Shown in pieces: positions 1-47,650 of a stretch of DNA of 47,650 bases. The first letter of the stretch is position 1. Every line of letters starts with the position of its first letter. Source of the DNA: Stappia sp. WLB 29 (lineage in GTDB: Bacteria > Pseudomonadota > Alphaproteobacteria > Rhizobiales > Stappiaceae). The stretch is from positions 471,231 through 518,880 of the forward strand of contig NZ_JALBGD010000003.1 in the NCBI RefSeq assembly GCF_023507705.1, given 5' to 3'. A program made the translations under genes and the position numbers. The notes beneath the pieces are model-generated. The model did no database searches. It saw nothing but the letters and a program-made list of their open reading frames with translations, and was not told where the DNA came from.

Positions 1-328
1 CGGCGGAAAAGCCGCCGCAGGCGATGACCGAGGCCATGGCGAGGCCCCCGCGCATGCGCGCCGTCGCATGGTTGGCGACCGCATAGAGCCCGTTGGCGAC
101 GCCGGAGCGGGCGAGCACGTTGCCCATGAAGATGAACAGCGGCACCACGGAGAGCGAATAGGCGAGGCCCGCATCGAAGACCAGCGTGCCGGTCATGGCG
201 AGGCTGGCGTCGAGCCCGCGCATCCAGGCGAAGCCGGCGATGCCGACCAGCGCCATGGCGAAGGCCACCGGCATCTTCAGGAAGATGAGGACAAGCAGGA
301 CGGCGAAGCCGATGAGCGATTCCGTCAT
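1..328 (-). CDS. dctM: TRAP transporter large permease DctM, partial (N-terminal 109 residues)
   Basis: The gene runs off the left edge, so only the N-terminus is present. It reads MTESLIGFAVLLVLIFLKMP and continues with strongly hydrophobic segments and the stretch VPLFIFMGNVLARSG, which fits the 12-TM DctM subunit that carries substrate through the membrane in TRAP transporters. The ATG overlaps the stop of the upstream small permease gene (ATGA), so the two are translationally coupled. The operon order dctP-dctQ-dctM is the classic one. The substrate cannot be read from this part. The family assignment is confident; the gene is incomplete only because the window ends. Confidence 0.9.
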   Translation of the reverse strand, partial: MTESLIGFAVLLVLIFLKMPVAFAMALVGIAGFAWMRGLDASLAMTGTLVFDAGLAYSLSVVPLFIFMGNVLARSGVANGLYAVANHATARMRGGLAMASVIACGGFSA

Positions 329-843
329 GAGGGATCCCGTCGCGAGGCGTCCGGGCGAAGCGCCCGCAGGGCGGCGGCAAGGCAGGCGAGCGCGCAGGCG
401 GCCGCGGCAAGGAAGGCGACCGGCGCCAGCGGCAGGGACAGCGAATCGCTGACCGCGCCGTCCTGAGCGAGCCGCTGTCCGTGCAGGAACAGCCGCCAGG
501 AAAAGACCGCAAGGACCAGGGCCACCAGCAGACCGGTGACCGGCCGCACGGCGCGGGTGATGCGCCCGCCCGCGACCATGTCCATGAGGTCGACCTCGAC
601 ATGCTCGCCGCGGCCCGTGGTCACCGGCAGGGCGAGGAAGACGAGGGAGGCGAGGAAGATCTCGGTCAGCTCGTAGGCGCCGGCGAGAGGTGCGTTGAAC
701 CAGTAGCGGGCGACCACGTCGATGCAGGTGACGAGGGTCAGAGCGAGAAGCAGCGCGCCGGAGGCCACCGAGAGCAGCGTCTCCAGAGCATGAGCGAAGG
801 GCCGGCGCGGCGGCCGGCCCTCCTTGTCTGCGGTTTGCGTCAT
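325..843 (-). CDS. dctQ: TRAP transporter small permease DctQ
   Basis: This 172-residue protein has four hydrophobic segments (roughly residues 19-42, 56-75, 94-115 and 138-160) and the LVTCIDVVARYWFNAPLAGAYE-like region typical of the DctQ small permease. DctQ pairs with DctM in the inner membrane and helps couple substrate movement to a sodium or proton gradient. It lies 20 bp downstream of the binding-protein gene and overlaps dctM by 4 bp, so all three form one transcription unit. Length is normal for the family. Confidence 0.9.
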   Translation of the reverse strand: MTQTADKEGRPPRRPFAHALETLLSVASGALLLALTLVTCIDVVARYWFNAPLAGAYELTEIFLASLVFLALPVTTGRGEHVEVDLMDMVAGGRITRAVRPVTGLLVALVLAVFSWRLFLHGQRLAQDGAVSDSLSLPLAPVAFLAAAACALACLAAALRALRPDASRRDPS

Positions 844-863
844 GGCCCTTGCGTCCTGCCGGC

Positions 864-1898
864 TCAGAAGGAGACGCCGGTCTCGGCGCGCAGCTCGGCC
901 AAGGCGGCGGCGCCGTCGAAGCCCTGCGCCTCGACCGCTTCGGCCCAGGCGGCCTCGTGCTTTGCCGCATGCTCACGGATGGCGGCGAGGACCGCCTCGT
1001 TCGCCTCGTACACCTCGATCTTGGTCCCGGCGACGAGTTCCGCGCCGCCGGCATCGGCCGCATCCCACACTGCGCCGGCCTTTTCGGCGAAGGCGGCACC
1101 GGACAGCTGCTCGATGGCGGCATTGTCGGCGTCGGAGATCTCGTCCCACTTGGCCTGGTTCATGACCAGGAACCAGGAGGTGTTGTAGATGCCGCCGGGA
1201 ACCTTGAGCGTATAGGAAAGGTGGTCGGCAAGGCGGAAGGCCTTCAGCGCCTCCATCGGGAAGGTGACGCCGTCGATGACGCCGCGCGACAGCTTCTCGT
1301 AGACCTCGCCCGGACCCATGAACTGGGTGACGACGCCGAGATCCTGCATCAGGTCGGCGATGTAGCCGCCCGGCGTGCGCAGCTTGAGGCCGGCGAAGTC
1401 CTCCGGCTTTTCGATCTTGCGCTGGTTGTTGTGGACCATGCCGGGGCCGTGGGCGAAGACGGAGAGCAGCTTGACGCCCTCGTGCTCGCCGGCTGCGTCC
1501 AGCGTGCCCGCATAGACCTTCCAATAGGCCTTGGAGACGGTGACCGCATCGTCGCCGAGGAAGGAGAACTGGCCGATGCGCGAGCGCAGGAACCGGTCGT
1601 CCTGGGTGAAGGAGTGCAGGCCGTAGGTGATGTCGGCGACGCCGTCGCGGGCCATGTCGTAATGGGCCGGCGGGGCACCGAGCGGCTTCGCCAGCACGCG
1701 CACCTTGACCCGGCCTTCCGTCGCCTTCTCGACCTCTTCGGCCCAGGGCTTCATGGCGTTCTCGACCAGCGGATGCTTGGGCGGCAGCCAGGACGACATG
1801 ACCAGGGTGGTGTCGGCGCGGGCACCGGCAAGGCCGGCAAGGAGCCCGCAAGCGAGCGCGGCAAGGCCGAACCCGGCGGATTTCACCGTGAAGCGCAT
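864..1898 (-). CDS. dctP: TRAP transporter substrate-binding protein DctP
   Basis: This 344-residue periplasmic binding protein begins with a Sec signal peptide (hydrophobic core about residues 9-25, cleavage near ARA-DT at 26-28). The mature part contains DctP-family features: SSWLPPKHP near the start, LKLRTPGG around residue 177 (the conserved Arg that usually binds a substrate carboxylate) and FPMEALKAF. It captures a small organic acid and delivers it to the DctQM permease encoded just downstream. A strong Shine-Dalgarno (GGGAGGAAACA) precedes the ATG. The substrate is unknown; the family also takes up keto acids and sulfonates. An inverted repeat lies about 55 bp upstream. Confidence 0.92.
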   Translation of the reverse strand: MRFTVKSAGFGLAALACGLLAGLAGARADTTLVMSSWLPPKHPLVENAMKPWAEEVEKATEGRVKVRVLAKPLGAPPAHYDMARDGVADITYGLHSFTQDDRFLRSRIGQFSFLGDDAVTVSKAYWKVYAGTLDAAGEHEGVKLLSVFAHGPGMVHNNQRKIEKPEDFAGLKLRTPGGYIADLMQDLGVVTQFMGPGEVYEKLSRGVIDGVTFPMEALKAFRLADHLSYTLKVPGGIYNTSWFLVMNQAKWDEISDADNAAIEQLSGAAFAEKAGAVWDAADAGGAELVAGTKIEVYEANEAVLAAIREHAAKHEAAWAEAVEAQGFDGAAALAELRAETGVSF

Positions 1899-1952
1899 TG
1901 TTTCCTCCCATGTTCCGGCCGAGGGACCCTGCCGTTGCCGGATATTAGTTTC

Positions 1953-1962
1953 AGTTGCAACT
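1953..1962. promoter_or_regulatory. Perfect palindrome upstream of dctP
   Basis: AGTTGCAACT is a perfect 10-bp inverted repeat 55-64 bp upstream of the dctP start codon, a position suited to an operator controlling the TRAP operon. It differs from the TGACC-N2-GGTCA operators near the neighbouring tetR gene, so another regulator is likely if it is functional. A 10-bp palindrome can occur by chance. Confidence 0.35.
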
Positions 1963-2068
1963 TTTCAGGAAACGGTCGCGACGTCAAGACGGTTGCCGGA
2001 GGCGGCGAGGGGAGCGGAAAGGTGCGGGCAGGTCAGCGTGTTGCGCCGGCGTGGGGCGAGCGCGGCGC

Positions 2069-2689
2069 CTATGCGCCGGGCGGCGGGAGGGCGGTGGACA
2101 GCCAGCGGGAGACGAGCCGGTCGAAGAGGGCGGCCTGCTCCTCGGCCTGCGGAATGGCGCCGATGCTGAAGCCGACGATCATATGGTAGAAAAAGGCCAG
2201 TATCCCCTGTGCCAGAAGGACGGGTTCGGCACCGGCGGCAAGGCGGCCTGAGGCCTGCAGCAAGGCGACCGCCTCGATGACGGTCTCCTCCAGCCGGTAG
2301 CAGACCTCGAGGAACTGGCGGGTCCAAGGGGCGTCTTTGAGCGTCGACTGGACGAGATAGAGGCGGGCGAATTCCGGATCGGCGCGATAGAGCGCCAGCC
2401 AGGGATGCAAGAGATCGGCGAGGAAGGCGGCCGGATCTCCGGACGGTCCGCTGTCGATCTTCGCGCGCATCGCCTCGGCGAGCGCATCGAGGCTGCCGAT
2501 CCGCACCGCGATCAGCAGGTTGGTCTTGTCGTTGAAATGCGCGAAGACGGTCGCCTTGGCAACGCCGGCGCGCTCGGCCACCGCATCGACGCTCGTCTCC
2601 TCGTAGCCGTGCGTATCGAAGAGGTCGCGCGCCGCGACAAGGATCTTGTCGCGGGTCTCGCGGGTGCGTTTCTGCGGGCGTCCGACCAT
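2069..2689 (-). CDS. TetR/AcrR family transcriptional regulator
   Basis: This 206-residue protein has an N-terminal TetR helix-turn-helix at about residues 10-57 (TRDKILVAARDLFDTHGYEE, then AVAERAGVAKATVFAHFNDK), followed by an all-helical ligand-binding and dimerisation domain. It is divergent from the flavodoxin-fold oxidoreductase gene. The intergenic space holds two copies of TGACC-N2-GGTCA placed over a promoter, so it very likely represses that gene and perhaps itself until a ligand binds. The gene is also co-directional with the TRAP operon, 170 bp upstream of dctP. The ligand is unknown, possibly a quinone or electrophile given the target. Confidence 0.88.
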   Translation of the reverse strand: MVGRPQKRTRETRDKILVAARDLFDTHGYEETSVDAVAERAGVAKATVFAHFNDKTNLLIAVRIGSLDALAEAMRAKIDSGPSGDPAAFLADLLHPWLALYRADPEFARLYLVQSTLKDAPWTRQFLEVCYRLEETVIEAVALLQASGRLAAGAEPVLLAQGILAFFYHMIVGFSIGAIPQAEEQAALFDRLVSRWLSTALPPPGA

Positions 2690-2762
2690 TCCAGTCCTTT
2701 CTCTCGCGGCTCTCTTTCGAGACGGTTTTGCGCTGCCTGCGAGGGCCGCGTGAATTTATTTA

Positions 2763-2807
2763 TTGACCATGGTCAAAAAATGGGGTATCAAAAAATGACC
2801 GCGGTCA
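2763..2807 (+). promoter_or_regulatory. Promoter with two TetR-type operators for the oxidoreductase gene
   Basis: A sigma-70-like promoter, TTGACC (2763-2768), 17-bp spacer, TATCAA (2786-2791), points at the oxidoreductase gene. Two perfect palindromes of the form TGACC-N2-GGTCA lie on it: TGACCATGGTCA at 2764-2775 covers the -35 element and TGACCGCGGTCA at 2796-2807 covers the expected start point. Their centres are 32 bp apart, about three helical turns, so two dimers would bind the same DNA face. The link to the divergent TetR protein is inference from position. Confidence 0.7.
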
Positions 2808-2843
2808 ATTATGCATGGATACACGCGAAACCGGAGAGAGACA

Positions 2844-3422
2844 ATGCCGAAACGCATTCTGGTTCTGGATGGACATCCCGGCCCCGACAGCCTGTGCGGC
2901 GCGCTGGCCGTCTCCTATGTGCAGGGCGCCGCCGGCGCCGGGCACGACGTCACGCTGCTGCGCCTGTCCGACATGACGTTCGATCCCGACATGGGGGCGG
3001 GCTACGAGCCGAAAAAGGTGCTGGAGCCGTGCCTGGCCGAGGTGCAGGACAAGATTGCCTGGTGCGAGCACCTGGTCATCGTCCATCCGATGTGGTGGGG
3101 TTTGATGCCGGCCAAGCTGAAGGGGTTGATCGACCGGGTGCTGCTGCCGGGCTTCGCTTTCAGCTACAAGTCCGGCCAGATGCTGCCGGAAAAGCTGCTG
3201 CAGGGACGGACTGCGGAAGTGCTGGTAACCGCGGATTCGCCCCGCTGGTATCTCTACCTGATCGAGCGGGTGCCGGGATACCGGGCGATGAAATCGCAGA
3301 TCCTCGGGCTTTGCGGCTTCAGGGGCATCCGCTTCCGCACCTTCGCGCCGGTACAGGGCTCGGACGAGACAAAGCGCAAGGGCTGGATCGAGGCGGCGGG
3401 ACGCTACGGCGCGGCTGCCTGA
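2844..3422 (+). CDS. NAD(P)H-dependent oxidoreductase, flavodoxin-2 fold
   Basis: This 192-residue protein starts MPKRILVLDGHPGPDSLCGA, the phosphate-binding loop of the flavodoxin-2 (NQO1/YabF/MdaB-like) family. It also has HPMWWGLMPAKLKGLIDRV around residues 82-102, the conserved segment that packs against the flavin isoalloxazine. Such enzymes reduce quinones or other electrophiles with NAD(P)H in the cytoplasm. The start was chosen at the ATG after GGAGAG, not at an ATG 33 bp upstream that lacks a ribosome site. It is divergent from a TetR gene and its promoter carries two matched operators, suggesting induction by a toxic substrate. Confidence 0.87.
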   Translation: MPKRILVLDGHPGPDSLCGALAVSYVQGAAGAGHDVTLLRLSDMTFDPDMGAGYEPKKVLEPCLAEVQDKIAWCEHLVIVHPMWWGLMPAKLKGLIDRVLLPGFAFSYKSGQMLPEKLLQGRTAEVLVTADSPRWYLYLIERVPGYRAMKSQILGLCGFRGIRFRTFAPVQGSDETKRKGWIEAAGRYGAAA

Positions 3423-3443
3423 GCATTCGCGCGGGCGCGCGCT

Positions 3444-3965
3444 TCAGAACCGCTCCTCGGAGAACCAGCCGAAGACCGTGAGGTCGAGCGTCGTCTGGGC
3501 GACGCGTTCGCGGCTGGTCATCAGGATCTGGCCGCCGCGGCGCTGGTAGAAGCGGACCGCCTCGTCATTGTCCTTGAGCACGCGGATGGCAAGGCCATCG
3601 AGGCGGGCGCGGGCCAGGGCCGCGCGGGTTGCGGTGAAGAGCTCGCTGCCGAAGCCGAGGCCCTGGTGATCGGGCCGGATATAGAGCTCGTAGATCTCGC
3701 CCTCGAAGGGCAGTTCGCGCATGCGGCTGCGGCCCCAGGTGGCATAGCCGGCGGGAATGCCGGCGACTTCGAGGATCTGGATCTGGACGCCGCGCGACAG
3801 GGCGGTGCGCCACCATTTCGGACCCCTGCGGGAAATCATCCGCTCGAGCTCCAGGCCGTCGATGATACCCCGATAGGTCGCTCGCCAGGCATCCTCGTGG
3901 ATGGTGGCGAGCGCTTCGGCATCGTCGTGGAGCGCAGGGCGCAGGGCTGTCAGGCCGATACTCAT
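3444..3965 (-). CDS. GNAT family N-acetyltransferase
   Basis: This 173-residue protein shows the GNAT fold: LRPALHDDAEALATIHEDAW at the N-terminus, a central strand ending in IYELYIRPDHQG, the acetyl-CoA pyrophosphate loop HQGLGFGSELF at about residues 105-115 (Q-x-x-G-x-G type), and the C-terminal NDEAVRFYQRRGG segment. It transfers acetyl from acetyl-CoA to an unidentified amine. The ATG at MSIGLTALRP was preferred to one 33 bp upstream because conserved sequence starts there. It ends only 22 bp from the converging oxidoreductase gene. Confidence 0.82.
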   Translation of the reverse strand: MSIGLTALRPALHDDAEALATIHEDAWRATYRGIIDGLELERMISRRGPKWWRTALSRGVQIQILEVAGIPAGYATWGRSRMRELPFEGEIYELYIRPDHQGLGFGSELFTATRAALARARLDGLAIRVLKDNDEAVRFYQRRGGQILMTSRERVAQTTLDLTVFGWFSEERF

Positions 3966-4081
3966 GGAACCATGATAGCGCCCTTCGCCGGCCGACAAAA
4001 GCCGTTGCGCATGCCCTGATCAAAGGCCGTCGCCGACAAGGTGGAAAAAGCGGAGAAACGGGGGGCACATGCTGCAGAAAC

Positions 4082-4111
4082 GGAAAAGGGCCGGCATTGG
4101 AGCCGGCCCTT
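4082..4111 (-). terminator. Rho-independent terminator on the minus strand, not explained by a known gene
   Basis: AAGGGCCGGC (4086-4095), loop ATTGGA, GCCGGCCCTT (4102-4111) form a perfect 10-bp stem. Read on the minus strand it is followed by TTTTCC. No minus-strand gene lies between it and the divergent gene to the right, so it could end a small RNA read leftward from about 4205. Confidence 0.5.
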
Positions 4112-4205
4112 CCGGTTGCAATCTCGGCCCTTGCGGGCCGGGGAACGCCTGAGACAAAACCCCGGGGGGCTGGGGGGCTGTTGCGTACCGAAGCCTTGTC
4201 GTCAG
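4086..4205 (-). ncRNA. Candidate small RNA ending at the 4082-4111 terminator
   Basis: On the minus strand a possible promoter, TTGGCC, 17-bp spacer, TGCATA, lies around 4201-4240. It is followed by about 110 nt that include two C-rich runs (complementary to Shine-Dalgarno sequences), the stem CGGCCC/GGGCCG and then the strong terminator. The argument is positional: a minus-strand terminator sits inside a divergent spacer with nothing to terminate. No RNA family was recognised. Confidence 0.22.
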
Positions 4206-4500
4206 TCCCTTATGCAACGATGCCAATCTCGCCGGCCAAGATGGCACCGTCTGGGCTGCAATGGGGCGAAACTATGAAATCGACACCAGGTGCAAAAAGC
4301 CCCCGAGGGCGAGCGCGAACTTTCCGGAAGTGTCATTTCTGCCAAGGGTTTGTCGCATCGATGCACGGCGCGGATATCGGGCGATGCCGGGGGGCGCCGG
4401 CCGCTGCCGGACTGGCCGGGACTTGCCAAAGGCGGATAGGGGAGCCCATCATGACGGCTGGATGACAGGCTGATCATTGGGCGGCGAGGCAGAAGGCGCG

Positions 4501-4911
4501 ATGAGCGAATTCGATGAAGAGGCATCCAGGCCAGGTGCGGAGCCGGCGGCAATCTCCGGCTTCGCGCCTGCCCGCAGTCCGGTCGCTACATCGGCCGCCC
4601 CTCCGGCCCCGGCGCTGGTCTCCTTCCACCGGCGCGAACTCGACCTGATCCTGCGGGTCTACGGCCACCGGGTGGCCTCGGGCGAATGGCGCGACTACGC
4701 CATCGATCATCTGAAGGACCGGGCGGTGTTCTCGATCTTCCGTCGCAGCTCGGAAATGCCGCTGTTCCGGATCGAGAAGGTGCCGCGCAATGCCAAGCGG
4801 CAGGGCGCCTATGCGGTCGTCGGCACCGGCGGGGTGATCCTCAAGCGCGGCGGCGATCTCGCCCAGGTGCTCAAGGTCTTCGAGAAGAAGCGCCACCTCA
4901 GCCTGGTGTGA
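4501..4911 (+). CDS. DUF2794 domain-containing protein
   Basis: This is a 136-residue cytoplasmic protein of unknown function. Its first ~40 residues are Ala/Pro-rich and look disordered. The rest (VSFHRRELDLILRVYGHRVA through KVFEKKRHLSLV) matches my memory of DUF2794, a small family found mainly in alphaproteobacteria. The ATG at 4501 is preferred over a TTG 24 bp upstream because GAAGGCG precedes it. It stands alone, with a hairpin just downstream. No enzymatic motif is visible. Confidence 0.8.
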   Translation: MSEFDEEASRPGAEPAAISGFAPARSPVATSAAPPAPALVSFHRRELDLILRVYGHRVASGEWRDYAIDHLKDRAVFSIFRRSSEMPLFRIEKVPRNAKRQGAYAVVGTGGVILKRGGDLAQVLKVFEKKRHLSLV

Positions 4912-4921
4912 CCCGGCGAGG

Positions 4922-4953
4922 AAAAGGCGGAGGCCGGACAGGCCAGCCTCCGC
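4922..4953 (-). terminator. Terminator of the subtilisin autotransporter gene
   Basis: GCGGAGGC (4927-4934) pairs with GCCTCCGC (4946-4953). On the minus strand the stem is followed by CTTTTCC. It lies about 45 bp past the autotransporter stop codon and may also slow transcription from the converging DUF2794 gene. Confidence 0.65.
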
Positions 4954-4995
4954 AAGGGGGTGCCGCAGGGATTGCGAGCACGGAACCGTGAAACG

Positions 4996-7056
4996 TCAGA
5001 ACTTGTAGGACATGCGCGCGGCGAGGGCGTGCGAGCGGGCGCGTGCCCGGTACTCGCCCGCATAGGTGAGGGTGCCGGACAGGCCGCTGGTCGTGGAGTT
5101 GACCTCGACGCCGGCCGACAGGCGGGCGATGTCGCGGCCGACGCCGTTGCCGGTGGCGGCGACCGGAGCCCCCAGCATGGTGGCGCTGCGGCGGTCGCCG
5201 AGCGAGCCGATGGCCCGCGCATAGGCCACATCCACCACCGGAGCGAGGGTCGCGGCGGTGCCGAGCGCCATGGCGGGTGCGGCGACGCGCACGCCCGCGC
5301 CGGCATCGAACTGGCTGGCATTGGCGGACGGGGCGGCGAGCGAGAAGACGCCGGCGCCGGTCTCTGTCGAGCTGCCCAGCCACTGGTGCACGAGGCGCGC
5401 CTGCACATAGGGCTGCACGGTTGCGCCGACCGTCTCGAACGTCATGCCGATGCGGGCATTCGACCAGGCGCCGACATCGATGGCGTTGCTCGAGCCGGTG
5501 AAGGCGACGGCACCGCCGGCGCCGGCGATGGAATTGCGCGTGCGGCTCGTCTCGAAGCGGGTCAGGCCGCCGGCCGCGTCGGCGAAAAAGCCGCCGGCCG
5601 AGTAGCTGCCATAGGCAACCGCGTGCAGGCCGGTAGCCCGTGCCGTGTTGCCGCCGCCCTGGCTGTTGCCGGAGGTGAAGCCGATGCCGACACCGCCGCC
5701 GATGCCGTCGGCGAGCGTGACGTCGATACCGGTGAGCATGCCGCCGGTGCGGCTGATGCTGCCGGGCGAGCCGGCGCTGGCCGAGATACTGGAGAAGCTG
5801 CCGAGCATCGAGCCCCACAGCCGGTAGCGGGCGGCTTCGCCGGGAGCCGCGCCATGGCTCGACAGGCTGACGGTGCCGGGCATGGCGTTGCCCGATCCGT
5901 GCGCGGCGGCGAGGTTCGAGATGGTTCCGGCGATCTGCGACAGGGTCGAGGCCTGGGCCGTCTGCGACTGGCTGAACACCGAGGCGGTGCTGCCCTCGCG
6001 GGTGGCGGTCAGGTTGGCGAGGTCGAGAAGCCCCCAGCCGTATTCGCGGTCGATGCCCGGGTCGCCGACATCGCGCGAGGTTGCCAGCACCAGCTGGGCG
6101 AGATCGGTGGCCGCGGCATCGGGGAACATCTCGCGGGCAATGGCGAGCGCGGCCGTCACATGGGGAGCGGCCATCGAGGTGCCCGACATGTTGACGTAGC
6201 CGCCGGTGTTGGAGGTCGAATAGATGCCGTCCGCATCCTCGTCGTCGCCGCCGCCCGGCGCCGACAGGCACCATGTCATGGCAAGGCCGCAGCGGTTGGA
6301 ATAGTCGGCGAGCGTGCCGTCGCGCCCGACGGCCGCGACCGACAGCCAGTGGCCATGCAGCTCGGGGAAGATGTGCGGCAGGCCCGGCTCCAGCGCGACG
6401 CCGGGGAAGCCGTCATTGCCGTTGGCCCAGACCAGCACGGCGCCCTGGTCGACGACGCGGCGGAAGGTCGCCATCATCTCCGGACGCCGGGTCTCGAACA
6501 GGTTGCGCACCGTCTCCACGTCGGCGCCGGTCTCCGGCATCATCGGATCGGAGCCCCAGGAGTTGTTGAAGAACTCGATGCCGAGGTCGAGGCCGTAGGA
6601 GATCGCCGAGGCGGCGATGCTGTCGAGGCGGGTCTCGTCGATCTCGCCGTCCGGGCCGGACAGCTGCATCGAGGTCACCCGCGCGCCTGGCGCGACGCCG
6701 ACCATGCCGACGCCGTTGGCCAGCGCCGCGATGGTGCCGGCGACATGGGTGCCGTGGCCGACGGCGTCGCCGTCGGACGGGCCGAGCGTGTGGCCGCTGA
6801 AGGATTCCGGCGTGACGTTGGGCTCGAGGTCCGGATGGCCGGCGATGATGCCGCTGTCGACGACGCCGACCGTGACGCCGCGGCCGGTCCAGCCGCGCTC
6901 GTGGGCGATGCGGGCGCCGATCATGCCGAGGCCCCACTGGGCCGAGTATTCGTCCGCCAGGGCCGCCGTGTGGGGGGCGGCAAAGGCGAGGGGCAGGACC
7001 GACAGGCAGGTGGAGGCGCGGACAGCGCGGGCAAGTCTTCTGGCAACGCGGGACAT
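4996..7056 (-). CDS. S8 (subtilisin-like) serine protease autotransporter
   Basis: This 686-residue type V secreted protease has a Sec signal at residues 1-35 and a subtilisin domain at about 37-350. The catalytic triad is complete: Asp67 in VVDSG, His101 in GHGTHVAG and Ser294 in SGTSMAAPH; Asn214 in ANGN probably forms the oxyanion hole. A linker at ~360-410 leads to a ~270-residue autotransporter beta-barrel (from about 420) ending in SYKF, the terminal aromatic residue expected by the BAM machinery. The passenger holds little beyond the protease domain, so this is a compact member of the SphB1/AprE-like group. It is monocistronic, with its own terminator. Targets are unknown. Confidence 0.9.
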   Translation of the reverse strand: MSRVARRLARAVRASTCLSVLPLAFAAPHTAALADEYSAQWGLGMIGARIAHERGWTGRGVTVGVVDSGIIAGHPDLEPNVTPESFSGHTLGPSDGDAVGHGTHVAGTIAALANGVGMVGVAPGARVTSMQLSGPDGEIDETRLDSIAASAISYGLDLGIEFFNNSWGSDPMMPETGADVETVRNLFETRRPEMMATFRRVVDQGAVLVWANGNDGFPGVALEPGLPHIFPELHGHWLSVAAVGRDGTLADYSNRCGLAMTWCLSAPGGGDDEDADGIYSTSNTGGYVNMSGTSMAAPHVTAALAIAREMFPDAAATDLAQLVLATSRDVGDPGIDREYGWGLLDLANLTATREGSTASVFSQSQTAQASTLSQIAGTISNLAAAHGSGNAMPGTVSLSSHGAAPGEAARYRLWGSMLGSFSSISASAGSPGSISRTGGMLTGIDVTLADGIGGGVGIGFTSGNSQGGGNTARATGLHAVAYGSYSAGGFFADAAGGLTRFETSRTRNSIAGAGGAVAFTGSSNAIDVGAWSNARIGMTFETVGATVQPYVQARLVHQWLGSSTETGAGVFSLAAPSANASQFDAGAGVRVAAPAMALGTAATLAPVVDVAYARAIGSLGDRRSATMLGAPVAATGNGVGRDIARLSAGVEVNSTTSGLSGTLTYAGEYRARARSHALAARMSYKF

Positions 7057-7251
7057 GGGATCCGTTCGACCGTGAGGGGGAGTACAGAACGGGGCGAGAT
7101 AATCGTGAGGAGGCCGGTTCCGTCAATTGCCGGGCGCGTTGAAATATCGCGATTTTTGCGCCTGAAAGTCAGAAATGGACGCAGTGGCGCCGCGCCCGGA
7201 CGCTCTGCAAACCGGGGCCGGCCGAAGATTAAGCGCGAGGGCGCGCAAACG

Positions 7252-7277
7252 AAAAGGGCGCGGCTTGCGCCGCGCCC
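7252..7277 (-). terminator. Terminator of the Bax-inhibitor-1 gene
   Basis: GGGCGCGGC (7256-7264), tetraloop TTGC, GCCGCGCCC (7269-7277) give a perfect 9-bp stem. On the minus strand it is followed by TTTT, 35 bp past the stop codon of the BI-1 gene. Confidence 0.8.
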
Positions 7278-7311
7278 TCGTCGAACCGCTTGGAGCGTGT
7301 CGGGTCCGCGA

Positions 7312-8097
7312 TTACTCGCGGTTGCCGAACAGCTGCAGCAGCATCAGGAACAGGTTGATGAAGTCCAGGTACAGGCGCAGGGCGCCCATGATCGACTTCT
7401 TCTTCGCAACCTCGGAGCCGTCGCCCGCGTAGTACATTTCCTTGATCTGCTGGGTGTCGTAGGCGGTCAGGCCCGCGAAGACCAGCACGCCGATCACCGA
7501 GATGGCGAACTGCAGCGCCGAAGAGGCCAGGAAGAGGTTGACCAGCGAGGCGATGATGATGCCGATCAGGCCCATGAACAGGAACGAACCCCAGCCCGAC
7601 AGGTCCTTCTTGGTGGTGTAGCCGTAGAGGCTCAGCGCACCGAAGGAGGCCGCGGTGATGAAGAACACCCGCGCGATCGACCCGCCCGTATAGACGAGGA
7701 AGATCGAGGACAGCGACACGCCCATCAGCGCCGCATAGACCCAGAACGTGGTCTGCGCGGTGGAGGCGCTCATCGACTGGATGCGGAAGCTCAGAAAGAA
7801 CACCATGGCCAGCGGGGCGAGCATCACCACCCACTTCAGCGGGCTGCCGTAGAGAACGACGCCGAGCTGGGTCAGCAGGGTGCCGTTGCCGAGCGTGGCG
7901 GCCGCCTGGGCGGGATCCTGCGTGGTAGCGAAATAGGCCGTGGCCAGAGCCAGCACACCGGTGATGCCGAGGCCGAGGGCCATGTAGTTGTAGACGCCCA
8001 GCATGTAGGCGCGCAGGCCCTCATCATAGACGCCGGCCTGTGCTTGTGCGCCGGCCGCAGCGTACCTCATGTTGGAATTGCGGTCGAAGGTCGACAT
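7312..8097 (-). CDS. Bax inhibitor-1/YccA family membrane protein
   Basis: This 261-residue inner-membrane protein has about seven hydrophobic helices and the family pattern: MRYAAAGAQAQAGVYDEGLRAY at the soluble N-terminus, YNYMALGLGITG in TM1, VFAGLTAYDTQQIKEMYY near TM6 (the conserved Asp of the UPF0005 signature) and LRLYLDFINLFLMLLQLFG at the end. Bacterial members resemble YbhL/YccA; YccA restrains the FtsH protease, and other members conduct calcium in a pH-dependent way. The role here is unknown. It is a single gene with an AGAGGA ribosome site and its own terminator. Confidence 0.92.
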   Translation of the reverse strand: MSTFDRNSNMRYAAAGAQAQAGVYDEGLRAYMLGVYNYMALGLGITGVLALATAYFATTQDPAQAAATLGNGTLLTQLGVVLYGSPLKWVVMLAPLAMVFFLSFRIQSMSASTAQTTFWVYAALMGVSLSSIFLVYTGGSIARVFFITAASFGALSLYGYTTKKDLSGWGSFLFMGLIGIIIASLVNLFLASSALQFAISVIGVLVFAGLTAYDTQQIKEMYYAGDGSEVAKKKSIMGALRLYLDFINLFLMLLQLFGNRE

Positions 8098-8335
8098 CGA
8101 AATCCTCTCTATCCCTTGAAACGGTTGCCCTTTCGGGCGGTCTCCCGGCCGCGCCGGAAGCCCTGTGATGCCCCTTGCGCAACCCCGTGCCTGTCATGCG
8201 AACGTCGCGTTCCGCAACGGTCGCACGCACGTCCCCCTGAATATGGGCACAAGCCGGTCAGCCCACAAGGTGCAATCGGACCGGCGAACATTACCGTTCT
8301 GTCATTTTGCCGCGGGGGTTAACCGTCGGAACCGC

Positions 8336-9091
8336 CTATTTCATCGCTTTCAGGCGCGACTGGATCTGCCGGTCGCAGGTTCCCCCCGGCCAACGGACGA
8401 TCTCCTCGCGGGCAAAATCGAGGATTTCCTTCTTCGGATCGCCCATGGTGGCGGTGTCGATGCCCGGCTTGAACCACTGGAGCACCGCGTAGTCGCCGCC
8501 CGCATCGGTGAGGAACGCGATCGGCTGGCCGTTCTCGACAATGCCAAGCCGGCCGACGCGCACGGGCGCCACCTCGACGTTGCGGGCCTGGCCGTCGATG
8601 GTCAACTTCGTCTTCGACAGGCGCAACCGCTTGAAGGAGGCGGCCGGTGTGCCCGTCCAGGTGCCGAAGAGGCGCTCGCCCTTGTTCTCCACCGACAGGC
8701 AGGAGTTCTTGTAGTTGGGGATGGACAGGCGTTTGGCCGGATGCTCGACCGGCTCGGCTCCCTTGACGAAGGTGGTGTACTTCATCTCGTGGTCGCCGGT
8801 CCGGTAGACGCGGATCTGCACCGGTGCATAGGTGCTCTCGCCGATGTTGCGCACGAGGAAGTCGAACTGGTTCTGGTCGTTGGTGCCGGCGCGGCGATAG
8901 AGCCAGCGCTTCGGCAGCCCGTTCTCGAAGACCAGCCAGTCGCTGACCACCAGGCCGTTCGGGCCCGTCGGCTCGTTGACCTGCCAGACGCCGGTATGGA
9001 AGGGCGACTCGGCATGGGCGGCCGTGCCGGTAAGGGCGATGGCGGCAGCGAGAAAGGCGGCACGGGCCGCGTGCAGGCGGGTCTTGGGCAT
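8336..9091 (-). CDS. Exported protein of unknown function
   Basis: This 251-residue protein has a clear Sec signal peptide (hydrophobic residues 10-24, cleavage after AHA). The mature part contains GVWQVNEPTGPNGLVVSDWL, many beta-strand-like stretches, and two cysteines (NSCLSV and GGTCDRQ) that could form a disulfide in the periplasm. I considered the invasion-associated locus B family because the size and export fit, but the motifs do not match well enough. It is monocistronic between BI-1 and the ybbAP pair. Real gene: yes. Function: not recognised. Confidence 0.75.
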   Translation of the reverse strand: MPKTRLHAARAAFLAAAIALTGTAAHAESPFHTGVWQVNEPTGPNGLVVSDWLVFENGLPKRWLYRRAGTNDQNQFDFLVRNIGESTYAPVQIRVYRTGDHEMKYTTFVKGAEPVEHPAKRLSIPNYKNSCLSVENKGERLFGTWTGTPAASFKRLRLSKTKLTIDGQARNVEVAPVRVGRLGIVENGQPIAFLTDAGGDYAVLQWFKPGIDTATMGDPKKEILDFAREEIVRWPGGTCDRQIQSRLKAMK

Positions 9092-9252
9092 GGTCTTGTC
9101 CCCCGGGGTGTCATGGCATGCGCCGCCCCGGAACGCAGGGCAGCCTCCGACGAGACTATCGCGATATGCGTGTATTGGAACCCTCTTGCCGGACGCCTGG
9201 GGAGAACGGGTGGACGGCGGAGAGCCCCGGCCCGCCCATTCCCTGGCGTCCG

Positions 9253-11841
9253 TTACAGGTTGCGCAGCACCTGCGCCGGCTTGCGCCCGAGCACCTGCCA
9301 GGTGCCGACGAGGCCGAAGCCGACCGTCAGCACGAGGGCGGCGAGCGCCGCGCCGAAGGCGGTCACGGGCAGGAAGGTGAAGGTCGCATCCATGATCTCC
9401 ACCAGAACGAAGGAGGCGGCGAGCGCTCCGGCGATCACCGCGAACGCGGCGGTGACGAGGCCGAGGATCGCGTATTCCATCGAGAAGCTGGCGATCAGCC
9501 GGCCGCGCGTCGCCCCCAGCGTCTTGAGGATCACCGCGTCGTAGACCCGGTGCCGGTGGCCGGCGGCAAGCGCGCCGCCCAGCACCAGCACCGAGGCGAC
9601 CAGGGTGATGGAGGCGGCGGCGCGGATCGCCACGGCGAGCTGCTCCACCAGGCTGTTGACCTGCTGGATGGCGTCCTTGACGCGCACCGCCGTCACGGTC
9701 GGGAACTCCTGCGAGAGGGTCTTGAGCAGTGCCAGCTCGCGGGCTTCATTGCCGCCGTCGGGATAGGCGAGGGTGCGCAGGTGGGTGTGCGGGGCGCCGG
9801 CGAAGGTGTTGGGCGAGAACACCATGACGAAGTTGATCGCCAGCGATTCCCATTCCACGCGGCGGAAATTGGCGATCTCGGCGGTCATCTCGCGGCCGAG
9901 CACGTTGACCGTGATCGTGTCGCCGATCTTCAGGCCGAGATCGGCGCCCGCATCCGCCTCGAATGAGACGAGCGGCGTGCCGCTGTGGTCGGGCGCCCAC
10001 CAAGTGCCTTCCGTCAGTTCGGCGTTGGCCGGCGTTTCGGCGGCATAGGTGATGCCGCGATCGCCGCGCAGGACCCAGCCGCCGCCTTCCGGGGCGACGA
10101 TCTGGTCGCTCGGTACGCCGTTGACCGCGGCGATGCGGCCGCGCAGCATCGGCGCGCCGTCGATGGTGCCGCCGGGCGCCTCGCGGGCGAGCAGGGCGTC
10201 GAAGGCTTCGCGCTCGGACTGCTGCACGTCGAGGAAGAAGAAGCTCGGCGCGTTCTGGGTGATGGTGGTGCCGAGTTCGCGGCGCAGGTTGCCGTCGATC
10301 AAGGCCAGGGCGACCAGCAGCGACAGGCCGAGGCCGAGCGAGAGAACGACGGACGGGGTCAGCGCGCCGGGCCGGTGGATGTTGGCGAGCGCCAGGCGCA
10401 GCTCCGCGCCGCGCGGATGCGGCATGCGGCGGGCCGCTGCCATGATGCCGCGGGCGATCAGCATCAACAGCACGAAGACCACCGCCGTCGCGCCGACATA
10501 GGTGAGCGAAATCCGCAGGTCGCCGGCCAGCAGGACGGCAAGGCCGGCGAGCAGCAGCACCGCGGCGGCGGTGGCGACGATGTAGCGCTTGCGCGGCCAG
10601 GTGCGGGTGGCGGCGGCATCGTCGCGGAACAGGAGGCTCGGCGGCACGTCGTGGGCACGGCCCAGCGGCCAGAGCGCGAAGGCGAGCGCGGTGAGCCCGC
10701 CATAGAGCACGCCGAGGCCGAGCTCGGCCGGATAGATCGCGGCGATGGCCTTGACCGGCAGCACGGCGGTGATGAAGCCGGCGGCGGCAAAGGGGATCAG
10801 CGCGCCGATGACGAGGCCGGCGGCGATGCCGAGCCCGGCCAGACAGAGGATCTGGATGAGGTAGACGCGGAAGACGAAATCGCCGTCGGCGCCGACGCAG
10901 CGGAAGGTGGCGATCACCGGCCGCTTGGCATCGAGATAGGAGCGCACCGCATTGGCGACGCCGACGCCGCCGACCACCAGCGCGGTCAGGCCGACAAGGG
11001 TCAGGAACTGGGCGAGACGGTCGATGTTGCGCTGCAGGCCGGGTGCGGCATTGGCGCGCGACTGCACCCGCCAGCCGGCGAGCGGGAAGCGCTGGTCGGC
11101 TTCCTCGGCCAGCGTTTCGACGGCGGTGTTGGACGTGCCCTCGGGAAGGCGGATGCGGTAGAGCCAGCGCACCAGGCTGCCGGGCTGGACGAGCCCGGTC
11201 TCGTCCAGCGCCGCGTCGGAGACGATCATCCGGGGGCCGAAATTGATGCCGTCGCTGAGGCGGTCGGGCTCCACGGCGATGGTGTCGGCGATGCGCAGGC
11301 TGGCGCGGCCGAGGACCAAGGTGTCGCCTTTTTCGAGCCCCAGGCGCACCAGCAGCTCCGGCTCGACCACGGCGCCGTACAGCCCGTCCTGCCGGGCAAG
11401 GGCCGCATCCAGCGCTCCGCCGCCTGAAAGCTGCATCTCGCCGTAGAGCGGATAGGCGTTGTCGACGGCTTTCAGCTCGACGAGGGTCTGCTCGCCGCTG
11501 TCCGGCACCCGCGCCATGGCGCGCAAGGTGGCGATGCGCGAGAGGTCGCCGAGGCCGTCGAGCCAGGCGAGTTCCTCATCGTCGGCGGTGCGGTGGATCA
11601 GGCGCACCGACATGTCGCCGCCGAGGATCGAGGTGCCTTCGGCGGCAATGCCCTCGACGAGGGCGCGCGAGACCGAGGCGACGCCGGCAATCGCTGCAAC
11701 GCCGAGCGCGATGCAGGCGATGAAGACGTAGAAACCCTTCAGCCCGCCGCGCATCTCGCGCAGGGCGAAGCGAAAGGCGAGGCCGAGGGGCGGGCGGGAG
11801 CGGCGCTGCGAGGAGGCAGGCAGGACACCGTGCATGCTCAC
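9253..11841 (-). CDS. ybbP: ABC transporter permease, YbbP-like (FtsX/MacB type)
   Basis: This 862-residue permease has two FtsX-type modules. There is an N-terminal TM near residues 25-50, a large periplasmic domain at ~50-260, a TM bundle at ~270-510 (including VGLTALVVGGVGVANAVRSY), a second periplasmic domain and three C-terminal TMs from about 735. The pair YbbA-YbbP forms a mechanotransmission-type ABC complex rather than a classical pore; in E. coli it is linked to lipid or hydrophobic-compound handling. The start is a GTG overlapping the ybbA stop (GTGA), with an ATG two codons later as alternative. Coupled to ybbA and divergent from tesA, as in E. coli. Confidence 0.88.
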   Translation of the reverse strand: MSMHGVLPASSQRRSRPPLGLAFRFALREMRGGLKGFYVFIACIALGVAAIAGVASVSRALVEGIAAEGTSILGGDMSVRLIHRTADDEELAWLDGLGDLSRIATLRAMARVPDSGEQTLVELKAVDNAYPLYGEMQLSGGGALDAALARQDGLYGAVVEPELLVRLGLEKGDTLVLGRASLRIADTIAVEPDRLSDGINFGPRMIVSDAALDETGLVQPGSLVRWLYRIRLPEGTSNTAVETLAEEADQRFPLAGWRVQSRANAAPGLQRNIDRLAQFLTLVGLTALVVGGVGVANAVRSYLDAKRPVIATFRCVGADGDFVFRVYLIQILCLAGLGIAAGLVIGALIPFAAAGFITAVLPVKAIAAIYPAELGLGVLYGGLTALAFALWPLGRAHDVPPSLLFRDDAAATRTWPRKRYIVATAAAVLLLAGLAVLLAGDLRISLTYVGATAVVFVLLMLIARGIMAAARRMPHPRGAELRLALANIHRPGALTPSVVLSLGLGLSLLVALALIDGNLRRELGTTITQNAPSFFFLDVQQSEREAFDALLAREAPGGTIDGAPMLRGRIAAVNGVPSDQIVAPEGGGWVLRGDRGITYAAETPANAELTEGTWWAPDHSGTPLVSFEADAGADLGLKIGDTITVNVLGREMTAEIANFRRVEWESLAINFVMVFSPNTFAGAPHTHLRTLAYPDGGNEARELALLKTLSQEFPTVTAVRVKDAIQQVNSLVEQLAVAIRAAASITLVASVLVLGGALAAGHRHRVYDAVILKTLGATRGRLIASFSMEYAILGLVTAAFAVIAGALAASFVLVEIMDATFTFLPVTAFGAALAALVLTVGFGLVGTWQVLGRKPAQVLRNL

Positions 11842-12551
11842 GCTCCCCCGGCGGCGGCGGTTTCCAGCGTCTCGATCCGGCCGGATCGCACGCGGATCGT
11901 CTCGTCGCAGCGGCGGGCGAGCGCCGCATCGTGGGTGACCATGACCAGCGTCATGCCGCGGTCGCGGGTGGCGGAGAACATCAGGTCGACGATCTGGGCG
12001 CCGGTGGTCTCGTCGAGATTGCCGGTCGGCTCGTCGGCCAGCAGCAGAGGCGGGCGGGTGACGAGGGCGCGGGCGATGGCAACGCGCTGCTGCTCGCCGC
12101 CCGACATCTGCGAGGGATAGTGCGAGGTGCGCTCGGCAAGGCCGACGGCGGCCAGTTCCTCGCGTGCGGCGTCGAAGGCGCGCGGCACGCCGGCAAGCTC
12201 CAGCGGCACGGCGACGTTTTCCAGCGCCGTCATGTTGGGAATGAGGTGGAAGGACTGGAAGACGATGCCGACCGAGCCGCCGCGAAAGCGGGCGAGCTGG
12301 TCCTCCGACATGCCCGTCAGCTCCGATCCGCCGACGGTGACCGAGCCCTTGTCGGCACGTTCCAGCCCGGCCATCACCATCAGGAGGGTCGACTTGCCGG
12401 AGCCGGACGGGCCGACGATGCCGACCCGGCGGCCGGCGGCGATATCGAGGTCCACGCCCTTGAGAATGTGTACGCGGCCGGCGTCGTGGCCAAGGCTGAG
12501 ATGAACGCCGGACAGGGAAACGATGGGGGGCGGGACTGTTCCGTCGGTCAT
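11838..12551 (-). CDS. ybbA: ABC transporter ATP-binding protein, YbbA-like
   Basis: This 237-residue ATPase is of the LolD/MacB type. Walker A is GPSGSGKST at about residues 45-53, the signature is MSGGEQQRVAIARAL, and Walker B is LLLADEPTGNLD, followed by the switch His in MVTHD. It powers the FtsX-type permease encoded immediately downstream with an overlapping start. It is divergent from the tesA-like esterase gene, 101 bp apart, so the two sides may share a control region. The conserved ybbAP/tesA pairing points to work on lipids or acyl compounds at the envelope. Confidence 0.9.
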   Translation of the reverse strand: MTDGTVPPPIVSLSGVHLSLGHDAGRVHILKGVDLDIAAGRRVGIVGPSGSGKSTLLMVMAGLERADKGSVTVGGSELTGMSEDQLARFRGGSVGIVFQSFHLIPNMTALENVAVPLELAGVPRAFDAAREELAAVGLAERTSHYPSQMSGGEQQRVAIARALVTRPPLLLADEPTGNLDETTGAQIVDLMFSATRDRGMTLVMVTHDAALARRCDETIRVRSGRIETLETAAAGGA

Positions 12552-12652
12552 GCTCTGCCTATATGAACGGTTCGAATTCGCAGCATGCCGCGCTGCACGC
12601 GTTCCTCGCGATATGGGAGGTTACGCAGGAAGCGTCCAGAGGATCAGCCGAC

Positions 12653-13288
12653 ATGATACGTTTCGTTACAGTTTTTATCGCCCTCGCCGGTATTTTTGCG
12701 GCGCAGCCCGCAAGGGCCGAGCCGCTGCGCATCCTGGCGCTGGGAGACAGCCTGACCGCAGGCTATCAGCTGCCTCCCGAGGCGGCGTTCCCGGTGCAGC
12801 TGGAAGCGGCGCTGAAGGCGCGGGGTCATGATGCAATCGTGATCAATGCCGGCGTTTCCGGCGACACCACGGCGGCGGGTCTTGCCCGTCTCGACTGGTC
12901 GCTGGGGGAAGGGGCGGACGCGGTGATCGTCGAGCTCGGCGCCAACGACGCGCTGCGCGGGCTGCCGACGGCCTCGGCACGGGCGAACCTCGACAAGATC
13001 GTCGCAAGCCTGTCCGAGCGGGGCATTCCGGTGCTGCTCGCCGGCATCGCCGCGCCCCGCAACATGGGCGATGAGTATGTCGCCGAGTTCGAGCGCATGT
13101 ATGCGGAGATCGCGGCCGAACATGACGCGATCCTCTATCCGAATTTCCTCGAAGGCATACCGATTTCGGCCGAGACGGTGCTGCCCGACGGCATCCACCC
13201 TACGCAGAAGGGCGTCGCGATCATCGTCGATGGCATCCTGCCGAAGGTCGAGGAGCTGATCGAGCGGGCCGCTGCCGCGCGTGGCTGA
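12653..13288 (+). CDS. tesA: SGNH-type arylesterase/thioesterase I
   Basis: This 211-residue periplasmic esterase has a signal peptide (residues 1-21, ending QPARA) and SGNH blocks: GDSLTAGY with the nucleophile Ser, the Gly in VSGDTTAAG, the Asn in GANDALRG, and DGIHPTQKG with the Asp/His pair. Relatives act as thioesterase I, protease I or arylesterase on acyl esters and thioesters. The ATG at MIRFVTVF is preferred to one 90 bp upstream because it opens a proper signal peptide. It is divergent from ybbA-ybbP, the same layout as in E. coli. Confidence 0.92.
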   Translation: MIRFVTVFIALAGIFAAQPARAEPLRILALGDSLTAGYQLPPEAAFPVQLEAALKARGHDAIVINAGVSGDTTAAGLARLDWSLGEGADAVIVELGANDALRGLPTASARANLDKIVASLSERGIPVLLAGIAAPRNMGDEYVAEFERMYAEIAAEHDAILYPNFLEGIPISAETVLPDGIHPTQKGVAIIVDGILPKVEELIERAAAARG

Positions 13289-13418
13289 GCCCGGTTCGCG
13301 GCGGGCCGGAGCCCTGTGCGGCGGCCCGGCCGCAGGCGGTTGACGAGGCGCGCGCGAGCGGTCAAGGTCCCGCCACCCTCCTCAATTTCGACAGTTATCG
13401 CAGCAGAAAGATCCGCCC

Positions 13419-14471
13419 ATGGAAAAGCGCCGTCTCGGACGCACGGACATTCATGTCTCCAGCCTGTCGCTCGGCACGATGACCTTCGGCGAGCAGAACA
13501 CCGAAGCCGAGGGCCATGCCCAGCTCGACCTCTCGCTCGACCGCGGCATCAACCTCTTCGACGCCGCCGAGCTCTATCCGATCCCGCCCAAGGCCGAGAC
13601 CCAGGGGCGCACCGAGGAAATCATCGGTACCTGGCTGAAGGCACGCGGCAACCGCGACAAGGTGGTAATCGCCACCAAGGTGGTGGGTCGCACCGAGAAC
13701 ACCTGGTTCCGCACCGACGGCAGCGAGGGCCGGCTGACCCGTGCCCAGATCGAGGAAGCCGTCGACAAGAGCCTGACGCGGCTGCAGAGCGACTATATCG
13801 ACCTCTACCAGATCCACTGGCCGGACCGGAACGTCTCCGGCTTCGGGTCCAACCCGACGATCTGGAAGGAGCCCAAGCCCTGCGACGACGAGACGCCGAT
13901 CGAAGTGACGCTGGAGACGATGGACCGGCTGGTGAAGGCCGGCAAGATCCGCCAGCTCGGCCTGTCGAACGAAAGCCCCTGGGGCACGAAGCGCTTCCTG
14001 GAGCTGGCCGAGCGCAACGGCTGGCCGCGGGTGGTGTCGATCCAGAACGCCTACAATCTCGTCAACCGCACCTTCGAGACCGGCCTTGCCGAGATCGCGC
14101 ACCGGGAGCAGGTGGGCCTGCTCGCCTATTCGGCGCTGGGTCAGGGCTATCTCACCGGCAAGTACCGCAACGGCGCGCTGCCGGCCGGTGCCCGCAAGAC
14201 CCTGTTCGACAGGCTGCAGCGCTACGAGAAGCCGGGCGCGGAGGAGGCGATCAACGCCTATCTCGACCTTGCCGAGGAGCTCGGCGTGTCGCCTTCGCAG
14301 CTGGCCATCGCCTTCGCGCTGTCGCGCGGCTTCACCACCTCGGTGATTCTCGGCGCAACGTCGCTTGCGCAGCTGGAGCATGATCTGGGGGCGCTCGATC
14401 TGGAAATCTCCGAGGAGATCGAGGGGCGGATCAACACGCTCTACCAGCGCCACGGCAGCCCCTGCCCGTAA
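13419..14471 (+). CDS. Aldo/keto reductase, Tas-like
   Basis: This 350-residue TIM-barrel NADPH oxidoreductase has the catalytic tetrad Asp48 and Tyr53 (NLFDAAELYP), Lys87 (ATKVVG) and His133 (QIHWPD). The insertion with ELYPIPPKAETQG and the TWFRTDGS loop are typical of the Tas subgroup, and LGLSNES with a C-terminal SVILGATSLAQL bind the cofactor phosphate. The physiological substrate is not known; Tas itself was found by complementing tyrosine auxotrophs. The ribosome site is weak. A clear terminator follows, so it is probably monocistronic. Confidence 0.9.
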   Translation: MEKRRLGRTDIHVSSLSLGTMTFGEQNTEAEGHAQLDLSLDRGINLFDAAELYPIPPKAETQGRTEEIIGTWLKARGNRDKVVIATKVVGRTENTWFRTDGSEGRLTRAQIEEAVDKSLTRLQSDYIDLYQIHWPDRNVSGFGSNPTIWKEPKPCDDETPIEVTLETMDRLVKAGKIRQLGLSNESPWGTKRFLELAERNGWPRVVSIQNAYNLVNRTFETGLAEIAHREQVGLLAYSALGQGYLTGKYRNGALPAGARKTLFDRLQRYEKPGAEEAINAYLDLAEELGVSPSQLAIAFALSRGFTTSVILGATSLAQLEHDLGALDLEISEEIEGRINTLYQRHGSPCP

Positions 14472-14562
14472 GCGCTGCGCGGGGCCGCGACGCGAATCAC
14501 GACCGGCTGCCCGGGCTGCCCAGCCCGGGCCGGCCACCCCGGCAAAAATGCCGGCACGAGGC

Positions 14563-14596
14563 GGAATGCGCTGGCAAATCAGCGCGTTCCGTTTTT
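14563..14596 (+). terminator. Terminator of the aldo/keto reductase gene
   Basis: GGAATGCGCTG (14563-14573) pairs with CAGCGCGTTCC (14580-14590), 11 bp with one G-U pair and a 6-nt loop, followed by GTTTTT. Two more GC stems without T-tracts lie just before it (14509-14530 and 14539-14554). Confidence 0.75.
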
Positions 14597-14659
14597 GCTT
14601 GCGGTGCAGCGAAAAACCCGTCCTGATGAGTATATTCGGCGACAGCGGAGGGTTGGACC

Positions 14660-15253
14660 ATGCCTCGACTGTTCACCGGGCTTGAGATTCCGGCCCAGAC
14701 CGGCCTCATGCTCTCCCTGTTGCGCGGCGGCCTGCGCGGCGTCCGCTGGATAGATCCCGAGAATTATCACATCACCCTGCGCTTCATCGGCGACATCGAC
14801 GACCGCATGGCCGACGAGGTGGCCGACGCGCTCGACCGCATCCGCCGCGATCCGGTGGAGATCCGGCTGACGGGGCTCGGCGCCTTCGCCAACGGCAAGC
14901 CGCATGCGGTCTTCGCAAGGGTCGAGCCGACGCCGGGGCTGATGGAGCTTCAGGGCGAACAGGAGCGCATCCTGCAGCGGCTGCGGCTGCCGGCGGAGCG
15001 GCGCAAATACGTGCCGCATGTGACGCTGGCGCGCTGCCGCACCTGCAGCAACCAGGACGTGGCGCGCTGGCTCGCCGAGCATGGCGATTTCTACGCCCAG
15101 AGCTTCACCGCTTCGCGCTTCGCGCTGTTCTCCTCGCGTGCCAGCGTCGGCGGCGGGCCCTACCTGGTGGAGGAGGCCTATCCGCTCGACCGGCAGGGCG
15201 GCGGCTACGGCCTGCCCGACGGCCCGGCCCATTTCGCCGGACAGCATCGCTGA
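14660..15253 (+). CDS. thpR: RNA 2',3'-cyclic phosphodiesterase (2H family)
   Basis: This 197-residue cytoplasmic enzyme of the 2H phosphoesterase superfamily was once called 2'-5' RNA ligase LigT. Both HxTx motifs are present: His37-Ile-Thr39-Leu in [10 protein letters not shown] and His120-Val-Thr122-Leu in VPHVTLARC. It opens 2',3'-cyclic phosphates on RNA ends to 2'-phosphates. GGAGGG precedes the ATG. It ends 154 bp before ppa and is separated from the preceding reductase by a terminator. Confidence 0.92.
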
Positions 15254-15324
15254 GCAGGGCGGGCGCGGCGGGACGCAGCGGCGCAGGGCCGGGCGGCCTG
15301 GTCTCGAGCTGCACTTGGTCTTAA

Positions 15325-15337
15325 GTTGCAGTGCAAC
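15325..15337. promoter_or_regulatory. 13-bp inverted repeat upstream of ppa
   Basis: GTTGCA-G-TGCAAC is a perfect palindrome with a one-base centre, 71-83 bp before the ppa start and just upstream of a candidate -35 element. The context suits an operator or activator site. No regulator in the window is an obvious partner. Confidence 0.35.
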
Positions 15338-15347
15338 AAGTTCCGGC

Positions 15348-15376
15348 TTGCCTTTGGACACGGCGCTTGCGATACA
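15348..15376 (+). promoter_or_regulatory. Candidate ppa promoter
   Basis: TTGCCT (15348-15353), 17-bp spacer, GATACA (15371-15376) lies 31 bp before the ppa ATG. The match to sigma-70 consensus is moderate. Confidence 0.4.
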
Positions 15377-15407
15377 GCCGCCAACATCCAAAGAGGAGCC
15401 CCCATCC

Positions 15408-15944
15408 ATGCGTATCGACGCCGTTCCGATCGGAAAGAACCCGCCCGAAGACATCAATGTCATCATCGAGGTCTCGGTGGGCGGCGAGCCGATCAAGTAC
15501 GAAATGGACAAGGAAGCCGGCGCCATGTACGTCGACCGCTTCCTCTACACGCCGATGCGCTATCCGGGCAATTACGGCTTCGTGCCGCACACGCTGTGCG
15601 GCGACGGCGACCCGGTCGACGTGATCGTCGCCAACCAGCGCCCGATCGTGCCGGGCGCGATCATGAACTGCCGCCCGATCGGCGTGCTGTTCATGGAAGA
15701 CGAGGCGGGGCAGGACGAGAAGGTGATCGCGGTACCGTCCAACAAGCTGACGCGCCGCTACGAGAACGTCGTCCACTACGAGGACCTGCCGGACATCACC
15801 ATCCAGCAGATCAAGCACTTCTTCGAGCACTACAAGGACCTGGAGCCGGGCAAGTGGGTGAAGATCACCGGCTTCGGCGGTCCGGACGAGGCCAGGCGCA
15901 TCATCGAGGAATCGATCGAGCGGGCCAAGGCCGCCAAGGCCTGA
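15408..15944 (+). CDS. ppa: Inorganic pyrophosphatase
   Basis: This 178-residue soluble family I pyrophosphatase hydrolyses PPi to phosphate and so drives nucleotide and protein synthesis. Visible signatures are [16 protein letters not shown]-type active-site residues (here [16 protein letters not shown]), [14 protein letters not shown], and the metal-binding [10 protein letters not shown]. The ATG after AGAGGAG gives the standard length; the frame is open far upstream over thpR but this is not coding. A strong terminator follows. Confidence 0.96.
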
Positions 15945-15967
15945 GCACCGCTCCGGCTTGAAAATTC

Positions 15968-16005
15968 AAGGCCGCGTCCGGAAAGGGCGCGGCCTTTTGC
16001 GTTTT
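15968..16005 (+). terminator. Terminator of ppa
   Basis: AAGGCCGCG (15968-15976) pairs with CGCGGCCTT (15988-15996), 9 bp with an 11-nt loop, followed by TTTTGCGTTTT. It lies between ppa and the converging hydrolase gene. Confidence 0.8.
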
Positions 16006-16027
16006 GGGCCTCGGGCGTCTGCGGGCG

Positions 16028-16810
16028 TCAGGCGCTGTCGCCGGTCTGGGCGCGGATGGCGCGCGCGACCTGCTGCGGGATTTCCAGATGCGGCATGTGG
16101 CCGACCCCGTCGAACACCTGGACGGCGATGTCGCCGGGCAGGCCGCGGGCGTGCGAGACCGGCAGCACCCGGTCCTGGGCGCCCCAGATCAGCCGCACCG
16201 GAGGGCCGAGCGCCGCGATCTCGGCAATCGGCAGGGTCTTCTGGTCCTTGCCGTCGAGCAGGGTCTCGACGATCTCGGTCAAGGTCTCGCAGACGCCGGG
16301 ACGGGCGCGGGCCTCCGCCGCCTGCCGCACGACGAGGCGCGGCAGGTCGAAGCCGAGGCCGAAGAACTGTTCCAGCAGAAGCTCCAGCTCCGCCGGCGCG
16401 CTCGCCGCCGCATAGCGGCGCAGCAGGGTCGAGTTGATCTCGCGCCCGAAGCCGCCGGGGCCGAGCAGGGTGAGGCTCGCCACCCGCTCCGGCGCTTTCA
16501 ACGCGACGAGGGCGGCGGCCGCCCCGCCCATGGAATGGCCGACGAGATGGACGCGGGTGAGCCCCAGCGCCTCCAGCGAACCGAGCACCGCGCGCGAGGC
16601 GACGACGGCGCCGCCGATCTTCGGCCAGCCGAGGGCGCGGCCGTGGCCGGGCAGGTCGAAGGAAAGCGTGCGGCGGCTGCGCGACAGCTCGCCCTGCAGC
16701 GTGGCGAAACCGCGCGCATCGCTGCCGAACCCGTGCAGCAGCACCACCGGCTCCGGACTGTCCGGACCGCTGGCGGTGACGGGCAGGATCGAGGGCGGCA
16801 ATTCGGACAT
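16028..16810 (-). CDS. Alpha/beta fold hydrolase
   Basis: This 260-residue hydrolase shows the HG oxyanion motif in VVLLHGFGSD, the nucleophile elbow GHSMGG with Ser93, the acid in WGAQDRVLPV and the His in GVGHMPHLE. It resembles the hydrolase domain often fused in AcoC-like proteins and other carboxylesterases. The substrate cannot be inferred. The ATG at MSELPPSILP was chosen; the frame extends 114 bp upstream without conserved sequence. It converges on ppa and is divergent from the sugar kinase gene. Confidence 0.85.
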   Translation of the reverse strand: MSELPPSILPVTASGPDSPEPVVLLHGFGSDARGFATLQGELSRSRRTLSFDLPGHGRALGWPKIGGAVVASRAVLGSLEALGLTRVHLVGHSMGGAAAALVALKAPERVASLTLLGPGGFGREINSTLLRRYAAASAPAELELLLEQFFGLGFDLPRLVVRQAAEARARPGVCETLTEIVETLLDGKDQKTLPIAEIAALGPPVRLIWGAQDRVLPVSHARGLPGDIAVQVFDGVGHMPHLEIPQQVARAIRAQTGDSA

Positions 16811-16987
16811 GGGCGTTGCTCCGCTGATGGTCTTTCGCCCCTTTTCGCATGCACGGGCCGAGGATGCGAGAGGGGGATGCGACAGGGGAGAAGCGGGTGG
16901 CGGGAGGCTCGAGCCCGCGCGCACTTGACAGGCGAGGGGCCGCGTCGCATGGACTTAAATCGATTGAAACGACTGGAGCGCACCAGA

Positions 16988-17917
16988 GTGAGCGAGCTTC
17001 TTTGCCTCGGCGAACCGATGATCGAGTTCAACCAGACGGCGCCGGGCGGGCCTTACGTGCAAGGGTTCGGCGGCGACACGTCGAATGCGGCGATTGCCGC
17101 GTCCCGGCAGGGGGCGCGCGTCGGCTATGTCAGCGCGACGGGCCGCGACGTGTTCGGCGACCTGTTCGACGGGCTGTGGCGGGGCGAGGGCATCGACACC
17201 ACCGGCGTGCTGCGGATGGCGCAGGCGCCGACGGGGATCTACTTCGTCACCCACGGGCCGTCGGGGCACATGTTCTCCTATCGCCGGAACGGCTCGGCGG
17301 CGAGCCTGATGCGCCCCGAGGACCTGCCGCTCGAGCTGCTGCGCAAGGCCAGGATCCTGCACGTCTCGGCGATCAGCCAGGCGATTTCGGCGAGCGCGTG
17401 CGACACGGTGTTCGCGGCCATCGAGGAAGTGAAGGCGGCCGGCGGGCTGATCTCCTACGACACCAACCTGCGGCTGGCGCTGTGGCCGCTGGCGCGGGCA
17501 CGGGCGGTGGTCGAGGCGACAGCGGCGATGGCCGACATCCTGCTGCCCGGCCTCGACGATGCGCGGCAGCTGACGGGGCTGGAGAGCCCGCAGGAGATCG
17601 CCGACCACTACCGGGCGAAGGGCGCGGCACGGGTGGCGCTGACGCTCGGCGACAAGGGCGTGCTCTATGCAGGTCCCGAAGGGACCGGGACGATCGCCCC
17701 GCACGCGGTCGAGGCGGTGGACGCGACGGGCGCGGGCGATGCCTTCGACGGGGCGTTCCTGGCCGAATTCCTGGCGACCGGCGACGGGCTGGCGGCGGCA
17801 CGTTATGCCAACGCGGCGGCAGCGCTCGCGGTGTGCGGCTTCGGCGCTGTTGCGCCCCTGCCACATCGCGCCGATGTCCTCGCCCTGCTTGCCAATGAGC
17901 AGCAGCGCGGCGCCTGA
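16988..17917 (+). CDS. PfkB family sugar kinase, probably 2-dehydro-3-deoxygluconokinase
   Basis: This 309-residue ribokinase-fold kinase starts with the GEPMIEFN strand, continues with FGGDTSNAAIAASRQGA (sugar-binding region) and ends with the PfkB signature DATGAGDAFDGAF, whose last Asp is the catalytic base. The FGGDTSNAA and RNGSAAS pattern is closest to 2-keto-3-deoxygluconate kinases, so phosphorylation of KDG for the Entner-Doudoroff or uronate route is likely but not proven. GTG at 16988 has GGAG 9 nt upstream; an ATG at 16949 would add 13 residues. No aldolase or uronate gene is adjacent. Confidence 0.85.
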   Translation: MSELLCLGEPMIEFNQTAPGGPYVQGFGGDTSNAAIAASRQGARVGYVSATGRDVFGDLFDGLWRGEGIDTTGVLRMAQAPTGIYFVTHGPSGHMFSYRRNGSAASLMRPEDLPLELLRKARILHVSAISQAISASACDTVFAAIEEVKAAGGLISYDTNLRLALWPLARARAVVEATAAMADILLPGLDDARQLTGLESPQEIADHYRAKGAARVALTLGDKGVLYAGPEGTGTIAPHAVEAVDATGAGDAFDGAFLAEFLATGDGLAAARYANAAAALAVCGFGAVAPLPHRADVLALLANEQQRGA

Positions 17918-17995
17918 GGCCCGTGTAAATTCGCCTCCGGTTTCGAATCAGCCGGCGGCGCGGATGGCGCGGCCCTGCCGGTATGGGGAGGCGAC

Positions 17996-18619
17996 ATGCG
18001 GTTCTTTTCTGGACGGGTTTTCGCAGGACTGGCTGGGCTCGTGCTGGCGGCTGCGGTGGCGGGCGGTCAGCCTGCCAAGGCGCAGACGGAGCGCTATTAC
18101 GATCCGGTGAGCCGGAGCTGGCAGACCTACCGGATCACGCCGGAAGCGGCCGGCAAGATCGTGCGCGAGAAGTACAAGCGCACCGAGGTGCGCTACCGCA
18201 CCGACAAGAAGCCGGGCTCGGTGATCGTCGACACGCGCGACCGCTATCTCTACTACGTGCTGCCGGGCGGCAAGGCCGTGCGCTACGGCATCGGCGTCGG
18301 ACGCGAGGGCTTTTCCTGGTCGGGCACCGAGAAGGTGACGCGCAAGGCCAAGTGGCCGGGCTGGACGCCGCCGGCGGAAATGATCGTCCGCGAGCGCAAG
18401 AACGGGCGCAAGCTGCCAGCCTTCATGCCCGGCGGGCCGAAGAACCCGATGGGTGCGCGCGCGCTCTATCTCGGGGCGACCGAGTACCGCATCCACGGCA
18501 CCAACGAGGACTGGTCGATCGGCCGGGCCGTGTCGTCGGGTTGCATCCGCATGCTCAACGAGGATGTCGAGGATCTCTACGAGCGGGTGTCCGTCGGGGC
18601 GCAGGTCACGGTGATGTGA
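17996..18619 (+). CDS. L,D-transpeptidase (YkuD domain)
   Basis: This 207-residue exported enzyme has a signal peptide (residues 1-30, cleavage near AKAQ) and a YkuD catalytic domain from about residue 75. It carries the motif HGTN (His167) and SSGCIRM with the nucleophile Cys183. It forms or exchanges 3-3 cross-links in peptidoglycan, or attaches proteins to diaminopimelate. The short ~45-residue linker has no peptidoglycan-binding domain. GGGGAGG precedes the ATG, and a terminator follows. Confidence 0.93.
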   Translation: MRFFSGRVFAGLAGLVLAAAVAGGQPAKAQTERYYDPVSRSWQTYRITPEAAGKIVREKYKRTEVRYRTDKKPGSVIVDTRDRYLYYVLPGGKAVRYGIGVGREGFSWSGTEKVTRKAKWPGWTPPAEMIVRERKNGRKLPAFMPGGPKNPMGARALYLGATEYRIHGTNEDWSIGRAVSSGCIRMLNEDVEDLYERVSVGAQVTVM

Positions 18620-18666
18620 GAAGGCGGGTTCGCCGCCAACATCGATTTTCCGAAGAGTTCCCACGG

Positions 18667-18697
18667 GGCGCCGCGGCCGCAAGGTCCGGCGCCTTTT
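18667..18697 (+). terminator. Terminator of the L,D-transpeptidase gene
   Basis: GGCGCCG (18667-18673) pairs with CGGCGCC (18687-18693), followed by TTTT. It lies between converging genes. Confidence 0.7.
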
Positions 18698-18719
18698 CGC
18701 TTGTGCGGGGCGTGCCCTC

Positions 18720-19904
18720 TCACACGGGCGCGTGCAGTTCCACCTCCTCGCCGAAGCCGGCGAGCTGGAAGCGGCCGAGCGGGGCGAAGGCGCCAGGGGC
18801 ACGGGCGGCGATGTCGGCGGTGACGAGAAGCGGGCGCCCGAGCGTCTTGGTCATTGCTTCGATGCGCGCGGCGGCGTTGACCGTGCGGCCGATGACCGAG
18901 AAGGTCAGCCGTTCGGGAATGCCGATATTGCCGAACATGACGTCGCCGGAGGAGAGCGCGATGCCGCAGTGGAGCGGGTGCTCGGTCGCCGCCTGGGCCT
19001 GCTCCAGCCGCGCCAGGACGGCGTCGGCGGCCTGCAGGGCGCGGGTGGCGGCGGCATCGAACCCGCCCGCCTCGATGGGAAAGACGGCGAGCACCGCATC
19101 GCCGATGAAATCCAGCACCTCGCCGCCATGGGCCATCACCGTACGCGCCGTCGCGTCGAAATAGGCGTTGAGATGGATCATGTAGACGTCCGGAGCGAGC
19201 CGGTCGGCCAGCGCGGTGGAGCCGCGAAGGTCGGAATAGAAGATCACCGCGTCGAGGCGTTCGCCGTCGCCATGGCGGATCAGGCCGGACAGCACCCGCG
19301 ATCCGGCGCGCGCGCCGAGATAGGTCTCGGCCAGGGTGCGGGCAATCCGCGACTGGATGGTGGCGCGGCAGGCCAGCGCCAGGCGGATCTGTAGATAGTC
19401 GAGCCCTTCCACCACTTCGTCGGAAAAGCCGCCGTCCGCGCGTGTCGACCAGGTGACGAGCATGCCGGAGGGCCCGAAATCCTTGGCGGTCGGCAGGTCG
19501 AAGGGCGTGGAAAGGACGAGATAGTCGGTAAAGCCGTCGGCCTTCAGCGTGGTGAGGATCGGGAAATCGTCGGTCGCCGCATTGGCGCCGGCAAGATTGC
19601 GGCGCAGGCGCGTCTCGCGCGCCTCGAGCACGGCGCGGATGGGGCTGCGCAGCCAGTCTTCGGTCTCTTCCTCGTCGTGACGGTACTGCGCGAGTTCCGC
19701 CTCCCGGCCGGCGCGCCACAGGACCGATTCCGCTTCGACCAGCGGATGCAGGGTCGCCCAGGTGAGCATGGCGCGCTCCACCGGCATGCCGGCGGCGGCA
19801 AGGCGTTCGCAGAAGCCGGAGAACATCTCGCCGATGTCCGGCTGGCCGAGCGCCTCACGAATCAGCCAGTCCTCGATCGCTTCAAGCGTCGGATTGGTTT
19901 TCAA
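18720..19904 (-). CDS. Class III adenylate/guanylate cyclase
   Basis: This 394-residue protein has a ~205-residue N-terminal domain that I do not recognise (no TM segments) and a C-terminal class III cyclase domain. Both metal-binding aspartates are present: Asp225 in FYSDLRGST and Asp269 in FIGDAVLAVF. The transition-state Asn and Arg occur in RTVNAAAR. By eye, the purine-selecting Lys position holds Asp265 (VLDFIGD) and the second position a Ser (FSVIG), so ATP specificity is not assured. The start is a TTG with a strong GGAGG eight bases upstream. Monocistronic, upstream of no obvious target. Confidence 0.88.
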   Translation of the reverse strand: MKTNPTLEAIEDWLIREALGQPDIGEMFSGFCERLAAAGMPVERAMLTWATLHPLVEAESVLWRAGREAELAQYRHDEEETEDWLRSPIRAVLEARETRLRRNLAGANAATDDFPILTTLKADGFTDYLVLSTPFDLPTAKDFGPSGMLVTWSTRADGGFSDEVVEGLDYLQIRLALACRATIQSRIARTLAETYLGARAGSRVLSGLIRHGDGERLDAVIFYSDLRGSTALADRLAPDVYMIHLNAYFDATARTVMAHGGEVLDFIGDAVLAVFPIEAGGFDAAATRALQAADAVLARLEQAQAATEHPLHCGIALSSGDVMFGNIGIPERLTFSVIGRTVNAAARIEAMTKTLGRPLLVTADIAARAPGAFAPLGRFQLAGFGEEVELHAPV

Positions 19905-19936
19905 CGCCTCACCCTCCAGGACAGGTTTCCGGTCGC

Positions 19937-19965
19937 AAAAACGGCGGGCCGTGCAGCCCGCCGTT
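19937..19965 (-). terminator. Terminator of secA
   Basis: AACGGCGGGC (19940-19949) pairs with GCCCGCCGTT (19956-19965), a perfect 10-bp stem. On the minus strand it is followed by TTTTT, 36 bp past the secA stop. Confidence 0.85.
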
Positions 19966-20000
19966 CCTTGCGTTCCGACCCGGATCCTTGCCAGAGTTCC

Positions 20001-22778
<2,778 letters not shown>

Positions 22779-22948
22779 GTGGCGGTCCTTATCGTTTGGT
22801 CAGGCCGCGCCGGGGCATCCTGTCCTGGCAGCAACCCGGATATCGGATTGACGGTACGGACATGCGCAGGCCTCACAACCGCCGCATTGCGGCGAGACGA
22901 ACGCACGCTCGACTGGGAGCGTCCGGCCCTTCCAAGGGGGACGCTCGA

Positions 22949-22977
22949 CAGATAAGAGGGGGTCCGGAGGTTGTCAA
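22949..22977 (-). promoter_or_regulatory. Strong sigma-70-like promoter for secA
   Basis: On the minus strand TTGACA (22977-22972), 17-bp spacer, TATCTG (22954-22949). The start point would be near 22942, giving a leader of about 165 nt before secA. The leader includes the small stem GCCGC-AAT-GCGGC. Confidence 0.65.
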
Positions 22978-23077
22978 CGTCGCGCAAACCGTCTGCGGAC
23001 GGGCGTGCGGACCACCTTAAAGAGGCGGGAGGCCGCACGGGTGCCTGCCGGAACACGAGATGACAGGGAAACAGAGC

Positions 23078-23986
23078 ATGAAACGCTTTTTTGCCGCAAC
23101 GGCGCGCCGCACCGCGCTTGCCGCGCTTCTGGCCGGTGGACTGGTCGGCGGCCTGGCCGCCTCCGGCGCGCTGGCGCAGGAGCCGGGCGACGTCGTCGCC
23201 AAGGTGGGCGATACCGAGGTGACCGAGGCGGATATCGCCTTCGCCTCGCAAGACTTCGCGGATCAGCTCTCCCAAGTGCCGCCGACCCAGTGGCGCAAGA
23301 TCCTGACCGATGTGGTCGTCGACATGAACGTGCTGGCGAATGCCGCGCGTGAAGCCGGCATCCAGGACGAGGAGGCGTTCAAGCGTCAGGTGGAGTTCCT
23401 GACCATGCGCGCGCTGCGCAATGCCTATCTCGCCCGCGAGATCGAGGGGAAGATCAGCGACGAGGCGATCCAGGAAGCCTATGACAAGGAATTCGCCAAT
23501 TTCGAGGGCGAGGACGAGCGCAAGGCCCGCCACATCCTGGTGAAGACCAAGGAAGAGGCCGAGGCGGTGATCGCCGAACTCGACGGCGGCGCCGATTTCG
23601 CGGAGGTGGCGAAGGACAAGTCCACCGGTCCGACCGGCCCCAACGGCGGCGATCTCGGGTATTTCACCCGCGGCCGCATGGTCAAGGAATTCGAGGACGC
23701 GGCCTTCGCGCTCGAGGTCGGCGCCTATACCAAGGAGCCGGTGGAGACGCAGTTCGGCTGGCACGTGATCAAGGTCGAGGAGGCCCGCAAGCAGCCGGCG
23801 CCGGCGCTCGCCGATGTGCGCGACCAGCTGCGCCAGCAGCTGCTGCGCGCCCGCTATGCCGAGGTGCTGGCGGATCTGAAGGCCAAGACCAGCATCGAGG
23901 TGATGGTCGAGGAAACGCCGGCAGAAGGCGGCGAGGCTCCCGCGGAAGGCGGCGAGGCCCCGGCCGAGGCGCCGAAGGCCGAGTAA
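23078..23986 (+). CDS. Parvulin-type peptidyl-prolyl cis-trans isomerase (exported)
   Basis: This 302-residue protein of the PpiC/PrsA/SurA-like group has a signal peptide (hydrophobic core about residues 13-32, ending ALAQ), an N-terminal chaperone helix region, and a rotamase domain at about 145-240 with the hallmark KARHILVKTKEEAEA, GGDLGYFTRGRMVKEFE and TQFGWHVIKVEE. It folds exported proteins, which fits its place divergent from secA. The C-terminus is a short acidic Glu/Pro/Ala repeat (GEAPAEG twice), probably disordered. An ATG 18 bp upstream is an alternative start. Confidence 0.92.
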   Translation: MKRFFAATARRTALAALLAGGLVGGLAASGALAQEPGDVVAKVGDTEVTEADIAFASQDFADQLSQVPPTQWRKILTDVVVDMNVLANAAREAGIQDEEAFKRQVEFLTMRALRNAYLAREIEGKISDEAIQEAYDKEFANFEGEDERKARHILVKTKEEAEAVIAELDGGADFAEVAKDKSTGPTGPNGGDLGYFTRGRMVKEFEDAAFALEVGAYTKEPVETQFGWHVIKVEEARKQPAPALADVRDQLRQQLLRARYAEVLADLKAKTSIEVMVEETPAEGGEAPAEGGEAPAEAPKAE

Positions 23987-23999
23987 GCCGGGCGGGCCG

Positions 24000-24659
24000 T
24001 CAGGCCGGCCTGGCCGGTGCGGCGCGCCAGCCATCCACGAACAGGCAGACGGCCGCCCTCACGGCGGCCGTTTCCATGTCCAGCCTTCCGGTCAGCAGCC
24101 GGCACCAGGCGAAGCTGACCACCAGCTCGATGGCAAGGCGCGGGTCGACATGGGCGGCGATCTCGCCGCGCCGGCGGGCGCGCTCGATCATCTGCGACGA
24201 CTGGGCGAAGCGCTCTTCCATATAGGCGCCGAGAGCTTCGGCGGCGCTTTCCTCGCTCTGGGCCTCGGCGATGACCGAGCGGAACACCGGACCCGTCGGC
24301 GTGTCGCGCCAGTGACGGAAGAGCGAGTCGAGGAAGGCGGTCAGATCCTCCACCAGATCGCCCGTATCGGGCGCGACGACGCCGTGCTTCTGGCGGTGAT
24401 AGACGTCGAGCAGCAGGGCCGCCTTGCTCGGCCACCAGCGATAGATCGTCGGCTTGCCGGCCCTGGCGCGGCGGGCGACCGCCTCGATGGAAAAGCGCGC
24501 ATAGCCGTCCTCCGCGAGAATGTCGGCGGCCGCCTGGCGGATCGCGTCGGCGCTTGCTGGATTGCGCCGTGCCCCGGTCGAGGGGCGGGCAGGGGGAGTT
24601 CCAGCCTCGGCGCCGGTAGCGTCCCCGGCTTTCTCGTGCGGCGTGTCGTCATCGCGCAT
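24000..24659 (-). CDS. TetR family transcriptional regulator
   Basis: This 219-residue regulator has a ~30-residue flexible N-terminal tail and a TetR DNA-binding domain at about residues 36-80 (IRQAAADILAEDGYARFSIE, then VARRARAGKPTIYRWWPSK). A helical sensor domain of the TetR_C type follows. It is divergent from a small membrane protein gene whose promoter holds two AAACGG-type palindromes, its likely targets. It abuts the parvulin gene tail-to-tail (13 bp). The ligand is unknown. Confidence 0.88.
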   Translation of the reverse strand: MRDDDTPHEKAGDATGAEAGTPPARPSTGARRNPASADAIRQAAADILAEDGYARFSIEAVARRARAGKPTIYRWWPSKAALLLDVYHRQKHGVVAPDTGDLVEDLTAFLDSLFRHWRDTPTGPVFRSVIAEAQSEESAAEALGAYMEERFAQSSQMIERARRRGEIAAHVDPRLAIELVVSFAWCRLLTGRLDMETAAVRAAVCLFVDGWRAAPARPA

Positions 24660-24762
24660 CGCAGTTCCTCAAGGTTCGCGGCTTGCAGCCGGCTTCGGCG
24701 CGTCCTCTCGCGAGGCATGTGCCGGTGCGGCTCTCTCGTCGCGGTCAGGCTTAGCACAGGGC

Positions 24763-24815
24763 TTGACTAAACGAAACGGCTCGTTTAGATAACTAGAAAC
24801 GAAACGGTCCGTTTC
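24763..24815 (+). promoter_or_regulatory. Promoter with two TetR-type operators
   Basis: TTGACT (24763-24768), 17-bp spacer, TAGATA (24786-24791) drives the small membrane protein gene. One imperfect palindrome, AAACGGCTCGTTT (24774-24786), fills the spacer. A perfect one, GAAACGGTCCGTTTC (24801-24815), covers the predicted start. Both share the core AAACGG-N-CCGTTT. The region is much richer in A/T than its surroundings. The divergent TetR protein is the probable binder. Confidence 0.65.
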
Positions 24816-24928
24816 GAATATTGAGCCGCAAAAGCGGTGGGATCCGCCTCCCTCCCGAGGAAGAGCCGCCAGCCCACATGTTCTCTCTGCCGGACCATTG
24901 CCGCCGGCTGCGAACCAGGAGACTTCCC

Positions 24929-25261
24929 ATGTCCGCACAAAGTGCTTCCGCCCTTTCCCCGCAGTCGGCTGCCTCCGACGAGGTCGACGCCATTGCCGAA
25001 GTGCCGCCGCGCCCGCTGCCCACCGCTCCACGCATCCTGTCGCGTCCGCGCTTCGCCGTCCTGGTCTTTGCCGGCGTCTATCCGCTGGTGACGGCGCTGC
25101 TTTATCTGGTTGCGCCGCTGACCCGCGGCTGGGCGTTCTGGCAGCAGACGCTGGTGATCGTGCCGGTCGTGGTCGTGACCATGGTCTGGGGGCTCATCCC
25201 CTTCCTGCACCGGCGCTTTTCTGCCTTCCTGCATCCGGTTCGCAGGCCCTCGGCAGGATAG
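24929..25261 (+). CDS. Small membrane protein, resembling the membrane tail of ABM-type proteins
   Basis: This 110-residue protein has a disordered first ~45 residues and two hydrophobic helices (FAVLVFAGVYPLVTALLYLV and TLVIVPVVVVTMVWGLIPFL). The pattern RFAVLVFAGVYPLVTALLY...P...VIPFLHRRF resembles the C-terminal membrane segment seen after antibiotic-biosynthesis-monooxygenase domains, but no such domain is present here. GGAG precedes the ATG. It is controlled by a promoter with TetR-type operators and is divergent from a TetR gene. The function is unknown; a response to a membrane-active compound is only a guess. Confidence 0.7.
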   Translation: MSAQSASALSPQSAASDEVDAIAEVPPRPLPTAPRILSRPRFAVLVFAGVYPLVTALLYLVAPLTRGWAFWQQTLVIVPVVVVTMVWGLIPFLHRRFSAFLHPVRRPSAG

Positions 25262-25333
25262 GACTTGCGCGAGCGGCGGCGATGGGGCAAGGCTCGCGGC
25301 AGTTTTTGCGCCCGCTTTTCAAGGGAGTGTCCG

Positions 25334-26566
25334 ATGTCCACGGCCGTCTCGCCGCTCGCCCCGAAATCCTATCCGGCACTGCCCGCGGTCGCGGGCGTGC
25401 GCTTCGCCACCGCGCAGGCCGGGATCAAGTACAAGGGCCGAACCGACGTCCTGATGGTGCTGCTCGACGAGGGCGCGGACGTTGCCGGCGTGTTCACCAA
25501 GTCGCGCTGCCCGTCGGCGGCGGTCGACTGGTGCCGCGACAATCTCGCCGGCGGCCGTGCCCAGGCGCTGCTGGTCAATTCCGGCAATGCCAATGCCTTC
25601 ACCGGACGCAAGGGCCGCGAGGCGACGGAGCTTTCGGCGCGCTATGTGGCGGAAGCCGCCGGCTGCGCCATGGGCGAGGTGTTTCTCGCCTCCACCGGCG
25701 TGATCGGCGAGCCGCTGCCGGCGGAGAAGTTCGCCGGCGTCGTCGACACGCTGGTCAGCGAGGCGCAGGCCGGCGACTGGCAGGGCGCGGCGCGCGCCAT
25801 CATGACGACGGACACGTTCCCCAAGGCCGCCTCGCGCAGCGTCGATCTCGGCGGCCGGAGCGTGACGCTCAACGGCATCGCCAAGGGCGCGGGCATGATC
25901 GCGCCGGACATGGCGACGATGCTCTCCTTCCTCTTCACCGATGCGCCGATTGCCGCGCCTGTCCTACAGGAGCTGCTGTCGGAGGCGGTCGGGGGAACCT
26001 TCAACGCCATCACCATCGACGGCGACACGTCTACATCCGACACCGTGCTGCTGTTCGCGACGGCCAAGGCCGGCGGCGAGCGCGTCGAGCGGGCGGACGA
26101 TCCCCGGCTTACGGGTTTCCGCCAGGCGCTCGGCGAGCTGATGCGCGAGCTGGCGCAGTTGATCGTCAAGGACGGCGAGGGCGCGCGCAAGTTCGTCTCC
26201 GTCACCGTGACGGGGGCGGAGAGCGACGCCTCGGCCAAGCGCATCGGCTTTTCCATCGCCAATTCGCCGTTGGTGAAGACCGCGATTGCCGGCGAGGACG
26301 CCAACTGGGGCCGCATCGTCATGGCGGTGGGCAAGGCCGGCGAGCCGGCCGACCGCGACCGGCTAGCGATCTGGTTCGGCGACGTGCGCGTTGCCGTCGA
26401 CGGCGAGCGAGACCCGGGCTACTCGGAAGAGGCGGCCTCCGCCGCCATGCGCGAGGAAGAGATCGCGATCCGCGTCGATCTCGGTCTCGGCGAAGGCAAG
26501 GCCACCGTCTGGACCTGCGATCTCACCAAGGAATATGTCGCGATCAACGGCGACTACCGGTCCTGA
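25334..26566 (+). CDS. argJ: Arginine biosynthesis bifunctional protein ArgJ
   Basis: This 410-residue enzyme transfers acetyl from N-acetylornithine to glutamate (step 5 of arginine synthesis) and may also acetylate glutamate from acetyl-CoA (step 1). It is an Ntn-type autoprocessing protein: the cleavage site is [14 protein letters not shown], with Thr195 as nucleophile and new N-terminus of the beta chain. [11 protein letters not shown] and TTDTFPK are further family signatures, and the C-terminus [11 protein letters not shown] is conserved. The ATG after AAGGGAG was chosen. It is followed 14 bp later by a GNAT gene and then mutT. Confidence 0.96.
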
Positions 26567-26580
26567 GGCAGGTGCCTCGC

Positions 26581-27441
26581 ATGCCGGATGATGCCCCGTC
26601 CCTGGATCTGGCGACAATCAAGGCGCTCGAGGAAGCCAATCTCAACGGTTTCCCGAGCGAGCGCAGCGCCGTCGACGGGGCCTGGGTGGCGCGGCTTTCG
26701 CCCGGCAATCCGGCGCGGCGGGTGAATTCCCTCAACGTGATGGATCCGCGCGACGGCAGGGATGCACGGCGGCGGCTGGCCGAAATGCAGGTGCTGTTCG
26801 CCCGCAACGGCGTGCCCTTCCATCTGCGCCATACGCCCTTAACGCCGCCGGAACTTGCGGAGATCGCCGACAGCGAGGGCTGGACGCGTAGCGGCGAGAC
26901 GGACGTTTGGGTGCGAGAACAGGGCGATCTCGAGGTCGGGGCCAGCGCCGAAGAGGGCGCGGACGGCATCCGGCCCGTCGATCTCGACGCCTTCATCACG
27001 GCGTTCGGAACCATCGGCGGCACGCGGGCGGAAGCGGTGACGAGCGTGGCGCTGCAGCGGCTTGCCGATGCGCTCAGCCGGGTCGCCGTCGCGCGGCTGA
27101 CATTCCTTGCCGAGGACCGGGACGGTGCGCCGCTCGGCGTGGTGCTGGCGGTTGCCGAGCGCGGCCTGCTCGGCATCTACGATCTGGCGGTGCGGCCCGA
27201 AGCTCGCCGGAGGGGGATCGGCGCCCGCCTCGTCGCCCGCTGTCTGGCGCAAGGGGCGAGGCGCGACTGCCGGCTGGCCTGGCTGCAGGTGACGGCGGAA
27301 AACGGGCCTGCGCGGGCGCTCTATCGGGGCATGGGTTTTCGCCGCGGCTACGGCTATCACTACCGCCTGCCGCAGGAAGCCTCCGGCATGGTGAGCAAAA
27401 CCTTGCAGCAGCGTCCCGAAACGGAACGGGGAAACGGATGA
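26581..27441 (+). CDS. GNAT family acetyltransferase in the argJ-mutT operon
   Basis: This 286-residue protein has a first ~130 residues that form a degenerate N-terminal GNAT-like half, and a C-terminal canonical GNAT domain with LGIYDLAVRPEARRRGIGAR (acetyl-CoA loop R-R-x-G-I-G) and TAENGPARALYRGMGF. The substrate is unknown. It lies 14 bp after argJ, and its stop overlaps the mutT start (ATGA). This argJ-GNAT-mutT row is common in related bacteria. The neighbouring acetyl-transfer enzyme ArgJ makes a metabolite-linked role possible but unproven. Confidence 0.85.
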   Translation: MPDDAPSLDLATIKALEEANLNGFPSERSAVDGAWVARLSPGNPARRVNSLNVMDPRDGRDARRRLAEMQVLFARNGVPFHLRHTPLTPPELAEIADSEGWTRSGETDVWVREQGDLEVGASAEEGADGIRPVDLDAFITAFGTIGGTRAEAVTSVALQRLADALSRVAVARLTFLAEDRDGAPLGVVLAVAERGLLGIYDLAVRPEARRRGIGARLVARCLAQGARRDCRLAWLQVTAENGPARALYRGMGFRRGYGYHYRLPQEASGMVSKTLQQRPETERGNG

Positions 27442-27836
27442 AACTTCTGCTAGTCGCGGCCTGCGCACTGCTCGATGCCGACAACCGCGTGCTGATCGCC
27501 CAGCGACCCGAGGGCAAGGCGATGGCCGGCTTGTGGGAATTTCCCGGCGGCAAGGTCGAGCCGGGCGAGCGTCCGGAGGATGCGCTCATTCGCGAACTGG
27601 CGGAAGAACTCGGCATCACGGTTAAGAAAGAGTGCCTCGCACCGCTCACATTTGCCAGTCACGCTTATGAGGAATTTCACCTGCTGATGCCACTTTTCGT
27701 ATGCCGACGATGGTCGGGCACGGTGGCGGGCCGGGAAGGTCAGGCGATCAAGTGGGTGAGAGCTGTGAGGCTTCGGGACTACCCGATGCCGCCGGCGGAC
27801 GAACCCTTGATCCCGCATCTGATCGATCTGGCCTGA
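27438..27836 (+). CDS. mutT: 8-oxo-dGTP diphosphatase MutT (Nudix)
   Basis: This 132-residue enzyme carries a full Nudix box, G38-x5-E44-x7-R52-E53-x2-E56-E57-x-G59, within FPGGKVEPGERPEDAL and the helix after it. It removes oxidised dGTP from the nucleotide pool and so prevents A:T to C:G mutations. VAACALLDADNRVLIAQRP and GLWEFPGGK are typical of MutT rather than of other Nudix enzymes. It is translationally coupled to the GNAT gene. An orphan pilin gene follows after 55 bp. Confidence 0.92.
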   Translation: MKLLLVAACALLDADNRVLIAQRPEGKAMAGLWEFPGGKVEPGERPEDALIRELAEELGITVKKECLAPLTFASHAYEEFHLLMPLFVCRRWSGTVAGREGQAIKWVRAVRLRDYPMPPADEPLIPHLIDLA

Positions 27837-27891
27837 CAAGCGGAAGATCCGCAGCCGCCACCGTTGACGCAGTCAGCACGGAACGCGGCAG

Positions 27892-28107
27892 ATGCACGGA
27901 CAGTTCGACAAGTTGCGCGATCGCAGCGACCAGTTTGCCGACCTCGCAGGCACCATGCGCCGCGACGAGGCGGGCGCCACCGCAATCGAATACGGCCTCA
28001 TCATGGGGCTCGTCTCCTTTGCGATCATCGGCGCGCTGCTGAGCATCCAGGGCGTGCTGGGCGACGACGTCTTCGGTGTGGTCGCCTCCGCCTTTTCCAA
28101 CATCTGA
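27892..28107 (+). CDS. Flp/Fap-type class IVb pilin
   Basis: This 71-residue prepilin reads RRDEAG-ATAIEYGLIMGL, the Flp hallmark: prepilin peptidase cleavage after Gly28, then mature residues with the conserved Glu33-Tyr34 pair at positions +5 and +6, followed by one hydrophobic helix (GLIMGLVSFAIIGALLSI). Flp pilins form thin adhesive Tad pili. The 28-residue leader is somewhat long. No tad/cpa assembly genes or prepilin peptidase lie within this window, so the subunit must use machinery encoded elsewhere. A stem-loop terminator follows. Confidence 0.85.
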   Translation: MHGQFDKLRDRSDQFADLAGTMRRDEAGATAIEYGLIMGLVSFAIIGALLSIQGVLGDDVFGVVASAFSNI

Positions 28108-28156
28108 CAGAGGCAAGAATCCGCAAGCCGCGGCTCGGCCGATCCCGACGCAGCAA

Positions 28157-28192
28157 GACCCGCACCGTCAGTCCGGCTGCGGGTCGTTGTTG
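28157..28192 (+). terminator. Probable terminator of the pilin gene
   Basis: GACCCGCA (28157-28164) pairs with TGCGGGTC (28178-28185), followed by GTTGTTGTTT. The stem overlaps the 3' end of the converging methyltransferase gene. Confidence 0.5.
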
Positions 28193-29094
28193 TTTCGCTC
28201 CGCGTCGAGGGCCGAGAGTGCGTCGGCAAGGCGCGTCTTCGCCGAGCCCGGCTTGAGCGGCTTCTGCTGGCTCTCGTGCGGCGCCCATCCCGACAGCGAG
28301 ACGAGATCGAACGTTGCGCGGATCCGCCCGTCCGGGTCGCCATGGCGTTCGGCATAGATCTCCGCAGCACGTGCAAGAGTGGCGCGCGACAGCGGCGTGC
28401 GGCTGCGGTCGGCAAGGATATTGGCCGCACCCATCGCCCTCAGGTCGCGCATCAGGGCGAACATGTCGCCGTATCGCACCGTCAGGCGGTCGACATCGGC
28501 GACCGGCAGGGCGAAACCCGCCCGCTGCAGCAGAGCGCCGAGCGCCCGCGTGTCGGCGAAGGGAACGACATGGGGCGTCGCGCCGCCCAGCGTTTCCAAC
28601 TCGGCCAGCATGAAGGCGTCCTTCAACTCGAACAGAGTGTCGCCTCCGAGCAGGTTGGCAAGAAACAGGCCGTCCGGGCGCAGGGCCCGGCGGATCTGGA
28701 TCAGCGCCCCGGGCAGGTCGTTGACGAGATGCAGCGACAGGGCCGAGGCGACGAGGTCGAGCGAGCCGTCGGCAAAGGGCGGAAAGGCGTCGTCGGCGAC
28801 GAGCGCGGCGCCCGGCACCGAGCGGTCCTCGACCAGGAGGTCGGCGCGCAGCACGGTGCCGACGCGCCCCGATGCCGCAAGGGCGGCCGAGACATGGCCG
28901 CGATGACCGCCGAGATCGACGGCGAGCGGAAAGTCGCGGCTGACCGCAGCCAGCCTTTCGCCGAGATCGGCGGCGGCGTTGGCCAGCAGGAAGTCCGCGT
29001 CTCCCGAGGTGGCCGCAAGCCGCTCCAGCGCGCGGGCGCGCCGGCGGGCGAACAGGCGCCGGTCGAAGATCTCAGGTCGCTCGCTGTTTGACAC
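28168..29094 (-). CDS. SAM-dependent methyltransferase-fold protein, NDUFAF5-like
   Basis: This 308-residue protein begins IFDRRLFARRRARALERL, has a Rossmann SAM site around VDLGGHRGHVSAALA (about residues 59-73), and the block SLDLVASALSLHLVNDLPGA. This arrangement fits the BioC-like branch that includes mitochondrial NDUFAF5, which modifies an arginine of a complex I subunit. In alphaproteobacteria it usually sits near comF and grxC, as here. The start is GTG. It is divergent from comF and converges on the pilin gene. Activity (methylation or hydroxylation) and target are not shown by the sequence. Confidence 0.82.
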   Translation of the reverse strand: MSNSERPEIFDRRLFARRRARALERLAATSGDADFLLANAAADLGERLAAVSRDFPLAVDLGGHRGHVSAALAASGRVGTVLRADLLVEDRSVPGAALVADDAFPPFADGSLDLVASALSLHLVNDLPGALIQIRRALRPDGLFLANLLGGDTLFELKDAFMLAELETLGGATPHVVPFADTRALGALLQRAGFALPVADVDRLTVRYGDMFALMRDLRAMGAANILADRSRTPLSRATLARAAEIYAERHGDPDGRIRATFDLVSLSGWAPHESQQKPLKPGSAKTRLADALSALDAERNNNDPQPD

Positions 29095-29291
29095 GGCTGT
29101 TCCAGTCCTGTGCGGGGTGCCCGGCCGCCCGAGCGGCGGCGCGCCACAGGTAGCGCCGGGAAGGGCGAGGGATCAAGGGGCGACGCGTCTCCACCGGTGC
29201 GACGAGATCCGTTTCGCCTTTCGATTGCATTGCCCGCCGATTGCGCGTTCATTTGTGCTCTTGAGGCCAGACCGGCAAGAGCAGGGCGCGG

Positions 29292-30131
29292 ATGACAGGG
29301 GGCGAAGCGGCGGAAGACGGCAGGCAGATCAGCGGACCGATCAGGTGGCCGCTCAGGGGACAGGCGTTGGCGCGCGCCTTTTCAGAGGCCGGGCGGCGGG
29401 TGCTCGACCTCGTGTTGCCGCCGACCTGCCTTGCCTGCGATGCCATCGTCGGACAGGAGGCGACGCTGTGCCCGTCCTGCTGGGAGCAGATGCCGTTTCT
29501 GGCGCCGCCCTGGTGCGAGCGTCTCGGCCTGCCCTTCGCCTATGATCTCGGCCCCGGCGCCCTGTCGCCGCAGGCAATCGCGCGCCCGCCGGCCTTCGAC
29601 CGGCTGCGGGCCGTTGCTGCCTATGAGGGGCCGGCGCGGGTGCTGGTGTCGCGGCTGAAATATTACGACCGGCCGGCGATGGCGGCCGCCATGGGCCAAT
29701 GGATGGCGAGGGCGGGGAGCGAACTGCTTGCGCCGCGCGAGGAAGAAGCCGGACTTCCCGTGATCGTGCCGGTGCCGCTGCATCGCCTTCGTCTGTGGAG
29801 CCGGCGCTACAACCAGTCCGGACTGCTGGCGCGGGAGATGGGCCGCGCTCTTGGCCTCACGGTTGCGCCGCAGGCGCTGATCCGGCGCAAGCGCACCCGG
29901 CAGCAGGTGGGACTGGATGCAGCGGCGCGGGCGCGCAATGTCAGCGGGGCCTTCAGCGTGACGCCGCAGGGCTTGATGACGATTTCGGGCCGACGGGTGG
30001 TGCTGGTCGACGACGTCTACACGACGGGCGCGACGGTCGGCGCGGCGACCCGCGCGCTGCTGCGCGAGGGGGCGACGGCGGTGGACGTGATGGTCTTCGC
30101 CCATGCCGGCGCGGACACGCCGCTCGGCTGA
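29292..30131 (+). CDS. comF: ComF family phosphoribosyltransferase-like protein
   Basis: This 279-residue protein has an N-terminal zinc-binding module, CLACDAIVGQEATLCPSCWE (two CxxC knuckles at about residues 48-66), and a type I phosphoribosyltransferase fold ending with the PRPP loop VVLVDDVYTTGATV. RKRTRQQVGLDAAARARN is the conserved ComF segment. In naturally competent bacteria ComF helps import or handle single-stranded DNA; in most others the role is unknown. It leads a same-strand row with grxC, the nitrilase and DUF1178, with a 108-bp gap before grxC. Confidence 0.9.
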   Translation: MTGGEAAEDGRQISGPIRWPLRGQALARAFSEAGRRVLDLVLPPTCLACDAIVGQEATLCPSCWEQMPFLAPPWCERLGLPFAYDLGPGALSPQAIARPPAFDRLRAVAAYEGPARVLVSRLKYYDRPAMAAAMGQWMARAGSELLAPREEEAGLPVIVPVPLHRLRLWSRRYNQSGLLAREMGRALGLTVAPQALIRRKRTRQQVGLDAAARARNVSGAFSVTPQGLMTISGRRVVLVDDVYTTGATVGAATRALLREGATAVDVMVFAHAGADTPLG

Positions 30132-30239
30132 CGACTTGCGGCCAAGGGGAAATGGTCAATATATGCAAGGGAGGAAAACGGCGCCGGCTTCGCAAGGACG
30201 CAGTCGGGGCGCAAGCTTGGGGACGGCAGGACGGATATC

Positions 30240-30506
30240 ATGGCAGTGGAGATCTATACGCGGCAGCTGTGCGGTTATTGCGCCATGGCAAAGCAGCTCC
30301 TGCAGAAGAAGGACGTGGCATTCCGTGAGTATGACGCGACCTACAGTCCCGAGTTGCGCAAGGAGATGATCCAGCGCGCCAGCACGGGGCGCGGCGGGAC
30401 GACGTTCCCGCAGATCTTCATCGGCGACACCCATGTGGGCGGCTGCGACGACCTGATGGCGCTGGAGCGGGCCGGCCGGCTCGACGCGCTGCTTGCGGCG
30501 AACTGA
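30240..30506 (+). CDS. grxC: Glutaredoxin 3
   Basis: This 88-residue dithiol glutaredoxin has active site Cys11-Gly-Tyr-Cys14 in RQLCGYCAMAK, the cis-Pro glutathione-binding segment TTFPQIFIGDTHVGGCDDL, and the standard length. It reduces disulfides and glutathionylated proteins at the expense of glutathione. It is 45 bp upstream of a nitrilase-family gene that may repair deaminated glutathione, so the pair could work on the same thiol pool. Confidence 0.95.
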   Translation: MAVEIYTRQLCGYCAMAKQLLQKKDVAFREYDATYSPELRKEMIQRASTGRGGTTFPQIFIGDTHVGGCDDLMALERAGRLDALLAAN

Positions 30507-30551
30507 GCCGGGCAGGCACGGAAACCGGGACACGGACAACAGGCGGACGTC

Positions 30552-31430
30552 ATGAGCAAGGCAACGGACGGAACCCTCGTCGCGGCTGTCATCCAGATGC
30601 GCAGCGGACGGGATGTCGCGGCCAATATCGAGGCGGCGTCGCAGCTGATACGGCAGGCGGCGGCGGACGGCGCGATCTACATCCAGACGCCCGAGATGAC
30701 CAACCTGCTGGAGCGCAGCCGGGAAGAGCTGTTCGCCAAGATCCGAGCCGAGAGGGAAGACCCGTCCGTGGCCGCCTTCTCGGCGCTGGCCGCCGAGCTC
30801 GGCATCGTGTTGCATGTCGGCTCGCTGGCGATCCGCACGGGGGCGGACAAGGCCGCCAATCGCGGCTTTCTGTTCGGCCCTGACGGGGCAACGCTTGCCC
30901 GCTACGACAAGATCCACATGTTCGACGTCGATCTGCCCAACGGCGAGAGCTGGCGCGAATCGGCGACCTACCAGCCGGGCGGCGAGGCCCTGGTTGTACC
31001 GGCTGCCGGCACGCTGGTCGGGCTCGGCATCTGCTACGACATCCGCTTTCCGGCCCTGTTCCGGGCCCAGGCGGGGGCAGGGGCGCGGGTGCTCACCGCG
31101 CCGGCCGCCTTCACCCGACAGACCGGCGAGGCGCATTGGCATGTGCTGCAGCGGGCGCGGGCGATCGAGAACGGCGCTTTCGTCGTTTCGGCCGCGCAAG
31201 GAGGCCGCCACGACGACGGGCGCGAGACCTATGGCCACAGCCTTATCGTCGCGCCCTGGGGCGAGGTGATCGCCGAGGTCGACGGCGATGCTCCCGGCTA
31301 TGCGCTTGCCGTGCTCGATCTCGCAAGGGCCGACGAGGCACGTCGGCGGATCCCCGCCATCGCCAATCAGCGGTCCTTCACAGTGGCCGGGCCGCAGGGC
31401 GGCGCAAGCGAAACGGAGGCGGCCGAGTGA
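30552..31430 (+). CDS. Carbon-nitrogen hydrolase, Nit1/YbeM-like
   Basis: This 292-residue nitrilase-superfamily amidase has the triad Glu48 (TPEMTN), Lys120 (RYDKIHMFD) and Cys161 (GLGICYDIRFP). The spacing and the RYDKIHMFDVDLPNGESW segment match the Nit1/YbeM branch, whose characterised members hydrolyse deaminated glutathione, a side product of transaminases. The position right after grxC supports this reading. Its stop overlaps the GTG start of the DUF1178 gene, so the two are coupled. Confidence 0.88.
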   Translation: MSKATDGTLVAAVIQMRSGRDVAANIEAASQLIRQAAADGAIYIQTPEMTNLLERSREELFAKIRAEREDPSVAAFSALAAELGIVLHVGSLAIRTGADKAANRGFLFGPDGATLARYDKIHMFDVDLPNGESWRESATYQPGGEALVVPAAGTLVGLGICYDIRFPALFRAQAGAGARVLTAPAAFTRQTGEAHWHVLQRARAIENGAFVVSAAQGGRHDDGRETYGHSLIVAPWGEVIAEVDGDAPGYALAVLDLARADEARRRIPAIANQRSFTVAGPQGGASETEAAE

Positions 31431-31927
31431 TCCGCTACGCGCTGACCTGCAAGGCCGGCCACGGGTTCGAAGGCTGGTTCCGGGGGCTCGACGACTTCGA
31501 CCGCCAAAAGGCGGGCGGGCTGCTGTCCTGCCCGGTATGCGGCGGCAGCGAGGTCGACAAGGCCTTGATGGCGCCGGCGGTGTCCACCTCGCGCCGCAAG
31601 GAGGCGCGGGCCGAGACGGTGACGCCCTCCGCGCGGCAGGCGGCAGCGGCCGAAGGGGCAGGGCCTGCGCAGGTGCCGGCGATTGCCGCCCCGCGCTCGC
31701 CGGAACAGGCGGCGCTGATCGAAAAGCTCCGGGCCTTGCGGGCAGAACTGACCGCCAATGCCGAGGATGTCGGCACGGCCTTTCCCGAAGAGGCGCGCAA
31801 GATCCATTACGGCGAGGCGGAAGCGCGCGGCATCTATGGCGCCGCCTCGCGCGAGGATGTCGGCGAACTGCTGGAGGAGGGCATCGCCGTGATGCCGCTG
31901 CCGGTGCTGCCCGAGGACCGGAACTGA
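31427..31927 (+). CDS. DUF1178 family protein
   Basis: This 166-residue cytoplasmic protein begins VIRYALTCKAGHGFEGWF and carries a likely zinc knuckle of one early Cys (CKAGH) plus CPVCGG at about residues 36-41. A low-complexity Ala/Glu/Pro linker (about 60-95) and a conserved tail EEARKIHYGEAEARGIYG follow. DUF1178 is a small family known mainly from proteobacteria, with no function that I know. The GTG start overlaps the nitrilase stop (GTGA). It converges on the marR gene with 24 bp between. Confidence 0.87.
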   Translation: MIRYALTCKAGHGFEGWFRGLDDFDRQKAGGLLSCPVCGGSEVDKALMAPAVSTSRRKEARAETVTPSARQAAAAEGAGPAQVPAIAAPRSPEQAALIEKLRALRAELTANAEDVGTAFPEEARKIHYGEAEARGIYGAASREDVGELLEEGIAVMPLPVLPEDRN

Positions 31928-31951
31928 CGGTCCTTCGCGGCTTTTCTCCCT

Positions 31952-32401
31952 CTATCCGACGTTTCCAAGAGCGCTCAGCAGCGTGCGGGCCTGATCCGGC
32001 CCGTCGCCGGGCAGCGCAGCGTCGATCTCCGCATGGGTTGCACGCCAGACGGGGGCTGCGGCGATCAGCGCCGCGTGGCCCTTGTCGGTAAGGACCAGCA
32101 AGCGGCTGCGCCGGTCCTTCGGGTCGGGGCGCGAGGCGACGAGACCGTTGCGCTCCAGCGGCTTCAGCGCTGCGGTCAGCGTTGTCCGGTCCATCGCCAG
32201 CAGGCGCGCGACCGGGCCGAGCGAGGGCGGCTCCGGCCGGTTCAACGACATCAGCAACGAAAACTGACCGTTGGTGAGACCGAACGGTTTCAGTGCTTCG
32301 TCGAAGCGGCGTGCCAGCGCCCGCGCGGCCCGCTGCGCGTGCAGGCAGAGGCAGGTGTCGCGGACCTCGATGGTGGTCTCGAAGGGAAGCCTGTTTGACA
32401 T
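31952..32401 (-). CDS. MarR family transcriptional regulator
   Basis: This 149-residue winged-helix regulator has LKPFGLTNGQFSLLMSLNRPE in the helical core, LARLLAMDRTTLTAALKPLERNGLV as recognition helix, and the wing SRPDPKDRRSRLLVLTDKG. MarR proteins are dimeric repressors released by phenolic or oxidising ligands. There is a Cys pair near the N-terminus (DTCLCLH) that could sense oxidation. Its own promoter carries a perfect palindrome, pointing to autoregulation, and the -10 element is so close to the ATG that the mRNA is probably leaderless. It is divergent from the DUF1428/VOC genes. Confidence 0.9.
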   Translation of the reverse strand: MSNRLPFETTIEVRDTCLCLHAQRAARALARRFDEALKPFGLTNGQFSLLMSLNRPEPPSLGPVARLLAMDRTTLTAALKPLERNGLVASRPDPKDRRSRLLVLTDKGHAALIAAAPVWRATHAEIDAALPGDGPDQARTLLSALGNVG

Positions 32402-32406
32402 GATCT

Positions 32407-32435
32407 AAATATGTTGATATCAACTTTTTTGTCAA
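32407..32435 (-). promoter_or_regulatory. marR promoter with central palindromic operator
   Basis: On the minus strand TTGACA (32435-32430), 17-bp spacer, ATATTT (32412-32407). The perfect palindrome GTTGATATCAAC (32413-32424) occupies the spacer. The predicted start point coincides with the ATG of the marR gene (32401-32399), and no Shine-Dalgarno is seen upstream of it. Confidence 0.65.
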
Positions 32436-32460
32436 GCGGATCCGGCCCTTTCGGATGCGC

Positions 32461-32476
32461 TTGTTCACAGGAACAA
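32461..32476. promoter_or_regulatory. Second inverted repeat upstream of the DUF1428 gene
   Basis: TTGTTC-ACAG-GAACAA is a perfect 6+6 inverted repeat 64-79 bp before the DUF1428 start. It differs from the GTTGATATCAAC site near marR, so it may belong to another regulator or be a transcript hairpin. Confidence 0.35.
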
Positions 32477-32539
32477 ATGTAGCCCGCCGGCGGTTCGCCG
32501 GAACTTCCCCAAACGAGCAAGAGATCGGGAGATACGGAC

Positions 32540-32902
32540 ATGGTTGCAATGGGATATGTCGACGGCTTTGTGGTCGCGGTGCCGGCTGCCAACAAGGACA
32601 GCTATCTGAAGCTCGCGGCGACGGCCGCGCCCTTGTTCCGCGAATTCGGCGCCACGCGGGTGGTGGAGTGCTGGGGCGACGATGTGCCGGACGGCAAGGT
32701 CACCGACTTCCGCGGAGCCGTGAAGGCGACGGAAGACGAGATCGTCGTGTTCAGCTGGATCGAATATCCGTCCAAGGAAGTCCGCGACGCCGCCGTTCAG
32801 AAGATGATGAGCGACCCGCGCATGAAGGAGATGGGCGAGACCATGCCCTTCGACGGCAAGCGGATGATCTTCGGCGGCTTCGCGCCGATCCTGGACGCGT
32901 GA
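32540..32902 (+). CDS. DUF1428 family protein
   Basis: This 120-residue protein contains YVDGFVVAVPAANKDSYLKL, FGATRVVECWGDDVPDGKVTDF and KRMIFGGFAPIL, the recognisable features of DUF1428 (YbaA-like), a ferredoxin-like dimeric alpha/beta-barrel fold. No biochemical role is established. GGGAG precedes the ATG. It is followed after 71 bp by a VOC-family gene and is divergent from a MarR gene, so both may belong to a MarR-controlled unit. Confidence 0.87.
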   Translation: MVAMGYVDGFVVAVPAANKDSYLKLAATAAPLFREFGATRVVECWGDDVPDGKVTDFRGAVKATEDEIVVFSWIEYPSKEVRDAAVQKMMSDPRMKEMGETMPFDGKRMIFGGFAPILDA

Positions 32903-32973
32903 ACAGTTGGTGCGTGCCGCCCGCATTCGCTTGCGGGCTGGCATGCTCCGGACGGCAGAACGGGGAGGATCCG

Positions 32974-33450
32974 ATGGCAACCGTTATCCAGCATCTTTGG
33001 TTCCGGCAGGACATGGCCGGAGCGCTTGAAACCTATGTCCGGCTGATCCCCGGATCGGCGGTCGAGTGGACGTCGGCGCTGCCGGCCGACTCGCCCTCCG
33101 GTCCGGCCGGCAGCGTCAAGATCGCCGCCTTCCGGCTCGGCGACCAGCGCTACCGCGCCATCGAGACGGAGGCGCCCTGGAGCTTCAACCATACGTTCTC
33201 GGTGATGATGGAATGCGAGGACCAGGCGGAGGTCGACCGCCTGTGGGATGGGCTCTCGGACGGCGGCGAGATCCAGCAATGCGGCTGGCTGCGCGACCGC
33301 TGGGGCCTGTATTGGCAGATCACGCCGCGCCGCCTCACGGAACTGATGGACGATCCGGACCCGGCAGTCGCCAAGCGCGTCGCCGAAGCCATGCTTACGA
33401 TGGTGAAGCTGGACATCGCCGGGCTCGAGGCCGCGGCGGCCGGAAAGTAG
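32974..33450 (+). CDS. VOC superfamily protein, PhnB/3-demethylubiquinone-methyltransferase-like
   Basis: This 158-residue protein begins HLWFRQDMAGALETYVRLIP, continues with GDQRYRAIETEAPWSFNHTFSVMMECEDQAEVDRLWDGL and ends with CGWLRDRWGLYWQITPRRL. This is the pattern of the PhnB-like VOC group, still often labelled 3-demethylubiquinone-9 3-methyltransferase although most members are uncharacterised. CGGGGAGG precedes the ATG. It commonly travels with DUF1428 genes. The adjacent ubiG is probably coincidental because it is a separate family and strand. Confidence 0.87.
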   Translation: MATVIQHLWFRQDMAGALETYVRLIPGSAVEWTSALPADSPSGPAGSVKIAAFRLGDQRYRAIETEAPWSFNHTFSVMMECEDQAEVDRLWDGLSDGGEIQQCGWLRDRWGLYWQITPRRLTELMDDPDPAVAKRVAEAMLTMVKLDIAGLEAAAAGK

Positions 33451-33471
33451 AACGCGGCTGACGGGCGCCGG

Positions 33472-34167
33472 TCAGGCGGTGAGCCAGGTCCGCATCAGGC
33501 CGGTGACGGCGTCCGGAACCTCCAGCGTCGGAAGATGCCCGGCGTCGTCCACCAGTTCGAGGCGGGCGCGCGGGATCAGTTCCTGCATCTCGTGCGCAAG
33601 ATCGGGCGGTGTCAGCCGGTCGCCGGCGCCGACGACGACGGTCGTCGGACAGGCGATGGCGCCGAGAAAGGGACGTGCGTCCGGCCGTGCCATGATGGCG
33701 CGCTGCTGCCGGACGAAGGCCTGCGGCCCGGTCGCTGCCGCCATCTGGGTGACGAGCGTGCGCAGCGCGGCGTCTTCCTGCCGATCCTCATGCACGAAGA
33801 GCGGAAACAGCGAGGGCGTCACCTGGTCGAACTTGCCGCTCTCGGCCAAAGCGATCAGCCGGCCGCGATTCTCGGTCTGCTGCGCTGTATCGGGGCGTGC
33901 GGAGGTGTCCAGCAGCATCAGCCGCGTCACCCGTTCGGGCGCCCGGCGCATGACCTCCATCGCGATGTAGCCACCCATGGAGAGGCCCGCGAGGGCAAAA
34001 TGCGGCGGCGCCTCGGCCAGCAACCTCGTGGCGATGGCCGCGATGGTCTCGTCCTGGCGGTGATCGGCGACCTGGATCTTGACCCCGTCGCCGGCCAACT
34101 CGCCGATCTGCGGCGCGAACAGCGCCTCGGTGCAAAGCAGGCCGGGAACGAGAACGAGAGAGTCCAT
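33472..34167 (-). CDS. Alpha/beta fold hydrolase
   Basis: This 231-residue hydrolase contains LVLVPGLLCTEALF (oxyanion region), the nucleophile elbow GLSMGG with Ser63, the acid in VGAGDRLTPP and His in DDAGHLPTLE. The lid is short. The substrate is unknown; relatives are annotated as esterases or proline iminopeptidase-like enzymes. The frame is open for another 700 bp upstream, but that part is antisense-frame noise over ubiG; conserved sequence starts at MDSLVLVPG. The gene lies 26 bp downstream of ubiG and may be co-transcribed with it. Confidence 0.87.
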   Translation of the reverse strand: MDSLVLVPGLLCTEALFAPQIGELAGDGVKIQVADHRQDETIAAIATRLLAEAPPHFALAGLSMGGYIAMEVMRRAPERVTRLMLLDTSARPDTAQQTENRGRLIALAESGKFDQVTPSLFPLFVHEDRQEDAALRTLVTQMAAATGPQAFVRQQRAIMARPDARPFLGAIACPTTVVVGAGDRLTPPDLAHEMQELIPRARLELVDDAGHLPTLEVPDAVTGLMRTWLTA

Positions 34168-34193
34168 CGGCTGTGTCCTTGTGCTGCGGCGGA

Positions 34194-34958
34194 TCAGGTC
34201 GGCCGCGAGAAGAGCATCATGTAGTTGACGTCGGTGTCGGAGGTTTCCTGCCAGCGGTCGCGCAGAGGATCGAAGGAGACGCCGCAACGCTCCATTTCCC
34301 GCAGGCCGGCGGCGGTCAGGGGCTCCAGCAGCTCCTGCGGGCGCACCAGCTTCTCGTAGGTATGGGTGCCGCGGGGCAGCCAGCGCAGGACGACTTCCGC
34401 CCCGACGATCGCCAGCGCATAGGCCTTCAGCGTGCGGTTGATCGTCGCGACGAACATCAGACCGCCCGGCTTCACCAGCTGCGCGCAGGCCTCGAGATAG
34501 AGCGGCACGTCTGCGACATGCTCGACCACTTCCATGTTGAGAACGACGTCGAACTGCTCGCCCGCCGCCGCCAGCGCCTCCGCCGTGGTGGCGCGGTAGT
34601 CGATGGCAAGGTCCGAGCTCGCGGCGTGGATCTTCGCCACCTCGATATTGGTGGAGGAGGCGTCGGCGCCGGTCACATGAGCGCCGAGGCGCGCCATCGG
34701 CTCGCTGAGCAGGCCGCCGCCGCAGCCGATGTCGAGCAGACGCAGGCCGGCAAAGGCATCGGGCGCCTTTTCGTCGCGGCCGAAATGGGCGCTGACCTGG
34801 CGCTTGATATAGGCAAGGCGCACCGGATTGAACTTGTGCAGCGGGCGGAACTTGCCCGCCGGGTTCCACCATTCGGCGGCCATGGCCGAGAAGCGGGCGA
34901 CCTCGGCATCGTCGACAGTGGTGCCGGATCCGCCGGCGACGGTTTCTGCGGCGCTCAT
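34194..34958 (-). CDS. ubiG: Ubiquinone biosynthesis O-methyltransferase UbiG
   Basis: This 254-residue SAM-dependent enzyme performs both O-methylations in ubiquinone synthesis. Signatures: [20 protein letters not shown] with [11 protein letters not shown] at the N-terminus, motif [15 protein letters not shown] (about residues 75-88), [10 protein letters not shown] and [15 protein letters not shown]. The length is standard when the ATG at [10 protein letters not shown] is used; a longer upstream frame is not conserved. It is divergent from lysC, 167 bp apart, a layout common in Hyphomicrobiales. Confidence 0.95.
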
Positions 34959-35125
34959 GCTATTGTCCTTTCGGTTTTCCCCGAAAGGTTTGGTCGAGCG
35001 TCGCAGGCTCTTTGTCAAGCGTGGCAGTTGCGGCGGCGGGCCGCAGTCTGTATGGATGTCGCCCGATCCGGCCCGCTGTCCCGGCGGCCGACCTTCACCT
35101 TCTCGAAGACGACTCAACACAGCTC

Positions 35126-36376
35126 ATGGCCCGTCTGGTTCTCAAGTTCGGCGGCACGTCCGTCGCAAATCTCGAACGCATCCGCAATGTGGCGCGGCAT
35201 GTGAAACGGGAGGTCGATGCCGGCCATCAGGTGGCGGTGGTCGTCTCCGCCATGTCGGGCGAGACCAACAAGCTGGTCGGCCTGTGCCGCGAGGCATCGC
35301 TGCTGCACGATGCCCGCGAATACGACGCGGTCGTGTCTTCCGGCGAACAGGTGACGAGCGGCCTGCTGGCTATCGTTCTGCAGGATATGGGCGTGGAGGC
35401 CCGCTCCTGGCAGGGCTGGCAGATCCCGCTGAAGACGGATGCCCAGCACGGCGCCGCCCGCATCACCGACATCGATGGCGACAAGCTGATCGAGCGGCTT
35501 GAAAAGGGCCAGGTCGCCGTGGTCGCCGGCTTTCAGGGCGTTGCCCCCGACAACCGCATCGCGACGCTCGGGCGCGGCGGTTCCGATACGAGCGCGGTGG
35601 CGCTGGCCGCGGCGATCCGCGCCGACCGCTGCGACATCTACACGGACGTGGACGGCGTCTACACCACCGATCCGCGCATCGTGCCCCGCGCCCGGCGCCT
35701 CGACCGCATCGCCTTCGAGGAAATGCTCGAGATGGCCTCGCTCGGCGCCAAGGTGCTGCAGGTGCGCTCGGTCGAGATGGCCATGGTTCACGGAGTGCGC
35801 ACCTTCGTGCGCTCCAGCTTCGACGACCCGGATGCGCCGCAGCTCGGCGCGGGCGGCCTGCCGCCGGGCACACTCATCTGCGACGAGGACGAGATCGTGG
35901 AACAGCAAGTCGTAACCGGCATCGCCTTCGCGAAAGACGAGGCGCAGATTTCCATCCGCAACGTGGCCGACAAGCCCGGCGTTGCCAGCGCGGTGTTCGG
36001 ATCGCTGGCCGATGCCAACATCAATGTCGACATGATCGTCCAGAACATTTCGCCGGACGGGCGCACCACCGACATCACCTTCACGGTGCCGGAAAGCGAC
36101 TATGATCGGGCCTTCGCGGTGCTGCGCGACAAGAAGGACCTGATCGGCTACCAGGCGATCGAGGGCGCGCGCGACGTGGTCAAGGTCTCGGTGATCGGCA
36201 TGGGCATGCGCTCGCATGCAGGCATCGCCGCGCGCTGCTTCCAGGGCCTTGCCGAGAAGGGAATCAACATCCGCGCCATCACGACGTCGGAGATCAAGAT
36301 CTCGGTTCTCATCGATTCCGCCTATACCGAGCTTGCGGTGCGGACTCTCCATTCGCTATACGGTCTGGACGGGTAA
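35126..36376 (+). CDS. lysC: Aspartate kinase
   Basis: This 416-residue enzyme phosphorylates aspartate as the first step towards lysine, threonine and methionine. The kinase domain starts with LVLKFGGTSV, then SAMSGETNKLVGL, GRGGSDTSAVALAAA and TDVDGVYTTDPRIV. Two ACT domains from about residue 265 (GVASAVFGSLADANINVDMI and GIAARCFQGLAEKGINIRAI) bind the feedback inhibitors. It belongs to the monofunctional ACT-containing class. The ATG has only a weak ribosome site (AACACAG). ptsP follows after 85 bp. Confidence 0.96.
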   Translation: MARLVLKFGGTSVANLERIRNVARHVKREVDAGHQVAVVVSAMSGETNKLVGLCREASLLHDAREYDAVVSSGEQVTSGLLAIVLQDMGVEARSWQGWQIPLKTDAQHGAARITDIDGDKLIERLEKGQVAVVAGFQGVAPDNRIATLGRGGSDTSAVALAAAIRADRCDIYTDVDGVYTTDPRIVPRARRLDRIAFEEMLEMASLGAKVLQVRSVEMAMVHGVRTFVRSSFDDPDAPQLGAGGLPPGTLICDEDEIVEQQVVTGIAFAKDEAQISIRNVADKPGVASAVFGSLADANINVDMIVQNISPDGRTTDITFTVPESDYDRAFAVLRDKKDLIGYQAIEGARDVVKVSVIGMGMRSHAGIAARCFQGLAEKGINIRAITTSEIKISVLIDSAYTELAVRTLHSLYGLDG

Positions 36377-36405
36377 GCGATCCGCGGCACCTGCCGCCTC
36401 GCGAC

Positions 36406-36423
36406 GCGGGCCTTCGGGCCCGC
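36406..36423 (+). other. Stable UUCG hairpin between lysC and ptsP
   Basis: GCGGGCC (36406-36412), loop TTCG, GGCCCGC (36417-36423) is a 7-bp GC stem with a UUCG-type loop, without a T-run. It could set relative mRNA levels of lysC and ptsP rather than terminate. Confidence 0.4.
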
Positions 36424-36461
36424 GGGCCCATGACGGTGGTGCGGAAAGGATCTGACGGGTG

Positions 36462-38729
36462 ATGCGGAGCACTCTCGCAGGGCCCCGCGTGCTGTTGCGG
36501 CGCCTCCGCGAGGTCATGGCGGAGCCGATCAACGCACAGGAGCGGCTCGACAAGATCGTAGTCCTGATCGCGGCCAACGTGGTGGCCGAGGTCTGCTCGG
36601 TCTATATCCTGCGTGCCGATGGCGTCCTCGAGCTCTACGCCACCGAGGGCCTCAACCGCGATGCCGTCCACAAGACCAGCCTGAAGGTCGGCGAAGGCCT
36701 TGTCGGCCTCATCGCCGCCGATGCACGCCCGCTCAACCTGCCGAACGCCCAGGCGCATCCCGCCTTCGCCTATCGCCCGGAAACGGGAGAGGAGGCCTAC
36801 AACTCCTTCCTCGGCGTGCCGATCCTGCGCGCCGGTCGGACGCTCGGCGTGCTCGTCGTCCAGAACCAGTCGCACCGGACCTATTTCGAGGACGAGGTGG
36901 AGGCGCTGCAGACCACGGCGATGGTGATCGCCGAGATGGTCGCCGCCGGCGAACTGGAAGCCATCGTCCAGCAGGGCACCAAGCTCGACCTGACCCGGCC
37001 GATGCATTTCCAGGGCGTCGCCCTGTCCGACGGCGTCGGCCTCGGCCATGTGGTGCTGCACGAGCCGCGCGTCGTGGTCACCAATCTCATCGCGGAGGAT
37101 GCGGGCGTCGAACTGGAGCGGCTGGAGCGGGCGATCAACCGGCTGCGGATCTCGCTCGACGATCTGCTGAATTCCGGCGATTTCGCCCAGCACGGCGAGC
37201 ACCGCGACGTGCTCGAGGCATACCGGATGTTCGCCCATGACCGGGGCTGGATCCGGAAGATCGAGGAAGCGATCAACAACGGCCTCACCGCCGAGGCGGC
37301 GGTGGAGAAGGTGCAGTCGGACACGCGCGCGCGCATGCTGCGCCAGACCGACCCCTATCTGCGCGAGCGGCTGCACGATCTCGACGATCTCGCCCATCGC
37401 CTGATCCGCGAGCTGATGGGCCGCCAGCACGGGCCGCTGTCGGAGACCCTGCCGCAGGACGCGGTGATCATCGCCCGCAACATGGGCGCGGCGGAGCTGC
37501 TGGACTACGGCCGCGACCGGATTCGCGCGATCGCGCTGGAGGAGGGCGGTCCTACCAGCCATGTCACCATCGTCGCGAGGGCGCTCGGCATCGCGGCGGT
37601 GGGACTTGCGGACAATCTCGTCAGCCTGGCCGAGGCCGGCGATCCGGTCATCGTCGACGGCGAGAGCGGTCAGGTGCACTTGCGCCCGGCACCCGATATC
37701 GAGAATGCCTATGCCGAGAAGGTCCGCTTCCGCGCTCGCCGGCAGGCCCAGTACCGGCGGCTGCGCAACAAGCCCTCGATCAGCCGCGACGGGGTGGACG
37801 TCTCGCTGCAGCTGAACGCCGGCCTCCTGGTCGATCTGCCGGCCGTCGCCGAATCGGGCGCGAGCGGCGTCGGCCTGTTCCGCACCGAGCTGCAGTTCAT
37901 GGTCGCCTCCGCCTTCCCGCGGATGAGCGAGCAGCGCGACTATTATCGCCAGGTGCTGGATGCGGCGGGCGGACGGCCCGTCACCTTCCGCACGCTCGAC
38001 ATCGGCGGCGACAAGGTGCTGCCCTACCTGCGCGCGATCCAGGAGGAGAACCCGGCCATGGGCTGGCGGGCGATCCGTTTCGGCCTCGACCGGCCGGGCA
38101 TCCTGCGCACCCAGGTCCGCGCCCTGCTGCATGCCGCGGCCGGACGCGACCTGAAGCTGATGTTCCCGATGGTCACCGAAGTCGCCGAATTCCACCAGGC
38201 GCGCGGTGTGGTCGAGCGCGAGCTGAAGCACCTGCGCCGCCACGGCTATCCGGTTCCCGAGCGGCTGATGCTCGGGGTGATGGTCGAGGTGCCCTCGCTC
38301 CTCTATCAGCTCGACGAGCTGTTCCAGGTGGTGGACTTCGTCTCGGTCGGCTCCAACGACCTGTTCCAGTTCTTCAGCGCGGTCGACCGGGGCAACACCC
38401 GGGTCGCCGGCCGCTTCGACACGATGAGCCCGGCCTTCCTGCGGGCACTGAAGCATATCGTCGACAAGGCCAATGCCTATTCCACCCCGGTGACGCTGTG
38501 CGGCGAGATCGCCGGCCGGCCGCTGGAGGCGATGGCGCTGGCGGCGCTGGGCTATCGCAGCCTGTCGATGTCGGCATCCGCTCTGGGTCCGGTGAAGGCG
38601 ATGGTCCGCACGCTCGATGTCGGCCGGCTGGCGGCGCGCCTGCTGCCGCGCCTCGACGAGCCGGCTGCAGCTGCCGATATCCGCGGCTTCCTGCGCGCCT
38701 TCTCGTCCGACACGGACGTCGCCTTGTAG
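36462..38729 (+). CDS. ptsP: Phosphoenolpyruvate phosphotransferase PtsP (enzyme I Ntr)
   Basis: This 755-residue protein has an N-terminal GAF domain (residues ~20-160), the EI N-terminal domain with the phosphorylated His367 in [15 protein letters not shown], and the C-terminal PEP-binding barrel ([46 protein letters not shown] with the active Cys). It starts the nitrogen phosphotransfer chain PtsP to NPr to EIIA-Ntr, which regulates metabolism and potassium transport rather than sugar uptake. The GAF domain senses glutamine or nitrogen status in relatives. ATG at 36462 was chosen; the GTG codon directly before it also fits. NPr and EIIA are not in this window. Confidence 0.95.
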
Positions 38730-38797
38730 CGAGGCTGCGCGCCAAGCCTGCCTTGCCCGCAAGGGCGCCTTTCCCGAATCTTGAGGATCGCAACGCC

Positions 38798-39871
38798 ATG
38801 ATCCCGGCGGAAAAACTGGATGCGCTGCTGTCGCGCGTCGCCGAACTCGAATACCGGATGAGCCAGAATCCGGACCCGCAGACCTATGTCCGCCTGTCCC
38901 GTGACTATGCCGAGCTGGAGCCGTTGGCCGCCCGCATCACGGCCCTGCGCAAGGCGGAGGAGGAACTGGCGGGCGTCGAGGCGATGCTTGAGGACCCGGC
39001 CGCCGATGCGGAGATGCGCGAGCTGGCCGAGATCGAGCTCGGCGCCTTGCGCGAGCGCGTCGAGGCGCTGGCGCAGGAGGTGCGCATCGGCTTTCTGCCC
39101 AAGGACGTGGCGGACGACCGCAACGTCATCCTGGAAGTACGTGCCGGCACCGGCGGCGACGAGGCTGCGCTCTTTGCCGGCGATCTTTTCCGCATGTACC
39201 AGCGCTATGCGCAGATGAAGGGCTGGAAGGTCGAGATCGTCTCGGCGAGCGAGGGCGAGGTCGGCGGCTTCAAGGAAGTGATCGCGTCCGTGACCGGCGA
39301 CCAGGTCTTCGCCCGACTGAAGTTCGAATCGGGCGTTCACCGGGTCCAGCGCGTGCCGGAAACGGAATCGGGCGGGCGCATCCACACGTCGGCCGCCACG
39401 GTGGCGGTGTTGCCGCAGGCGGAGGATGTCGATGTCCAGATCAACGATGCGGACCTGCGCATCGACACCTATCGCGCGTCCGGAGCGGGCGGGCAGCACG
39501 TCAACACCACCGATTCGGCCGTGCGCATCACCCATATGCCGACGGGCATCGTGGTCGCGGTGCAGGACGAGCGTTCGCAGCACAAGAACAAGGCCAAGGC
39601 CTTGCAGCTGCTGCGGGCCCGCATCTTCGACGAGGAGCGGGCAAGGCTGGCGAACGAGCGGACGGAGGCGCGCCGGCTGCAGGTGGGATCGGGCGACCGG
39701 TCCGAGCGCATCCGCACCTACAACTTTCCGCAAGGGCGGGTGACCGACCACCGGATCGGCCTGACGCTCTACAAGCTTCCCGAGGTGATGAGCGGCGAGG
39801 CGCTGGACGAGGTGATCGAGCCGCTGGCGCTCGACCATCAGGCGACCCTGCTGGCGGCGGAAGGGCTGTGA
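38798..39871 (+). CDS. prfA: Peptide chain release factor 1
   Basis: This 357-residue factor reads UAA and UAG stop codons. The tripeptide determinant is seen as Pro-Glu-Thr in [13 protein letters not shown] (E. coli has Pro-Ala-Thr). The catalytic GGQ lies at residues 231-233 in [16 protein letters not shown]. An N-terminal coiled-coil domain precedes it. The ATG with TTGAGG upstream gives the normal length. Its stop overlaps the prmC start (GTGA), which fits because PrmC methylates the Gln of this GGQ. Confidence 0.97.
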
Positions 39872-40749
39872 GCTCGAACGCACGCGACCGGCGGATCGGG
39901 ACAGTCTGCCGCGAGGCGCGGGCGCGCCTTGCCGCGGCGGGCGTGGAGACGGCGACGCTGGATGCGCGCCTTCTCGTCGCCGCTGCCGCCGGTGTCGAGC
40001 CGGTCGTGCCCCTCACCGATCCCGATCGCGAGGTGACGGAGGCGGCACTGGCCCTGGCGGACAGCCACATCGCCCGCCGGGTGGCGGGCGAGCCGGTCGG
40101 CCGGATCCTCGGCTTGCGTGAGTTCTGGGGGATGACATTCGCGCTGTCGCGCGAGGTGCTGGAGCCGCGCCCCGACACCGAGCGCCTGGTGGAGGCTGTC
40201 CTCGACTGGTGCGACGAGAGGAAGGGGCGCGAGCATCCCTATCGCTTTGCGGACCTCGGCACCGGGAGCGGGGCCATCGCCATCGCCCTGCTCAGCGAGT
40301 TGCCGAGTGCGGTTGCCGTTGCCACGGACATGGCGCCGGGCGCCCTGCTGACGGCCCGCGACAACGCCGTCCGGAACGGAGTCGGCGACAGGTTCCTGCC
40401 CTGCCTTGGCGATTTCGCCTCGATGCTGGCACCGGGCATGGATTTCCTTGTCTCGAATCCGCCCTATATTTCCCTTACGGAAGAAGCACAGCTCTCCCGG
40501 GAGGTGAGGGAGCACGATCCCCGCGCCGCCCTGTTTGCCGGCGAAGATGGCCTGGATGCCTATCGGATGATCCTGCCTCAGGCGAAGACGTTGCTTGCCC
40601 GATTCGCACCGCTGTTTCTCGAGATCGGCGCATCGCAGGCGATTGCCGTGTCCCAGCTGGCCAAAACTGCCGGTCTTGAGGATGTTCAGGTATTTCAAGA
40701 TCTTGCCGGACAGGATCGGGTTGTGCGCGCGGCGTGTGTTGCAAAATAG
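39868..40749 (+). CDS. prmC: Peptide chain release factor N5-glutamine methyltransferase
   Basis: This 293-residue SAM-dependent enzyme methylates Gln233 of the RF1 encoded just upstream (and the equivalent in RF2). It shows the N-terminal helical recognition domain, GLREFWGM (the LGxxEFxG block), RPDTERLVE, motif [16 protein letters not shown], and the catalytic Asn-Pro-Pro-Tyr at residues 197-200. It starts with GTG overlapping the prfA stop, so the factor and its modifier are made together. A new promoter begins 30 bp after its end. Confidence 0.96.
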
Positions 40750-40779
40750 CGGCAGATATGGCGCTTGTGAAAAAGACGC

Positions 40780-40808
40780 TTGGAAAACCGGGCGGAAAGG
40801 GCTAGGTT
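40780..40808 (+). promoter_or_regulatory. Promoter for the structured leader and DUF4167 gene
   Basis: TTGGAA (40780-40785), 17-bp spacer, TAGGTT (40803-40808). The start point is expected near 40815, about 343 nt before the DUF4167 start codon. The spacing is ideal and the sequence resembles strong alphaproteobacterial promoters. Confidence 0.55.
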
Positions 40809-40814
40809 CACCTC

Positions 40815-41157
40815 GCCGAGACCCGACGGGGGTGGCGTTCGAAGCCACGGGTAGGCAGTACGATAGTTTTCGTTCCGGCCAGATCTCGCATCGCACGACG
40901 GAACTAACCGTCGGCAAAGATGCCCGGTGGACCTGATGGTCCCGGGGTTGCTCGGCATCGGTCTGTTCAAGATGAACCCTTAAAATCCAGCGGGAATGAA
41001 CGACGGCTGTCGTCTCGCGTCCCGCCGACGAAGGTCTGTCTTGATCGGCCCACGCAACACAGGCCTTGTGCAGTTGCGTTTCATGGCGCCGGTCCCGATG
41101 GTGGACCGGACTCCTGACCGGATTTGCCGGTCGCCGTTCTTGAGAGTTAACGGCAGA
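40815..41157 (+). ncRNA. Highly structured leader RNA of the DUF4167 gene, unknown family
   Basis: This non-coding stretch contains nine short perfect stems in a row: 40832-40848 (loop GTTCGAA), 40896-40913, 40929-40942 (within an outer GATGCC/GGCATC pairing 40919-40959), 40965-40977, 40990-41025 (with inner stem ACGAC/GTCGT), 41053-41078, 41089-41109, 41116-41132 and 41133-41154. The last has GCCGTT/AACGGC as stem and GAGAG, the probable Shine-Dalgarno, in its loop 11 nt before the ATG. I found no tmRNA tag, no RNase P core and no SRP motif. It may be a cis-regulatory leader or a separate small RNA. Confidence 0.5.
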
Positions 41158-41955
41158 ATGAGACCAGGAAATCAGAGCAACAACAAGCGCATCCGCGGTC
41201 GTGGTGGCCGCAAGGGACCGAATCCGCTGTCGCGGACCTATGAGTCCAACGGTCCCGATGTGAAGATCCGCGGGACCGCGCACCATGTCGCCGAGAAGTA
41301 CCAGCAGCTGGCGCGTGACGCCGCCGCTGCCGGCGACCGCGTGATGTCCGAGAATTATCTCCAGCACGCCGAGCATTACCTGCGCATCATCGCCGCAGCC
41401 CAGCAGAGCATGCATCAGCCGGTGGTCCTGCCGCGCGGCGATGAGGCCGAGGACGAGGCCGACGAGCTCGAGGAGCGCAACGAGCGGGCAGAGCGCAACG
41501 ACCGCAGCGAGCGGAGCGACCGCGGTGAGCGCAACGACCGCAGCGAGCGGAACGAGCGCCGTGACCGCGACCGGGATCGCGAGACCGGAGTCTCTTCGGG
41601 CAAGCCGGTGATGCCGGTGGACGCGCCGCAACCCTTCGTCGACGACATTCCGGTGATCAACACCAAGTCGCTGCCCGGCGAGAGTTCCGACACCGACACC
41701 GGCGACGAGGCCGGTGAGGATGGCGACGACCGCAGCCGGCGCCGCGTGCGCGGTGCCCGCGGACGCGGCCTGCGCCGCAGTCGCTCCGCCCAGGGCGAGG
41801 GCGATGGTTCGGACGAGGCGGCGAAAAGCAGTGCCGAGCCTGCCGCCGAGGCGGAGGTCCCGGCTGAAGCGACCGAAGAAAAGAAGCCGCGGGCCCGGCG
41901 CGCCCCGCGCAGCCGCAAGCCGGCGGAAGCCGAGGCCGCTGCGAGCGAGGCGTGA
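41158..41955 (+). CDS. DUF4167 domain-containing protein, probable RNA-associated
   Basis: In this 265-residue protein only residues ~1-85 form the conserved domain (NNKRIRGRGGRKGPNPLSRT, then IRGTAHHVAEKYQQLARDA and ENYLQHAEHYLRII). The rest is disordered and strongly charged: an Arg/Asp/Glu/Asn-rich repeat at about 97-145 and basic patches RRRVRGARGRGLRRSRS and KKPRARRAPRSRK. The basic RG-rich ends suggest nucleic-acid binding, but the function is unknown. The start is the ATG at MRPGNQSN; the upstream frame is not conserved-looking. It is preceded by a structured leader, followed by a terminator and clpB. Confidence 0.85.
   Translation: MRPGNQSNNKRIRGRGGRKGPNPLSRTYESNGPDVKIRGTAHHVAEKYQQLARDAAAAGDRVMSENYLQHAEHYLRIIAAAQQSMHQPVVLPRGDEAEDEADELEERNERAERNDRSERSDRGERNDRSERNERRDRDRDRETGVSSGKPVMPVDAPQPFVDDIPVINTKSLPGESSDTDTGDEAGEDGDDRSRRRVRGARGRGLRRSRSAQGEGDGSDEAAKSSAEPAAEAEVPAEATEEKKPRARRAPRSRKPAEAEAAASEA
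41491..41562 (+). repeat. 36-bp in-frame tandem repeat inside the DUF4167 gene
   Basis: The 25-nt run beginning GAGCGCAACGACCGCAGCGA occurs at 41491-41515 and again at 41527-41551, exactly 36 bp apart. It encodes ERNDRSERSDRG followed by ERNDRSERNERR. It looks like a slippage-type coding repeat that can change length between strains. Confidence 0.8.
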
Positions 41956-42001
41956 TCCGTCTCCGGCACGGCAGGGATGCCAGCCGCAGGGTTTGAAAAA
42001 A

Positions 42002-42030
42002 GGGCTGCAGCCGTACGCTGCGGCCCTTTT
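42002..42030 (+). terminator. Terminator of the DUF4167 gene
   Basis: GGGCTGCAGC (42002-42011), loop CGTAC, GCTGCGGCCC (42017-42026), 10 bp with one G-U pair, then TTTT. It separates the gene from clpB. Confidence 0.8.
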
Positions 42031-42063
42031 GCGTTGCCGCACCGCTATCCGCACTCTCCCCCT

Positions 42064-42091
42064 CTTTTGTGCTCGAAATGCAACACTATAT
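42064..42091 (+). promoter_or_regulatory. Candidate clpB promoter
   Basis: CTTTTG (42064-42069), 16-bp spacer, CTATAT (42086-42091), about 100 bp before the clpB start. It has partial likeness to alphaproteobacterial heat-shock (sigma-32) promoters, which would suit clpB, but the match is weak. Confidence 0.3.
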
Positions 42092-42190
42092 GCTGGGTAC
42101 GGTCCGTGAGGGGCCGTGCGGATGCCGTGACGGGTCCGCATTCCGAAAAGGCTGCTTCGCTGCGGGGGGCGGCCGGATCTGGAGGTCATG

Positions 42191-44791
<2,601 letters not shown>

Positions 44792-44816
44792 CCGGTCGCC
44801 CAAGGCGGAAAACAAA

Positions 44817-44846
44817 AGGCCCGGGCAGCGATGCCCGGGCCTTTTT
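44817..44846. terminator. Bidirectional terminator between clpB and the M23 peptidase gene
   Basis: AGGCCCGGGCA (44817-44827), loop GCGA, TGCCCGGGCCT (44832-44842) is a perfect 11-bp stem followed by a T5 run on the plus strand. It is preceded by AAAA, which gives TTTT on the minus strand. It serves the two converging genes. Confidence 0.88.
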
Positions 44847-44886
44847 GCTTTTTCTTGCCCGGACTGAGGCCGGGCGGTGCCGTGCC

Positions 44887-46857
44887 TCAGTTGATGGCGG
44901 CGGCGGAGGCCGACGCGATCCGCGAAGGACCGGCCGCACGCTCGACCAAGGCATCGATGCGCTCGCGCTCCCGGTGGAACGCTGCCAGCAAGTCGCCTTC
45001 CAGCACCCGGCCGCGCGGCAGGCGGATCCGCATCGGGTTCACGAAGCGGCCGTTCACCTTGACCTCGTAGTGCAGGTGCGGGCCGGTCGACAGGCCGGTG
45101 GAGCCGACATAGCCTATCACCTGGCCCTGGCGGACCTTGACGCCTTCGCGAATGCCGTCGGCGAAGCTGGTCTGGTGGCTGTAGGTGGTCTCGTAGCCGT
45201 TGGCGTGCTGGATCTCGATGCGCTGGCCATAGCCGGAGACCCACCGCGCCTTGGTCACGACGCCGTTGCCCGCAGCCATGATCGGCGTACCGCGCTGGGC
45301 CGACCAGTCGACGCCGCTGTGCAGCCGCATTACGCCGACGATCGGATGACGGCGCATGCCGAAGCCGGAGCGGTACTGGCCGCCCGACAGCGGCTTGCGC
45401 ATCAGGAACTTCTTCGCGCTCTTGCCGGTCTCGTCATAGAAGTCGACGAGGCCGTCGTCGGGCGTGCGGAAGCGGTAGAAGCGGCGTGCCGTGCTGCGGG
45501 TGGTCAGCGCCGTATAGAGAATCTCGGCCGGTACGTTGTCGCTGTCCTGCTCGAGGCCGTAGAAGACCTCGAAGGAATCGCCCGGCTTGACCCGCGACTT
45601 GAAATCGACGTCGAAGGAGAAGATGCGCACCAGGTCGGAGATCATCTCCGGCTGCATCTCCTGTTCCAGGGCCGTCTGGTAGAGACTGTCGTAGATCGTC
45701 GGGGTGGTGCCGGCATAGCCGACGCGGTCGGCCTCGGCAAAGGCATCTGCCAGGAACGTATCGGGTGCCTGGGCGGCGACGAACTCGCCGGTGTCGGAGC
45801 GGGCGATGGTGGCGCGGTGCTCGGTATCGGCATAGAGGCTGACGCGCTGCGGCTGCAGGCGGCCGGTCTCGTCCGGGCTCGGGGCGAGCGCGATGCGCAG
45901 CCGCTGGCCGGTGTCGAGCTTTTCGATGCCGAATTCGCGGACGAAGGCGTCGACGATGCTGGCCGCCTCTTCCTCCGTGGCGTAATTCGCCATCAACTCT
46001 TCCTGGAAGCTCTCTTCGCCCGTCACCGGTACGATCTTCTCTTCCATGCCGGCATAGATGTCGGACGCTTCGCTTTTGGAGACGAAGGAGACGTTCTCGG
46101 GGGTGATCCGCACGCTGAGGCGCGACAATTCCGGCTGCTGGGCGAGGTTGAAGTCGAAGCGGCCGGGATCGATGACCGGGCCGCTGGCCTCGCTGACCGA
46201 ATTGCCGGACAGGAAGTGTGCCGACTGTCGCACGAACTGTTCGATCTCCATCTCCTCGTAGCCGCCATCGGAGGTGGCGAGCGGATTGTCGACCGGGAAG
46301 TCCCGCGTGCTGATCGTCACTTCGCCCTCGACGCGGGCATCGTAAACGGCGTCGGTGACGGCGCGGGCCGGGATGACGTTGGCATCGGAGAAGAGCTGCA
46401 GCGGATTGAAGGGAGGAATTTCCTCCGAGGCTTCGCGCGAGGCGCGGGTGGCCAGGGTGGCGGTCACCAGAGCGTAGGGTCGCAGCTTGATGTGGTCCCG
46501 CCCGTCGATGCGGTTGAGGGTCGAGACCGGAATGACGTGGCGGTTGGAGTATTGCGCGGCGGCGCGGATGACGCGGTCGCCCTTGGTCGATCCGTTGCCG
46601 CCGACCACCCGGGAGGTCGTTGCCTCGGGCTGGTCGCCGCGCGAGGGGGCGGCCGAGACCTGGTACTGCCCGTCGAGCGCGGCGAAGAGCGCGCCGCCCA
46701 TCAGGGTCACCGAGGTGAGGCCGGTCAGGACCGAGCCGGTCAGCCAACGCAGGCTGACCCTGCGACGGTCCGGAAGCTGATCGCGTTCGTCATGGACCAT
46801 GAGGGGCGGTTCATCGCCAAGGTCCAGAGAGTTGCGGTGTGTCGCGCCGAGATGCAT
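44887..46857 (-). CDS. M23 family (LytM) peptidoglycan endopeptidase, membrane-anchored
   Basis: This 656-residue protein has a cytoplasmic N-terminal ~40 residues, one TM helix (WLTGSVLTGLTSVTLMGGAL), a long ~400-residue periplasmic region and a C-terminal LytM domain. The zinc ligands are His513 and Asp517 in LHSGVDW and His596 in PHLHYEV, with His594 also conserved, so it should be an active D,D-endopeptidase that trims cross-links during growth or division. The ATG at MHLGATHR has AAGGA at good spacing; an ATG 36 bp upstream (start 46893) has a poorer ribosome site. A promoter lies ~280 bp upstream. Confidence 0.88.
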   Translation of the reverse strand: MHLGATHRNSLDLGDEPPLMVHDERDQLPDRRRVSLRWLTGSVLTGLTSVTLMGGALFAALDGQYQVSAAPSRGDQPEATTSRVVGGNGSTKGDRVIRAAAQYSNRHVIPVSTLNRIDGRDHIKLRPYALVTATLATRASREASEEIPPFNPLQLFSDANVIPARAVTDAVYDARVEGEVTISTRDFPVDNPLATSDGGYEEMEIEQFVRQSAHFLSGNSVSEASGPVIDPGRFDFNLAQQPELSRLSVRITPENVSFVSKSEASDIYAGMEEKIVPVTGEESFQEELMANYATEEEAASIVDAFVREFGIEKLDTGQRLRIALAPSPDETGRLQPQRVSLYADTEHRATIARSDTGEFVAAQAPDTFLADAFAEADRVGYAGTTPTIYDSLYQTALEQEMQPEMISDLVRIFSFDVDFKSRVKPGDSFEVFYGLEQDSDNVPAEILYTALTTRSTARRFYRFRTPDDGLVDFYDETGKSAKKFLMRKPLSGGQYRSGFGMRRHPIVGVMRLHSGVDWSAQRGTPIMAAGNGVVTKARWVSGYGQRIEIQHANGYETTYSHQTSFADGIREGVKVRQGQVIGYVGSTGLSTGPHLHYEVKVNGRFVNPMRIRLPRGRVLEGDLLAAFHRERERIDALVERAAGPSRIASASAAAIN

Positions 46858-47136
46858 TCCGTCCTTCTCGTCGTGCTCGTCGGCCGCCGCCATCGCTCTT
46901 CGGCGCGGCAACTGCCATGATCTTCCTGCGGACCCGTGGGGCCCGTCCCTGCGTCCGGCAACCATGCGCCTGCCCCGGCGCCTGGTGCGATGCCTGTCCT
47001 GGTGGCCGGCGGGACAGCACCCGCAAACAGCCCGAACCTTTCAAAAGAATCCGCGCCTGGACATGTGCGGCGACCGGCTCTTCCCGCATCTGCGAGAGCG
47101 GTGCCGCGCCCGATATCCCGTTACGGCGCAGGCGGC

Positions 47137-47165
47137 ATCATAGGAACCCCGAAGGACAAGAGCAA
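47137..47165 (-). promoter_or_regulatory. Promoter of the M23 peptidase gene
   Basis: On the minus strand TTGCTC (47165-47160), 17-bp spacer, TATGAT (47142-47137). The -10 element is near consensus. The leader to the chosen start would be about 270 nt and shows no reading frame I can support. Confidence 0.5.
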
Positions 47166-47650
47166 TCTGGCGTATTTGTGACATGCCCTGCCACAATTGC
47201 CGAGGGGTGTCGCATTCGGCACCGGGATGCCGGCAGCAGCCGGTCGGCCCGCTGGGGCGGCCACGCAAAGATATCGGACGCCTGTGCTTGGATGTCTGCG
47301 CTGGGGCGACGGCGAGGGCTCCTGCCCGCGCGTACATGCGCGTGCTTATGGATGCTCGCTGAACGATTGCGGAGTGCGAACCGGGAGACGGCGACAAAGC
47401 CTCTGTGCGCCGACGTCCCGACCTGCACGGCCGCAAGCGGGCGGGCCGGCGGAGAAGGCCTTGTGGGCAGATGGATGCCGGTGCGATGCGGCCGTGGCGT
47501 CGTCCTTGCCCCTGGCTGGGGCGGCCGCGCGCGGGCAATGGCCGGAAAAAGCCACTAGATGACGCCCACGGTGACTGCTCGGTGCGACGTTGGGATGACG
47601 TTGTTGGGCGGGGATCTTTTGATGGGGTGTTTTGGAGGGGGTTTGGGCGT
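47166..47650. other. Non-coding or unassigned right end of the window
   Basis: I find no gene, RNA or repeat here that I can support. Several short open frames exist on both strands but lack ribosome sites or recognisable motifs. The last ~80 bases (from about 47570) are unusually rich in G and T on the plus strand and unlike the rest of the window, which may reflect a contig end. Confidence 0.5.

Follow-up and report, generated by a model that had tools for sequence, protein, structure and literature searches.

Positions 40815-41157 of the window (the whole 47,650-nt stretch of Stappia sp. WLB 29 DNA that was analysed) most likely form a cis-acting structured mRNA leader of the DUF4167 gene that is not listed in Rfam. 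This reading combines folding above chance, a conserved promoter, covariation in hairpin H8, the gene order, constraint on codons 2-5 of the gene and the lack of an Rfam match. On this evidence the leader is new as an RNA; its kind, the cis-acting structured mRNA leader, is already known.

For the action of the leader we tentatively favour a model that falls a little short of being probable: a dedicated promoter and a leader of ~343 nt would control DUF4167 translation in cis, with autogenous repression by DUF4167 as the best guess. Transcription from the dedicated promoter, itself a presumed step, would yield an mRNA, probably monocistronic, that begins with the leader. The leader would form a series of hairpins, the last of them H7-H8-H9, together with an almost invariant element over the DUF4167 start codon, and would act in cis by setting the translation initiation (or decay) of the DUF4167 mRNA only. 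The putative effector is the DUF4167 protein, which would bind the leader and the start element and, once in excess, repress its own translation. In Stappia, the start would already be partly paired before any protein binding. The features of the locus are specified in Table 1.

Table 1. Positions in the window of the promoter, leader elements, gene and terminator-like hairpin
Feature	Position	Strand	Support
Promoter CTTGGAAA-N10-AA-N4-TAGGTT of the leader/DUF4167 unit (putative)	40779..40808	+	Conservation and position
Structured 5' leader RNA (presumed transcription start near 40815)	40815..41157	+	Stem-loop excess, MFE z, conservation, genus consensus structure
Closing helix P1, 5' arm GCCGAG, pairs with CUCGGC at 40951-40956	40815..40820	+	Stappia consensus; 95.5% of cells paired, no both-sided change
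P1, 3' arm	40951..40956	+	Stappia consensus
Hairpin GUGG/CCAC (helix 3), UUCGAA in loop	40832..40848	+	No both-sided change
Hairpins GCAUC/GAUGC and inner CGACGG/CCGUCG (helices 6-7)	40888..40923	+	Both-sided change in two pairs
Hairpin GGACC/GGUCC (helix 8)	40929..40942	+	Both-sided change in two pairs
Conserved motif GGUCUGUUC; GGACUGUC in most of genus g2	40960..40968	+	No both-sided change
Hairpin (helix 10)	40997..41016	+	Both-sided change in five pairs; 80.7% of cells paired
Hairpin ACGCAAC/GUUGCGU (helix 11)	41052..41079	+	No both-sided change
GUUUCAU, complementary to AUGAGAC at the start	41078..41084	+	Candidate alternative pairing
Hairpin H7 CCGGUCC/GGACCGG (helix 12)	41089..41109	+	Both-sided change in three pairs
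Hairpin H8 GACCGG/CCGGUC (helix 13)	41116..41132	+	Best-supported helix in Stappiaceae
Hairpin H9 GCCGUU/AACGGC, GAGAG in loop, last stem before the start codon	41133..41154	+	97.7% of cells paired
Near-invariant translation-initiation element AACGGCAGRAUGAGACCAGGAAAUCA, overlaps codons 1-6	41149..41174	+	Conservation
DUF4167 gene, 265 aa, PF13763	41158..41955	+	E 6e-33
14-bp GC-rich hairpin with U-tract, likely intrinsic terminator	41998..42030	+	Between DUF4167 and clpB

Locus and transcription unit

The best match to a named protein (100% over 100 aa) puts the source close to Stappia indica. The locus carries, in order, a prfA-like gene (which we take to be prfA), prmC (stop at 40749, identified by its PrmC_N and methyltransferase domains), a gap of 408 nt, DUF4167 and a clpB-like gene from 42188, presumably clpB. 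A sequence-only reading of this DNA had placed a DUF4167 gene downstream of the leader, and PF13763 was indeed found from 41158. Because a terminator-like hairpin sits 3' of DUF4167, the leader and the gene may be one unit, and this transcription unit is probably monocistronic. The same hairpin reads as terminator-like on either strand.

The sequence-only reading had seen no open frame worth noting in the leader. A mechanical ORF of 65 aa does lie within it (40920-41117), and DUF4167 could be extended upstream in frame from an ATG at 40996. The extension frame is not conserved, since it is interrupted by stops in the loci of seven relatives (close upstream in L020, L023, L027 and L028; TGA in L067, L189 and L204). 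ATG 40996 was rejected as the start of DUF4167, the frame being closed in relatives.

We consider it very improbable that 40815-41157 yields a separate small RNA acting in trans, its role as mRNA leader being incidental. The dense folding and the upstream promoter would suit such an RNA, but a consensus scan found no + strand terminator-like site within 40815-41157, so that the stretch lacks the terminator of its own before the next gene that marks a stand-alone small RNA, and conservation peaks at the start codon and runs on across it.

Promoter

The promoter that had been proposed before the leader was located at 40779-40808 (CTTGGAAAACCGGGCGGAAAGGGCTAGGTT), and we infer its function from conservation and position; an E. 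coli-type sigma-70 scan did not include it in its list. It was found in 30/30 of the loci first examined (own genome counted) and, as CTTGGAAA-N10-AA-N4-TAGNTT, in 98 of 100 Stappiaceae loci (duplicates counted). Among Hyphomicrobiales outside the family, 54 of 100 distinct loci outscored the best of 100 shuffled controls, and these 54 loci imply a transcript start ~201-443 nt upstream of the start codon, with a median of 268. Conservation of AA within the spacer could point to a special class of promoter.

Only one match with 0 mismatches was present in the genome, namely the window's own copy. When up to 2 mismatches were allowed, the reversed control pattern gave 7 and 1 matches, versus 1 and 1 for the true pattern; the looser matches carry no weight because the reversed control gives more of them. 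On these grounds a promoter common to other genes was rejected. In the class sample, closely similar promoter words (CTTGGAAA...TAGTTT) also stand before DUF4167 in two loci of other alphaproteobacterial families (L217 and L235), and the words are partly similar in L227 and L239.

Conservation and spread of the leader

DUF4167 is widespread in Alphaproteobacteria (115/121 genomes of the order sample, 87/87 Stappiaceae and 66/76 genomes of the class sample), and a leader is kept before the gene in the order and class samples. An upstream prmC, separated by a gap of 258-462 nt, was found in 91 of 100 Stappiaceae loci, the other nine being short fetches of 661 nt. It was also found at 255-932 nt in 91 of 102 other Hyphomicrobiales loci (the best-scoring among the matches listed). 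The class search gave 28 Alphaproteobacteria loci; the start was set in 26 of these and prmC was found in 22, at 187-400 nt.

A 461-nt DNA query that included the promoter and the start of the gene matched 35 of 37 Stappiaceae genomes (own counted), in all 7 genera, and 0/24 genomes of other families; outside Stappia the DNA matches were limited to the promoter and/or start blocks. Of 15 comparisons with the DUF4167-clpB gap, the leader was more conserved in 13 (two equal), and of 21 with the 3' coding DNA of prmC in 20 (one equal), as judged by identities to two digits, over 400 nt that include the promoter and in genomes that are related.

A model of H8, H9 and the start (R1) gave one strong match per genome in the 4/4 Stappiaceae genomes searched. 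This single match and the prmC-gap-DUF4167 order place the element in the 5' leader of the gene that it would regulate, on a presumed transcript. Outside Stappiaceae the R1 search returned no strong copy and weak matches in 20 of 117 genomes (best E 1.1e-4), one of which has its match beside DUF4167 (G053, E 0.095). On 54 of the non-family loci R1 gave 17 weak matches (E 0.035-4.7), and because 15 of these lie over the DUF4167 start, the start context appears to be related outside Stappiaceae, the hairpins not convincingly so. No strongly shared core word was found across families apart from the promoter words. Beyond Stappiaceae the stems diverge, and the promoter words, the leader length and the start context are kept; the consensus folds of six other clades (-0.2 to -77.6 kcal/mol, weak in three) had no common structure.

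These searches bear on whether the cis-acting leader might answer to something other than the DUF4167 protein, such as a metabolite (riboswitch), temperature, a trans-acting sRNA, Hfq or a translation signal, which is possible and rather unlikely. The conserved leader and start element would suit any translation-control leader, and a signal linked to translation or stress is plausible because the neighbours prmC and, by our naming, prfA and clpB serve translation termination or protein quality. Riboswitches often recur before several genes, whereas the 3' element is strong before DUF4167 only, in 4 Stappiaceae genomes; the want of a strong core word across families other than the promoter words, and of strong R1 copies outside Stappiaceae, also argues against such control.

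Folding compared with chance

Where nine consecutive perfect stem-loops had been claimed, ten non-overlapping ones (at least 5 Watson-Crick pairs, loop of 3-20) were found in 40815-41157, versus 4.3 ± 1.7 in first-order Markov resamples (0/200 reached ten). Eight of the ten belong to the consensus structure of 11 Stappia leaders. The MFE of the leader was -147.8 kcal/mol, with a z of -2.17 against dinucleotide shuffles (2/100 folded as well). In relatives, a survey that covered 98 of 186 distinct loci gave a mean MFE z of -1.93 in 48 Stappiaceae leaders and of -1.05 in 50 leaders from other families.

The stem-loop count in the last 250 nt exceeded the shuffled mean in 78/85 Stappiaceae leaders and in 65/99 other leaders. 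At the same loci, the corresponding counts for Stappiaceae and others were 31/52 and 45/88 in prmC coding DNA, and 41/51 and 46/99 in DUF4167 coding DNA. The mean z of the excess was 1.4 in the 85 Stappiaceae leaders versus 0.33 and 0.64 in the coding controls, and 0.56 in the 99 leaders of other families versus 0.13 and -0.04. The value of 0.64 is that of Stappiaceae DUF4167 coding DNA, which has some stem-loop excess too.

Helices and covariation

RNAalifold predicted 79 pairs in 14 helices from the 11 Stappia leaders; 93.1% of cells pair, against 28-48% in slid versions. Both-sided change was found in 14 pairs versus 7.1 in shuffles that ignore kinship (0/500), in a test that favours the consensus, which was derived from the tested sequences themselves. 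When slid by 1-3 columns, the consensus still had 7-12 both-sided pairs and 8-20 cells, versus 14 and 24, and the number of pair types did not beat shuffles (186/500).

For H8 and H9 together, 37 Stappiaceae sequences had 37 both-sided cells, all in H8, versus 9.6 in shuffles that ignore kinship (0/500) and 1-6 in slid versions. Two of five measures were not above shuffles: both-sided pairs (4 versus 2.8, 120/500) and pair types (14 versus 12.5, 85/500). Conserved structure with compensatory change was found in this way for H8 and for the Stappia consensus, while no pair reached significance in tests that used phylogenetic nulls, on 39 g2 and 76 Stappiaceae sequences. The idea of an unrecognised leader with covariation in relatives is borne out within Stappiaceae, by conserved stems and some compensatory changes, and does not carry beyond the family.

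The final stem that had been described as holding the likely ribosome-binding site is present as GCCGTT/AACGGC at 41133-41154, with GAGAG in its loop. No compensatory change was found in this hairpin, H9. In genera g5 and g6 its 5' arm is variable, and AACGGC is altered in only one of 76 sequences (L014); since AACGGC is nearly fixed while its partner varies, it seems to be kept for a reason besides pairing. Four loci of genera g5 and g6 (L026, L065, L067 and L184) carry AACGGCA twice, the extra copy lying no more than 110 nt upstream of the start. In Stappia, RNAalifold also pairs the conserved motif at 40960-40968 with GAAUGAGACC (41156-41165), which spans the start codon; this pairing is only a candidate because no both-sided change accompanies it.

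We give little credence to chance folding of GC-rich intergenic DNA in which only the promoter and the ribosome-binding site are conserved. Conservation is highest in the promoter and the start element, which are also the sole DNA matches outside Stappia, the phylogeny-aware tests are not significant and the slid Stappia consensus retains many both-sided pairs, all of which fit chance folding; the stem-loop excess, its coding controls and the covariation in H8 speak against it.

The start element and its codons

The DUF4167 codons 2-5 (41161-41172) read AGA CCA GGA AAT. Their synonymous entropy was zero in 52 distinct Stappiaceae genes of sufficient length, versus a mean of 1.24 bits (minimum 0.24) at 52 later conserved positions. 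Among 81 distinct Stappiaceae sequences only four synonymous exceptions were found: Arg was AGA in 81/81 and Pro CCA in 78/78, Gly was GGA in 72/75 (GGT in 3) and Asn AAT in 80/81 (AAC in 1). Codon 6 is free (CAA 47, CAG 34). In four genes of the window, 205 of the 215 Arg codons are CGC, CGG or CGT, and the single AGA is codon 2 of DUF4167. In 99 non-family sequences, codon 2 was AGA (53), AGG (40), CGA (5) or AAG (1), and never CGC, CGG or CGT.

On these codon counts, an RNA-level constraint extends from the leader into the DUF4167 gene, over codons 2-5. Part of it could reflect the usual tendency of starts to stay unstructured; selection for low structure could favour codons ending in A or T, yet leaves a single, almost invariant set unexplained. 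The long, kept leader and the constraint at the start codon in Stappiaceae suggest that the cell controls the amount of DUF4167 after transcription. In most Stappia and g2 leaders, GAGACC is common to the 5' end of the leader (40815-40823) and the start region (41160-41165).

Accessibility of the start and alternative pairings

Mean start-codon openness was 0.55 versus 0.43 in shuffles for 48 Stappiaceae leaders, and 0.42 versus 0.46 for 50 others. The start was less open than in shuffles in 11/14 Stappia leaders (several nearly identical), 2/16 g2 leaders (genus g2 includes loci from named Roseibium records) and 24/50 non-family leaders. Hiding of the start codon was rejected as a general resting state, as the Stappiaceae start is more open than shuffles and is hidden in Stappia leaders only. 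Duplexes of upstream segments with the start were no better than shuffled in energy (mean z +0.17 in 85 Stappiaceae leaders, +0.08 in 99 others). The suggestion that folding could control translation through the start is consistent with the Stappia leaders; the g2 and non-family counts, the lack of enrichment of start-complementary segments and the final stem without compensatory change run against it.

As the predicted start of g2 is mostly open, repression in that genus would need bound protein or refolding. The open g2 start would also suit a leader that is mainly an mRNA-stability element or spacer (e.g. a platform for RNase E entry or protection) with no specific switch, as would the stable hairpins and the length being kept more than the sequence outside Stappiaceae. 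We regard this as unlikely, as the conserved motifs and the near-absence of synonymous change over the start exceed the needs of a spacer.

The g2 consensus differs from that of Stappia: the 5' end GCCGAGACC is paired to GGUUUCGGU, which lies ~90 nt ahead of the start, and GGUUUCGG, which is placed like GUUUCAU of Stappia, pairs with the 5' end instead. This pairing of the 5' end exceeded 0.3 in 37 of the 55 Stappiaceae leaders in which the motif was found. The start region was paired with either anti-element at >0.3 (ensemble) in 2/67 and 4/55 leaders, all from Stappia.

A broader version of control by the DUF4167 protein, which we regard as distinctly improbable, would be an ancient refolding switch, spread across Alphaproteobacteria, by which a core RNA-binding protein controls itself: the 5' end GCCGAGACC would mimic the start region AUGAGACC, both would compete for anti-elements, and DUF4167 would shift the balance to a closed start. 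The modelled anti-elements would be GGUUUCGG at about -90 in g2, and GUUUCAU and GGUCUGUU in Stappia. In the predicted ground state of g2 the 5' end would hold the anti-element and leave the start open; in Stappia the alternatives would share the start region. Mimicry of the start by the 5' end was rejected as an order-wide rule, the longest shared word compared with shuffles being 5.3 versus 4.2 in 61 Stappiaceae heads (p<=0.05 in 4) and 4.3 versus 4.1 in 34 other heads (p<=0.05 in 3).

Known RNA families and the DUF4167 protein

No gathering match to Rfam was found in the window. Around the leader there were two chance-level matches (E 2.4 and 8.4), which lie on the opposite strand and are not riboswitches, and the leader matched no known riboswitch class. 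The earlier statement that no known RNA signature is present agrees with this, and with the tmRNA of the genome lying elsewhere. A tmRNA in the leader was rejected: none was detected in the window by RF01849 or ARAGORN, and the genome's copy is on contig C34 (299.7 bits). The alpha_tmRNA (RF01849) is likewise a structured RNA, and the GTTCGAA loop of the leader hairpin at 40832-40848 is superficially T-arm-like.

Autogenous leaders are known for RNA-binding proteins, such as the rne 5' UTR and the leaders of ribosomal proteins such as S15. Like these, the DUF4167 leader is long and folded, precedes the gene of a basic protein and has structure near the start, with lineage-specific structures for one gene across taxa; unlike these, it is described here from sequence, with binding and feedback as proposals. 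It is a candidate new Rfam family for Stappiaceae.

Comparative analysis has identified the alphaproteobacterial leader elements serC, speF, suhB, ybhL and metA/SAM-II (PMC1273637, in the portion available). These are also structured elements of intergenic regions and belong to other genes, and no Rfam model reaches threshold at the DUF4167 leader. A term search of the available text of PMC3927594, PMC1273637 and PMC2864571 returned no mention of prmC, hemK or clpB. The literature search found nothing on a prmC untranslated region in Sinorhizobium meliloti or on a prmC-clpB sRNA in Alphaproteobacteria. Titles and abstract beginnings retrieved by locus tags did not refer to a prmC-DUF4167 leader, and those naming DUF4167 gave no function.

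The DUF4167 protein had no NCBIfam match and no solved structure similar by sequence. The leader provides a concrete RNA for asking whether the protein is an RNA-binding regulator. The protein is basic with an RG/N/Q-rich N terminus, and its invariant positions across 41 relatives include M1, R2, R11, R13, G14 and R15; the basic character and the invariant R/G residues at the N terminus suggest that DUF4167 is an RNA-binding protein.
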